Shown in pieces: positions 1-48,339 of a stretch of DNA of 48,339 nucleotides. Source of the DNA: Bacteroidales bacterium (GTDB taxonomy: Bacteria > Bacteroidota > Bacteroidia > Bacteroidales > UBA932). Each line of letters begins with the position of its first letter. Positions within the stretch are counted from its first letter, which is position 1. The notes beneath the pieces are model-generated. The model searched no databases. It saw nothing but the letters and a program-made list of their open reading frames with translations, and was not told where the DNA came from. The translations under genes were made by a program, and so were the position numbers. The stretch spans positions 1 to 48,339 of the forward strand of contig JAFPGC010000016.1 in NCBI GenBank assembly GCA_017423025.1, in the 5' to 3' direction.

Positions 1-179
1 CAGGGGTGGCCGCGCGGCCAGGGGCGGGACGCCCCTATGAGCGCAATATATATCCACAAACTACACCGCTGAATCGAAGTGATGAAATATATCCTAACTT
101 CTTTCCAAATCATTTGGAAAATCCATAAGAATAGATACAAAAAAACCTCAGTTTTGATTTCTTTCATCGGACCTTCCCT
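1..179. other. Non-coding left edge with three inverted repeats
   Basis: No gene is supported here. The first 40 bases are very GC-rich and hold a 12-base perfect palindrome (GGCCGCGCGGCC, about 8-19) and a hairpin GGGGCG-GGA-CGCCCC just after it. The rest is AT-rich. A perfect dyad TTTCCAAA-TCA-TTTGGAAA lies at 102-120, about 60 bases before the -33 element of the next gene. It could be an operator for the regulator gene at 234 or the remains of an upstream terminator, although no T-run follows it. Confidence 0.5.
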
Positions 180-210
180 TTTGATTTTTGAAAATAAAAT
201 CGTATCTATG
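180..210 (+). promoter_or_regulatory. Promoter of the TPR/AraC regulator gene
   Basis: TTTG at 180-183, 19 bases, then TATCTATG at 203-210. This is one base off the Bacteroidota -7 consensus TAnnTTTG and has the usual -33 spacing. The expected transcription start is about 18-20 bases before the ATG at 234. Confidence 0.5.
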
Positions 211-233
211 CACAAGATAATCAAATATATATA

Positions 234-1925
234 ATGCGGATATTTGGTAAGGCAATAGGATTGGCACTGTTCTGCTCCATGCTGGCCCTTACGACGGGCT
301 GCTCCGGGAACGGCACGTCGGGGCCGCGCGCCGGGGTCGACAGCAGTATCTATTCGTTTGAAAACATCAAAAAGATTCACCTCAGAGATCCAGAACGGGC
401 CTTGGCCATGACCGATTCGGCCGAGATGATGGGCGTAATAGGGGCCGACAGCTGCAACTGGCTCAGGGGACTCATCCATTACGGGGCCACCAAAGATTTC
501 CCCGAGGCCAGGCGCCACATCCAAAAGGTGCTAGACAGCCGGCAGGCAGACAAGACCAGCCAAATGTATCTGCGGAATTTCAGCCTGATGATGTCCACTT
601 ATGAACTGGAGGAGAACTACAGCAAGTGCCTGGAATACTGCCTGGAGGGAGCACGTCTGGCCCATGAGGCAGGCGATACCCAGCTGGAGACGGAGTTTAA
701 CTTCGAGGCCGGTGTATGTATGGAGCGCCAGCAGGAAGGCAGCGGCCTCGGCTATATGGACAAAGGCATAGAACTGCTCAAACAGTCAACCTCACCCAGG
801 ACGTTGCCATACCTTTCTTACTATATGGGGCAGAAGATGCGCTATCTCAGTGCGTTGGAGCGATACGACGAGGCCATTGCCACCGGAGAGGAAAGAATAA
901 CCGTCATAGAGCGCATAGACAAGGAGGTCGAAAATGCGCCCGACGGTTACATTGATGAGCAGCTGGCCCGTGTATATTCTGTACTTGCCTATTGTCAGCA
1001 AAAAACCGGCAGGAGGGCCGATGCAAGAAAGTCGGTGGAGGCCTTCAACAAAACGCAGTTCTCGGAAACGCCAGATGGGAAAAGTGACATTCTTTTTTAC
1101 TATGTACTCACAGGCGATGGTACACGCGCCTTGCAAATCATCGACGATGTGTATCCGTATTATGAGCGTTACGATACCATCAGTCCCGGTTTAATGACTC
1201 TGCTGAAAAACAAGGCCGCAGCCTATCGTTCATTAGGTAATTACCGCCAGGCCGATCTGGCCATGCAGCGGGTTGAAGTGATGGCCGACAGCCTTGCCGC
1301 CCGGGATAAAAAGGCACAAAGCCTGGAACTGGCCCAGATTTACCGCACACAGGAGAAGGACCTGCAGCTGAAGGATGCCGAGGCCCGGGCCGTCATCTAT
1401 CGCATCGCCATCGCCTCGGCGCTGGTCATCATCCTGCTCATTGTCTTTTTGCTGTGGCGTGCCTTCAGGTATAATAAGGTACTGACGGAGAAGAACCAGC
1501 GGCTCTACGAACAGATACAGCAGCGCGAAGAGGAAGAGGCACGTCAGATACGGCAGCTGCAGACAGAGCCAGAAGAACGGCTTACCTCCAGCCAGCAACT
1601 TTTCCGCCGGCTGTGCAAGCTAATGGACGACGAGAAGCCCTATACGGATGAAACCCTGAACCGCGAGACGCTGGCCAGGATGCTGTCCACCAACTACAAA
1701 TATGTGGAGCAGGCCATCCGTGAGTGCTCTAATGGCGAAACCGTGGCCGATTTCATCAACCGCTATCGCATTCAGCAAGCGGCTGTGCTGCTAAAGACCA
1801 GTGACGATTCCGTGGGACTTATTGGCGAACTTTGCGGGATTGGCAGCCGTACCACGCTTTTCCGCCTGTTCCGCGACTATTACGGCATGTCCCCCAGCGA
1901 GTATCGTAAGATTTCGCAGCACTAG
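234..1925 (+). CDS. Lipoprotein-type TPR sensor with transmembrane segment and C-terminal AraC DNA-binding domain
   Basis: 563 residues. The N-terminus is a lipoprotein-type signal with lipobox LTTGC (Cys23). Residues about 40-365 are helical and TPR-like. A hydrophobic segment lies at about 388-408, a charged coiled-coil stretch at 410-450, and an AraC/XylS-type helix-turn-helix domain at about 455-560, ending in the typical FRLFRDYYGMSPSEYR pattern. Bacteroidota commonly build one-component membrane regulators this way: a periplasmic sensor, one membrane pass, and a cytoplasmic AraC domain. The signal and ligand cannot be read from the sequence. The inferred target is the small-protein/beta-helix operon directly downstream, whose promoter lacks a -33 element but has a strong dyad at that place. 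Whether the N-terminal signal is cleaved and lipidated or acts as a second membrane anchor is unclear. Confidence 0.8.
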   Translation: MRIFGKAIGLALFCSMLALTTGCSGNGTSGPRAGVDSSIYSFENIKKIHLRDPERALAMTDSAEMMGVIGADSCNWLRGLIHYGATKDFPEARRHIQKVLDSRQADKTSQMYLRNFSLMMSTYELEENYSKCLEYCLEGARLAHEAGDTQLETEFNFEAGVCMERQQEGSGLGYMDKGIELLKQSTSPRTLPYLSYYMGQKMRYLSALERYDEAIATGEERITVIERIDKEVENAPDGYIDEQLARVYSVLAYCQQKTGRRADARKSVEAFNKTQFSETPDGKSDILFYYVLTGDGTRALQIIDDVYPYYERYDTISPGLMTLLKNKAAAYRSLGNYRQADLAMQRVEVMADSLAARDKKAQSLELAQIYRTQEKDLQLKDAEARAVIYRIAIASALVIILLIVFLLWRAFRYNKVLTEKNQRLYEQIQQREEEEARQIRQLQTEPEERLTSSQQLFRRLCKLMDDEKPYTDETLNRETLARMLSTNYKYVEQAIRECSNGETVADFINRYRIQQAAVLLKTSDDSVGLIGELCGIGSRTTLFRLFRDYYGMSPSEYRKISQH

Positions 1926-1953
1926 GCTCATTTTCCTGATTTGAAACAAAGTT

Positions 1954-1988
1954 TTCCGCCAGCGGAACGACCTTCCTGCTGGCGGGAA
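1954..1988. promoter_or_regulatory. Strong dyad overlapping the -40 to -12 region of the next promoter
   Basis: Left arm TTCCGCCAGC (1954-1963) and right arm GCTGGCGGGAA (1978-1988) pair with a single bulged base. An inner GGAA/TTCC stem sits within the loop. No T-run follows, so it is a poor terminator. Its position, where the -33 element should be, fits an operator or activator site, perhaps for the AraC protein encoded just upstream. That assignment is inference. Confidence 0.45.
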
Positions 1989-1989
1989 G

Positions 1990-1997
1990 TACCTTTG
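1990..1997 (+). promoter_or_regulatory. -7 element TACCTTTG, 4 bases before the small-gene ATG
   Basis: This is an exact match to TAnnTTTG. The start codon at 2002 begins four bases later, so transcription from here would give a leaderless or almost leaderless mRNA. No -33 TTTG is visible at the usual distance. Confidence 0.6.
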
Positions 1998-2001
1998 TGC
2001 C

Positions 2002-2202
2002 ATGATGTTGAGGATAGAACTTGTCATTGCCTGTGCGCTTGCCGCCGCTGCCGTAGTCATTACGCTGGCATTGGTGCTTATCATCATTTATCAACGGTGG
2101 CGCATTTGCGACAATAACGTTCATCTCGAGAAGTTCATCAACGAGAATATAGAGTTACGCGAGAAGATACGACAATTTAACCAACAATATCATGAAGACT
2201 AA
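2002..2202 (+). CDS. Small single-pass membrane protein (66 aa), unknown function
   Basis: Residues about 5-30 are a strongly hydrophobic helix. Residues 32-62 are charged and predicted to be helical or coiled-coil, and include two glutamate-rich stretches. An exact -7 promoter element lies four bases upstream. The reading frame overlaps the start of the following lipoprotein gene by 11 bases, so the two are probably co-transcribed and translationally coupled. I do not recognise the family. The overlap and the promoter position are the main reasons to believe it is real. It may be a small membrane partner of the upstream sensor or of the downstream lipoprotein. Confidence 0.6.
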   Translation: MMLRIELVIACALAAAAVVITLALVLIIIYQRWRICDNNVHLEKFINENIELREKIRQFNQQYHED

Positions 2203-3430
2203 CAAACACTTACATGGAATGATCGCCGCCACCCTCCTCTGCGGCGCAACTGTTTTCTCTGCCTGTACGGTAGATAACCCGGAAGAGCCTGAAACCATTG
2301 TGGATCTTGCCACACTGACCGAGGACTACATTGCCCAGGATGGCGACAAGCTGACCGGAACACTCGCCACGGAGCTCATGATCAGCATTGCGGACGGTGC
2401 CAGCATCACGCTTGAGAACGTCAACATCAACCCCACTGGAACGGTGTTTAAGGAACATGAGTTCGCCGGTATTACATGCCTGGGTGATGCCACCATCACG
2501 CTCCGCGGAACCAATGTCATCAGAGGTTTCGATAATTTTTATCCTGCCCTTTATGTCCCGGGCGATCACACGCTCACCATTGACGGCGATGGCTCACTGG
2601 ATGCAAAAGCCAGTGGAACCATTGATACCATGGCTGCCGCCATCGGCAGTATGCGTGTTGGCGAAAAGAGCGGCAATCTGGTATTTCTTGGTGGAGTCAT
2701 TACTGCCGAAGGCGGTTATGATTCTGCTGCTATCGGCACCAGCTACGACAGCGAATGTGGCGATATCACCATTGGCGGCACGGCCGAGATAACGGCTATC
2801 GGATTCAGGGGGATGCCCGCCATTGGCTCCAGCAGCGGACATAAATACACGCATTGTGGCGATATTACCATTGGTGGAAATGCAAAAGTGAATGCCGTCA
2901 GTAGTTACTCTGGAGCTGCTATTGGTGCTGGGCCCATCGGCACTTGTGGGAATATTACCATTGAAGAAAAAGCCGAGGTCAATGCCGAGAACACGGATTA
3001 TGGTGCCGCCATTGGTACAAGTTCTGGTTATTCAATTTGTAAGGCCATAACCATCAGTGGGGGAACTGTCATAGCGAGCGTCTATGAATGGTGTCCCGCC
3101 ATCGGCACTGGTGCTGGCGATAAAGCCAAATGCGAAAGCATCACCATTACTGGTGGCACCATCGTGGCAACAGGTGGGGCAGACGCTCCCGCTATCGGGT
3201 CCGGGGCCGAGAACACGAATGATTTCCCCATTGTCATCACAGCTGGCATCACATCCATCACGGCCACTCGCGGTAATGACCTGGCCGATTATATCGGCGG
3301 AGGAGCGGACGGAACTCACGGCGTCGTAACCATCGACGGGGTGAAAAACGCCACCCCCGAGAGCACTTTCCCATACATAAATCACAAGGTAGAAGGAGAC
3401 ACCTGGATCCTTGTACCCAAGTTCAACTAA
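2192..3430 (+). CDS. Lipoprotein with right-handed beta-helix repeats and a cysteine ladder
   Basis: 412 residues. The signal peptide ends at lipobox FSAC (Cys25), so the protein is probably anchored in the outer membrane or on the surface. From about residue 60 to 380 it is built of units of roughly 30 residues. Each has a strand like GDITIGG, an A/V-rich strand, and a turn containing AAIGS or PAIGT. This is the pattern expected of a parallel beta-helix. One cysteine recurs at the same place in five successive coils: Cys189, 222, 252, 283 and 314. The C-terminus ends in a short Trp-containing tail. Beta-helix proteins often bind or cleave polysaccharide or act as adhesins; no catalytic motif was recognised here. 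It overlaps the 66-aa gene and lies downstream of an AraC-type regulator. Confidence 0.75.
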   Translation: MKTNKHLHGMIAATLLCGATVFSACTVDNPEEPETIVDLATLTEDYIAQDGDKLTGTLATELMISIADGASITLENVNINPTGTVFKEHEFAGITCLGDATITLRGTNVIRGFDNFYPALYVPGDHTLTIDGDGSLDAKASGTIDTMAAAIGSMRVGEKSGNLVFLGGVITAEGGYDSAAIGTSYDSECGDITIGGTAEITAIGFRGMPAIGSSSGHKYTHCGDITIGGNAKVNAVSSYSGAAIGAGPIGTCGNITIEEKAEVNAENTDYGAAIGTSSGYSICKAITISGGTVIASVYEWCPAIGTGAGDKAKCESITITGGTIVATGGADAPAIGSGAENTNDFPIVITAGITSITATRGNDLADYIGGGADGTHGVVTIDGVKNATPESTFPYINHKVEGDTWILVPKFN

Positions 3431-3480
3431 CAGACTGTAAAGTCTATTCAGGTAGCAAGCCGCTGACAAACAGCGACTTG

Positions 3481-4083
3481 CTATTTTCTTATGATTTCGA
3501 TTTCTCCGCGCAGGCCCACCTTCAGAATCTGGGAGGCCTTGCCGGTGCTCTGGGTGTCTATGGACGGGGGAACCACGAAGTCCACGGCATCCTTGATTTC
3601 CTGCGGAATCTCCGAGAAACGCTGGGGCGTGGGTTCGCCGGAAATATTGGCCGATGTGCTCACAATGGGGCGGCCCAGCTTGAACACCAGGTCCTTACAC
3701 CAGTCCATAAGCGGGATGCGGATGCCCACGGAGCCGTCTTCGGCCACGGCATTATAGGCCAGGTGCCAGCGGTCTCCGGGGGCGCCGGGTTCCCCTGCCT
3801 GGGCCTCGGGGTAGATGATGGTCATAGGAGCGTCGTTCACCTCAACCAGGTCTACGGCGATGGACGGGACCTCCTTGACGTACTTGGCCACCATATCCAG
3901 GTTGCAGGCCAGGAGCACCAGGGACTTGGAATCGGCCCTCTTCTTGATCTCGAAAATCTTGGCCACGGCTTCGGGGTTGGTGGCGTCGCAGCCCAGGCCC
4001 CACACCGTGTCGGTGGGATAGAGGATGGTACCTCCCTCGCGCAGGACGCGCAGGGCCTCACTTTGTATCTCTTGCGGTTTCAT
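3481..4083 (-). CDS. tsaC: L-threonylcarbamoyladenylate synthase (YrdC/Sua5 family)
   Basis: 200 residues forming a single YrdC domain. It makes threonylcarbamoyl-AMP from threonine, bicarbonate and ATP, the first step of the t6A modification at position 37 of ANN-decoding tRNAs. Family motifs visible are PTDTVWGLGCDA near residue 23, a KKRADSKSL nucleotide-binding stretch, and STSANISG. The ATG at 4083 is preferred over an upstream in-frame TTG at 4095 because it begins at the usual YrdC N-terminus. The start overlaps the 3' end of the EEP gene upstream by 26 bases, so this is the last gene of the mutL operon. The protein is of the short TsaC type, without the extra Sua5 C-terminal domain. 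Confidence 0.9.
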   Translation of the reverse strand: MKPQEIQSEALRVLREGGTILYPTDTVWGLGCDATNPEAVAKIFEIKKRADSKSLVLLACNLDMVAKYVKEVPSIAVDLVEVNDAPMTIIYPEAQAGEPGAPGDRWHLAYNAVAEDGSVGIRIPLMDWCKDLVFKLGRPIVSTSANISGEPTPQRFSEIPQEIKDAVDFVVPPSIDTQSTGKASQILKVGLRGEIEIIRK

Positions 4084-5140
4084 AATAAGTTGCAATCACA
4101 GGGAAATGGTCGGAATAGGTGGCCTCCCCCACCTCATAGGAAACGGCGTGGAGGTCTTTGGGATAAAGGATGTAGTCTATGCGGAGGAAAGGCCACAGTG
4201 CCCTGTAAGTGGCGCCAAAGCCCTTGCCGGCCTTCACGAAGGTGTCGTGCCGGCCGCTCAAAAGACGGAAGTAGGTGTACGAGAGAGGAGTGTCGTTGAA
4301 GTCGCCCAGCACCAGGGAGCGCACCGAGGTGGAATTCACGCTCTTGAGGACGTGGGCCACCTGACGCGGCCGTTCCCGGATGGAGCGGCGCATCTTGAGG
4401 CCGGTCTCCTCGCGGAAGGCATCGTCCCGGAGCCCCTTGACCAGGCGGCCCAGGGAGATGTTGTAACTCTCGAAATGGCAGTTGAAGATACGCACCGTGC
4501 TACTGTCCAGCTTCACGTCGGTCCAGATGGCCATATTGGTGGATTTCTCGAAGGCCTCCTTTCCGCGGCCCACTACGGGACGGCGGCTCAGGGTAAGGTT
4601 GCCCGCGTGCCCGCTCTTGCCGGTAAGAACATAATATTCTGCCTTATAGCCTGGAAAACGTTGGTGAAGCCAGCGATCCAGGTTGATTTTGGAGGGTAGG
4701 TAGAACTCCTGCAGGCAGATGATGTCGGCGTCCTGGCGCATGAGGTAGGCGCTCACGGAATCGGCCAGTTCGGCCCGGTCCTGCTCTTTGTCGGCATGGG
4801 CAAAAAGGCCGACGTTATAGGAAACCACCTTGAGCGATGGCTCTCCCTCGATGGTTTTCCAGTGGGGCTGATAATATCGGCCTGCAAAGAAGAAGGACGG
4901 CAGAAGCACGGCCAACAGGAGTCCCTTCATGGAAGAGCGGCGGATGAGGGCCCAGATGAAGAGCCCGAACGTAATCACCAGAAAGACGGGATACAGCAGG
5001 CCGAAAAGGGTGAAAAACCAGAATTTGGCGGGGTCGAAGACAACGGAGCAATAGCTGAGCGCCAGCAGCACCGCCATCACCAGGGATACGGTACCAAAAG
5101 AGAGGCGCGAAAGCCAATGCCGTTTCTTCTTCTCCGTCAT
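4058..5140 (-). CDS. Membrane-anchored endonuclease/exonuclease/phosphatase-fold protein
   Basis: 360 residues. About 90 N-terminal residues carry roughly three hydrophobic segments (about 15-35, 42-63, 70-88). An EEP (DNase I-like) domain follows, with the characteristic motifs VVSYNVGLF, IICLQEFY, LGDFNDTP and YSDHFPVIATY. Those Asn, Glu, Asp, Asn and His residues form the metal-dependent phosphodiesterase site of the family. Substrates in this superfamily range from DNA to phospholipids and phosphoinositides. The membrane anchor makes a lipid or periplasmic substrate more likely than chromosomal DNA, but this is inference. The gene begins directly after the rhomboid stop codon and overlaps tsaC at its end. 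Confidence 0.85.
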   Translation of the reverse strand: MTEKKKRHWLSRLSFGTVSLVMAVLLALSYCSVVFDPAKFWFFTLFGLLYPVFLVITFGLFIWALIRRSSMKGLLLAVLLPSFFFAGRYYQPHWKTIEGEPSLKVVSYNVGLFAHADKEQDRAELADSVSAYLMRQDADIICLQEFYLPSKINLDRWLHQRFPGYKAEYYVLTGKSGHAGNLTLSRRPVVGRGKEAFEKSTNMAIWTDVKLDSSTVRIFNCHFESYNISLGRLVKGLRDDAFREETGLKMRRSIRERPRQVAHVLKSVNSTSVRSLVLGDFNDTPLSYTYFRLLSGRHDTFVKAGKGFGATYRALWPFLRIDYILYPKDLHAVSYEVGEATYSDHFPVIATYYETARDTK

Positions 5141-5788
5141 TTACCAGCTTCTATACAGTTTGCCTGTCTTTTTCCAGTAGCGGATAAGGAGCCAGCCGAA
5201 GAGGGCGCCGCCCAGATGGGCAAAATGGGCTACACCAACCTGGGTACCGGAAATGCCGGTGAACAGCTCAATGGCGATGAAGATGATGACCCACCATTTG
5301 GCATTGAGCGTAATGGGCGGGAAGATAAGGGTGAGCTTGGCCTCGGGGTACAGCATGGCAAAGGCCACCAGTACACCGTAGATGGCACCCGAAGCACCCA
5401 CCATAGGTGTGTACATAGCCTTGGTGATGCTGCCACCCATATAATTGATTTCCAGCCATTCCACGCAAGTGTGGAAGGCCACGGCGCCAAGGCCCGTCAG
5501 GAAGTAGAAGATCAGGTACTTCTTGGTTCCCAGAACCCTTTCCACCACCATACCGAACATAACCAGGGAGTACATGTTGAACATAATGTGCCACCAGCCG
5601 CCGTGCATGAACATGTGGGTGACGGGCTGCCACCAGCGGAAGAACGGGGACGCCGGGTAAAACATGGCGAAGGTGCTCACCATAAATTCCTCGTTGATGA
5701 GCGAGGCGATGAACATGATCACGTTCACCAGCAGCAGGTTCCGGGTTACCGGAGGCATATTGCGAAAAAAGTCTCCGTTGTTTGCCAT
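5141..5788 (-). CDS. Rhomboid family intramembrane serine protease
   Basis: 215 residues with about six membrane helices. The catalytic serine motif GASGAIYG and the catalytic histidine in AHLGGALFG are both present, as is the N-terminal HMFMHGGWWHIMFNMY segment typical of rhomboids (loop His and Asn). It is expected to cleave membrane-spanning substrates within the bilayer; the substrate is unknown. The ATG at 5788 is chosen because it starts one base after the mutL stop codon; an upstream non-ATG start would overlap mutL. The stop abuts the start of the EEP gene, so the three genes are tightly packed in one operon. Confidence 0.92.
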   Translation of the reverse strand: MANNGDFFRNMPPVTRNLLLVNVIMFIASLINEEFMVSTFAMFYPASPFFRWWQPVTHMFMHGGWWHIMFNMYSLVMFGMVVERVLGTKKYLIFYFLTGLGAVAFHTCVEWLEINYMGGSITKAMYTPMVGASGAIYGVLVAFAMLYPEAKLTLIFPPITLNAKWWVIIFIAIELFTGISGTQVGVAHFAHLGGALFGWLLIRYWKKTGKLYRSW

Positions 5789-5789
5789 A

Positions 5790-7577
5790 CTAAAATCTCT
5801 TTTCCAGTTCTTCGGCCCCCATAATGGCAAGGATGCGTTTGCCGGCCGATGTAAATTCGGGGTTCTCGCTCTGGAGGAGGGCGTCTACCAGCCGCTGGGC
5901 CTCCAGGGGAGAGGTGATATTACGGGCGCTGCAGGCACCCAGGACGGCGAATTTCTGCGCCAGGCTCTGTTCCATTACGCCCGGCAGCGCGCCGTTTTCG
6001 TCTTTGAGGATAAGGAGGACATCGGCCATGAGGGTCTCTACCTCCCCTTGCTGGGCACTATACCCTTCCGGCACGCCGCTCACCACTACCGTGTCGTTGC
6101 CGAAGGGGGCGATGTCGAAGCCCAGGCTCCTGAGGAGTTCCTGATGCTCTTCTATGAGCAGGCGGCCTTCCACACCCACGGGCACTTGAACGGGGAACAG
6201 GGCGGCCTGTGACACATGCGCATTGGCCGTGAGGGCCTTGAGGAAGCGGTCGTGCAGCAGGCGTTCCTGAGCACGACGGATGTTCACGACCATGATGCCC
6301 CCGGCGCTTTGCGTGAGGATGTACTTGCCCTGCACAATCAGAATCTGCGAAGTGGGCAGGGTCCGGTCCTCGAACAAGGCACCGTAGTTCTGGTTCTTGT
6401 CCACGTGGGACGAATAGTCGACTTGTTTAGGCTGCTTAGGCTCTGCGTAAGGCCCAAGGTCTTCAAAAGGATTGAAGTCCAGGTCTACCCCGGCGGTAGG
6501 GACGCTGGAGGGACGGTATTCTTCGAAGCGGGTGCCGATGACGGGGATCTCGCGGGCCTCGGGGTTGTCGAACTCGATGGAACCGGCCACGCCCACCTTG
6601 CCCAAAGCCTCCTTCACCGCTGCAAAAACCGTCTGGAAGAGGATCTGGTCCTCTTCAAACTTAATTTCCGCCTTGGTGGGATGGATGTTCACATCCACGG
6701 TGGAAGGGTCTACGTCCAGGTAAATGAAGTAGGACGGGGTATAGCCCTCCGGAATCAGGTTTTCGTAAGCCTTCATGACGGCTTTGTGCAGCAGCGGGCT
6801 GCGGAAATACCGGCCGTTCACAAAGAAGAACTGGTTGCCCAGGGTCTTGCGGGCGCTTTCGGGCTTGCCGATATAGCCCTGCAGGCTTACCAGGCTGGTG
6901 CTGGCCTCAATATCCACGATATCTCCCACGATGGCGGGCCCCAGAAGGTCTTGGATACGGAATTTGTGGCTGGGCGCAGGCTTGACCACGTGAATGTCCT
7001 TGCCATTGTGAGTAAGGGTGAAGGCGATATCCGGGCGGGTAAGGGCCACGCGCTGGAATTCTTCCACGATGTGCCGGAGCTCCACATTGTCGCTCTTGAG
7101 GAACTTGCGGCGGGCTGGGATGTTATAGAAGAGGTTGCGGACGGCAACGTTGGTGCCCACCGGGCAGGAGACTTCCCGCGTGCCTTTGTTTTCCGAAGCC
7201 GCCATGGTGACCTCAACGCCCAGCTCTTCGCCTTCCTGCCGGGTGCGAAGAGTGACTTCGGCCACTGCCACGATGGAAGCCAGGGCCTCGCCGCGGAAGC
7301 CGAAGGTGAGGATATGATGCAGGTCTTCGGCCGATGCCAGCTTGGACGTTGCATGCCGCTCAAAGCACAGCACGGCGTCGTCCGGCGTCATGCCGCAGCC
7401 GTTGTCGATAACCTGGATGAGCGTACGCCCCGCATCGGCCACCACTACCTTGATGTCCGTTGCGCCGGCGTCCACCGCATTCTCCATAAGCTCCTTGACT
7501 ACGGAGGCAGGCCGCTGGACGACCTCCCCTGCCGCAATCATGTCTGCGATATTTTTGGGTAATATCCTTAGTTCCAT
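5790..7577 (-). CDS. mutL: DNA mismatch repair protein MutL, endonuclease motif degenerate
   Basis: 595 residues. The N-terminal GHKL ATPase is intact: KELMENAVDAGAT, DNGCGM, and TFGFRGEALASI. It acts as the ATP-dependent matchmaker between MutS and the downstream repair proteins. The C-terminal dimerisation domain is present (about residues 400-595). Where endonuclease-type MutL proteins have the metal-binding motif DQHAxxE, this one reads VNIRRAQERLL, so the Asp and His are lost. The usual CPHGRP motif near the end is replaced by TSAGKRI. The protein is therefore probably not a nicking endonuclease. An inserted element separates mutL from the upstream gene of its operon, and no TAnnTTTG element lies directly upstream. 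Confidence 0.93.
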   Translation of the reverse strand: MELRILPKNIADMIAAGEVVQRPASVVKELMENAVDAGATDIKVVVADAGRTLIQVIDNGCGMTPDDAVLCFERHATSKLASAEDLHHILTFGFRGEALASIVAVAEVTLRTRQEGEELGVEVTMAASENKGTREVSCPVGTNVAVRNLFYNIPARRKFLKSDNVELRHIVEEFQRVALTRPDIAFTLTHNGKDIHVVKPAPSHKFRIQDLLGPAIVGDIVDIEASTSLVSLQGYIGKPESARKTLGNQFFFVNGRYFRSPLLHKAVMKAYENLIPEGYTPSYFIYLDVDPSTVDVNIHPTKAEIKFEEDQILFQTVFAAVKEALGKVGVAGSIEFDNPEAREIPVIGTRFEEYRPSSVPTAGVDLDFNPFEDLGPYAEPKQPKQVDYSSHVDKNQNYGALFEDRTLPTSQILIVQGKYILTQSAGGIMVVNIRRAQERLLHDRFLKALTANAHVSQAALFPVQVPVGVEGRLLIEEHQELLRSLGFDIAPFGNDTVVVSGVPEGYSAQQGEVETLMADVLLILKDENGALPGVMEQSLAQKFAVLGACSARNITSPLEAQRLVDALLQSENPEFTSAGKRILAIMGAEELEKRF

Positions 7578-7579
7578 AT

Positions 7580-7723
7580 ACTTCGTTGCAGGACAGGTCC
7601 CTCTGAAACCCTACGGTCGCTTCGCTCCCTTCGTCCCTCCCACCGGCTTTGCCGGCGGGCCCCTCCCTCTGATGAGCCGAGGGTGGCTACAGGTTTCAGA
7701 GGGACCTGTCCTTCCACTTCGTT
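7580..7723. mobile_element. MITE-like insertion with perfect 21-bp inverted ends and 8-bp target duplication
   Basis: The arms at 7590-7610 and 7692-7712 are perfect reverse complements (21 of 21). They are flanked by an 8-base direct repeat ACTTCGTT at 7580-7587 and 7716-7723, which looks like a target-site duplication. The 80-odd bases between the arms are GC-rich, contain a CCGGC-TTT-GCCGG hairpin at about 7643-7655, and encode nothing. Removing the element with one target copy leaves the upstream gene's stop codon only 8 bases from the mutL ATG, which is normal operon spacing. This strongly suggests a recent small non-autonomous insertion. In mRNA the arms would form a long hairpin between the two genes. 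Confidence 0.7.
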
Positions 7724-8033
7724 ATAGCATTTCAAAGAATTTGGCCATGTAGATGAGGACTACCACTATCAGGACCAGGGTGACCAGGGTGATGATGGTG
7801 TGGGCCTTGCCCATGGAGGAGCGGGTGCGCTGGTAATTACCATTGCGGAAAGCTCCCCGCAGACTGCTGCCGGGCACATACTCTCCACTTTCACGGGCTT
7901 TTTCGTTGGTACCGTCCACGTCTCCGAACATCTGGCGCCGCTTTTCTTCCTCGGGGTCATAATAGCGGGGCTTGTAGTTGAATACCCGGTGCGGCTGGTT
8001 GCCGAAAAATCCGAAATTGAACAAACTGGCCAT
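7722..8033 (-). CDS. Small conserved protein with C-terminal membrane helix
   Basis: 103 residues. The N-terminal 75 residues are charged and soluble, with a HRVFNYKPRYYDPEEEK stretch that I associate with a small Bacteroidota protein often encoded before mutL. Residues about 78-98 form a single C-terminal membrane helix, so it is probably tail-anchored with its N-terminus in the cytoplasm. Its stop codon overlaps the right copy of the target duplication of the inserted element, yet the reading frame is intact. It is the first gene of the mutL-rhomboid-EEP-tsaC operon. The function is unknown. Confidence 0.75.
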   Translation of the reverse strand: MASLFNFGFFGNQPHRVFNYKPRYYDPEEEKRRQMFGDVDGTNEKARESGEYVPGSSLRGAFRNGNYQRTRSSMGKAHTIITLVTLVLIVVVLIYMAKFFEML

Positions 8034-8055
8034 TTTCTTCCTTCTTTGATTCTTA

Positions 8056-8063
8056 CAAAAGTA
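8056..8063 (-). promoter_or_regulatory. -7 element TACTTTTG for the mutL operon
   Basis: This matches TAnnTTTG on the minus strand and ends 22 bases before the ATG at 8033. It is the only good promoter element upstream of the mutL operon. Confidence 0.55.
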
Positions 8064-8075
8064 CCAATTTTTTGA

Positions 8076-8120
8076 TATCTTTGCAAGGATATAGCTACGT
8101 GGCCGATTTGTGTATCTTTG
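8076..8120 (+). promoter_or_regulatory. Tandem TATCTTTG elements before the phospholipase D-like gene
   Basis: Two exact TATCTTTG elements lie at 8076-8083 and 8113-8120. The second ends nine bases before the ATG at 8130, giving a very short leader; the first would give a leader of about 40 bases. Confidence 0.6.
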
Positions 8121-8129
8121 TCAGTACCT

Positions 8130-9245
8130 ATGAAACGCTTTCTCACCATTCTTCTATACGCCCTGCTGGCGCTCATTCTGGCTTTAGCCCTCTGTTTCAT
8201 GAATAATCCGGCCAAGGGTGGTTTGTCGCACAATCACAATCCCTACGGTCTGCAGAGCGACAGTACCCAGGTGTATCTGCTGCCCTCGTCACAGGCCTAT
8301 AAAGACTCCCTTCTGAAGCATATTTCGCAGGCCCGGGAGAGCATCTATCTGGAAATGTATTCCCTGGGCGGGCCGAATGCCCGGGAAGTCATGGACCTCA
8401 TGCGTCGGAAGGCCCAGGAAGGCGTGAAAGTGGAGATCGTGGTGGATGGCTGGGGAACCAAAGGTGAGGCCTGGGATTATGAGGCCCTCCGTGCGGACGG
8501 TGTGCAAATCTCCTTCTGGGACCAGGTGAAGTTCCCGGTAGCCAACCATGTCCTGCATCGGAACCACCGCAAGGTGGTCATCATCGACGGCGAATGGTCT
8601 TTCATCGGCTCCACTAATATTTCCGATACCTCCTTCGGGAAGTTCAAAGAATTGCCGGACAGCTTCCCCTGCTTCGACATGAACGTTCAGTTCCGTGCCG
8701 GCGCGCCGCAGGTAAGCGTCATAGAGAAGGCCGATGACCTCCTGTCCACCATGACGGTCCTGATTGACCAGGCGCAGGACTCCATCCGTGTCATCCAGCC
8801 TTATATCGCCCTCCCCGGCCTTGTCCAGGAGGCTCTTCTGAAGGCCTTGCAGCGTGGCGTGGACATCCAGTTCCTGCTGGGCGAATGGAATGATATCCCG
8901 GTCTATCAACGTTCGGCTCTCGGCCTTTTCCATAAGGTCCTCTGCCCCGCGGGTGCACGGCTGTGGCTGTATCCGGGTGGCTTCCACCACACCAAAGCCC
9001 TGTCGGTGGATGGGAGCATCCTCTTCCTGGGCTCGACCAATATGACCCATCGGGCGCTCCGTCGCAACCTGGAAGAGAACGTGCTTGTCAAAGACGCCCG
9101 GCTGGCCGCGGAGTTTGATAAGTATTTTGCCGGTTACGCAAAAGAAAGCGTTCCCTTCGACGACCAATACTGGGCTCAGCTGTCAAGAAAGGAACGCAAT
9201 CGAGCAGTGCTTACGCACCGGTTTAACCGCCTGATTATACAGTAA
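8130..9245 (+). CDS. Phospholipase D / cardiolipin synthase-like protein
   Basis: 371 residues. One N-terminal membrane helix (about 5-25) precedes two PLD domains. The first HKD motif reads HRNHRKVVIIDGEWSFIGSTN and the second HHTKALSVDGSILFLGSTN. Both carry the His-Lys pair, although the second has Asp-Gly placed as usual and Thr before Lys. Members of this family make cardiolipin by transphosphatidylation or cleave phosphodiesters. The anchor and size fit a cardiolipin synthase-type membrane enzyme, but a nuclease role is not excluded. The ATG at 8130 is chosen over an upstream in-frame TTG at 8118 because that TTG lies inside the -7 element. It converges with the metal ATPase gene, 14 bases apart. 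Confidence 0.85.
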   Translation: MKRFLTILLYALLALILALALCFMNNPAKGGLSHNHNPYGLQSDSTQVYLLPSSQAYKDSLLKHISQARESIYLEMYSLGGPNAREVMDLMRRKAQEGVKVEIVVDGWGTKGEAWDYEALRADGVQISFWDQVKFPVANHVLHRNHRKVVIIDGEWSFIGSTNISDTSFGKFKELPDSFPCFDMNVQFRAGAPQVSVIEKADDLLSTMTVLIDQAQDSIRVIQPYIALPGLVQEALLKALQRGVDIQFLLGEWNDIPVYQRSALGLFHKVLCPAGARLWLYPGGFHHTKALSVDGSILFLGSTNMTHRALRRNLEENVLVKDARLAAEFDKYFAGYAKESVPFDDQYWAQLSRKERNRAVLTHRFNRLIIQ

Positions 9246-9259
9246 TTATTTCAGGATTA

Positions 9260-11221
9260 TTAACTTCTTAGCGCCCGCATGGCGTTGAGGACGGCCAGGA
9301 CGGTTACACCCACGTCGGCGAAAACGGCCATCCACATGGTGGCGATACCCAGCGCGGCCAGCACCAGCACCAGTACTTTTATGCCGATGGCAAAGACAAT
9401 GTTCTGCCTGGCAATGCCCAGCGTTCGGCGGGCAATACGCACGGCGGTGGCAATTTTGGAGGGCTTGTCGTCCATCAGGACCACGTCGGCGGCCTCAATG
9501 GCGGCGTCGGATCCCAGGGCGCCCATGGCGATGCCCACATCGGCCCGGGTGAGGACCGGCGCATCGTTGATGCCGTCTCCCACAAAGGCCAGGGTGCCTT
9601 CTTTCAGGAGTTTTTCCACTTCGCTTACCTTATCGGCCGGGAGAAGCTGGGCGTGATATTCGTCCACGTGCAGGGTCCGGGCCACGTCGGCGGCTACGCT
9701 TTCCTGGTCACCGGTGAGCATGACCGTCTTGTTCACACCTGCGGCCTTGAGGGCCCGGATGCCTTCGGCAGCATCGGCCTTGATGCGGTCACTGATGACC
9801 ACGTGTCCGGCATAGATGCCGTCGATGGCCACGTGGATAATGGTGCCGTTGTGCTCACAGGGGTGCCAGGCGGCGCCTTCGGCCTCCATGAGTTTGCTGT
9901 TACCCACAGCCACGCGCTTGCCGTTAACGTTGGCGATGACGCCATGGCCGGCGGTCTCCTCGATGCCCTCTACGCTGCAGTCATCGGCCTCGTTGGGGTA
10001 GGCGTTGCGAAGCGCCATGGCAATGGGATGCGTGGAGTGGCGCTCTACGTGAGCGGCGAGGTGCAGGAGTTCCTGCTGGTCAATGACTTCCGGGTGTACG
10101 GCTGTTACCTCGAATACGCCTTCGGTGAGGGTTCCGGTCTTGTCGAAGACCACAGTCTTTACTTTGGCCAGGGTGTCTACCAGGTTGGAACCCTTGATGA
10201 GGATGCCCTTGCGGGATGCGCCTCCCAGACCGCCAAAGAAGGTAAGCGGCACAGAAATAACCAGGGCGCAGGGGCAGGAAACCACCAGGAACATGAGGCC
10301 CCTGTAGATCCACGTGGCCCATTCGCCGGTGAAGAGGCTGGGAACCACGGCAATGAGGACGGCCAGCGCCACTACAATAGGCGTATACACACGGGCAAAC
10401 TTGGTAATGAAGCTCTCGCTCCTGGATTTGGCCGATGCGGCGTTTTCCACCAGATCCAGAATCTTGGCGGCGGTGGATTCGCCGAAGGCTTTGGTGGTGC
10501 GGACGCGCAATACGCCGCTCAGGTTCACGCAGCCGGAGAGGATTTCATCGCCCTCGTGGATGCTGCGGGGAACGCTTTCGCCGGTAAGGGCAACGGTGTC
10601 CAAACTGGACTTACCTTCCAGTACAACGCCGTCCATCGGCACTTTTTCGCCAGGTTGGATGAGGATGATCTCACCCACGGCTACCTCGTCGGGCTTCACG
10701 GTCTCCAACTTACCGTCGCGCTCCACGTGGGCGGTGTCGGGCCGGATGTCCATCAGGTGCGAAATGCTCTTACGGCTGCGGCCTTCGGCCATTTCCTCGA
10801 AGAGTTCGCCCACCTGGAAGAACAGCATCACGAAGACAGCCTCCGGGAACTGCGTTTCGGCACCCGGCATGAAGCCGATGCCCAACGCACCCAGCGTGGC
10901 AATGCTCATGAGGAAGTCTTCGCTAAGCGCTTCGCCATGGAAGAGGCCTTCGGCCGCCTCCTTGAGGGTATCCCATCCTACGACCAGGTAAGGAACCAGG
11001 AACAGCAGCAGATACTGCCAGGTGGCCCAGTCGGTCTTCTTTTCAATGATCACGGCAACGCCCAGAAGAACCGCGGCGACAATGATCTTGATCAGCCGGC
11101 CGTGGCCTTCTTCCTCCTCGTGATGATGGTGGTGGTGTTCGTGCTCGTGATGGTGTTCGTGATGGTGCTCATGCTCGTGGCACTCGCATTCATGATGATG
11201 AGTATGCTCGTGTTTTTCCAT
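9260..11221 (-). CDS. P1B-type heavy-metal ATPase with histidine-rich N-terminus (Zn/Cd/Co type)
   Basis: 653 residues. It exports or moves transition metals across the inner membrane at the expense of ATP. Motifs seen are the ion-channel CPC (SCPCALVIS, about 316-318), the phosphorylation site DKTGT (about 360-364), the HP motif STHPIA (about 398), TGES in the actuator domain, and GDGINDAPVL in the hinge. There is no N-terminal CxxC heavy-metal domain. Instead the first 40 residues are almost entirely His and Glu with a Cys-x-Cys, a metal-binding tail. With the CPC site this points to Zn2+, Cd2+ or Co2+. The ATG at 11221 is used because an upstream non-ATG extension would run through the promoter. 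Confidence 0.9.
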   Translation of the reverse strand: MEKHEHTHHHECECHEHEHHHEHHHEHEHHHHHHEEEEGHGRLIKIIVAAVLLGVAVIIEKKTDWATWQYLLLFLVPYLVVGWDTLKEAAEGLFHGEALSEDFLMSIATLGALGIGFMPGAETQFPEAVFVMLFFQVGELFEEMAEGRSRKSISHLMDIRPDTAHVERDGKLETVKPDEVAVGEIILIQPGEKVPMDGVVLEGKSSLDTVALTGESVPRSIHEGDEILSGCVNLSGVLRVRTTKAFGESTAAKILDLVENAASAKSRSESFITKFARVYTPIVVALAVLIAVVPSLFTGEWATWIYRGLMFLVVSCPCALVISVPLTFFGGLGGASRKGILIKGSNLVDTLAKVKTVVFDKTGTLTEGVFEVTAVHPEVIDQQELLHLAAHVERHSTHPIAMALRNAYPNEADDCSVEGIEETAGHGVIANVNGKRVAVGNSKLMEAEGAAWHPCEHNGTIIHVAIDGIYAGHVVISDRIKADAAEGIRALKAAGVNKTVMLTGDQESVAADVARTLHVDEYHAQLLPADKVSEVEKLLKEGTLAFVGDGINDAPVLTRADVGIAMGALGSDAAIEAADVVLMDDKPSKIATAVRIARRTLGIARQNIVFAIGIKVLVLVLAALGIATMWMAVFADVGVTVLAVLNAMRALRS

Positions 11222-11226
11222 AGTCT

Positions 11227-11251
11227 GTACCTTTAACTGCAGCAAAGGTAC
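11227..11251 (-). promoter_or_regulatory. Promoter of the metal ATPase with an overlapping operator-like dyad
   Basis: A -7 element TACCTTTG lies on the minus strand at 11243-11250, 21 bases before the ATG. It forms one arm of a perfect inverted repeat GTACCTTT-N9-AAAGGTAC (11227-11234 and 11244-11251). A second dyad GCAAC-CGA-GTTGC lies just upstream at 11264-11276. Either could be the site of a metal-responsive repressor or activator. No regulator gene is adjacent. Confidence 0.5.
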
Positions 11252-11281
11252 GGACTATAACGTGCAACCGAGTTGCGAATG

Positions 11282-11959
11282 TTATCTCTTTGAGGCAAGC
11301 TTAACCGTGCCGATGGCCAGGAGAGCCTGGGCCACGACATAGGTGGTCATGATGATGAACTCCTGCCGGGCGATATTAACGACATCGAAGGTCCCTGCGG
11401 CAATCATGCAGTCGGAGAAAGTGAATAGCACGGCACCTGTGAAGAGGATGGCCCAGGTACCCTTGTCCTTCAGACGGACCAGACCGCAGAAGGTGCTGAA
11501 CAGAAGCAGCGTGAGCATAAAGCCATAGACCGCCATGGGAGGCAGCAGTTCACCGCTTACGTTGAGCAACTTCACAAGTCCGAACACCATGCCCAGCATC
11601 GCCACGACACCAACTACCCAACCCATCCAGTGCATCCTTTTCCAGGACTCGCCACCAAAAATGCTTACATAGAAGATATGGCCGATAAGGAAGGCGCCTA
11701 TGCCTCCGGCAAACAGCGGAAAGGCATTGCTGAGCAGGCAGATGTCACCTGCGCAGCCGAAGAGTTCGGCGCAGATGAGCAGCGTCAGTTTCCGGCCGTC
11801 CAGCCTGTGGTTAAGGGCATAAACCAGCACACTGGCGGCCAGCAGCGGCATGATGGCGGGCTTTACGGCGGCGGCCAGCGCGTCATTTCCCATATAACGT
11901 CCGGCCCAGTTAAGCAGGGTCACGACGACAAAAAACAAGGCGGGAATGTTCCGTTTCAT
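11282..11959 (-). CDS. YhhN-family membrane protein (lysoplasmalogenase-like)
   Basis: 225 residues with about eight hydrophobic helices. The family pattern is visible: VKPAIMPLLAA near residue 32, then ELFGCAGDICLL and GIGAFLIGHIFYVSIFG. Characterised YhhN/TMEM86 proteins hydrolyse the vinyl-ether bond of lysoplasmalogens. Plasmalogens occur in anaerobes, which makes that role plausible here, but many bacterial YhhN proteins are untested. It starts four bases after the rsmE stop codon, so the two are co-transcribed. Confidence 0.75.
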   Translation of the reverse strand: MKRNIPALFFVVVTLLNWAGRYMGNDALAAAVKPAIMPLLAASVLVYALNHRLDGRKLTLLICAELFGCAGDICLLSNAFPLFAGGIGAFLIGHIFYVSIFGGESWKRMHWMGWVVGVVAMLGMVFGLVKLLNVSGELLPPMAVYGFMLTLLLFSTFCGLVRLKDKGTWAILFTGAVLFTFSDCMIAAGTFDVVNIARQEFIIMTTYVVAQALLAIGTVKLASKR

Positions 11960-11963
11960 AAGG

Positions 11964-12689
11964 CTATTGCATAAAATGTAAATAGACAGCTTCTACGGCC
12001 GTGACGGCGGCGGTTTCCGTCCGCAGCCGGGAGTTCCCCAGATGGATGGGAATGTATCCGTTCTTCAGCGCCAGCTGCGCCTCCTCCTGCGAAAAGTCCC
12101 CTTCCGGGCCGATGAGGATGGTGATGTCGCGGGCGTCAGAGGCATTCAAGGCAGCCTTGATGCTGGTGCGAAGCGTTTCTTCTTCGAAACAATAGGCGAT
12201 GAGCTTAAGAGACGCCCGGTCGGAGCCGGGCATGACGAGGAAGTCCTTCACGCTCACAGGCTCGGCAATCTCCGGAATACGCGCCTTCAGGGACTGCTTG
12301 GTGGCCGAGAGGGCGATGCGCTGAGCGCGCTCGGTCTTGTAGACCTTGCGCTCGGAATGGTCTCCGATAAGGGGCACAATACGGTCTACACCCAGCTCGG
12401 TGGCCTTTTCCACGAACCACTCGAAACGGTCGTTGTTCTTGGTGGGACAGCAGCCTATGGTCAGGTGGTAAGGATGTGCTCCCCAATCGGCCTCCTCGGA
12501 AAGAATCTCGGCCTCGGCGACCTTGGGGTTGTCCAGCGTGAGGCGGCAATGATACAGGGTTCCCTGCCCGTCAATCACATCCACGGCATCCCCGGCGCGG
12601 TGCCGCAGCACCCGCACACAATGCCCGCTTTCCTCCGCATCCAGCCGGCAGTATCGGCCATTCACCTCGTATGCATAAAACAGTTCCAT
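11964..12689 (-). CDS. rsmE: 16S rRNA (uracil-1498-N3)-methyltransferase RsmE
   Basis: 241 residues. An N-terminal PUA-like RNA-binding part (about 1-70) is followed by a SPOUT (trefoil-knot) methyltransferase domain. Signature stretches are GCCPTKNNDRFEWFVEKATELGV, IGPEGDFSQEE and LGNSRLRTETAA, where SAM binds. It methylates U1498 of 16S rRNA using SAM. The start is fixed by the TATCTTTG element that ends five bases upstream, which leaves almost no room for a leader. First gene of a two-gene operon with the YhhN-family gene. Confidence 0.93.
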   Translation of the reverse strand: MELFYAYEVNGRYCRLDAEESGHCVRVLRHRAGDAVDVIDGQGTLYHCRLTLDNPKVAEAEILSEEADWGAHPYHLTIGCCPTKNNDRFEWFVEKATELGVDRIVPLIGDHSERKVYKTERAQRIALSATKQSLKARIPEIAEPVSVKDFLVMPGSDRASLKLIAYCFEEETLRTSIKAALNASDARDITILIGPEGDFSQEEAQLALKNGYIPIHLGNSRLRTETAAVTAVEAVYLHFMQ

Positions 12690-12694
12690 CCTTA

Positions 12695-12702
12695 CAAAGA
12701 TA
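12695..12702 (-). promoter_or_regulatory. -7 element TATCTTTG of rsmE, leaderless geometry
   Basis: An exact consensus match on the minus strand. Only five bases separate it from the ATG, so the transcript should begin at or next to the start codon. Confidence 0.65.
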
Positions 12703-12882
12703 CGATTTTTTTTCTAACCGCTATTTAGCAGGAATAAAAGGGCTTTGCCTGACTTACACCTCTGCTTCTTGGCAAATAAACATTTAATAATAAGCGCATT
12801 ATACTATGCAATACATTTTTTGTCTGTCCTTCCTTTAAGAATGCTTTTTGTGGGAAAAACAGTGCCCGGAATGGTTATAAAG

Positions 12883-12938
12883 AATAGACATTTTTCTATT
12901 CTTTGATTTGTTTTTTAATAGAAATCTATCTATTTTTG
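12883..12938 (+). promoter_or_regulatory. hicAB promoter with two identical operator dyads
   Basis: A -33 TTTG at 12907-12910 is followed after 20 bases by the -7 element TATTTTTG (12931-12938). Two dyads share the same half-sites and spacing, AATAGA-N6-TCTATT: one at 12883-12900 and one at 12917-12934, 34 bp between centres. The first lies within an extended 9-bp-arm inverted repeat (12879-12904) just before the -33 element. The second covers the -7 element. This is the layout expected for autorepression by the HicB DNA-binding antitoxin. The remaining gap back to rsmE (12703-12878) is AT-rich with nothing else recognised. Confidence 0.7.
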
Positions 12939-12945
12939 TGTGCCT

Positions 12946-13125
12946 ATGAAGTATGACGAAATCCACCGGCTAATCGTAATGAAGGGCTGGGAGATTGTGA
13001 GGCAAACCGGAAGCCATGTGATTTACCGGAAAGGAGCAAGAACTTACCCGGTACCTTATCACCAAGGAAAAGAGCTTGGCAAAGGCTTGGAATGTAAAAT
13101 CAAAAAAGAAATGCATTTGGTATGA
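12946..13125 (+). CDS. hicA: HicA toxin (mRNA interferase)
   Basis: 59 residues, the normal HicA size. It has the dsRBD-like HicA fold signature: GWEIVRQTGSHVIYRKG with the catalytic histidine in GSH, followed by a basic stretch and PYHQGKELGKG. HicA toxins cut mRNA in a translation-independent manner. The ATG at 12946 is preferred over a GTG at 12940; the -7 element ends seven bases upstream, so the leader is only a few bases. The stop overlaps the hicB start by four bases (ATGA), so the toxin and antitoxin are translationally coupled. The toxin gene comes first, as is usual for hicAB. Confidence 0.9.
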   Translation: MKYDEIHRLIVMKGWEIVRQTGSHVIYRKGARTYPVPYHQGKELGKGLECKIKKEMHLV

Positions 13126-13529
13126 CAAAGATTGATGCAATTATAGAAAGGGCAAAGGACGGGACCTACACCGTATTCTGCAAATCGGATATCTTTTCCG
13201 GAGCCGGAGCCACCATTGAGGAGGCGAAAAAGGACATGTTCCGCCAGATGGCTTTCTACAAAGAAACGGCGAAGGCCGAAGGGTTCAAATACCCTGCCTA
13301 TTTGGATGGAGAATACGAAATCTCCTACGAACTGGATATGCCCAGCCTGCTCAAATATTATGTGGATGCTGGCATCTTTACTCTTGCCGGCGTCGCCCAG
13401 ATGACCGGAATCAATCAAAAACAACTATGGTCTTACCTCAACGGCATTAAGCCCCGGAAAACCCAGGCACAACGAATGGAGAACGGTTTTCGCAAACTGA
13501 GGGAAGACCTGGACGCGGTCTTCGCGTAA
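13122..13529 (+). CDS. hicB: HicB antitoxin with C-terminal helix-turn-helix
   Basis: 135 residues. The N-terminal half (about 1-70) is the partly degraded RNase H-like HicB fold that blocks HicA. The C-terminal half carries a helix-turn-helix (about 85-125, LAGVAQMTGINQKQLWSYLNG) typical of DNA-binding HicB proteins that repress their own operon. The two dyads in the promoter are the likely binding sites. comF begins five bases after the stop codon with no promoter element between, so it probably shares this transcript. Confidence 0.88.
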   Translation: MTKIDAIIERAKDGTYTVFCKSDIFSGAGATIEEAKKDMFRQMAFYKETAKAEGFKYPAYLDGEYEISYELDMPSLLKYYVDAGIFTLAGVAQMTGINQKQLWSYLNGIKPRKTQAQRMENGFRKLREDLDAVFA

Positions 13530-13534
13530 AGGCA

Positions 13535-14254
13535 ATGGTGTTGCAGGCGTTGGCCGACCTGTTATTGCCGCGGACATGCCTGGTATGCGGTCGGATACTA
13601 GGCGCACGGGAAAAACATCTGTGCATTTGGTGTGAGGAAGACCTTCCTTTTACCTATTATTGGGAGCAGATACACAATCCTATGGCAAATGAACTAAACG
13701 CTCTGCTTGAGCGTTATCGGCCAAAGGACGAATCCATGTCCTATGTCTTTGCTGCCGCCCTGCTGTTTTATCATCACGAGAATCCATATAAACAGATTCC
13801 CCAAGCGCTGAAATATAGAGGCAATCGCCTTGCAGGCCAATATTACGCGGCACAAATGGGCCGATACTTAGCTTCGGCAACGCAGTTCAAGGATGTAGAT
13901 CTGGTTATTCCCGTTCCCCTCCATTGGTATCGTAAATGGCGGCGTGGATACAATCAGGCAGAAATTATCGCAAAAGAACTTGCCTCAGCACTGGGTGCCA
14001 GGTTGGGAGCAGACATTCTTTATCGAGTTCGCCGCACCCGCACCCAAACCCGGTTAGATGCAGAGTCACGCCTGAAGAACGTAGCGAATGTCTTCAGAAT
14101 CCGCCATCGTCCTTCGGCCCCTCATCATATCTTAATTGTCGATGATACTTTTACTACGGGAGCCACCTTGTCGGCCTGCTACTTTGTCCTACGATCAGCA
14201 CTAGGCCCTCACGTCCGCATCTCTGTTGCGACCTTGTCGGTGGTACAGAACTAG
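13535..14254 (+). CDS. comF: ComF family phosphoribosyltransferase-like protein
   Basis: 239 residues. It starts with the short ComF N-terminal segment and a zinc-knuckle pair (CLVCG at about 15-19 and CIWCEEDL at about 31-38). It ends with a type I phosphoribosyltransferase domain holding the PRPP loop ILIVDDTFTTGATL and the PVPLHWYRKWRRGYNQAE motif of ComF. In transformable bacteria ComF works with the DNA-uptake machinery in handling incoming single-stranded DNA; in Bacteroidota its role is uncertain. It lies five bases after hicB and may be driven by the toxin-antitoxin promoter. The last four bases overlap the convergent gene. Confidence 0.88.
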   Translation: MVLQALADLLLPRTCLVCGRILGAREKHLCIWCEEDLPFTYYWEQIHNPMANELNALLERYRPKDESMSYVFAAALLFYHHENPYKQIPQALKYRGNRLAGQYYAAQMGRYLASATQFKDVDLVIPVPLHWYRKWRRGYNQAEIIAKELASALGARLGADILYRVRRTRTQTRLDAESRLKNVANVFRIRHRPSAPHHILIVDDTFTTGATLSACYFVLRSALGPHVRISVATLSVVQN

Positions 14255-14496
14255 TCTCCGTAAGGATTCTGATCCTTCCATTCGCGGAGTTCGTCTCCGT
14301 GGGCTACGACGCAGTGATTGTAGATAAAGTCTTTGCGGTCCTTTTCCAGGGCGTTCCACCAGGCGGTGCAGGCGGGATAGTGGGCCAGGGATTCATCGGC
14401 CTTGGGGTCCGTCTTTTTGAGGCCCTTGAGGGCAATGCGTTCTTTCTCCGTCACCGGGAGGGAAGACCACCATATTTCAAGATCTACGTTCTCCAT
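14251..14496 (-). CDS. Small conserved-looking protein (81 aa), unknown function
   Basis: Acidic and tryptophan-rich, with no signal peptide or membrane helix. It contains LPVTEKERIALKG near residue 13 and a WWNALEKDRKDFIYNHC segment, probably a small helical cytoplasmic protein. It has its own TATCTTTG element at 14515-14522, which supports it being expressed. It converges with comF with a four-base overlap. I do not recognise the family. Confidence 0.7.
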   Translation of the reverse strand: MENVDLEIWWSSLPVTEKERIALKGLKKTDPKADESLAHYPACTAWWNALEKDRKDFIYNHCVVAHGDELREWKDQNPYGD

Positions 14497-14514
14497 ATAC
14501 TATTCCTTTTTCTA

Positions 14515-14522
14515 CAAAGATA
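14515..14522 (-). promoter_or_regulatory. -7 element TATCTTTG for the 81-aa gene
   Basis: An exact minus-strand match, 18 bases before the ATG at 14496. It lies just beyond the end of the upstream esterase gene. Confidence 0.6.
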
Positions 14523-14527
14523 AAGAA

Positions 14528-15457
14528 TTATTTGGCATTATAGATGTCATCCATAGAAATAGATAGCCGTTTGGGCAGCGTGGGGTCGTCCACCACGGTG
14601 TCTACAACACGTGTATGGCCCAGCATCACGTTTTCCTGAAGGAATTGCTTTTCCAAGTCCCAGAGTTCCAAGTGGTAAGACGCCACTTCGTGGGTACGGT
14701 CCTTGAACCGGTAGATGCAGTAGGGATAACCCTGTCTCTTGAATTTCCGGGCCCAGTAACTACTGCCCCAGATACCCCGGCCAAAGCCCGCCAACTTATT
14801 GTAGGCCACAGCTTTGTCGGCCGTACCGTGCATAAGCATTACCGGACAGGGGGCCGATTCGAACTTCGGGGTACCCTTGGCACTGATGATACCGCCGGCA
14901 AAAGACAGGGCACCTTTGAAATGGAAACCTTCCGGCAGGCCCCGGGCCGTGCCGTTGGCAATTTCCCGGACCGCCGCCAGGCTGATGATGGCCCCGGCCG
15001 AATTGCCGGCCACCACCATGTTGGACGTATCTATGCCCAGTTCAGGATGCTCTGCCAGATAAGAAATGGCCGAGAAAAGGTCTTCTACCCCTATCTGCTG
15101 CGAATACTCGAACTGCTCGGATGCCTTGAAGGTGCCGCTGAGGCCCTTTCCCACCTTGTATCCCTTCATACCCAGGCGGTAGTCGAAGGTGACCACGTTG
15201 TATCCTTCCCGGTTCAACTGGTCTATCCAGCCCCGGAAATAACTTTCGTTGCGGGTTCCCGTAATGAAGCCGCCGCCGAACACGTGGATGATGGTGGGTT
15301 TGGCCTGGCCCTGGAAAGTGGTTTCCGAGCCATCGGCAGCACGGAAGATATCCAGATACAGCTGGCAGGTGTCCCGCTGGGCAAAAAGGTGCGTTTCCTG
15401 CGCGTGAACCACGCAGAAAGAAAGGGCCAGTAGGAGGGATGTCAGCAGTCTGCGCAT
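14528..15457 (-). CDS. Secreted alpha/beta hydrolase (esterase/lipase-like)
   Basis: 309 residues. A cleavable signal peptide ends at about residue 20 (VVHAQ). The alpha/beta hydrolase fold shows an oxyanion-hole motif HVFGGGFITG, the nucleophile elbow GNSAG (serine in the middle), a late acidic residue in HGTADKAV, and a histidine in the RTHEVASYH stretch. Oxyanion HxGGG/GGGF types are found in hormone-sensitive-lipase-like and carboxylesterase families; periplasmic members in Bacteroidales often remove acyl groups from sugars. The substrate is not evident. It is the last gene of the ahcY-nhaA-fabG operon, three bases after fabG. Confidence 0.8.
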   Translation of the reverse strand: MRRLLTSLLLALSFCVVHAQETHLFAQRDTCQLYLDIFRAADGSETTFQGQAKPTIIHVFGGGFITGTRNESYFRGWIDQLNREGYNVVTFDYRLGMKGYKVGKGLSGTFKASEQFEYSQQIGVEDLFSAISYLAEHPELGIDTSNMVVAGNSAGAIISLAAVREIANGTARGLPEGFHFKGALSFAGGIISAKGTPKFESAPCPVMLMHGTADKAVAYNKLAGFGRGIWGSSYWARKFKRQGYPYCIYRFKDRTHEVASYHLELWDLEKQFLQENVMLGHTRVVDTVVDDPTLPKRLSISMDDIYNAK

Positions 15458-15460
15458 AAC

Positions 15461-16207
15461 CTAGCAGTACATGCCGCCGTTGACGGCGATGACTTGACCG
15501 GAGACATAGGAGGAGAGGTCGGAACCCAGGTAGAGGGCCGTGTTGGCGATTTCCTCTACGGTGGCGCCGCGCTTGAGGGGAATGAGTTTGATGAACTCGT
15601 CCTTCACGGCCTGCGGCAGGACCTCGGTCATTTCGGTGATCACATAGCCGGGAGCGATGGCGTTGGCACGGATGCCGCGAGGACCCATCTCCTTGGCCAC
15701 GGACTTGGCCATGGCGATGAGGCCGGCCTTGGAGGCCGAATAGTTGACCTGTCCGGGGTTGCCGGTCTGGCCGGCGATGGAAGCCATGTTGATGATGCTG
15801 CCACCCTTCTGACGGGCCATGATGGGCACCACGGCGTGCAGGAAGTTGAAGGCCGATTTCATGTTGACGGCGATGACGGCGTCCCACTGGGATTCCGCCA
15901 TGCGCATCACCAGACCGTCCTTGGTAATGCCTGCGTTGTTAACCAGGATATCGATACGACCGAATTCCTTTTCAATCTCGGCCACAACGGTTTGCGTTTC
16001 TTCGAAATTGGCAGCGTTGGAGGCATAGGCCTTCACCTTGTGGCCGAAGGCGGCGATCTCTTTCACCGTCTCTTCGGCGGCTTCGTTGATGACCAGGTCC
16101 GTGAAGGCCACATCGGCCCCCTCAGAGGCAAACTTGAGGGCGATGGCCTTGCCGATTCCGCGTGCGGCGCCCGTGATGAGCGCTACTTTTCCGTCTAAAA
16201 GTCCCAT
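15461..16207 (-). CDS. fabG: 3-oxoacyl-[ACP] reductase, FabG-type SDR
   Basis: 248 residues. A classical short-chain dehydrogenase: TGAARGIG cofactor loop near residue 11, NNAG at about 88, catalytic YSASK, and the closing S.YVSGQVIAVNGGMY typical of FabG. It reduces 3-oxoacyl-ACP with NADPH in fatty-acid elongation. The ATG at 16207 aligns with the usual FabG start (MGLLDGKVALITG); a longer non-ATG start would overlap nhaA. It sits four bases after nhaA. Its presence in an operon with ahcY and nhaA, rather than with other fab genes, is unusual, so a related SDR role cannot be fully ruled out. Confidence 0.88.
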   Translation of the reverse strand: MGLLDGKVALITGAARGIGKAIALKFASEGADVAFTDLVINEAAEETVKEIAAFGHKVKAYASNAANFEETQTVVAEIEKEFGRIDILVNNAGITKDGLVMRMAESQWDAVIAVNMKSAFNFLHAVVPIMARQKGGSIINMASIAGQTGNPGQVNYSASKAGLIAMAKSVAKEMGPRGIRANAIAPGYVITEMTEVLPQAVKDEFIKLIPLKRGATVEEIANTALYLGSDLSSYVSGQVIAVNGGMYC

Positions 16208-16211
16208 TATC

Positions 16212-17627
16212 TTATTTCTTTTCAATTTTTGCAACTATTGTGATGAGCAGGGAGCCCAGGACACCGGCGGTGAGGGAACCCAGCAGGATGGCAATCTTGC
16301 CGGCGTCCCGCAGGTGCTGTGTCACGGCCGGGTCAATTTCCGGTCCGGCGAAGGACAGGGTGTCCACAAAGATGCTCATGGTAAAGCCGATACCGCCCAG
16401 GCAGGCCACGGCAAAGAGCATCGGCCAAGTGGCACGGGAAGGCATAGCGCCAATCTTGAACTTGATGGCCAACAAGGAGGCCAGGGTGATGCCCAGCGGC
16501 TTGCCCAGCACCAGTCCCAGGAAAATACCCAGTCCCACGCTGCCCAGTACGGGATCGATGGCCTTGAAGATGTTGAAATAGGACGGGTCCGTGATTTCCA
16601 CACCGGCATTGGCCAGGGCGAAGATGGGCATGATGGCAAAGTTCACGATGGGGTTGAGACGGTGCTCCAGACGGTAGGACGGCGGGATGGTCTTCTTGGT
16701 GAGGCTGCTCAGGCGGCGGAGGTAGTGACGCTCGGGACCGTTGGGGAAGTCCTCGTAGGTATGCACCTGCTCGGCCTCCAGCAGACCTTCATACAGGATC
16801 TTGGCACGGCGGTGGAACTTGGCCTTGTTGTAGCGGGCGTCCATGGGGATGAGCATGGCGATGACCACACCCGTCATGGTGGCGTGGATGCCGCTGTAGT
16901 AGAACAGGAACCAAACGATGACGGCCGGAACCAGATAATAGGCAATCCGCTTTTCTCCCAGCTTCTTCATGAGGGCTACGAACATGATGACCACGACGGC
17001 CACCGCCAGCAGGGGCAGGTTGATGTTGCCGCCGTAGAACAGGGCCACCACCAAAATGGCGATGAGGTCGTCGGCAATGGCCAGGGCCGTGAGGAACACC
17101 TTGAGCGAAATGGGCACCTTGTCTCCCAGGATGGAGAGGATACCCACGGCGAAGGCAATGTCCGTAGCGGTGGGGATACCCCAACCGGAAGAGGCCTCGG
17201 TGCCATGATTAACAATGGTGAAGAGGAGGGCCGGCACCAGCACACCGCCCACGGCGGCAATCACCGGCAGGATGGCCTTCTTGAAGGAGGAAAGCTCTCC
17301 GCACACCACTTCACGCTTGATTTCCAAACCTACCGTGAAGAAGAAAACCACCATCAGGATGTCGTTGATGAACTTCTCCATGGTCATGTCCCGGGGGAAG
17401 AACCAGTCTACGAATCCGTCCGGCGAAGCCACGTGGATGGTTAGCTCCGTATGCAGGAAGTTGTGGTAAATCTCCTTGGTAAAGGGAAGGTTGGCCAGCA
17501 GCATGGCTATGCCCACACAGGCCAGAAGGATAACGCCGTTGGCCCAGGGCTGTTTTCTGAAGCTGGTTTGTGAAATGCGGAAGTTCCTGACTTCCTTATT
17601 CCACCAGTAAATAGGAATTAATGCCAT
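16212..17627 (-). CDS. nhaA: Na+/H+ antiporter NhaA
   Basis: 471 residues, longer than the Escherichia coli protein. About 11-12 membrane helices. The conserved SGWGIPTATDIAFAVGILSILG segment and the paired aspartates in LAIADDLIAI mark the NhaA ion-binding site. It exchanges Na+ for H+ across the inner membrane. A hydrophilic stretch of about 60 residues (roughly 270-330) lies between helices and accounts for part of the extra length. The start codon overlaps the ahcY stop by one base (TAATG), which suggests translational coupling. Confidence 0.93.
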   Translation of the reverse strand: MALIPIYWWNKEVRNFRISQTSFRKQPWANGVILLACVGIAMLLANLPFTKEIYHNFLHTELTIHVASPDGFVDWFFPRDMTMEKFINDILMVVFFFTVGLEIKREVVCGELSSFKKAILPVIAAVGGVLVPALLFTIVNHGTEASSGWGIPTATDIAFAVGILSILGDKVPISLKVFLTALAIADDLIAILVVALFYGGNINLPLLAVAVVVIMFVALMKKLGEKRIAYYLVPAVIVWFLFYYSGIHATMTGVVIAMLIPMDARYNKAKFHRRAKILYEGLLEAEQVHTYEDFPNGPERHYLRRLSSLTKKTIPPSYRLEHRLNPIVNFAIMPIFALANAGVEITDPSYFNIFKAIDPVLGSVGLGIFLGLVLGKPLGITLASLLAIKFKIGAMPSRATWPMLFAVACLGGIGFTMSIFVDTLSFAGPEIDPAVTQHLRDAGKIAILLGSLTAGVLGSLLITIVAKIEKK

Positions 17628-18868
17628 TATTCTCCGTAAATATACTTGTGTTGTTCCGGGGTGAGGGTGTCAATGCGGACGCCCCAGTCGGCCAGCTTGC
17701 GATGGGCCACTTCCAGGTCTACCTCGCGCGGAACGTTGTTGAGTTTCTTGGTGAGTTTGCCCTTGTTCTCTACCAGGTAGCGGGCGCTGAGGGCCTGGAT
17801 GGCGAAGGACATATCCATAATTTCGGCGGGATGCCCGTCTCCGGCGGCCAGGTTCACCAGGCGGCCTTCGGCCAGGATGTAGATGGTCTTGCCGTTCTCC
17901 AGTTTGTAGGCCTCGATGTTGTTGCGGGCGGGCCGATGACTCACGGACATAGCCTTGAGCTTGGCTACAGCCACCTCCACGTCAAAGTGCCCGGCGTTGC
18001 AGCAAATGGCACCGTCCTTCATGCACAGGAAATCTTCCGGGCCGATGACGTCCTCGCAGCCCGTGACGGTGACGAAGATGTCGCCTTCGGCCGCCGCCTC
18101 CCGCATGGGCATTACCTTGAAGCCGTCCATCACGGCCTCCATGGCCTTGACGGGATCTACCTCGGTGACGATTACCTCGGCCCCCAGTCCTTTGGCGCGC
18201 ATCGCGACACCCTTGCCGCACCAGCCGTAACCGGCCACCACCACATTCTTGCCGGCCACGATGAGGTTGGTGGTGCGGTTGATGCCGTCCCACACGCTCT
18301 GGCCCGTGCCGTAGCGGTTGTCAAACAGGTGCTTGCAGTCTGCGTCGTTCACCAGCATCATGGGGAAGGTGAGCTTGCCGGCAGCGTCCATGGCCTTCAG
18401 GCGCAGGATGCCGGTGGTGGTTTCCTCACAGCCGCCAATCACGTTCGGAAGCAGCTCCGGGAACTCTTTGTGCAGGGTGGTGACCAGGTCTCCACCATCG
18501 TCGATGATGACATTGGGGCCTACCTCCAGCACTTTTCTGATATCGTCGAAATATTCGGTCTCGTTACAGCCGTGGATGGCGAAGACATTCAGGCCTTCGT
18601 GCACCAGCGCGGCGGCGACGTCGTCCTGCGTGCTCAGGGGGTTGGAACCGGTGATGTACATATCGGCCCCGCCGGCGGCCAACACTTCGCACAAATGCGC
18701 CGTCTTGGCTTCCAGGTGCACGCTCAGGGCCACCTTGAGTCCCTTGAAGGGCTTTGTCTTTTCGAAATCCTTCTGGATGCCGTCCAGAAGAGGCATATGG
18801 GAGCGTACCCAACTGAGTTTGAGCTCGCCGCTTTCCCATAAGTTGATATCCTTGATGTGACTAGACAT
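17627..18868 (-). CDS. ahcY: Adenosylhomocysteinase (S-adenosylhomocysteine hydrolase)
   Basis: 413 residues. It splits S-adenosylhomocysteine into adenosine and homocysteine using bound NAD+, relieving product inhibition of methyltransferases. Visible motifs are SNPLSTQDDVAAAL, DDGGDL, the substrate-site GGCEETTTG, the NAD-binding GYGWCGKG, and the C-terminal ending in HKYIYGE. The ATG at 18868 is preferred to a TTG at 18877. First gene of the operon with nhaA, fabG and an esterase; a TAACTTTG element lies just upstream. No SAH riboswitch is seen in the short leader. Confidence 0.95.
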   Translation of the reverse strand: MSSHIKDINLWESGELKLSWVRSHMPLLDGIQKDFEKTKPFKGLKVALSVHLEAKTAHLCEVLAAGGADMYITGSNPLSTQDDVAAALVHEGLNVFAIHGCNETEYFDDIRKVLEVGPNVIIDDGGDLVTTLHKEFPELLPNVIGGCEETTTGILRLKAMDAAGKLTFPMMLVNDADCKHLFDNRYGTGQSVWDGINRTTNLIVAGKNVVVAGYGWCGKGVAMRAKGLGAEVIVTEVDPVKAMEAVMDGFKVMPMREAAAEGDIFVTVTGCEDVIGPEDFLCMKDGAICCNAGHFDVEVAVAKLKAMSVSHRPARNNIEAYKLENGKTIYILAEGRLVNLAAGDGHPAEIMDMSFAIQALSARYLVENKGKLTKKLNNVPREVDLEVAHRKLADWGVRIDTLTPEQHKYIYGE

Positions 18869-18888
18869 ACTAACCAAAAATGAAAGCG

Positions 18889-18896
18889 CAAAGTTA
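18889..18896 (-). promoter_or_regulatory. -7 element TAACTTTG of the ahcY operon
   Basis: An exact TAnnTTTG match on the minus strand, 20 bases before the ahcY ATG. The leader would be about 15 bases. Confidence 0.6.
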
Positions 18897-18916
18897 GTAA
18901 AAACCTTGCGCTTTTC

Positions 18917-20488
18917 CTATTTTGCCTGCTGCTGTTTCCATTCGGCCGGGGTGCAGCCGGTCTCGGCCTTAAAGGAACGGAAGAAACTGTTTTCGCTGGC
19001 GAAGCCTGCCTCATCGATGATGGAGGACAGCTTCTTGTCCGGGAATAGTTTCATCTGCTCCTGCGCATAACGGATGCGGTACTGCGTCACAAAACGCGGG
19101 AAAGAGATTCCCATCTGGCTGTTGATACAGGCCGATATATAAGTGGTATTGGTATGCAGCCGGATGGCGATATCGGCAATCCGGAGATCCGGCTTGCGGA
19201 AAAGCTGCTCCTGCTCCATCAAGCTCACAATTCGCTCCTGCAAAACAGGATAGGTTTTTTCGGGGGCCGATTCTTCATCGGCCTTCTTCCTGTGACGGAG
19301 CATGGCATAAAGGCCGATGCAGCCCATTACGCCCACTGCCAGCAGCAGCCACCACCAGGCAAAGCGATTTTTCTGCGGCTGCGTATGGAACAGCATTACC
19401 GTGCCCTGGGCATCGTAGGAATCTTCCCCAAAGCCGCCAACCATCAGATAGTCTCCGCCCGGCAGGGCTAAGGCAGCGGCTTTATGGGGCATTCTTTCCA
19501 AGGACTCAGAATAGAATACCTCTATGACTGCGGGTATCTCATTGTAGGCAACGCGCATCAGGTACAGCCGGTTGTCGGCATCAAATCCCTGCATCCAGGC
19601 GGTCTGGGATTCGGGTTCTACCGTCAGGCCTGGCTCCCATGTCAAGGAGCCCCAGGGGCCTTCTTCCGGCAGAGGGGAGGCGGTCTCCAGAAGAGAGAAC
19701 CGTCCGTGATCTACCTGCAGGAGGGCATGCTGGCCTTCGGCGTTGGAGACGGGAATCAGATACGAAAACTCTCCTGTGGCATAGTGGTCCGGCGGGCAGG
19801 GCAGGTGGCCGTTACCCAGGATCCATTCCTGCAGCAGCGGCTCCTGGAAGGGCTCCCCTTGCAACTGGTCCACCCAACCGCCCGGCAACACCTCCCCGTA
19901 GTTATCCATGTCACCTATGACATAGACATTGTCTTCCCCCGTCAACAGGACATACGGTACCGACCTGGCATAGCTCAGCGGCTTCACAGTGGAAAAGACC
20001 GCCCCTCCTGAAAAGGTTTCCATAGCATCCGGGGCATACCAGTTGCCGGCCACCAGGATACGCCCGTCAGGCATTTCCAAGGCGGTGGCGTGGGTGCGCT
20101 TCTGGTCCAGGATGGGCCGATGGGAAAAGCTGTGGGTGGCCGGCTCATACACCTCCACGCCCCAGGTCTGGCCCACGCCGAAGGTTTTTTCGTAGCCTCC
20201 GCCCAGTATCACTTCTCCGCTGCGCAGTTTCAGGGCGAACCCGGCGTCGTGCGGGTAAAGGGTCTTTATGGTATGCCACTTCCCGTGACGGAAATACTCG
20301 GCCGTGGAAGTGGAAACAAATCCGGTGGTATGGCCGCCGAAGACAGTGAATTCCCCATTACACATCTCCAGGCGATGCGCTTCCCGGGGAATATTCAATT
20401 CAGGCAGCCGCTCATACGTCATGGGCGTGAAGGGAACGCCCTTCACGTTTACAGACACCGCCAATATGAGCGCCAGCAGATATTTCAT
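18917..20488 (-). CDS. Transmembrane one-component regulator: propeller-like sensor plus AraC domain
   Basis: 523 residues. A signal/anchor at the N-terminus (about 1-16) is followed by about 350 residues with Kelch-like or propeller-like repeats (FGGHTTG, GEVILGGGYE, GRILVAGNWY, DNVYVIGDM, DYLMVGGFGE), probably periplasmic. A membrane helix at about 376-396 is followed by a linker and an AraC-type helix-turn-helix domain at about 430-520, ending with FRSFKAETGCTPAEWKQ. It resembles a hybrid two-component regulator reduced to sensor and DNA-binding parts without kinase or receiver. The signal is unknown. The start at 20488 is chosen because a TATCTTTA element lies four bases upstream; the longer frame is not needed. 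Confidence 0.82.
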   Translation of the reverse strand: MKYLLALILAVSVNVKGVPFTPMTYERLPELNIPREAHRLEMCNGEFTVFGGHTTGFVSTSTAEYFRHGKWHTIKTLYPHDAGFALKLRSGEVILGGGYEKTFGVGQTWGVEVYEPATHSFSHRPILDQKRTHATALEMPDGRILVAGNWYAPDAMETFSGGAVFSTVKPLSYARSVPYVLLTGEDNVYVIGDMDNYGEVLPGGWVDQLQGEPFQEPLLQEWILGNGHLPCPPDHYATGEFSYLIPVSNAEGQHALLQVDHGRFSLLETASPLPEEGPWGSLTWEPGLTVEPESQTAWMQGFDADNRLYLMRVAYNEIPAVIEVFYSESLERMPHKAAALALPGGDYLMVGGFGEDSYDAQGTVMLFHTQPQKNRFAWWWLLLAVGVMGCIGLYAMLRHRKKADEESAPEKTYPVLQERIVSLMEQEQLFRKPDLRIADIAIRLHTNTTYISACINSQMGISFPRFVTQYRIRYAQEQMKLFPDKKLSSIIDEAGFASENSFFRSFKAETGCTPAEWKQQQAK

Positions 20489-20492
20489 GGCG

Positions 20493-20500
20493 TAAAGATA
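20493..20500 (-). promoter_or_regulatory. -7-like element TATCTTTA of the propeller/AraC gene
   Basis: One base off TAnnTTTG, ending four bases before the ATG, so the mRNA would be close to leaderless. Confidence 0.4.
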
Positions 20501-20805
20501 CAAATAACTCGTTTATAAATCCATATCCGGGCTTTGGGGGAAGAAAGCCCCAAACGTCCGCAGAACGCACCGAGAGCCGGCATTCCCAAAACATTTAAGG
20601 AATTGTTAGTTAAAATTCATGAAATGGGGACTGGTTGGAGCGAGGATTCGTCCTACTTTTAATTTTGGACCTGATTTGCTTTCTCTTCCCCGTATGCATT
20701 GAGCATCTGGGCAATGTTGGGGTCAAGGGTAAGATTGTTGTTCTTTTTTAGACTTTTTTTCTTATTAATAATGTGAAACAACATCAAGAATCTTATAAAA
20801 AACCG
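20501..20805. other. Intergenic gap with hairpins and a possible gene remnant
   Basis: No gene is firmly supported. A hairpin GGGCTTT/AAAGCCC lies at 20529-20550, and AGGA-TTCG-TCCT at about 20643-20654. On the minus strand 20659-20784 there is a 41-codon frame whose last 25 residues (DPNIAQMLNAYGEEKANQVQN at the end) look protein-like, but the first part is Lys/Asn-rich low complexity and no promoter precedes it. It may be the tail of a decayed gene. T-rich runs at about 20743-20762 may help end transcription. Confidence 0.35.
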
Positions 20806-20813
20806 TATCTTTG
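20806..20813 (+). promoter_or_regulatory. -7 element TATCTTTG of pepP
   Basis: An exact match, 22 bases before the ATG at 20836. The leader would be about 17 bases. Confidence 0.65.
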
Positions 20814-20835
20814 AGGAAACCAATAACTCTTCGAG

Positions 20836-22218
20836 ATGTTTGCAAAGGAAGTTTATGTAAGCCGCAGAGCCACGCTTCTGGCTAAAATGAGAGAAGCCGG
20901 CCAGAACGGCATCATTCTGTTTGTAGGTAACGCAGAGGCTCCAGCCCAATATAAAGACAATTGCTATAAATGGCGCCAGGACAGCTCCTGGCTGTATTAC
21001 TGGGGCCTGGACGAGCCCATGATGGCCGCCGTCATGAGCATCGATTCGGGAGAGGAAATCCTCTTTGCCGATGATGTGGAGATTGACGACATCATCTGGA
21101 TGGGCCCGCAGCCCAGCGTGGAGTCCAAGGCTGCGTCTGTGGGTGTTTCCCGCCACAGACCTTACGGAGAGCTGCCCGCATGGCTGGAAGAGCGCGTCAA
21201 GGGTCGTCCGGTTCACTTCCTGCCGCCGTCCCGGTACTACAACACCATGAAACTGGCTTCCCTGCTTCCGGGCGCCCAGCCTTCCGAGGCCCTCATCAAG
21301 GCCGTCATTTCCATGCGTCTGATCAAGGAACCCATTGAAATCAAAGCCCTTGACGATGCCTGCGACCTGGGCGTCGCCATGCACACCGTCGCACGGAATG
21401 CCATTACCATCGGCATTGTAGAGCAGGATATCGTGGGCAAGATGGAAGGCGTGGCGCTGGCCAAGGGCTGGGGCGTTTCCTTCCCCACCATCCTCACCCA
21501 GCACGGAGAAACCCTGCACAATCACATTCACGATAAAGTCATTGAACCCGGCAAACTGATGGTCATTGACGCCGGTGTAGAAAGCAACGAGCATTATGCT
21601 TCGGACTTTACCCGCACCTACCCTACCACCGGTAAGTTTACCACCAAGCAGCGGGAAATTTACCAGATTGTCTATGAGTGCAATGAACTGGCGTTCTCGC
21701 TGGCCAAACCCGGCATTACCTACCGGGAAGTGCACCTGGCCACCGCCCGCAAGATGCTGGAAGGCCTCTGCGCCCTGGGACTCGTAAAAGGAGACCTGGA
21801 CGAGATGGTGGCCAAAGGCATCGCCGGCCTGTTCCAGCCCCACGGCCTGGGCCACAACATGGGTCTGGACGTACACGATATGGAAGACCTGGGCGAAAAT
21901 CTGGTGGGTTACGACCCGGACCAGACCCGCGCCAAGCAGCTGGGCCTGGGCTCCCTGCGCATGGCCCGTCGCCTGCAGCCCGGCCATGTAATTACGGACG
22001 AACCCGGTATCTATTTCATCCCCGCCCTCATTGAAAAGTTCAAGAAGGAAGGCCTGGGCGGTGATTTTGTGAACTACGCCAAACTGGAAGGCTATTACGA
22101 CTTCGGCGGCATCCGCCTGGAAGACGACGTGCTCATTACCCCTGACGGCGCCCGCCGCCTGGGCCACAGCCGCCTGCCCATCGCCCCCGATGACGTAGAA
22201 GCCGCTATGAAGCGTTAA
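20836..22218 (+). CDS. pepP: Xaa-Pro aminopeptidase (aminopeptidase P, M24B family)
   Basis: 460 residues. The N-terminal creatinase-like domain (about 1-170) is followed by a pita-bread metallopeptidase domain. Metal-site motifs are VIDAGVESNEHYASDFTRTYP (two Asp), GLGHNMGLDVHD (His), VITDEPGIYF (Glu) and GGIRLEDDVLI (Glu). It removes N-terminal residues that precede proline, with a dimetal (Mn2+ type) centre, in the cytoplasm. No signal peptide. A promoter lies directly upstream, and a small membrane protein gene follows after two bases. Confidence 0.93.
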   Translation: MFAKEVYVSRRATLLAKMREAGQNGIILFVGNAEAPAQYKDNCYKWRQDSSWLYYWGLDEPMMAAVMSIDSGEEILFADDVEIDDIIWMGPQPSVESKAASVGVSRHRPYGELPAWLEERVKGRPVHFLPPSRYYNTMKLASLLPGAQPSEALIKAVISMRLIKEPIEIKALDDACDLGVAMHTVARNAITIGIVEQDIVGKMEGVALAKGWGVSFPTILTQHGETLHNHIHDKVIEPGKLMVIDAGVESNEHYASDFTRTYPTTGKFTTKQREIYQIVYECNELAFSLAKPGITYREVHLATARKMLEGLCALGLVKGDLDEMVAKGIAGLFQPHGLGHNMGLDVHDMEDLGENLVGYDPDQTRAKQLGLGSLRMARRLQPGHVITDEPGIYFIPALIEKFKKEGLGGDFVNYAKLEGYYDFGGIRLEDDVLITPDGARRLGHSRLPIAPDDVEAAMKR

Positions 22219-22220
22219 TT

Positions 22221-22715
22221 ATGGAAACTTTCATCGCCATCCTGGCCATTGTGCTGGGAATCGTTGGCATCATAGGTAGCGTGGCGCCGGGACTGCCCGG
22301 ACCGCCTCTGAGCTGGCTGGGCATGCTGGTCCTGTACATTTGGGGCGGCGGCACCAACGGCTCCGGAGACCCCCTCTCCACCAAGTTCCTGCTCATCTGG
22401 CTGGCCATCGTGGTGGTAGTCAGCATCCTGGACTATATCGTTCCGGCCTACTCCACCAAACTCACCGGCGGTAGCAAATGGGGCGGCAGGGGGGCCATTG
22501 CTGGCCTTTTCCTCGGCCTTATCTACCCTCCTGTGGGGATGATTCTGGGGTCGCTTATCGGCGCCTTCGCCGGAGAACTCCTCTTTGCAGGAAAAGACCC
22601 CGCCACGTCCGTAAAATCGGCGTTCGGGGCCTTCCTGGGTTTTATGTTCGGGACGGGCATCAAGCTCATCTGTGCGGCTGTGATGCTCTTCTACATAATC
22701 ATTTACGCCTTCTAG
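22221..22715 (+). CDS. DUF456-type small membrane protein
   Basis: 164 residues with four to five hydrophobic helices rich in Gly and Ala. The pattern GSVAPGLPGPPLSWLGMLVLY near the N-terminus, a DYIVPAYSTKLTGGSKWGGRGAIAGLFLGL middle and a GELLFAGKDPATSVKSAFGAFLGF stretch match the DUF456 family as I know it. The glycine-zipper-like helices suggest oligomerisation in the membrane. Function is unknown. It begins two bases after pepP and its end overlaps the convergent lipoprotein gene by four bases. Confidence 0.8.
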   Translation: METFIAILAIVLGIVGIIGSVAPGLPGPPLSWLGMLVLYIWGGGTNGSGDPLSTKFLLIWLAIVVVVSILDYIVPAYSTKLTGGSKWGGRGAIAGLFLGLIYPPVGMILGSLIGAFAGELLFAGKDPATSVKSAFGAFLGFMFGTGIKLICAAVMLFYIIIYAF

Positions 22716-23194
22716 TAGCGGGAGCGTATTTCTTCCTGCTTGCCGTCAATGTAGTTCTTGAAGTTCTCGCGGAGATTATCCGGGAGAGCGCCGTTGGCCT
22801 TTACCTGCTTCTTGAGCTGGGATAGCTGGCCCTCTATCTTTCTAGCGCTTTTCTTGTCTCCATCCTTGAGGAACTGGTCGTACTGGGTGAAGAGGTCGTA
22901 AACCCCGAACTGCTGGCACAGGGCGTCTACGGTAACTACTGCATCCTTTACGGGCGCCGCTTCTTCGGTGGCCTGAGGGACTACTTCCTGGACCGGATTA
23001 TTATCGGCCTTAACGGCGGTGGAGACGGGTTGCATTAACGGCTGAACAGCCTTCTGAGCGGGTCCCTGGGGCTTTTCGGCCTCGGCCTCGACGGGCGTAG
23101 GCTCCTCCTCGGACACCTTGGGCTTCTTGGAGGAATTGTTGTTAGCGCAAGCGGCCAGAATAACTACAGTAGCCAGAAGAAATATCTTTTTCAT
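22712..23194 (-). CDS. Small lipoprotein with Pro/Glu-rich linker and helical C-terminus
   Basis: 160 residues. Lipoprotein signal with lipobox LAAC (Cys at about 16). Residues 17-80 are low-complexity, rich in Pro, Glu, Ala and Lys, and probably form a flexible spacer. Residues about 85-160 are charged and helical. The layout suits a protein that reaches from a membrane into the periplasm. No family was recognised. It starts two bases after the guaB stop codon, so it may be co-transcribed with guaB. Confidence 0.7.
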   Translation of the reverse strand: MKKIFLLATVVILAACANNNSSKKPKVSEEEPTPVEAEAEKPQGPAQKAVQPLMQPVSTAVKADNNPVQEVVPQATEEAAPVKDAVVTVDALCQQFGVYDLFTQYDQFLKDGDKKSARKIEGQLSQLKKQVKANGALPDNLRENFKNYIDGKQEEIRSRY

Positions 23195-23196
23195 CT

Positions 23197-24693
<1,497 letters not shown>

Positions 24694-24700
24694 TTATTCT

Positions 24701-24708
24701 TATCTTTG
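24701..24708 (+). promoter_or_regulatory. -7 element TATCTTTG of the 158-aa exported protein gene
   Basis: An exact match, seven bases before the ATG at 24716, so the leader is very short. It lies in the divergent gap with guaB. Confidence 0.65.
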
Positions 24709-24715
24709 CATTCGT

Positions 24716-25192
24716 ATGCGTAAACTGTTTCCACTGCTTCTGCTCATCTGCTTCACGGCCCAGGCCCAGGTTCGTACCTACTCGGACAACGCTTCCGGAA
24801 CCTTCGTCTTTGGCCTGGACAGCTATTTCTACGGCGAGTCCGGCACCCTGGATTTCTCCGTGGGCGGAGTCTCCGTGAAAGCCTTTCTGGCCGATGGCAC
24901 CGTGCGCACAGGAGACTCTCTCCTGGAAAGCGGCAGCGGGGATACGCTCATCGGCATCCACGATTTCACGGGAGACAAGGCTCCCGAACTGATGGTGGCC
25001 CGGCGGAGTGGCAACTCCGTATCGGCCCAAATCTATACTTATGCCTCCGGGACCTGGAGTCCCATCGGCCGGATGGAAGCTGGCGGGAAGGAAATCCGGG
25101 TGTTCCGTCAGGTGGTTTCCATCCGTAGCGGCGAGGTCCTTCATTCCTGGACCTGGCACACCGACCGCTTCGACTATAAACGTTCGAACTAA
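24716..25192 (+). CDS. Exported protein of unknown function (158 aa)
   Basis: A clear signal peptide (about 1-18, cleaved after AQA). The mature part is beta-rich and has a DFTGDKAPELMVARRSG stretch resembling one FG-GAP-like repeat (calcium-binding propeller blade), with no further repeats. It ends in a WTWHTDRFDYKRSN tail. The ATG at 24716 is set by the adjacent TATCTTTG; a much longer frame upstream runs antisense to guaB and is rejected. No family was recognised. It converges with apt with a four-base overlap. Confidence 0.7.
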   Translation: MRKLFPLLLLICFTAQAQVRTYSDNASGTFVFGLDSYFYGESGTLDFSVGGVSVKAFLADGTVRTGDSLLESGSGDTLIGIHDFTGDKAPELMVARRSGNSVSAQIYTYASGTWSPIGRMEAGGKEIRVFRQVVSIRSGEVLHSWTWHTDRFDYKRSN

Positions 25193-25761
25193 CCTTCCGT
25201 CACATGGATGAGAGACTTGACCGGAGCGATGCTTTCGAGGCGCTCGCGGCCGGGTAAGTCGTCAATCTCTACCAGGAACACGAAATCCTTCACTTTTACC
25301 TTGTACTCCTTGCCGTCGATGTTGACTTTGAGGGAGTTCAGGGCATTGACCACGCCGCTGGAAGTACCACCGGTGGCCAGGATATCGTCGAAGAAGGTTA
25401 TCTCTATGGTGTCTCCGTTGGGCTTGGAGGCGGCAATGTCGGAACGGCGGAAATAGATATGGTCGGGGCCGTACTCCTTCATAATCTCCACCTGCATCAG
25501 GTCACCCGCAGCAAAGGGCAGCTTACCCTTTTTACGCAGGGTAATCACATTCTCCACTTTCTGGGCATAGAGCATGGGCGTGGCAAAGAGGAAGCCACGG
25601 GCCTCGGGAGCGGCGATGTTGGGAGTGTCGCAAAGCTCGATGAGGTCGTCCACCAGCTGGCGGAAGAGTTCCTTGTCCTGGATGAGCGGAATGATGTCCA
25701 CAAAGTTGACTCCCTTTTTAGGGAAGTTGGGATAAAATTTGAGGTACGGTCTGTAATCCAT
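25189..25761 (-). CDS. apt: Adenine phosphoribosyltransferase
   Basis: 190 residues. It converts adenine and PRPP into AMP, salvaging purines. Family features are FPKKGVNFVDIIPLI near the N-terminus, EARGFLFATPMLYA, the RKKGKLP flexible loop, and the PRPP motif FFDDILATGGTSSG. Slightly longer than common Apt proteins owing to short inserts around IDGKEYKVKV. It begins three bases after the hemerythrin-type regulator and is probably in its operon. Confidence 0.9.
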   Translation of the reverse strand: MDYRPYLKFYPNFPKKGVNFVDIIPLIQDKELFRQLVDDLIELCDTPNIAAPEARGFLFATPMLYAQKVENVITLRKKGKLPFAAGDLMQVEIMKEYGPDHIYFRRSDIAASKPNGDTIEITFFDDILATGGTSSGVVNALNSLKVNIDGKEYKVKVKDFVFLVEIDDLPGRERLESIAPVKSLIHVTEG

Positions 25762-25764
25762 AGT

Positions 25765-26694
25765 CTATTCTACTGAGTTCATGTCAATCAAGTTGTTCAG
25801 GAGCGCATATACGGTAAGGCCGGCCACGGTTTTGATGCCGGTCTTGCGGGTAATGTTCTTGCGGTGGGTGATTACCGTGTAGATGGAGATGTTGTACTCG
25901 TCGGCAATCTCCTTGTTCAGTTTTCCCTTGGCCACGCTTACCAGGATGTCTTTTTCGCGGGCGCTCAGCTCTTCTCCTTCGGGGCGGGCGGCGGCCACCA
26001 CTTCCTCCATACGCACCACCATGGGCACCAGGATGTCGTCCTCTATGAGCGTATGCTTGGTAAGGTCTTCTTCCAGGCTGTACAGATAGAAAAGGGCTTT
26101 CTGGGCCTCCTGGGGATTGCACAGCGGGGGCAGGTACATCATGACCAGGTTCTTGAGGTCGGCCAGCTTTTCCTCTATGTTGGAATGGTTCTGCTCATAT
26201 TCGCCGATGGTGAACCGGGAATTGCCGCGGGACGCCAGCATGGCTTCCACATAGGGGAAGACGGTCTCTTCCTCGTAGGCAAAATGGGCCCGAAGCTCGT
26301 CGCGATAATCCAAAAAGAAGCGCCTGATAACGCGCTTCTGCTTGTCCTCACAAGGGACCACCATCTGTTCCAGGGCTTCCTCCAGAAGGGGCAGCATTAC
26401 CTGGGTGTAGTAGTTATGGGATTTGCGGAGGTAGCCCAGGATGTCTTGCAAATTGGCATTTTGAAGGGCTTCGCGGGTGGGCCGATAACCGTCAATGACA
26501 TACACCCGGCAGATGAGAAGGAAGGTCTCGGCATCTATCCCCGCCTTTTCGCAGACTTCGGCCACGCTCTCCTCTCCAAAACCCAGCGACAAGCCCATGC
26601 GGCTGAAGACGCCCAGAAGCGAGAAGTCCGTATCCAGGAGGTCCGCCATTCTCATGGCAGGGCTCATCCCGTTGCGCTCGTGTACACTTCTCAT
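25765..26694 (-). CDS. Hemerythrin-like domain fused to LuxR-type DNA-binding domain
   Basis: 309 residues. The first 240 residues are helical with a hemerythrin-like arrangement: histidines in SHNYYTQ, RAHFAYEEE, EQNHSNIEEK and LTKHTLIEDD can bind a di-iron centre. The C-terminal 65 residues (LSAREKDILVSVAKGKLNKEIADEYNIS onward) are a LuxR/GerE helix-turn-helix. It is likely a cytoplasmic transcription factor that senses oxygen, nitric oxide or redox state through iron. The start at 26694 is chosen because TACCTTTG ends six bases upstream. It lies divergent to the nhaC-type gene and upstream of apt. Confidence 0.85.
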   Translation of the reverse strand: MRSVHERNGMSPAMRMADLLDTDFSLLGVFSRMGLSLGFGEESVAEVCEKAGIDAETFLLICRVYVIDGYRPTREALQNANLQDILGYLRKSHNYYTQVMLPLLEEALEQMVVPCEDKQKRVIRRFFLDYRDELRAHFAYEEETVFPYVEAMLASRGNSRFTIGEYEQNHSNIEEKLADLKNLVMMYLPPLCNPQEAQKALFYLYSLEEDLTKHTLIEDDILVPMVVRMEEVVAAARPEGEELSAREKDILVSVAKGKLNKEIADEYNISIYTVITHRKNITRKTGIKTVAGLTVYALLNNLIDMNSVE

Positions 26695-26700
26695 ATCCTG

Positions 26701-26729
26701 CAAAGGTACTAAAAAATTGCGTATCTTTG
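26701..26729. promoter_or_regulatory. Back-to-back promoters for the hemerythrin-LuxR and nhaC genes
   Basis: On the minus strand TACCTTTG at 26701-26708 ends six bases before the regulator ATG. On the plus strand TATCTTTG at 26722-26729 lies 23 bases before the antiporter ATG. The two elements are only 13 bases apart, so the regulator could easily control both. Confidence 0.6.
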
Positions 26730-26752
26730 TACTTGCAAAACGAACTTTATTA

Positions 26753-28078
26753 ATGGCCATTCACACAGAAAAAACCGAACCGGGAAAATCCAGTTCCCAT
26801 AAAATGAACGGCTGGCTGGCGCTGAGCCCGCTTTTCGTATTCCTGGCGGTCTATCTGGCCGGTTCCCTGGTGGCCCACGACTTTTACAAAGTGCCCGTGG
26901 CTGCCGCCTTCATCATTGCATCGGCCTATTCCCTGATTATTACCAAGGGCGTCAAGACCACCAACGAGAAGATTTCCATTTTCTCCGAGGGCGCGGGCAA
27001 CAAGAATATGCTCCTGATGATCTGGATCTTTGTGCTGGCGGGGGCGTTTGCCTCCACGGCCAAGGATATCGGCGCCATTGACGCCACGGTGAACGCCACC
27101 CTGCATATTCTGCCCGGAAAGCTCATTTACGCCGGCCTGTTTCTGGCCGCCTGCTTCGTGTCCATGGCCATCGGCACGTCCGTGGGCACCATTGTGGCAC
27201 TGGTTCCCATTGCCAGCGGCATTGCGGCAGAGGAGGGCCTCAGCGTTGCCTTCATGACCGGCATCATCGTGGGCGGGGCGTTCTTCGGAGACAACCTGTC
27301 CTTTATCTCGGACACCACCGTGGCCGCCACCAGCAGCCAGGGGTGCTCCATGCGGGACAAGTTCAACGTGAATATCTGGATTGCCGCCCCGGCGGCCCTG
27401 CTGGTGACCCTGCTATATGTTTTCCTGGGCCTTTCCGTCGATGTCGCCCCGGCTTCCCAGCCCGTCCATTGGGTAGGCCTTATCCCCTATCTGCTGGTAA
27501 TAGGCCTGGCCCTGGCGGGGGTGAACGTGGTCACGGTACTGACCTTTGGCATTATCGTTAACGGTATCATAGGCTGGTGTACCGGAGCCTACGGGTTCGT
27601 GGGCTGGATGGGATCCATCGGCAGCGGTATCGGCAGCATGGGTGAACTCATCATCGTATCCCTGCTGGCCGGCGGCATGCTGGAAATAATCCGCTACAAC
27701 GGCGGGCTCCAGTTTATCATCGACGGGCTTACCCGGCGCATCGGAGGACGGCGGGCGGCCGGGCTCTCCATTGCGGCGCTGGTATCCCTGGTGAACATCT
27801 GCACAGCCAACAACACCATCGCCATCATTACCGTAGGCCCTCTGGCCAAGGATATCTCTGCCCGCTTCGGGCTGGATCCCCGCAAGACCGCCTCCATCCT
27901 GGACACCTTCTCCTGCCTGGTGCAGGGCTTCCTCCCCTACGGCGCGCAGATGCTCATGGCCAGCGGCCTGGCGGGGATATCGGCCCTGGCTATTATAAGC
28001 AATCTGTATTATCCGGCCGTTCTGGGCGTAGTAGCCCTGCTGTCCATTTTGCTGCGGTTCCCGCGAAAGTATTCTTGA
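26753..28078 (+). CDS. nhaC: NhaC-family Na+/H+ antiporter
   Basis: 441 residues with about 10-12 membrane helices. Family stretches include SMAIGTSVGTIVALVPIASG, GGAFFGDNLSFISDTTVAAT and CTANNTIAIITVGPLAKDIS. It exchanges external H+ for cytoplasmic Na+ or a related ion or substrate pair (some members move malate and lactate). The ATG at 26753 follows a TATCTTTG element; upstream frame extension would run into the divergent regulator. Its stop overlaps the start of queH. Confidence 0.85.
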   Translation: MAIHTEKTEPGKSSSHKMNGWLALSPLFVFLAVYLAGSLVAHDFYKVPVAAAFIIASAYSLIITKGVKTTNEKISIFSEGAGNKNMLLMIWIFVLAGAFASTAKDIGAIDATVNATLHILPGKLIYAGLFLAACFVSMAIGTSVGTIVALVPIASGIAAEEGLSVAFMTGIIVGGAFFGDNLSFISDTTVAATSSQGCSMRDKFNVNIWIAAPAALLVTLLYVFLGLSVDVAPASQPVHWVGLIPYLLVIGLALAGVNVVTVLTFGIIVNGIIGWCTGAYGFVGWMGSIGSGIGSMGELIIVSLLAGGMLEIIRYNGGLQFIIDGLTRRIGGRRAAGLSIAALVSLVNICTANNTIAIITVGPLAKDISARFGLDPRKTASILDTFSCLVQGFLPYGAQMLMASGLAGISALAIISNLYYPAVLGVVALLSILLRFPRKYS

Positions 28079-28659
28079 CACCGGCCCTTCATATCGAGGT
28101 TCCGGGCGGCGCCACCAAGGTGCTGCTGCATGCCTGTTGCGCCCCTTGCTCCAGTGCCATCGTGGAGTGCCTCATGAACAACGGCATCCAGCCCGTCATT
28201 TTCTATTCCAACTCCAACATTTATCCCTTTGAGGAGTATGGCCACCGCCTCAACGAGTGCCTGCGCTATGCGAAAAAATGGGGCCTGGAGATAGTGGACG
28301 ACGAGTATGACCACAACGCTTGGGAAGGCTGCGCCGCCGGTCTGGAGAACGAGCCGGAGCGTGGGGGCCGATGCCTCCAGTGCTTCAAGTTCCGGCTGCT
28401 GCGGGCGGCAGAGTATGCATCGGCCCACAGATTTGAGGTGCTCACCACCACACTGGCCTCTTCCCGCTGGAAGAGCCTGGATCAGGTGAATGAAGCAGGC
28501 CGATGGGCGTGCGCGCAGGTGCAAGGCGTCACCTGGTGGGACCAGAACTGGCGCAAAGGAGGCCTCCAGGAGCGCCGGAACCAAATCATCAAAGAAGAAG
28601 ACTTCTACAACCAGCTGTATTGCGGCTGCGAGTATTCCCTACGCAGGCCAGAGAAGTAA
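28075..28659 (+). CDS. queH: Epoxyqueuosine reductase QueH
   Basis: 194 residues. The QueH (DUF208) family reduces epoxyqueuosine to queuosine in tRNA anticodons without cobalamin. Its cysteines are visible: HACCAPCS near residue 18, RCLQCFKFRL near 100, and YCGCEYS near the end, together giving the metal and redox centre. There is no ATG at the N-terminus; translation most likely begins at the TTG at 28075, which overlaps the nhaC TGA stop, indicating coupling. The 3' end overlaps the convergent feoB gene by 21 bases. Confidence 0.88.
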   Translation: MTPALHIEVPGGATKVLLHACCAPCSSAIVECLMNNGIQPVIFYSNSNIYPFEEYGHRLNECLRYAKKWGLEIVDDEYDHNAWEGCAAGLENEPERGGRCLQCFKFRLLRAAEYASAHRFEVLTTTLASSRWKSLDQVNEAGRWACAQVQGVTWWDQNWRKGGLQERRNQIIKEEDFYNQLYCGCEYSLRRPEK

Positions 28660-31035
28660 CCCTATCCGGTACGCGGCAAAGGCACAGACCCAAGCCACCA
28701 GGATAGTATACAGACACAGGAGAATGGCCCAGCGCCATTTTCCTGTTTCGTTTTTAATGGCCACGAAAGTGGCGATGCAGGGGAAATACAGCAGCACAAA
28801 GACCATGAAGGCCAAAGCCGAGGCGGTGGGAACGGTGGCCTTGAGGGCTGTCTGCAAGGCGGTGTCGTCGGATTCTCCCAAGCCTTCGTATTCCTCGCCA
28901 TCCTGAGCGTAAGTGACGCCCATAGTGCTGATTACCAGTTCCTTGGCCCCCACGCCGGCCAGCAGGCCCACATCCATCTTCCAGTTGAAGCCCATAGGCG
29001 CCATAGCGGGCTCGATGGCCTTGCCAATGGTGCCGATATAGGAATGCTCCTGCTGATAGGCCCGCGTAGTGCCTTCGTGGCGGGGGAAATAACCCAGGGC
29101 CCAGATGGCCACGGAGAAGATAAGGATGGTGGTGGCCATTTTCTCCAGATACTGGCGACCTTTTTCCCAAGTATGCCGGCCGATGGCCTTGGCGGTAGGA
29201 ACGCGGTAAGGCGGCAGCTCCATCACGAAGGGAAGGTCGTCATCCTTGACGAATCGGCCTATGATGAGGGCCGATAAGATAGCGAGGACAATGCCCAGGA
29301 GGTAGATGCCCAGCAGCGCCGTCGCAGGATTCTGGGGGAAGAAAGCCCCGGCGAAGAGCACGAAGATGGGCAGGCGGCCCGCGCAGGACATGAACGGAAT
29401 GATGGCGATGGTGACCAGGCGGCTCTTTCGGCTCTCAATGGAGCGGGTGGCCATAATGGCCGGCACATTGCAGCCGAAGCCCATCACCATGGGAATGAAG
29501 CTCTTTCCGTGCAGGCCGATCCGGTGCATCAGCTTATCCACGATGAAGGCCGCGCGCGCCATATAGCCGCTATCCTCCATAATGGAGATGAAGAAGTACA
29601 GGATAAGGATGTTGGGAAGGAACACCAGCACGCTGCCCACGCCTGCGATGGCGCCGTCCACCACCAGGTCCTTGACCCAGCCGTCCGGCAGAAGGCTGCC
29701 CACTTTGTCTCCCAGCCAGGCCACGACGGCATCAATCCAGTCCATAGGATACTGGCCGATGGTAAAAGTAGCCCAGAAGATGAACCAGAGCAACAGGATG
29801 AAGATGGGGAAAGCCGCCCACTGGTTGGTGACCAGGGCGTCTATCTTATCCGTCAGCGTGCGGCGGGGCCTTTCGGCCTGGTATTTTTCGTACGTTTCGG
29901 CCAGGGCGCCCTGGATGAAAGCGTACTTGGCATCCACGATGGCGCTCTCGGCCGAGGTGCCCAGAAGCCCCTGGATGCGCTGCTGCTCATCGGCCCGGGC
30001 ATCGGCGATATCCTGGATGTTGGGCATGGAGGAAAGCAGTTTTTCCACATCGCTGTCCCCTTCCAAATATTTAATAGTCAGGTAGCGGGTAGAATAATGG
30101 GCTTTGAGAAGTTCGTTGTGGGCAATGAAGGGCTGGATGCGCTTGATGCTCTTCTCCAACTCGGTGCCGTGGTTGATGTGCAGGTGACGGGCCAGCTTGG
30201 GATCGGCGTGTTCATACACTTTGATGACGGTGTCGAAGAGTTCGGGGATGCCCTGTCCGCTGCGGCTCACCGTGGGGCACACGGGAATACCCAGAAGGTA
30301 TCCCAGCTGTTTCACGTCCAGTTTGTCGCCTTTGTGCTGGAGTTCGTCGTACATATTCAGGGCCATCACCACCCGCAGGTTCATGTCGATGAGCTGGGTG
30401 GTCAGATACAGGTTGCGCTCGATGTTGGACGCGTCCACCACGTTTACTACCACATCCGGCATAGCCTCCAGCAGATTCTTTCTGACATAGAGCTCTTCGG
30501 GAGAATAGGCCGATAGGGAATAGGTGCCCGGCAGGTCTACCAGGGTGATGTCGTAGTCTTTGTACTTGAAATGGCCTTCCTTGGCGTCCACCGTTACACC
30601 GGAGTAATTACCCACATGTTCGTGGGCGCCGGAAGCAATGTTGAACAGGGAAGTTTTTCCGCAGTTGGGGTTGCCCACCAGGGCCACGCGGATGTTGTGG
30701 TGGCGCTCCTCGGCCACGTGGGCCAGGGCGCGATTCAGCCTTTCCGCCTCTTCCAGGTCTCCGGGCAGGGCCTGAAGGTGTTCATCGGTTACCAAGGCCT
30801 CGCGGGCTTCCTCTTCCGTTACCACCTCTATCTGACGGGCCTCTTCCCTGCGGAGGGAAACTTTATAGCCCAGGATTTCATATTCAATGGGATCCTTGAG
30901 CGGAGCATTCAGCACCACCCGCACCTCTTTTCCGTTGATAAAGCCCATCTCAATGAGGCGCTTGCGGAAACTGCCGTGTCCGTGGACACGGACAATCACC
31001 GCCTTCTCCCCGGTCTTCAAATCTGCAAGAATCAT
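28639..31035 (-). CDS. feoB: Ferrous iron transporter, FeoA-FeoB fusion
   Basis: 798 residues. Residues about 1-72 are a FeoA (SH3-like) domain. A G-protein domain follows with GNPNCGKTS at about 121, the VGNYSGVTVDA switch, DLPG at about 167 and NMYD. The C-terminal half is the FeoB membrane part with about eight to ten helices, including two Gate-type regions (FGCNVPAIMATR and SCAGRLPIFVLFAGAFF). It imports Fe2+ into the cytoplasm in a GTP-dependent way, suited to an anoxic habitat. The ATG at 31035 is preferred because it begins the FeoA fold and leaves the promoter outside the gene. Confidence 0.95.
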   Translation of the reverse strand: MILADLKTGEKAVIVRVHGHGSFRKRLIEMGFINGKEVRVVLNAPLKDPIEYEILGYKVSLRREEARQIEVVTEEEAREALVTDEHLQALPGDLEEAERLNRALAHVAEERHHNIRVALVGNPNCGKTSLFNIASGAHEHVGNYSGVTVDAKEGHFKYKDYDITLVDLPGTYSLSAYSPEELYVRKNLLEAMPDVVVNVVDASNIERNLYLTTQLIDMNLRVVMALNMYDELQHKGDKLDVKQLGYLLGIPVCPTVSRSGQGIPELFDTVIKVYEHADPKLARHLHINHGTELEKSIKRIQPFIAHNELLKAHYSTRYLTIKYLEGDSDVEKLLSSMPNIQDIADARADEQQRIQGLLGTSAESAIVDAKYAFIQGALAETYEKYQAERPRRTLTDKIDALVTNQWAAFPIFILLLWFIFWATFTIGQYPMDWIDAVVAWLGDKVGSLLPDGWVKDLVVDGAIAGVGSVLVFLPNILILYFFISIMEDSGYMARAAFIVDKLMHRIGLHGKSFIPMVMGFGCNVPAIMATRSIESRKSRLVTIAIIPFMSCAGRLPIFVLFAGAFFPQNPATALLGIYLLGIVLAILSALIIGRFVKDDDLPFVMELPPYRVPTAKAIGRHTWEKGRQYLEKMATTILIFSVAIWALGYFPRHEGTTRAYQQEHSYIGTIGKAIEPAMAPMGFNWKMDVGLLAGVGAKELVISTMGVTYAQDGEEYEGLGESDDTALQTALKATVPTASALAFMVFVLLYFPCIATFVAIKNETGKWRWAILLCLYTILVAWVCAFAAYRIGLLLWPA

Positions 31036-31044
31036 AGATTGTGT

Positions 31045-31065
31045 TTTGCGCTGAGCGCAAAGGTA
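31045..31065 (-). promoter_or_regulatory. feoAB promoter with a perfect dyad at the transcription start
   Basis: The -7 element TACCTTTG lies at 31058-31065 on the minus strand. A perfect inverted repeat TTTGCGC-TGA-GCGCAAA covers 31045-31061, overlapping the end of the -7 element and the expected start point. This is a good place for a repressor, for example an iron-dependent one. It does not resemble the classic AT-rich Fur box. Confidence 0.55.
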
Positions 31066-31119
31066 CGGCAGAAATCGGCCCCCGTCAATCCCTATTTGTG
31101 GGGATTCGTGAAAAATATG

Positions 31120-31127
31120 TAACTTTG
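31120..31127 (+). promoter_or_regulatory. -7 element TAACTTTG, leaderless geometry
   Basis: An exact match ending four bases before the ATG at 31132. It is divergent from the feoAB promoter about 55 bases away. Confidence 0.65.
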
Positions 31128-31131
31128 GGAT

Positions 31132-32148
31132 ATGAAACGCGTACAAGCTATCGATGTGCTCCGGGGTATGACCCTGGCCTTAATGGTGCTGGTGAACCTG
31201 CCCGGTTCCTGGAGCGCTGTCTATCCCATGCTGGCCCACTCGGCCTGGAACGGAATGACCCCCACGGATTTCATCTTTCCCAACTTTGTGTTCGTGATGG
31301 GTGTGTCCATGTTCTTTTCCCTGCGGAAACAGAACTTTACGCTAAGCTGGAAGATGCTCAAACGCTTCCTGCTCCTGCTGGCCTTCGGCCTTCTGATCAA
31401 TACCGTCAACCATTTGGTGTATGGGACGGAGAGCATCCGCTTCACGGGTGTGCTGGCGCGTTTCGCCCTGTGCTTCGGGGCATCGGTCCTTATTATCTGT
31501 AAGGTTAACCACAAATACCTGCCCTGGGTAATTGTGGGCATCCTGGTGGGATATTCGGCCCTTTTGCTGCTGGGGAACGGCTATGACTACGGGCCGGACA
31601 ACATCCTTTCCCGCGTGGACCGGGCGGTGCTGGGCAAGCACATGTACAACGACCATGGAATTGATCCTGAGGGTCTGCTTTCCACCCTGCCGGCCATTGC
31701 GAATACGCTCATCGGCTTCCTGGTAGGTAAGATTCTGGCCTCGGAAGACTTCCGGAAGATGGATTCCCTGGGAACAGCCATGCTGTTGGTGGGCCTGTTG
31801 CTGGATTACCTCCTTCCCATGAACAAGAAGGTGTGGTCGCCCTCTTTTGTGCTGGTCGTCTGCGGTCTGGGTACCCTGCTTCTGAGCCTGCTCCATTATA
31901 TTATTGACGAGCGCGGCTGGTGGAAGCACACGGGCTTTTTCAAGGTGTTCGGCACCAATGCCATATACTGCTATCTCATGAGCGATGTGATCACCTGGAT
32001 ATATTCCCTGACCGGATTCGGTCGCTGGGCCATGGGCCTCATGGGCGTTACCAGATGGACCTCCCTGCTGTTCGCGGTGTTCTCCATGCTGGTGGTGTAC
32101 CTTACGGCCCTGCCACTTTACAAACGGAAGATTTTCCTCAAATTGTAA
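31132..32148 (+). CDS. HGSNAT-like multipass membrane acyltransferase
   Basis: 338 residues with about nine to ten membrane helices. The N-terminus AIDVLRGMTLALMVLVNLPG and the loop LAHSAWNGMTPTDFIFPNFVFVMG match the bacterial relatives of heparan-alpha-glucosaminide N-acetyltransferase. In that family a histidine in this loop takes the acetyl group from acetyl-CoA and passes it to a sugar on the other side of the membrane. In Bacteroidales such genes often relate to glycan use or envelope sugars. The acceptor here is unknown. The very short leader is fixed by the adjacent promoter element. Confidence 0.78.
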   Translation: MKRVQAIDVLRGMTLALMVLVNLPGSWSAVYPMLAHSAWNGMTPTDFIFPNFVFVMGVSMFFSLRKQNFTLSWKMLKRFLLLLAFGLLINTVNHLVYGTESIRFTGVLARFALCFGASVLIICKVNHKYLPWVIVGILVGYSALLLLGNGYDYGPDNILSRVDRAVLGKHMYNDHGIDPEGLLSTLPAIANTLIGFLVGKILASEDFRKMDSLGTAMLLVGLLLDYLLPMNKKVWSPSFVLVVCGLGTLLLSLLHYIIDERGWWKHTGFFKVFGTNAIYCYLMSDVITWIYSLTGFGRWAMGLMGVTRWTSLLFAVFSMLVVYLTALPLYKRKIFLKL

Positions 32149-32156
32149 AAAAAGTG

Positions 32157-32164
32157 TAACTTTG
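32157..32164 (+). promoter_or_regulatory. -7 element TAACTTTG of the first barrel gene
   Basis: An exact match starting eight bases after the stop of the acyltransferase gene. The leader to the ATG at 32198 would be about 28 bases. Confidence 0.6.
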
Positions 32165-32197
32165 CCGTGATAAAAGGTATTAATAATTGACTTCCAT

Positions 32198-32818
32198 ATG
32201 AAAAAATTCATCGTTATTGCTGCCGCCCTTCTGCTGGGCTTCCAGGCAAGGGCTCAGATTATTGCCGAGGCCGGATTGGCCGTGGGTTTCGAGAAAACCA
32301 GAAACGACCTGGGATACTACCATCCCTCTACCATGACCGGTCTGTATGCCGGAGCCAAGTATTATTATAGCCTGGACGACGTGGTCGATGGCCTTGCTTT
32401 CCTGCCCGGAGCCAACCTTTCTGTGCTCATCGGCCGCTATTGGGATTACAGCGACGTCAAATCCAGGGAACTCGCCCTCAATCTTCCCCTCCAGGGAAGC
32501 TACACCTATGAGATTAATGAACATGTCAAAGTGTTCGGCCAGACGGGTCCCACGCTCCAGTTGGCACTCACTCACAAGGTCTCGGATTCTCAAGGTAACA
32601 CCTACTCCCTGCTTAACAAGAAGAACAGTTTCGGAGAGGCCCGCAACCGCTTCAATATCTACTGGGGATTTGCCGCCGGCGTGGAGATCAACGATATGTT
32701 CCGCATCGATCTGGGTGTCGACCTGGGTTTCCTCAATATGAACAAGCGCATAGAGCATAGCACCATCAACAAGATTACCCGCAATTTTGTGCACGTCGGT
32801 TTCGGATACCTCTTCTAG
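32198..32818 (+). CDS. Outer-membrane beta-barrel protein (206 aa)
   Basis: A signal peptide (about 1-20, ending in ARAQ) is followed by alternating polar/hydrophobic strands. It ends in GFGYLF, with the terminal aromatic residue that the Bam machinery recognises. Size suits an eight-stranded barrel. It shares the NRFNIYWG pattern near the C-terminal third with the next gene, suggesting tandem paralogues. A hairpin terminator follows 20 bases after the stop. Confidence 0.8.
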   Translation: MKKFIVIAAALLLGFQARAQIIAEAGLAVGFEKTRNDLGYYHPSTMTGLYAGAKYYYSLDDVVDGLAFLPGANLSVLIGRYWDYSDVKSRELALNLPLQGSYTYEINEHVKVFGQTGPTLQLALTHKVSDSQGNTYSLLNKKNSFGEARNRFNIYWGFAAGVEINDMFRIDLGVDLGFLNMNKRIEHSTINKITRNFVHVGFGYLF

Positions 32819-32837
32819 AGAGCGATCCATACAAAAT

Positions 32838-32873
32838 AAAACCTCCGGGCTTTGGGGCCTGGAGGTTTTTTTA
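32838..32873. terminator. Intrinsic terminator, possibly two-way
   Basis: AAAACCTCC at 32838-32846 pairs with GGAGGTTTT at 32861-32869, followed by a T-run on the plus strand. The minus strand also ends in TTTTATTTTG, so it could stop transcription from both sides. Confidence 0.8.
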
Positions 32874-32922
32874 CAACAATAAAGGATAAAAACTACCTAA
32901 CTATATGGCTAAATGTCTGGTG

Positions 32923-32979
32923 CAAAGGTAGGGGGAAAAGGGCCTCGGGTCAATACCAAGAAGTTGGTATTTTGGGGCC
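32923..32979. promoter_or_regulatory. Minus-strand promoter element and nearby stem-loop
   Basis: On the minus strand TACCTTTG (32923-32930) follows a TTG at 32951-32953 after 20 bases, a plausible promoter aimed at the terminator at 32838-32873; the product would be an RNA of about 80 bases. Just upstream is a perfect dyad AATACCAA-GAAG-TTGGTATT at 32952-32971, extended by outer GGCC pairs. No gene is present between the two barrel genes. Confidence 0.35.
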
Positions 32980-33058
32980 GATGCTATCAAAAAGTCGATT
33001 TGTTTGGCCAAAAATAACAAATTTCGGGGTCTTGTTCTCCCTTTTGATAATAATGTAC

Positions 33059-33066
33059 TATCTTTG
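33059..33066 (+). promoter_or_regulatory. -7 element TATCTTTG of the second barrel gene
   Basis: An exact match, 29 bases before the ATG at 33096. Confidence 0.65.
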
Positions 33067-33095
33067 CAACCTGGAAAACAACATTAAACGATATT

Positions 33096-33752
33096 ATGAA
33101 AAAGATTTTTGCAACCCTTCTTGCAGCATCCCTGCTGCTCATCGGCACCCAGGCTCACGCTCAGCTCGCGACCGGCGCCGGTTACCTGTTTGCTTCTGAA
33201 ACCACTTCCACCAACAACTCCAAGGCCGATGCCATTCCCCACCATGGCTTCTACTTCGGTGGCAGCTATAACATTCCCATCGTGGCCGGTCTGGGTGTAG
33301 CCCCCGGTTTCTATCTGGACATGCTCCTCTACCATTACGATTATTCCGCTGGCACTTCCTTTATTGGCGGCTCCGTTTCCGAGCGTTATACCGAACTGGC
33401 CCTCAACGTGCCCGTGAATCTGACCTATTCCTTCGAATTCGGCCGTGACCTTGCTTTCCGCATCTTTGCCGGTCCCGTTTTCCAGTGTGGCGTACTGGCC
33501 CGTTCCACCTATAACGGATCTGTCAACATCGGCCCCATCCACGTTAACGAAGGTCAGGCCTACAACCACTACGATAGCGAAAACGGGGATACGAATCGCT
33601 TCAACATCTATATGGGCGGCGGCCTCGCCTTCCAGGCTGGTGACATCATGTTCACCGTGGGTTACGACCACAACCTGCTGGACATCGACAAGAGCGACGC
33701 CACCAAAACGAATCGTCATCAGATCAAGGCTGGCATCAACTTCCTGTTCTAA
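33096..33752 (+). CDS. Outer-membrane beta-barrel protein (218 aa), paralogue of the preceding one
   Basis: A signal peptide (about 1-22, ending in AHAQ) and repeated amphipathic strands; the C-terminus is INFLF, again with terminal Phe. The segment NRFNIYMGGGLAF mirrors NRFNIYWGFAAGV in the previous gene, and both proteins have similar length and order of strands, so an old duplication is likely. It is a separate transcription unit with its own promoter and terminator. Its ligand or role is unknown. Confidence 0.8.
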   Translation: MKKIFATLLAASLLLIGTQAHAQLATGAGYLFASETTSTNNSKADAIPHHGFYFGGSYNIPIVAGLGVAPGFYLDMLLYHYDYSAGTSFIGGSVSERYTELALNVPVNLTYSFEFGRDLAFRIFAGPVFQCGVLARSTYNGSVNIGPIHVNEGQAYNHYDSENGDTNRFNIYMGGGLAFQAGDIMFTVGYDHNLLDIDKSDATKTNRHQIKAGINFLF

Positions 33753-33791
33753 ATCTGTGGACAGAACAATCTGAGATCCAGAGCTTTAACG

Positions 33792-33827
33792 AATTACCCC
33801 CCGGGTTGTTTTGACCCGGGGGTAATT
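33792..33827. terminator. Two-way terminator between convergent genes
   Basis: AATTACCCCC at 33792 onward pairs through GGGT with ACCCGGGGGTAATT at 33814-33827 (one bulged C), giving a stem of about 14 pairs. It sits between the barrel gene and the convergent SPFH gene. The T-runs are weak on both sides. Confidence 0.7.
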
Positions 33828-33865
33828 GTTTAAGTATCTGTCTTACTGCGACTTGCGTCCACGGA

Positions 33866-34711
33866 CTACTTTATATTAATGAAGGGCAGAGCTCCGCCGC
33901 CATTGTATTCGGGGAGCTTGCCGTCCCATTTCTGGATAGCGTCCTGCTGAACCAACAGGGCGTTCAGGGAAGCGGCCACGGTGCGGTTGTAATAGGCTTC
34001 ACCGTCGGCCTTGATCTTAAGGGCCTGGGCCTCACCTTCGGCCTTGGCGATTTCGATTTTGGCGTTGGCCTCGGCCTCCTTGACCTGGTTCTCGGCACGG
34101 AGGGCGCTCTGGATGGCGGCATTCTTTGCGTCAATCATCTGGCGCAGGCTTTCCGGAGGAGTGATCTGGGAGGTGAACTCCTGAACCACGAAGCCTTCGT
34201 CTCCCAGGGACAGGTCCAGCATGGCGCGGACTTCGGCCTCAAACTTGGCGCGGCTGGCCATGAGCTCGTCGGAGGTGTAGTTATTGGCGGTGATGCGGTA
34301 GGCGTCGTAGATGCAGGTGCGCATGTAGCCGGCCTCGATGTCGGCCAGGGGCTTGCGGTACTTGGTGAATATCTCCGTGGCTTTGTCGCGGTTCACCATG
34401 TAGGCCAGGGTGGGGTCCATGCTGAAGGTGGCGGCATCCTTGGTGGTTACCGTGAAAGCGGGATAATCCACACGCTGAACGTATACGGGATAGGTGAAAA
34501 TATCTGTGGTGAAGGGGTTGATGAACACCAGTCCGTTAACCGGCTGGGTGATGAGCTTGCCCTGCTCCGTGAGGGAGAATTTCTTGAACTTGATACCTAC
34601 CTCGGAGTTGTCGATAAGCTTGCAGCAACTGGCGCCGCAAACGAGCAGGAACAGGACAGTGGCGGCAATGATGAAGAAGGTCTTACCGGGTTTGTTAAGT
34701 TTATTACTCAT
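33866..34711 (-). CDS. SPFH/band 7 (prohibitin-like) membrane protein
   Basis: 281 residues. One N-terminal membrane helix (about 10-30, with a CGASCC cluster at its end) precedes an SPFH domain (about 35-190). A long Ala/Glu/Lys-rich helix follows (about 190-250, AENQVKEAEANAKIEIAKAEGEAQA). Proteins of this kind form large rings on the membrane and organise proteases and microdomains. The CxxxCC pattern could mean lipoprotein processing, but the lipobox is poor. It lies downstream of mdh on the same strand but after a terminator. Confidence 0.85.
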   Translation of the reverse strand: MSNKLNKPGKTFFIIAATVLFLLVCGASCCKLIDNSEVGIKFKKFSLTEQGKLITQPVNGLVFINPFTTDIFTYPVYVQRVDYPAFTVTTKDAATFSMDPTLAYMVNRDKATEIFTKYRKPLADIEAGYMRTCIYDAYRITANNYTSDELMASRAKFEAEVRAMLDLSLGDEGFVVQEFTSQITPPESLRQMIDAKNAAIQSALRAENQVKEAEANAKIEIAKAEGEAQALKIKADGEAYYNRTVAASLNALLVQQDAIQKWDGKLPEYNGGGALPFINIK

Positions 34712-34724
34712 GGTGGTTGGTTAT

Positions 34725-34759
34725 TAAAAACCCCCGGTGACATTGCTGGCGCCGGGGGT
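34725..34759 (-). terminator. Intrinsic terminator of mdh
   Basis: On the minus strand CCCCCGG/CCGGGGG arms (34752-34758 and 34731-34737) are followed by TTTTT (34730-34726). It lies 24 bases after the mdh stop. Confidence 0.8.
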
Positions 34760-34782
34760 GTGATTATTCGGGCCGATTAGGC

Positions 34783-35769
34783 TTAGAGGTTGGCGTTCTC
34801 CTTGGTCCAGTCGGCAACGGCGGGAACGATACCGAGGGTAACGATCTCGTCGCGCATCTTAACCAGGTGCTCGTAGGAAGCCTGGAGGGCAGCCATTTCC
34901 TCGGGGGTACCCTGAGGGTTGGTGAAGTGGCAGCCGGTAGCGTCAATGACGGTGGGCATGGCCATCATCACGTTCTTGTACTCGGCGTTGTTCACATAGG
35001 TGCCGGCGGGCCATTCGAACTTCTGGCCGCCCATGGCAGCCTCGATCATCTTAACAGCCTGGTAAGCGGGGCTCTGGAAGGAGCTGCGGCCACGGAGCTT
35101 GATGATGTTGGAACCACCCTGGATGGTGTTGTGCTTGATTTCCTCGAAACGCTCGGCGCTCAGACCCATCTCGCAGAGGGGCTTGCCGTCAATCTTCACG
35201 TGGGAAGCGAACACGGCCATGGCCTCACCGTGACCGCCATAGGTGCGGGCACCGGTAACTTTGTACTGAGGCACGCCAAATTCCTGGGCCAGGGCTTCCT
35301 GCAGACGGGTGCTGTCCAGAGCGGCGAGGGAGGTGAGCTGGCTGGGCTTCAGACCGGAGTGGATGAGGGCGGTGAGAGCGGTCACATCGGCCGGGTTGAA
35401 GATAACCACCACGAACTTGGCGTCGGGGCAGTACTTCTTGATGTTGTCACCGAACTCGGCGGCGATCTGGCAGTTGCCCTTCAGGAGGTCTTCACGGGTC
35501 ATACCCTCTTTACGGGGTGCACCACCGGAAGAGATGATGTACTTGGCATCCTTGAAGGCGACGGCGGGATCGATGGTGGCGGTGAGGTTGATACCCTCGA
35601 ATGCGCAGTGGTCCATCTCGGCCAGGACACCCTTGAGGCCGGGCTCAAAGATATCGTACAGGCAAATGTTGGGAGTAAGACCAAGCATAGCAGCGGTCTG
35701 GACCATGTTGGAACCGATCATACCGGCAGCACCTACGATAAGGAGCTTTTCATCAGTGAGAAATTTCAT
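34783..35769 (-). CDS. mdh: Malate dehydrogenase
   Basis: 328 residues of the lactate/malate dehydrogenase family. The NAD-binding loop GAAGMIGSNM is near residue 15. Then come the LYDIFEPGLKGVLAEMDH segment, SSGGAPRKEGMTREDLL (the substrate Arg loop), and the catalytic GARTYGGHGEAM region with His. It interconverts malate and oxaloacetate; in fermentative Bacteroidales it usually works in the reductive route to succinate. The ATG at 35769 is chosen because the frame upstream of it covers the promoter. Some members of this lineage were first annotated as other hydroxyacid dehydrogenases, so the exact substrate is inferred. Confidence 0.88.
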   Translation of the reverse strand: MKFLTDEKLLIVGAAGMIGSNMVQTAAMLGLTPNICLYDIFEPGLKGVLAEMDHCAFEGINLTATIDPAVAFKDAKYIISSGGAPRKEGMTREDLLKGNCQIAAEFGDNIKKYCPDAKFVVVIFNPADVTALTALIHSGLKPSQLTSLAALDSTRLQEALAQEFGVPQYKVTGARTYGGHGEAMAVFASHVKIDGKPLCEMGLSAERFEEIKHNTIQGGSNIIKLRGRSSFQSPAYQAVKMIEAAMGGQKFEWPAGTYVNNAEYKNVMMAMPTVIDATGCHFTNPQGTPEEMAALQASYEHLVKMRDEIVTLGIVPAVADWTKENANL

Positions 35770-35810
35770 GATATTTTGTGTTTTAAAGTTGTCTCTTTCG
35801 TTTGAGCCCA

Positions 35811-35818
35811 CAAAGATA
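35811..35818 (-). promoter_or_regulatory. -7 element TATCTTTG of mdh
   Basis: An exact minus-strand match; the leader to the ATG at 35769 would be about 36 bases. Confidence 0.65.
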
Positions 35819-35836
35819 CTAATTTCCGAGGAAAGA

Positions 35837-35869
35837 TTTGTTGGAATTGACAAAAATGCGTTATCTTTG
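35837..35869 (+). promoter_or_regulatory. Full-consensus promoter of an orphan small transcript
   Basis: TTTG at 35837-35840, 21 bases, then TATCTTTG at 35862-35869. Both elements match, which is better than most promoters in this window. It points away from mdh. Confidence 0.65.
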
Positions 35870-35874
35870 CGACT

Positions 35875-36015
35875 GAAAATTGTAACGATTAGTATGGAGC
35901 CTCCCAGTCAGGTCAAATCCAACCAGTTAGCGGGCGTCGGTTCAGACGACCCTCTGTCGCGATTGTACACCTTTGAAAGATAAAAACCCGATGCCTTTCA
36001 GGCACTCGGGCGGCT
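35875..36015 (+). ncRNA. Candidate small structured RNA or 29-codon small ORF
   Basis: From the promoter above, a transcript of about 140 bases would end at a hairpin. Its stem is CCCGA/TCGGG plus TGCC/GGCA, at 35987-36010 with one bulged C, followed by a modest T-rich tail. Inside are short stems CGTC-GGTTCA-GACG and CGAC-CCTCT-GTCG. It also contains an ORF of 29 codons (35894-35983) starting with ATG about 20 bases from the start point and ending just before the hairpin. The sequence does not fit tmRNA, RNase P or a clear SRP RNA, although GTCAGG recalls part of the latter. It may act alone or as a leader of the downstream phosphopantetheinyl transferase gene. Confidence 0.4.
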
Positions 36016-36044
36016 TTGTATTGACGTTCGAACCAAACCATTGA

Positions 36045-36683
36045 ATGGGACTTTATTTAAAGAAAAAATTAGAGAACGAAGCCACCATCGGCGTGTGGCA
36101 AATCACTGAAACGGAGGAGGAACTCAGGAACCTGAGCGCCACCCCCACGGACGAGATGGAAGAAATCTCGTTCATCAAGAGCGAATCCCTTCGCAAGCAG
36201 CGCCTGGCCGTGCGCGCCCTGCTCAATGCCCTCTTTGACGAGAAGGTATACCTGAGCCACCACGACAACGGCAAGCCGTACCTGGAGAACAATCCGGTGA
36301 ACATCTCCATCACCCACACGGAAAAATACGTGGCCGTCATCCTCCACGAGGAAGAAGACTGCGGCATCGATATCGAATCCCTGGACCGCGACTTCTCGGC
36401 CGTAGAGAAAAAAGCCCTTAGCGAGGACGAGATCGAAGACCTGGAAGACGAGAAGAGAAACGAGCAGCTGGCCATCTACTGGTGCGCCAAGGAAGCCATC
36501 TTCAAACTGCTGAGCCGCTACAACGTGGACTTTGCCGAGCAGATCGAAGTGGAACGCTTCCGCCCCCGTGGAGAAGGCGAGCTGGAGGCCACCTTTATTG
36601 ACAAGAACGAGGACGAGCAGGAATTCGAACTGGAGTACATGACCTTCGACCGGCACGTCATGGTATGGGTTGTAGGCGACTAG
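36045..36683 (+). CDS. 4'-phosphopantetheinyl transferase superfamily protein
   Basis: 212 residues, the Sfp-like two-domain type. It moves the phosphopantetheine arm of CoA onto a carrier protein serine. Motifs seen are NGKPYLENN, ISITHTEKYVAV, the metal-binding GIDIES near residue 109 and WCAKEAIFKL near 146. Strongly acidic C-terminal third (EDEQEFELEY). It lies about 30 bases after the hairpin ending the orphan small transcript and has no promoter element of its own, so it may depend on read-through. Confidence 0.88.
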   Translation: MGLYLKKKLENEATIGVWQITETEEELRNLSATPTDEMEEISFIKSESLRKQRLAVRALLNALFDEKVYLSHHDNGKPYLENNPVNISITHTEKYVAVILHEEEDCGIDIESLDRDFSAVEKKALSEDEIEDLEDEKRNEQLAIYWCAKEAIFKLLSRYNVDFAEQIEVERFRPRGEGELEATFIDKNEDEQEFELEYMTFDRHVMVWVVGD

Positions 36684-36776
36684 AAGCCACCCGTCGACCT
36701 TTTGTTGAAAACTTTCGGCCAAAAGGAAACACGAAGGTTATATTTTAGAATCTTTCTAAATAAGAAATTTTTGCAA

Positions 36777-36812
36777 GCTGTTGATTCTTAGTGAATTAAC
36801 AGCTTTTTCTTT
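36777..36812 (+). terminator. Intrinsic terminator after the phosphopantetheinyl transferase gene
   Basis: GCTGTTGATTC (36777-36787) pairs with GAATTAACAGC (36793-36803) with one mismatch and a five-base loop. TTTTTCTTT follows. The dyad could instead be read as an operator for nrdD, but the T-run favours termination. Confidence 0.65.
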
Positions 36813-36866
36813 GGGTTGTTGATAACTTTTTATTGAAAAATCGTGGGAAAGTTGGACAGAATCTTA

Positions 36867-36874
36867 TAATTTTG
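36867..36874 (+). promoter_or_regulatory. -7 element TAATTTTG of nrdDG
   Basis: This matches TAnnTTTG; the leader to the nrdD ATG at 36930 would be about 50 bases. No good -33 element was found. A TTATCAACA-like sequence (minus strand, about 36820) resembles a DnaA box with one mismatch. Confidence 0.5.
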
Positions 36875-36929
36875 TTCCCGAGGACAAAGGCCCCTATTTT
36901 TACCCAACGAGAAAACTAGAACTAGACCT

Positions 36930-39140
36930 ATGGTTAAGAGTGTATTAAAACGTGACGGTCGCCGAGTAGATTTCAACAACCAGAAGATTGTTGCCGCCAT
37001 CCTTAAGGCCATGGATGTGACCGATGCCGGCGAGGATATCGTGCTCGCCGCCCAGATTGCCCAGACCATTTCGGAGCTGGACAAGGATGTCATGACCGTT
37101 GAAGAGATCCAGGAAGTTGTAGAGAACCACCTGATGAACAGCCCCCGCCAGGAGGTTGCCAAGGAATATATCCGTTACCGCAACAAGCGTAACATCGCCC
37201 GTAAGGCCAAGAGCAACGAGATTTTCGAAACCATCATCCAGGCGCAGTCCAACGATATCACCCGTGAGAACGCCAACATGAACGCGGACACGCCCGCGGG
37301 CATGATGATGAAGTTCGCCTCCGAGGCTACCAAGAGCTACGTGGACGAGTGCCTCCTGAGCGACCCCGTTCGCGAGGCCGTGGCCAACAACTATATCCAC
37401 ATCCACGACAAGGACTACTATCCTACCAAGTCCCTTACCTGCATCCAGCACCCGCTGGACCTCATCCTGGAGCATGGTCTCAAGGCCGGACACGGTGAAT
37501 CCCGTCCCGCCAAGCGCATCGAGACCGCCAGCGTGCTGGCCTGCATCTCCATGGAAACCGTCCAAAACGAGATGCACGGCGGCCAGGCCATCCCTGCCTT
37601 CGACTTCTATCTGGCTCCCTATGTGCGCAAGACGTACGAAGAAGAGATCGACAAAGCGGCCGATCTGTTCAACACGGACCTGAGCGAACTCAAGGACGCC
37701 AAGATTGACGACTATCTCAAGCGCGATCTCATCGGCCTGCAGGGCAAGGAGCGTGCGCAGCAGCATGCCGTAAACCAGACGGTGAACCGCGTCCACCAGG
37801 CCATGGAGGCTTTCGTGCACAATATGAACACCATCCACAGCCGTGGCGGTAACCAGGTTGTGTTCTCCTCCATCAACTACGGTACGGACACCTCGGCCGA
37901 GGGCCGCTGCGTCATCCGCGAAATCCTGAACACCACTTACGAAGGCGTGGGCAACGGTTCCACCGCCATCTTCCCCATCCAGATCTGGAAGAAGAAGAAG
38001 GGTGTCTCCTACCTCCCGGAAGACCCGAACTACGACCTTTACAAGTTCGCCTGCAAGGTTTGCGCCCGCCGTTTCTTCCCCAACTTCCTGAACCTGGACG
38101 CCACTTACAACCAGGACGAAGCCTGGAAACCGGACGATCCCCGTCGTTTCGAGCACGAGGTAGCCACCATGGGTTGCCGCACGCGCGTGTACGGTAATAA
38201 GTTCGGTCCCAAGACCTCCATCGGCCGTGGTAACCTGAGTTTCACCACCATCAATATCGTGAAGCTGGGCATCGAGGCCATGAACGAGGAAGATGACAAG
38301 AACCTCCGCATCCAGAAGTTCTTCAAGAAGCTGGATTGGGCCCTGGATATTGCCGCCCGTCAGCTGAACGAGCGTTTCGAGTTCCAGAAGACCGCCCTCA
38401 AGAAGCAGTTCCCTCTGCTCATGGCCGGCCTGTGGCTGGGCAGCGAGAAGCTGGACGATAACGATTCCATCGAGTCCGTCATCAACCAGGGCACCCTGTC
38501 CATCGGCTTCATCGGCCTGGCAGAATGCCTGATCGCCCTCATCGGCAAGCATCATGGAGAGAGCGAAGAAGCCCAGGAGCTGGGTCTGCGCATCATCTCC
38601 CACATGGCCGAGAAGATCAACGGCTTTGCCGAAACCTACCAGCACAACTTCACCTTCCTGGCTACTCCGGCGGAAGGCCTCTCCGGCAAGTTCACCAAGC
38701 GGGACAAGAAGACCTTCGGCGTGCTGCCCGGCATCACGGACAAGGACTACTACACCAATTCCAGCCACATTCCGGTGTACTATCACTGCACTCCGGAGCA
38801 CAAGGCCAAGATTGAGGGCCCGTACAACAAGTACGAGAACGCCGGCCACATCTTCTATGTAGAACTGGACGGTGACGCCACCCACAATCCCGAGGCCATC
38901 ATGCGCATCGTGGACCTCATGGACAAGTACGATATCGGATACGGCTCCGTGAACCACAACCGCAACCGCTGCATGGACTGCGGTTACGAAAACGCCGAAA
39001 AAGACCTCAAGGAATGCCCGCACTGCCACGGTCACCACATTGACACCCTGCAGCGCATCACCGGGTACCTGGTGGGTACCACCGACCGCTGGAATTCCGG
39101 CAAACTCGCAGAACTGCACGACCGCGTTATTCACAAATAG
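36930..39140 (+). CDS. nrdD: Anaerobic (class III) ribonucleoside-triphosphate reductase
   Basis: 736 residues. It reduces ribonucleoside triphosphates to deoxy forms through a glycyl radical, using formate as reductant. An N-terminal ATP-cone (about 3-95, KRDGRRVDFNNQKI) senses ATP/dATP. The barrel holds the catalytic cysteines. The C-terminus has a zinc site (CMDCG and CPHCHG) and the glycyl-radical loop RITGYLVGT followed by DRWN.GKLAEL. The enzyme is inactivated by oxygen, which fits a strict anaerobe. nrdG follows in the same operon after a hairpin. Confidence 0.96.
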   Translation: MVKSVLKRDGRRVDFNNQKIVAAILKAMDVTDAGEDIVLAAQIAQTISELDKDVMTVEEIQEVVENHLMNSPRQEVAKEYIRYRNKRNIARKAKSNEIFETIIQAQSNDITRENANMNADTPAGMMMKFASEATKSYVDECLLSDPVREAVANNYIHIHDKDYYPTKSLTCIQHPLDLILEHGLKAGHGESRPAKRIETASVLACISMETVQNEMHGGQAIPAFDFYLAPYVRKTYEEEIDKAADLFNTDLSELKDAKIDDYLKRDLIGLQGKERAQQHAVNQTVNRVHQAMEAFVHNMNTIHSRGGNQVVFSSINYGTDTSAEGRCVIREILNTTYEGVGNGSTAIFPIQIWKKKKGVSYLPEDPNYDLYKFACKVCARRFFPNFLNLDATYNQDEAWKPDDPRRFEHEVATMGCRTRVYGNKFGPKTSIGRGNLSFTTINIVKLGIEAMNEEDDKNLRIQKFFKKLDWALDIAARQLNERFEFQKTALKKQFPLLMAGLWLGSEKLDDNDSIESVINQGTLSIGFIGLAECLIALIGKHHGESEEAQELGLRIISHMAEKINGFAETYQHNFTFLATPAEGLSGKFTKRDKKTFGVLPGITDKDYYTNSSHIPVYYHCTPEHKAKIEGPYNKYENAGHIFYVELDGDATHNPEAIMRIVDLMDKYDIGYGSVNHNRNRCMDCGYENAEKDLKECPHCHGHHIDTLQRITGYLVGTTDRWNSGKLAELHDRVIHK

Positions 39141-39155
39141 CCGCGTGGCTATTTG
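39134..39155 (+). repeat. Perfect hairpin between nrdD and nrdG
   Basis: CAAATAGCC (39134-39142) and GGCTATTTG (39147-39155) pair over nine bases with a four-base loop. The stem includes the nrdD stop codon. No T-run follows, so it is more likely a processing or mRNA-stability element or a partial attenuator than a terminator. Confidence 0.6.
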
Positions 39156-39167
39156 CGAATCCTCACA

Positions 39168-39674
39168 ATGAAGATTCGAGTATTAGATATTTTGCATCAG
39201 ACAATGGCCGACGGACCTGGTTTCCGGACGGCCATTTACTGTGCAGGATGCTCCCATGCGTGCAAAGGCTGCCACAATCCCGAGAGCTGGGATTTCAAGG
39301 CAGGCCGATGGATGGACGTGGAAGAACTGCTGGAAGACATCAAGGCCGATGATTTATCGGACGTGAGCTTCAGCGGAGGCGACCCCTTCTATCAGGTAGA
39401 GGCCTTTACGGAACTGGCGCGCCGCATCAAGGAAGAGACCCGCAAGACCATCTGGTGCTGGACGGGCTTCACCCTGGAGGAAATCCAGGCATCGGCCCAA
39501 TTGTCCCAGATGCTGCCTTATCTGGATGTACTGGTGGACGGCCCCTTTATCCTGGAGCAGCGCGACACGGACCTCCTCTTCCGCGGAAGTCCCAACCAGC
39601 GTATCATCTATTTGCATGGAGAACCGCCCAAGGATGACATTCCCGGAACAGTAGCGCTAGAGCCTCTTCGTTAA
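39168..39674 (+). CDS. nrdG: Anaerobic ribonucleotide reductase activating protein
   Basis: 168 residues. A radical-SAM enzyme that makes the glycyl radical on NrdD. The iron-sulfur motif CSHACKGC (CxxxCxxC) lies near residue 28, and FSGGDPFYQ near 70 binds SAM. The ATG at 39168 (MKIRVLDILHQTMADGPG) is the natural family start; a TTG 15 bases earlier lies within the hairpin. It is convergent with the EnvC-like gene, overlapping by four bases. Confidence 0.95.
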   Translation: MKIRVLDILHQTMADGPGFRTAIYCAGCSHACKGCHNPESWDFKAGRWMDVEELLEDIKADDLSDVSFSGGDPFYQVEAFTELARRIKEETRKTIWCWTGFTLEEIQASAQLSQMLPYLDVLVDGPFILEQRDTDLLFRGSPNQRIIYLHGEPPKDDIPGTVALEPLR

Positions 39675-40873
39675 TTTCGAAGCCAATTTTCGGGGTTTTG
39701 GGGCGTCGAGCCCTTCCACAACTCGAAGTGGAATAAATCTTCACCTCCAATGGTATCCACCGTGCCTACGACCTGGCCGGTGGTTATTTTTTGCCCGGCT
39801 TTCACCGTGACACTCTTGAGTTTGCTGTACAAGGTGAAATACTCTCCGTGGTTCACCAGCACGCACTGGTTGTAGCCGGGCAGCACCACCACCTGGGTGA
39901 CGGTTCCGTTAAAGATGGCTTTGACCTGGGCCTCCCGCTTTACAACCAGCGTAACGCCGTTGTTCTGAGGCAGTTGCACATTCTTGTATACCGGATGGGC
40001 GTGCTTGCCGAAGCGTTCCACCACCGTTCCTTCCACCGGCCAGGGCAGGCGGCCCTTGTTGGCGGCGAACTCGTTGGAAAGCTTGGTGTCTATCTGGGTG
40101 GAGGTGGTCTTTCCGCCGGAACTCTTCTTGCCGCCGCCGCTTTGCTTTTTGGTCTGCTGGCGGATCAAATCGGCAATCTTCCGGTTGAGCTCCTCTTTCT
40201 GGCGGTTCTTTTCCTTGAGCTGCTTCTCGTAAGTCTTGCGGTCTTTCTTGAGCTTGTCCACCATCTTGGAGGCATCCCCTTCCTCGGTACGGAGCTTGGT
40301 GCGCTCGTCCACTACCTTCTGCTTCAGCTGGTTGGTCTCGGCCTTGATCTTGTTCAGGCGGGTCTTCTGGACTTCCAGCTCGGCCGCGGCTTCCTTGACT
40401 TTCTGCGCCTGGTCGCTCATCTGGGACGACAGGTTGCGGAAATACCCCATGCGGTTGACGGCCTGGCTCACCGAGCCGCTGGAAAGCACATACATGTACC
40501 ACAGACGCGTATCGCGGTTCTTGTAAGCGCCCCTTACCAGGCGGGAATAGTAGTGCTGGAGGGTATCGTGGCGGGCTTGCAGGCGGTCCAGTTCCCGCTG
40601 ACACATGCGCAGGGAATCGTTCAGGATTTTCAGGGTCTGGTCATAAGAGGCAATAATCTCCTCCCGGGCCGATATCTTGCGCCGAACCAGCGTAAGGCTG
40701 CTCAGAATCTCGGAGCTGCGCATAGTGTTCTGGTTGAGCATACTGTTGAGCCGGGCGATGTCCTTCTCCAGCTGCGCGCGCTGGTTTTCCAGGCGCTTGA
40801 CCGAAGAGTTCTGCGCCCCGGCGCTGAAAGCCGTGGCCAGGACCAGCACCACTATGAGCAGGATTTTCCTCAT
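39671..40873 (-). CDS. EnvC-like murein hydrolase activator (degenerate M23 domain)
   Basis: 400 residues. A signal peptide (about 1-20, ending in AGAQ), a long coiled coil (about 22-245), a Lys/Ser/Gly-rich hinge, then an M23/LytM domain (about 275-400). The zinc ligands of active M23 enzymes (HxxxD and HxH) are not kept: the region reads GKHAHPVYKNVQLPQNNG and FHFEL. It is therefore probably, like EnvC, an activator of amidases that split daughter cells rather than an enzyme. Its start overlaps the end of the TPR gene upstream by four bases, so they form an operon. Confidence 0.88.
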   Translation of the reverse strand: MRKILLIVVLVLATAFSAGAQNSSVKRLENQRAQLEKDIARLNSMLNQNTMRSSEILSSLTLVRRKISAREEIIASYDQTLKILNDSLRMCQRELDRLQARHDTLQHYYSRLVRGAYKNRDTRLWYMYVLSSGSVSQAVNRMGYFRNLSSQMSDQAQKVKEAAAELEVQKTRLNKIKAETNQLKQKVVDERTKLRTEEGDASKMVDKLKKDRKTYEKQLKEKNRQKEELNRKIADLIRQQTKKQSGGGKKSSGGKTTSTQIDTKLSNEFAANKGRLPWPVEGTVVERFGKHAHPVYKNVQLPQNNGVTLVVKREAQVKAIFNGTVTQVVVLPGYNQCVLVNHGEYFTLYSKLKSVTVKAGQKITTGQVVGTVDTIGGEDLFHFELWKGSTPQNPENWLRN

Positions 40874-42507
40874 TGTTTTCCCGAGGCCTCCAGGCGCTGG
40901 GCCTGGTTACGGTAAATCTTGGCGGTATCGGCCTCTCCCAAAGCCTCCAGGACGGTGGCGTAGTGGCGCAGGATGGTGGCGCTTTCCTTGCCTCCGTACA
41001 GCATGGCGTGCTTGAAGAAAGGCTTGGCTTCCAGGTCTCTTCCCATCAGGTGCAGGATCCACGCGAACGTGTCCAGATAAGTGGCGTTGTCCGGTTCCTG
41101 CTCAATGGTTTTCTTGGACATGGTATACGCCTTCTTCAAGTTTTTGCCTTCCAGACTCAGATAGTAGGCGTAATTATTAAGCACCGGCGCATAGTCCGGA
41201 TTGATTTTAAGGGCGTTCTGATACGCCTTGTAGGAGTTCTTGGAGTCTCCTTTGGAATGATAGGCGTCCCCCAGCTGGGTCCAGGCATTAAGACAGATTT
41301 CCTTGTCCTTGGAGAAATTCTTCAGCAACATCTGGCTGTTGGCAATGATGCTGTCCCAGTCTTCCAGGTTGTAACTGGCCAGGTTGGCATAGTCCAGGAA
41401 GGCCAGCTGCTGGAAACGCTCATAACCCTGCATGGAACGCTCCCGCAGGGGTTCCCACTGGCTCTGCAGCTGCAGATACTGGATATAGGTTGCCGTCTGG
41501 GTAATGCTCTCGGGATATAGATCGGCCGATTTCCGGAACCACTCGCCGGCCTCTTTCTCCCGGCCCGTAGTATAATAATAGGAGCCGATGCTAGAGAGCA
41601 GGGAACTGTCGGCCGGATGGGCGGCGCCGGCCTTGACGACCAGCGTGTCGAAGCCCGCCCGATGAATCTCCAGGATCCGGGGATCCAGCGAGCGCGTGAG
41701 GTTGCCGATGTACATGCTCTTGGAATCGGCCGATACGTCCTGGGATGAGAAGAAGGGATTCAGGGTCTTGAAATAATCCGGGTAGCGGCGCATGTGGCGG
41801 TACACTTCCGACTTGCCCAGCACGGCGGGCAGATAGGTGCTGTCCAGCGACAGGGCTTCTTCGTACCGGGCCAGCGCCAGGGAGTCCTTGAAATCGGCCA
41901 GATAATAGTCTCCCAGCATGGAGAGGACGGACGGCACGGAGAACTGCTCGTTGAATTTTTCCAGGATTTCGGCGCCCTCGTCTTGTCGGCCCATGGCCGT
42001 ATATACGTCGTAGCGGGTACGCGTCACTTCCTCGGAAGGGCCGCGCTGCTTCTCAATCTCGTCCAGGGCCTCCAGGGCCTTTTCGAACTTCTGGTTCTTG
42101 AGATACAGGTCCAGGAGTTCGTACCAGGTTCCATTCTCATCGGGGAAATCCCGCACCAGGGCTTCATACTGGGAGATCCCGTCATCGGCCTTGTTCTGAA
42201 GAACGGACAGGCGGGCCTCCAGGTGCCGATACCAGTAGTTGGCGCTATCCAGGGCCACGGCCATGCTGCAGGCCTCCACAGCGCTGTCCAGGTCACGGTC
42301 CCTCAGGGAGGCCATGGAGAGATAGTACCAGACGGCGTCGTTCTTGGGGTCGGCTATGGACAGGGTATGCAGCAACTGGCGGGCCTTTTTGTTTTGCCCG
42401 TTGGTATAGAGGGTGACCGCGTCCACCAGATTGGTATCCGTTTCCTGGGCAGGAACGGGCACCCCTAAGGCGCACAACAGGAGGAGGATCACTACTACTT
42501 TTCTCAT
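40870..42507 (-). CDS. Exported TPR-repeat protein
   Basis: 545 residues. A signal peptide (about 1-20, VPVPAQ) is followed by TPR repeats over most of its length (for example AVWYYLSMASLRDRDLDSAVEACSMA and APVLNNYAYYLSLEGKNLKKA near the end). It is expected to be periplasmic and act as a scaffold. Coupling to an EnvC-like protein by a four-base overlap suggests a role in cell-wall remodelling or division; similar TPR-M23 gene pairs are common in Bacteroidota. A TATTTTTG element ends six bases before its ATG. Confidence 0.8.
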   Translation of the reverse strand: MRKVVVILLLLCALGVPVPAQETDTNLVDAVTLYTNGQNKKARQLLHTLSIADPKNDAVWYYLSMASLRDRDLDSAVEACSMAVALDSANYWYRHLEARLSVLQNKADDGISQYEALVRDFPDENGTWYELLDLYLKNQKFEKALEALDEIEKQRGPSEEVTRTRYDVYTAMGRQDEGAEILEKFNEQFSVPSVLSMLGDYYLADFKDSLALARYEEALSLDSTYLPAVLGKSEVYRHMRRYPDYFKTLNPFFSSQDVSADSKSMYIGNLTRSLDPRILEIHRAGFDTLVVKAGAAHPADSSLLSSIGSYYYTTGREKEAGEWFRKSADLYPESITQTATYIQYLQLQSQWEPLRERSMQGYERFQQLAFLDYANLASYNLEDWDSIIANSQMLLKNFSKDKEICLNAWTQLGDAYHSKGDSKNSYKAYQNALKINPDYAPVLNNYAYYLSLEGKNLKKAYTMSKKTIEQEPDNATYLDTFAWILHLMGRDLEAKPFFKHAMLYGGKESATILRHYATVLEALGEADTAKIYRNQAQRLEASGKQ

Positions 42508-42513
42508 GATTTA

Positions 42514-42521
42514 CAAAAATA
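42514..42521 (-). promoter_or_regulatory. -7 element TATTTTTG of the TPR-envC operon, near-leaderless
   Basis: An exact TAnnTTTG match; only six bases separate it from the ATG at 42507. It is divergent from the sigma-factor promoter. Confidence 0.55.
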
Positions 42522-42541
42522 CGGGTTTTTTACGATTTTTC

Positions 42542-42572
42542 TTTGTTTTCTCTGCGTTTGCACATAAATTTG
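42542..42572 (+). promoter_or_regulatory. Promoter of the ECF sigma/anti-sigma operon
   Basis: TTTG at 42542-42545, 19 bases, then TAAATTTG at 42565-42572. Both elements match the housekeeping consensus. The expected start is near 42577, which excludes the in-frame ATG at 42506 as the sigma-factor start. Confidence 0.55.
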
Positions 42573-42601
42573 TCTTTACGCACAAACAAAATCCGGACCC
42601 A

Positions 42602-43192
42602 TTGAAACGTTTTTGGTCTAATCTGCATCTTATACAGTGGACAAGAGATGACGAATCTCCTGGCGGGTCGTCGTCCTTGGAGCGGCAAGCCGCTGCTTGC
42701 AAGGAGGGAGACCGCCAAGCACAAAGGCGCCTGTTCGATGCCCTTTCGCCCAAAATGATGGCCCTGTGCCTGCGTTACATGGGAAACCGGGAAGATGCAG
42801 AGGACGTTCTCCAGGAAGGGTTCATCACCTTGTTCACCAAAATTGACAGCTATGAAGGAGCAGGCTCCTTTGAAGGCTGGGCCAGAAGGATCTTTGTCAA
42901 TACTGCTTTGATGCATCTCAGAAAAACAGACGCACTGGGCCTGAGCGACGACATCAGCGAAGCCCACGGTCTGTTTACGGAAGAGGCTACGCCGCTGGAA
43001 AAAATGGGGTATAAGGAACTGATGAAACTCATTGAAGCCCTCCCGCCAGACGCCCGAACGGTCTTTAACATGTATGTGGTGGAAGGCTATTCGCACAAGG
43101 AAATAGCCAAGGAACTGGGATGTACGGAAGCCACCTCGCGCTCCAAATTGCAACGCGCCCGGCTTCGTTTGCAGGAAATGATAAAAAAATGA
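42602..43192 (+). CDS. ECF-type RNA polymerase sigma factor
   Basis: 196 residues from the TTG at 42602, or 171 from a TTG at 42677; there is no ATG in a plausible place after the promoter. Region 2 is clear (ACKEGDRQAQRRLFDALSPKMMALCLRYMGNREDAEDVLQEGFITLF), then GSFEGWARRIFVNTALMHLRK and a region 4 helix-turn-helix (PPDARTVFNMYVVEGYSHKEIAKELGCTEATSRSKLQRAR). It directs RNA polymerase to a special set of promoters. The last four bases overlap the start of the following gene (ATGA), the usual arrangement for an ECF sigma and its membrane regulator. Confidence 0.88.
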   Translation: MKRFWSNLHLIQWTRDDESPGGSSSLERQAAACKEGDRQAQRRLFDALSPKMMALCLRYMGNREDAEDVLQEGFITLFTKIDSYEGAGSFEGWARRIFVNTALMHLRKTDALGLSDDISEAHGLFTEEATPLEKMGYKELMKLIEALPPDARTVFNMYVVEGYSHKEIAKELGCTEATSRSKLQRARLRLQEMIKK

Positions 43193-44391
43193 ACGAGAAC
43201 GAATTTGACATACAAGTAAGAAATCTCTTACAGAACGCGGAAGAGCCCGTCTCCCAGAAGGTTTGGGAAGGCGTGGCCGCGGGGCTGGATAAGCAGCGCC
43301 GTGTAATTCCTGTCCGTTTCTGGGGGTACGCCACCGCTTTGGCCGCTGCGGCCGCCGTGACTCTGTTCGTGCTGTTGAAGCCCGCCGCCCCCGTTCTGGA
43401 ACCCGAACATTCTAACCCTTCAATATTTATGTCTGAGGCATCCGGGGAAACCGTACCCGAAGCAGAAGTTGCTCCCGTTCAGGAAGTGGCTCCTGTGGAA
43501 TTAGTGCAGTCTCCCCGGAGAAGACCTCATTTGCTGGCCCAGGCCGCAGAGTCCGCCGCCCAGGAAGTCATTCCCGAGGCCGCCCCTGTTGCCGACAAGG
43601 CGCCTGAGGTTCCCGTAACCCAGCCTGCCACCCGTCAGGAAAAGGCTACCACCGAGGAAGAAACCTCCGCAACGGCCCAGAAGGCCAACGACAACGCCCT
43701 TCTGAACCAGCTGGCCTTTGAAGAAAAAGTGGCCGCCCGCAAATCGTCAGGTGGCGTTTCCCTTATGGCGTACGGCAATGTGCAGACCAGCCAGCGCAGC
43801 GGTATCCACAACAGTTACCGCCGTTACGGCGCCCCTTCCCGAGATACGGAAGTGGGCATTTACAACGAAAGCCCCGAGGTGAGTTTCGCCTTGCCGTTCT
43901 CCGTGGGTGTGGGCCTGCAGTTCAACCTGTCGCCCCGCTGGGCCATCGGCACAGGCCTCCGCTACACCAATCTGGGTCGTACTTTCGTGGGAGATTACAA
44001 GGGCGAAGGTTTCTACCTGCCCCAAACGGATATTGACAACCACCAGCACTGGCTGGGCATACCGGTCAACTTCTATTACAACTTTGTCAATTCCACCCGT
44101 TGGAACGTCCACGCCTTTGCCGGCGGTGCCGCCGAGTGGCTTGTGGACAATCATTTCCACGTGCACAACAGCCCCAGCGACATCCACTACCACCAGAGAG
44201 GTACCCGTCCGCAGTGGTCGGCCGGTGTAGGTTTGGGTGTGGAATTCAAGCTTACCCCGTACCTGGGAATTTACCTGGATCCCAGCTTCCGCTACTTCAT
44301 CGCTACGGACCGGCAGCCGCGGTCACTGCGCACCGTCCAGCCCCTCCGCTTCGATGTGGAAGCAGGTTTAAGGTTCTCGATAGGACACTAA
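43189..44391 (+). CDS. Putative anti-sigma protein fused to an outer-membrane barrel-like domain
   Basis: 400 residues. Residues 1-40 are a cytoplasmic helical stretch like those that hold ECF sigma factors. Residues about 44-64 form one membrane helix. Residues 65-190 are a long Pro/Glu/Ala-rich linker. Residues about 190-400 look like an outer-membrane beta-barrel: PFSVGVGLQFNLSPRWAIGTGLRYTNLG, repeated amphipathic strands, and an ending in EAGLRFSIGH. The start overlaps the sigma gene, which supports the anti-sigma role. If both parts insert, a single chain would join the two membranes. A fully periplasmic beta domain is the alternative. There is no N-terminal cleavable signal. Confidence 0.75.
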   Translation: MNENEFDIQVRNLLQNAEEPVSQKVWEGVAAGLDKQRRVIPVRFWGYATALAAAAAVTLFVLLKPAAPVLEPEHSNPSIFMSEASGETVPEAEVAPVQEVAPVELVQSPRRRPHLLAQAAESAAQEVIPEAAPVADKAPEVPVTQPATRQEKATTEEETSATAQKANDNALLNQLAFEEKVAARKSSGGVSLMAYGNVQTSQRSGIHNSYRRYGAPSRDTEVGIYNESPEVSFALPFSVGVGLQFNLSPRWAIGTGLRYTNLGRTFVGDYKGEGFYLPQTDIDNHQHWLGIPVNFYYNFVNSTRWNVHAFAGGAAEWLVDNHFHVHNSPSDIHYHQRGTRPQWSAGVGLGVEFKLTPYLGIYLDPSFRYFIATDRQPRSLRTVQPLRFDVEAGLRFSIGH

Positions 44392-44395
44392 AAAC

Positions 44396-45229
44396 TTAAC
44401 AAGAAAATATTCCGAAACAGGCGCTCCCACTGCCCGACATAGCTGCATAGAGGGCGCCTTTTTCGTACAGTCCCGCCTTTACGGCCGCCAGGGCGGGGTA
44501 CTTGGCGAACACCGTCTTCTCAAAGTCATTCTCCAGGGTATCTTTCCAGGAGGAGACAGGCCGATTCAGGATTTCTCTCAACGGCGTGCCGGATTCGCAG
44601 GGGACGATTCCCCGGTATGCATCGGCCGTAGAAACGGCTATTCCCTCCGGAATCACTACTTCTATGCGGTAGCCTTTCAAGTCCAGAGGGAAAGGCTCCA
44701 GGATTTCTCCCCTTCCCGTTCCGAACATGGGCGTATTGTACACAAAGAAGGCGCAGTCGCTGCCCAGGCGGGCGGCGTAGGAGGCCAGCTGCTCATCTGT
44801 CAGATCCAGATTAGCCAGGGTGGCCATCATCCTTAAGGCGAAGGCGGCGTCGGAAGAGCCCCCTCCCAGTCCGGCGCCCACCGGAGAGAGCTTCTCCAGG
44901 TAGATCTTCATGGGCGGGAGGTCGAAATCTTCGGCCAGAAGGAAATACGCCTTGGCGGTAAGGTCTTTGAGGGGATCCCAGTCCACGCCTTCGCGGCGGG
45001 CCAGGGTAATCATGAGTTTCCCGTCGTCGGAAATGGCCTGGGTCAGGGAGGAATAACGCTCTTTGAGACCGGCCAGCGTACGGCTGTAGTCATCTCCTGT
45101 GATGATTTCCAGACAGTCCGCTATTCCGGGATAGGGGACGAAGAGTGTTTCCAGATCGTGATAACCGTCCGGACGCTTTCTGAGGACCTTCAAGCCCAGG
45201 TTAATCTTGACGTTGGGATACAGAATCAT
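44396..45229 (-). CDS. ispE: 4-diphosphocytidyl-2-C-methyl-D-erythritol kinase
   Basis: 277 residues of the GHMP kinase family. It phosphorylates CDP-methylerythritol in the MEP route to isoprenoids. YPNVKINLGLKVLRKRPDGYH at the N-terminus and the ATP loop PVGAGLGGGSSDAA near residue 95 are diagnostic; the closing AMSGSGSACFGIF is also typical. The ATG at 45229 is chosen because a TAAGTTTG element ends five bases before it. The longer frame upstream encodes a hydrophobic extension not found in IspE. Confidence 0.95.
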   Translation of the reverse strand: MILYPNVKINLGLKVLRKRPDGYHDLETLFVPYPGIADCLEIITGDDYSRTLAGLKERYSSLTQAISDDGKLMITLARREGVDWDPLKDLTAKAYFLLAEDFDLPPMKIYLEKLSPVGAGLGGGSSDAAFALRMMATLANLDLTDEQLASYAARLGSDCAFFVYNTPMFGTGRGEILEPFPLDLKGYRIEVVIPEGIAVSTADAYRGIVPCESGTPLREILNRPVSSWKDTLENDFEKTVFAKYPALAAVKAGLYEKGALYAAMSGSGSACFGIFSC

Positions 45230-45234
45230 ATTCA

Positions 45235-45242
45235 CAAACTTA
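45235..45242 (-). promoter_or_regulatory. -7 element TAAGTTTG of ispE, near-leaderless
   Basis: This matches TAnnTTTG, five bases before the ATG. The rest of the gap to the divergent gene at 45356 shows no clear plus-strand -7 element. Confidence 0.5.
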
Positions 45243-45355
45243 ATCAAAAATCGTAAGAAACGCACAAAAAGCATGTGAAACAACACTATTTTTTTTACGA
45301 TGATAGGATTTCTCCGGGGCTTTTTCCAACTTGCCAGCCACTAAAACCGTGAATT

Positions 45356-46585
45356 ATGCGCAAGAAGATTGGTTTCCTCCTGCTGTTCCTGGCGGCCGCG
45401 GCCTGCCGGGATCCCCTTTTGGAGTCCCTCCCCCGCTTCATGCGGGAACAGGACCGCTTTGCCCGGGAGGCCCGGCAAGGCGGCCACCGGAAAGACACTT
45501 TGGACCCCCAGGAACCCCTGGAGCCGGAACTACCGGAATATGTGCCCACAGTCTATGCCACAGCGCTCCATTTCCGGGATTCGGTGAATTGGCGGAAAGA
45601 CAGCCTGGGGCAGGCCGATCTTCTCTTTTTCGTCGACGGCCGGAAAGTCTTGCAGATCCCTGTGGCAACGCCGCCCGACCCGGAAAGGCACCGTATCTGG
45701 GATGGGCATCTGTGGTCCGACGCCACGGACGGCCACCAGACGGTGGTGCTTTGCGACGGGCAGGAGCAGTTCCGCTTTGAGGGAGAGGAGCACCTGCAGG
45801 GTTTCCTGCTGGTCAACGGGGATGTCCACACACTGGGACAGCATCCGGGAAGAGGAGGCTTCTGTTACCGGATTAACGGGGAGGCCGTCTTTGAATCGGC
45901 CCGGGGGAGCGTGCTGGGGAGCCCTTCGGACCCGGAATGGCGGGGCGGCGCCCTTTCTTTGGATGGTGAGGATGTATATTATTGCTATTCCGACGGGGAT
46001 TACCATATCATGCGGGGCGCAGAGCCCTTCCGGACCCTCCCGGCCGGTGCCCCGGGGGCCTTGCTGGACCTGCGGGCCCAAGGTCAAACCGTCTACCGGG
46101 TAGAAAAAAAGGGAGGCTCCCTTTACTGGATAGCCGGAGAAACGGAGACCTGCCTGAATGTCCATCTGCCTTCCGTCATTTCCTGTAAGATTATTCCGTA
46201 CGGCGATACCCTTACCCTCAAGGGACGCACCCAGGCCGGTGGTATCTCTTGCCTCAACTGGTACGTGGATCCTTTCACCCATACGGTCCGACCCGTGATG
46301 AGGGCACAATCGGCCCGGGGACAACTGATGCTCCTGAAGGAGAGCTGGGCCTTTGCCGACATGGATGCCGCGGGAACGGTTCTCCAACTGGCCCGGGACC
46401 GCGACTGGCCGCCCCTTCCCGCCGGAGAATACCAGCTGGCCACTCCCCTGGACCTCTTTGTTTCGGAGAAATACTGTGCCGTTGCCCTTACGAGTGTTAA
46501 CGGAAGCACCCATGTGATCCAAACCGATCTGGGAGAGCAGTCCTATACCTTCAACGGCTATTTTACTTCTGTCAGAATTGAATAA
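45356..46585 (+). CDS. Lipoprotein of unknown function (409 aa)
   Basis: Lipoprotein signal with lipobox AAAC (Cys17). The mature part is rich in Trp, Tyr, Asp and Gly, with repeated short motifs such as ADLLFFVDGRKVLQI, GFLLVNGDVHTLG, GALSLDGEDVYYCYSDGD and GSLYWIAGETE, each like a two-strand hairpin. This suggests a beta-propeller of six or more blades. Several cysteines are scattered through it. No known family was recognised. The comM-like gene starts two bases after its stop, so the two are co-transcribed. No promoter consensus was found upstream. Confidence 0.7.
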   Translation: MRKKIGFLLLFLAAAACRDPLLESLPRFMREQDRFAREARQGGHRKDTLDPQEPLEPELPEYVPTVYATALHFRDSVNWRKDSLGQADLLFFVDGRKVLQIPVATPPDPERHRIWDGHLWSDATDGHQTVVLCDGQEQFRFEGEEHLQGFLLVNGDVHTLGQHPGRGGFCYRINGEAVFESARGSVLGSPSDPEWRGGALSLDGEDVYYCYSDGDYHIMRGAEPFRTLPAGAPGALLDLRAQGQTVYRVEKKGGSLYWIAGETETCLNVHLPSVISCKIIPYGDTLTLKGRTQAGGISCLNWYVDPFTHTVRPVMRAQSARGQLMLLKESWAFADMDAAGTVLQLARDRDWPPLPAGEYQLATPLDLFVSEKYCAVALTSVNGSTHVIQTDLGEQSYTFNGYFTSVRIE

Positions 46586-46587
46586 GT

Positions 46588-47799
46588 ATGCTGGTAACCA
46601 TTCATAGCGCCAAGTGTGTAGGCATCGAGGCGGTGCCCATAGAAATCGAGACGGACATACAGCTCGGAATTGGGATTCACCTTGTCGGATTGGCCGATGC
46701 CGCCGTCAAAGAGAGCCTCCTGCGGACGGTGACGGCCCTGCAGGCCCGGGGCTTCCATGTGCCGGGAAAAAAGATCATCATCAACCTGGCTCCGGCCGAT
46801 ATGCACAAGCAGGGTAGCGGGTACGACATCCCCATTGCGCTGGGCATTATTGCCGCATCCGGACAAAGGGCCATGCCGGAACTGGAGAAATACCTCATTA
46901 TGGGAGAACTGGGCCTGGATGCGGGCGTAAGACCGGTGAGCGGTGCCCTGCCCATGGTGGAGCTGGCGCAGAAGCTGGGGCTCAAGGGTTGCATCCTGCC
47001 GGAAGAATCGGCCCTGGAAGCCGTGGACTATACGGAATCGCTGGTCTTTGGCGTGCGCACGCTGGACGACGTCCTGCGCATTCTCTCGGGCGACGAGGAC
47101 GTGTCGGACCTTTTGATCTGGAACACCGAGACCTACGCACGCGCCGTCCGGGAACAGCCGGAGCGCCCGCTCTCCTATATGGATTTTGCCGATATCATCG
47201 GCCAGGACGGGGCCAAACGCGGGGTAGAGATTGCCTGCAGCGGCGGACACAATGTGCTTCTCATTGGTGCTCCCGGATCCGGGAAAAGTTCCATCGCCAA
47301 GGCCATGGCGGGCATTCTGCCGCCCATGACGCGGGAAGAAAGCGCCGTCACGTCCAAGGTGTACTCCGTGGCCGGGCGCTCCGGCTCAGGGGTGGGGCTC
47401 ATGCGCTACCGACCCTTCCGCGCGCCACACATATCGGCCTCCAAAGCGGCCATGCTGGGCGGTGGAAGCGGGGAAAACATCCTTCCCGGCGAGGTGTCCC
47501 TGGCCACGAACGGGGTGCTCTTTGCCGATGAGTTTTGTGAAGCGCCCAAGAGCACGCTGGAGGCGTTGCGGGGGCCCATGGAGGACCGTAAAGTGACCAT
47601 TTCACGGCTCAAGGCCAAGATTGAATACCCGGCTTCTTTCATGCTGGTGGCGGCGTCCAATCCCTGCCCCTGCGGGTATTACGGAGAAGGGGACCGCTGC
47701 ACCTGCACGGTGGGCCAGCGCCTGGGTTACCTCTCGAAATTATCAGGCCCCTTGATGGATCGCATTGATATTCAGCTGTTCATAGAAAAGTCACTTTAG
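46588..47799 (+). pseudogene. ComM/YifB-family Mg-chelatase-like ATPase, C-terminus lost at a repeat
   Basis: 403 residues are left of a family usually about 500 long. The N-terminal Lon-like domain (1-165), Walker A GAPGSGKSS (about 227-235), Walker B LFADEF (about 311-316) and the CPCGYYGEGDRCTCT cysteine segment (about 360-373) are intact. The frame stops five codons after the family motif LMDRIDIQLF, at the point where the repeat AAAAGTCACTTTAG begins and itself supplies the stop. The Mg-chelatase C-terminal helical domain is missing, and no remnant is seen in the following 360 bases. ComM is a DNA helicase that aids branch migration in transformation. An active shortened protein is possible but less likely. 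Confidence 0.75.
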
Positions 47800-48028
47800 A
47801 ATTCTCTAATTCCTCCAACCTCTCGTAAATGCCTCATTTTTATATGTATAGAGGCCACCCTGGTCAGTGACCAAACACCACCGAATTTAGAGAATTTTCA
47901 TCGAAATGAGCCTCAAAAGGAATTAAAAGTCACTTTCATTTTCTCTAATATATTTCGCGGGTGCGGGAGCGGTTTCCGACCGCCGCCTCTTCAGCGGGGC
48001 CAAAAAGTCACTTTGAAATTCTCTAATT
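47786..48028 (+). repeat. Three direct copies of a 26-base repeat at the broken comM end
   Basis: Copies at 47786-47811, 47925-47950 and 48003-48028 share AAAAGTCACTTT, then two to three variable bases, then TTCTCTAAT. The first copy overlaps the end of the truncated comM gene. An inverted partial copy lies at 47884-47899 (AATTTAGAGAATTTTC). Spacing is uneven (139 and 78 bases), which argues against a CRISPR array. The second and third are also followed by similar ATTTCG sequence. Confidence 0.75.
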
Positions 48029-48132
48029 ATTTCGGTGAAGGAGAGGTGGGTTTCCGGTGCGGATTTTGGGCTTTCGGGCGCAGAACTAACCACTAAAATA
48101 ACCGATTTGCTGAATTATTCGATTATTATTCG
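47812..48132. other. Repeat-bearing gap without a gene
   Basis: Apart from the repeat copies, this stretch holds a GC-rich hairpin (GCGG-TTTCCGA-CCGC at about 47968-47982) and AT-rich sequence. No ORF or remnant of the comM C-terminus can be seen. It probably marks a junction of rearranged or inserted DNA. Confidence 0.5.
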
Positions 48133-48140
48133 TATCTTTA
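48133..48140 (+). promoter_or_regulatory. -7-like element TATCTTTA of the fimbrillin-like gene
   Basis: One base off TAnnTTTG; the leader to the ATG at 48165 would be about 20 bases. Confidence 0.4.
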
Positions 48141-48164
48141 TGGCAATAACATTAAATGAGTGAT

Positions 48165-48339
48165 ATGAAAAAGACACTTTTATCTATTATGCTTTTTGTA
48201 GGGGTGATGCTCTGCAGCCCCTCCTGCATGAAGGAATACCCGTCCATGGACGAGGTTCCCGGCGATCTCATCAGGTTCTCCACCGAGAACATGACGGCCG
48301 AGGTGGCTACCAAGACCGCCGAGACGACCATGAGCACCC
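48165..48339 (+). CDS. Partial lipoprotein, fimbrillin-like N-terminus (runs off the window)
   Basis: Only the first 58 codons are present. A hydrophobic signal with a lipobox-like SPSC (Cys21) is followed by an acidic spacer and LIRFSTENMTAEVATKTAETT. That resembles the start of fimbrillin-family proteins, in which a beta strand of the type I.FS is followed by a TK-A-T stretch. Those are exported as lipoproteins and built into surface fimbriae after protease cleavage. The call rests on a short region and needs the rest of the gene. A TATCTTTA element precedes it. Confidence 0.45.
   Translation, partial: MKKTLLSIMLFVGVMLCSPSCMKEYPSMDEVPGDLIRFSTENMTAEVATKTAETTMST

Follow-up and report, generated by a model that had tools for sequence, protein, structure and literature searches.

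A dispersed palindromic element with a conserved core and mostly site-specific arms lies ahead of mutL in a Bacteroidales genome

Results

A palindromic element separates mutL from its upstream gene

The window, meaning the whole stretch of 48,339 nt that was analysed, carries on its minus strand a 103-aa gene followed by mutL, with 144 nt between the upstream stop codon and the mutL start. The interval is occupied by a palindromic element with the following arrangement.

5790..7577, minus strand: mutL, downstream of the element; ORF of 595 aa, named by sequence without a family search
7580..7587, no strand: left 8-base repeat ACTTCGTT, private to the mutL copy
7590..7610, minus strand: outer stem P1, 3' arm in core sense; 21 of 21 positions Watson–Crick with 7692–7712, sequence site-specific
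7611..7691, minus strand: conserved core, 81 nt in the mutL copy, common to other copies
7611..7634, minus strand: hairpin P2 region, variable, with the tip GCGAAGC at 7619–7625; the weakest helix, with 86.7% of cells paired
7639..7659, minus strand: hairpin P3, 7639–7647 with 7651–7659 around a triloop; alignment columns 60–67/75–82
7665..7683, minus strand: stem A, plus-strand CCCTC 7665–7669 with GAGGG 7679–7683; interleaved with stem B, with covariation
7675..7688, minus strand: stem B, plus-strand AGCC 7675–7678 with GGCT 7685–7688; with covariation
7692..7712, minus strand: outer stem P1, 5' arm in core sense, pairing with 7590–7610
7716..7723, no strand: right 8-base repeat ACTTCGTT, private to the mutL copy and overlapping the stop codon of the upstream gene
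7722..8033, minus strand: 103-aa gene upstream of the element, stop codon 7722–7724; matches found in 183 of the 200 genus genomes searched

The initial annotation had described perfect 21-bp inverted arms, an 8-base duplication at both edges and an 8-base operon gap that would be restored by deletion. The arms were indeed complementary throughout, ACTTCGTT was present at 7580–7587 and 7716–7723, and excision of the element together with one repeat leaves 8 nt. The same annotation saw no coding content, which is not quite correct because a plus-strand ORF (7342–7752) passes through the element and its relatives lie in frame within real genes. The core sense of the mutL copy is the minus strand, the sense of the mutL mRNA. 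Folding of the minus strand as RNA between 7585 and 7718 gave −79.7 kcal/mol compared with −50.8 (sd 4.1) for shuffled sequences (z = −6.98), with 0 of 200 shuffles folding as well. One P3 pair in this copy is G-U in the core sense and A-C in the opposite strand. Judged by sequence, the operon transcript would carry the hairpin of the mutL copy. Most likely this insertion is tolerated and forms part of the operon transcript; the effect on mutL expression that had been suggested is unproven.

Orthologous junctions include intact, decayed and empty sites

Orthologous mutL junctions were taken from the best 30 of 183 matches to the upstream protein, obtained from a search of 200 genomes of the genus. 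An intact copy was present at six junctions (L051, L052, L053, L064, L066 and L067) and a decayed copy at three (L062, L063 and L065), while ten were plainly empty, the upstream stop codon overlapping or adjoining the mutL start (L054, L056, L058, L072 and L075–L080). Six further junctions contained other short repeats (L055, L059, L061, L068, L069 and L071), and at the remaining five mutL was not located by the script (L057, L060, L070, L073 and L074). The proposal of an insertion with a rebuildable empty site was therefore upheld by ten of these 30 junctions. Fixation of the same bases and flanks in distant relatives, named by the annotation as the contrary outcome, is not the pattern found, with six junctions of 30 intact and three decayed. 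At the intact orthologous copies the arms differ on both sides together, and a single core orientation was present among the copies compared.

The gaps at the empty mutL sites, at those of the L010/L205 locus (L094 and L108) and at that of L249 (L253) measured 0–30 bp, and inspection by eye found neither an arm sequence nor a palindrome at these sites. Through the L,D-transpeptidase neighbour of L003, no empty site was reached. The short repeats at the mutL junctions of the six relatives include GATTCTTCGCTGCGCTCAGAATGACA and GATCCCCGATCAGGTCGGGGATGACG, and some are palindromic. At the L179 junction, where L008 has an element, lies another palindromic repeat, TTGCCGGTCGAGCCGGCAATGACG, together with a second one.

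The family is large and was found in Bacteroidales

Further copies had been expected in the same genome and in relatives, and many were found. BLAST of the mutL copy against its own genome gave 22 rows, two of which are its own arms, leaving 20 places including itself; these matches lie mainly across the core and no other row spans both arms. A single copy from a relative, L025, spans both arms, at 79%. Matches were present in 21 of 61 genomes, corresponding to 21 of 37 from the genus and 0 of 24 from other families. A covariance model based on an alignment of 35 copies gave 27 matches in the own genome, which had supplied 16 of the aligned copies. The mutL copy, itself in the alignment of the model, was matched at 7589–7713 on the minus strand with 97.6 bits, and the window held no second copy at E ≤ 1 in this search. 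Under strict filters the model matched 4 of 198 genomes of the order, own included, and the matches beyond the own genome came from one other genus of the same family and two from other families. With 218 distinct copies collected, this palindrome of about 100–150 bp is a high-copy element.

The core pattern occurs in at least 120 stretches in named genomes, and the 80 matches listed are all titled Bacteroidales, Bacteroidia, Bacteroidaceae or Cryptobacteroides, two Candidatus Cryptobacteroides species among them. We infer that the genus of the window is Cryptobacteroides. Viral contigs contained 0 exact matches to the core pattern, and a search of 12 loci against Rfam (E ≤ 1) found nothing on any element. 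Beside elements, Rfam matched a TPP riboswitch by the L011 copy (L011:1567–1662, 69.4 bits), beginning about 10 bases beyond an element, and gave two weak mir-1323 matches by the L012 copy.

A first parser missed some BLAST matches, among them L014, L019, L020, L036 and L037. The later parser keeps copies with paired arms (score ≥26); from 235 distinct core matches, 2 were excluded as too close to an end and 16 did not pass, roughly half of the 16 being chance matches and the others real cores with poor arms (including L101, L122, L133 and L222–L224) or cut or long ones. Little bias comes from selecting copies by how well their arms pair: poor arms removed 16 of 235, several of which are chance matches. 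The frame count covered 187 copies, the sense sorting 177, the direct repeats 216 and the outer flank 213, the remainder being without enough flank; the sense sorting also left out copies with long frames on both strands. Arm-only matches (L021 and L022) and repeats of other loci (L051 and L241) stand outside the later counts, and L045, with mis-assigned arms, was left out of one count. Outside both alignments are L011, L027, both L031 copies, L040, L042, L043 and L045; L048 is outside alignments A1 and A2, and L039 is outside A2. L237 and L238 (G019), on two contigs, are one element whose arms and flanks are identical in both places, reflecting either a segment duplication or an assembly artefact.

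Arms are paired within a copy and differ between copies

The outer stem comprises 14–66 aligned pairs, with a median of 28 (205 distinct copies), and its inner 20 pairs are at least 90% Watson–Crick in 179 of 218 copies. Among copies with a core identity of at least 0.95, mean arm identity was 0.66 for 22 pairs from G014 and 0.55 for four pairs from the own genome, against baselines of 0.50 when copies were drawn at random and 0.40 when arms were shuffled. L203 and L205, for example, have a core identity of 1.00 and an arm identity of 0.62, and for L003 and L004 the values are 0.99 and 0.70. Exceptions with common arms in G014 are the two L201 copies (1.00) and L201 with L203 (0.90), and seven G016 copies also have arms in common (L212–L214 and L216–L219). 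The arms are mostly site-specific, and what unites the family is its core rather than its ends. Hairpins P2 and P3 vary between species yet are alike in the pairs with near-identical cores, so the arms seem to change by a route other than that of P2 and P3. The G016 copies with common arms form a subfamily with a longer P3, and the similar left flanks of several of them suggest that a larger unit was amplified.

The core contains covarying interleaved stems

The core has a median length of 74 nt, with a spacer range of 55–147 nt, and consists of two hairpins (P2 and P3) and the interleaved stems A and B. In the core sense, the 5' strand of stem A lies inside stem B, and the 3' strand of stem A comes after stem B. 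For the structure A/B/P3/P2, the A2 alignment of 35 copies had 96.5% standard pairs compared with 81.2 in shuffles, and a covariation of 0.358 compared with 0.100 in shuffles and at most 0.051 in slid-partner controls. The structure was checked on 170 copies from other loci, 167 of which were parsed; five positions pair in 165, 166, 163, 167 and 167 of the 167 copies, each exceeding the best of 500 shuffles. The two variable pairs of stem A are Watson–Crick in all 167 copies and never G-U, unlike the outer stem. The interleaved stems, as modelled, are most likely an H-type pseudoknot, which is preferred because the loop lengths, in our judgement, suit it; they could instead be two alternative hairpins.

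Mismatches between the arms favour one strand. Read in the core sense with neutral scoring, the arms of 205 copies contain 186 G-U and 62 A-C mismatches (p = 1.4e-15), with G-U exceeding A-C in 97 copies and the reverse in 19. Earlier G-U counts were discarded because their scoring favoured G-U. When 177 copies were sorted by spanning frame, the G-U to A-C counts were 46:16 for the 40 copies antisense to the frame and 112:28 for the 124 with no frame, and the 13 copies sense to the frame were without the excess (8:7). A G-T mismatch is also milder than A-C in DNA. The G-U excess thus points to a single strand of the core sense, which may be RNA or single-stranded DNA, and such a folded strand seems to be under selection.

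Target duplications of constant length are absent

The initial annotation read the element as a miniature inverted-repeat element (MITE) and anticipated other copies flanked by different 8-base duplications. Such copies did not appear: a direct repeat of at least 8 bp is present in one of 216 copies, the mutL one. The longest direct repeats at the ends of its orthologues are 4 bp (L052), 6 bp (L053) and 5 bp (L064, L066 and L067). Repeats of at least 6 bp occur in 12 of 216 copies (5.6%, control 2.2%) and of at least 7 bp in 5 of 216 (2.3%, control 0.4%), and no target duplication of fixed length was found in the 216 copies. Given that repeats of 6–7 bp are commoner than in the control, a minority of copies may have a target duplication. 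From the MITE reading, the insertion, the many copies and the empty sites stand, but the arms are not common to most copies, save some from G016 and G014, and the target duplication is not constant. A MITE with a constant target duplication was rejected on these 216 copies.

Copies lie in frame within conserved genes and the core flips between arms

Among the 187 copies with enough flank, 76 are spanned by an open frame that measures 500 nt or more and extends 150 nt past either end of the element, a count that includes some spurious frames. Gene orientation taken from the longest ORFs is a crude guide: this DNA is GC-rich, and its antisense frames run long. Pfam families were matched by 19 of 20 frames tested from the 76, with no match for the L118 frame. 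Elements are present in ygiQ-type radical SAM frames (L026, L113 and L043), beyond domain III in dnaX frames (L093, L129 and L086) and in an aminotransferase frame (L050). In HI0933-like flavoprotein frames the L111 and L103 elements both lie at profile position 140. The element falls between domains in an FAD synthetase–riboflavin kinase (L089), UvrD (L151) and an ABC exporter (L131), joins two different domains in the frames of L161, L171 and L195, and is distant from the Pfam domains in L233, L144 and L196. Two copies lie within one open frame in the dnaX frame L086 and in the PrmC-type methyltransferase frame L031.

In-frame insertion occurs in unrelated conserved genes, ygiQ among them. 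Across 30 ygiQ loci, eight have a linker of 9–18 nt (L293–L300) and 22 an insert of 66–210 nt, and all 22 inserts are multiples of 3. The parser saw the family core in 14 of the 22; each of the remaining loci has either a decayed copy or an insert of another type. A second type of in-frame palindrome, with TTGGCCCTTACGAAC as its interior and arms of its own, occupies the same gene sites in L281 (ygiQ) and L330 (HI0933-like). A third type of ygiQ insert at the same site is GGGGAC-rich, with CCCCCTGCACCCCCA or CCCCCTGCGCCCCCA close to its start (L282, L284, L286 and L291).

At 11 of 22 loci with copies in at least two records, the core lay in both orientations when compared with the flanks, and the orientation pairs across the 22 loci comprise 73 same and 65 inverted. 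In ygiQ, the core of L274 is reversed relative to L273 and L279 between nearly identical arms, with a flank identity of 89.6%.

Host sequence may contribute to the arms

The carrier L301, at the L111 locus in an HI0933-like gene, has the close empty relatives L305 and L306–L309, with L305 at 98% and 94% protein identity to it on the two sides. To the left of its arm, L301 has a stretch that repeats, inverted and with mismatches, the coding sequence to the right of the other arm, and the empty HI0933-like genes keep other codons where the inverted stretch lies. Inverted similarity between the outer flanks (score ≥18) was present in 22 of 213 copies and 89 of 2126 controls, approximately a two-fold difference. 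The L111 score of 26 was reached by 4 of 2126 controls, so that 0.4 are expected among 213 and three were seen; this score alone is not decisive. Pairing of arms into the ygiQ host codons, convincing by eye, was rejected on a fixed-register permutation (35 against 33.2, with 1003 of 5000 as high). The proposal that the arms derive from host sequence thus has partial support.

Discussion

Members of this family have inserted between and within genes, have a conserved core between site-specific and closely paired arms, and are found at single sites in both orientations. The element ahead of mutL is one copy of this dispersed, insertion-derived palindromic family of Cryptobacteroides-type Bacteroidales, its conserved core, most likely an H-type pseudoknot, being closed by the long outer stem. 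Template switching at inverted repeats has been described as homogenizing arms and inverting spacers, coding sequence included (PMC8604942, PMC8794818). In replication, a nascent strand could use one arm, and on occasion the flank as well, as the template for the other, which would keep the arms complementary, would probably lengthen them with host flank sequence and could also invert the core between them. Arms that changed together and spacers inverted between orthologues are the pattern seen, and template switching is the process we infer from it; it fits arms that stay paired as they change, extension into the flank and inversion of the core. Because template switching leaves the G-U excess and the arrival at new sites unexplained, selection on the folded strand and a separate mobility were added. 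Selection acting on the core-sense strand in its folded form (RNA or single-stranded DNA) would keep the core, with G-U or G-T tolerated in the stem and A-C not, and copies within genes may survive by leaving the frame open at sites that tolerate an insert. Like cores could reflect gene conversion rather than recent movement. Taken as a whole, a family of inserted, coding-compatible palindromes whose arms are rewritten and core flipped by template switching, together with selection on the folded strand, is the moderately probable account that we favour.

The strong covariation, the G-U excess in one sense and the orthologous mutL copies whose arms differ on both sides together would suit a structured regulatory or small RNA family of old copies, its stem kept by compensatory selection while the arms drift, and its cores alike by selection or gene conversion. 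Such a family should let P2 and P3 covary as freely as the arms, but these hairpins are identical or nearly so in the very pairs whose arms differ. Orientation relative to genes also varies, by a crude count, and flips at one site, and in-frame copies in unrelated enzymes do not suit a regulator; we consider it possible but unlikely. A bolder but unlikely reading is that the pseudoknotted core is a mobile nucleic acid, either RNA or single-stranded DNA, which inserts by itself and forms its terminal repeats at every new site by reverse-copying the host flank. If true, insertion would duplicate the target in inverted instead of direct orientation.

Two further explanations were weighed. A classical MITE, with terminal inverted repeats recognized by a transposase encoded elsewhere and a target duplication (8 bp here), would account for the size, palindromic shape, empty sites and copy number, for the 8-bp repeat at mutL, for the arms common to some copies and for the 6–7-bp repeats that exceed the control in a few per cent of copies. 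Most copies are without common ends, however, and repeats are as scarce as counted above (≥8 bp in 1/216, ≥6 bp in 12/216), which makes this reading improbable. Alternatively, the core may have inserted into the loop of a pre-existing hairpin, a terminator or other palindromic repeat, with the old hairpin surviving as the arms. Many copies abut stop codons or sit between converging genes (by crude orientation), the L003 arms resemble a two-way terminator by eye, and other short repeats, some palindromic, lie at six of the 30 mutL junctions and at L179, the relative of L008. The empty sites speak against it, as no palindrome was visible by eye at those of mutL, L010/L205 (L094 and L108) or L249 (L253), nor is there one in the 9–18-nt empty ygiQ linkers. 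Insertion into terminator hairpins was rejected as not borne out at most empty sites, and the pre-existing hairpin is a very improbable source of the arms. The preferred reading thus remains an inserted palindrome family with arms rewritten in place.

REP elements with RAYT have GTAG-like bases next to the hairpin. In the core sense of the Bacteroidales element GTAG-like bases also adjoin the hairpin, but they vary and belong partly to stem B. MITEs such as Correia/NEMIS, ERIC, RUP and YPAL are described as small, palindromic and dispersed, with RNA hairpins and some open frames fused to genes (PMC2229807). The Bacteroidales element is likewise small, palindromic, dispersed and hairpin-forming, whereas the common ends and usual target duplication of MITEs fail for most of its copies. 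The coding palindromes of Nematomorpha mitochondria are perfect inverted repeats within protein genes, for which template switching has been proposed (PMC6649704); in contrast to these, as described, the Bacteroidales family has a common core and the dispersal of one element. Homogenization of arms and inversion of a spacer are shared with template-switch mutations, but these are described as small single events (PMC8604942, PMC8794818), and the element here is dispersed, with a spacer of 55–147 nt.

Coding palindromes of Bacteroidales were not found described among the titles and abstract openings listed in the literature searches, which include MITE papers on Porphyromonas and Cardinium. By description, the nearest known kind is the Rickettsia palindromic element (RPE). 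As summarized in the sources, the elements of Rickettsia and Wolbachia are about 100–150 bp, have many copies, lie between genes and in frame in conserved protein genes, and are carried by orthologues at the same locus (PMC2229807, PMC3767692, PMC10969869), and the arms of the RPE reportedly become less identical as they age (PMC6649704). The Bacteroidales element resembles them as a palindrome of about 100–150 bp with many copies, both intergenic and in frame. Compared by description, it differs from the RPE in its phylum, in its mostly site-specific, closely paired arms, and in a core that has covarying interleaved stems and flips between the arms. Arm renewal, tolerance of in-frame inserts and the spread of a structured core become measurable by strain comparison, given about two hundred natural cases of one core between different, closely paired arms, also found flipped. 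To the coding palindromic elements described from Rickettsiales is now added a large family of gut Bacteroidales with a covarying folded core.
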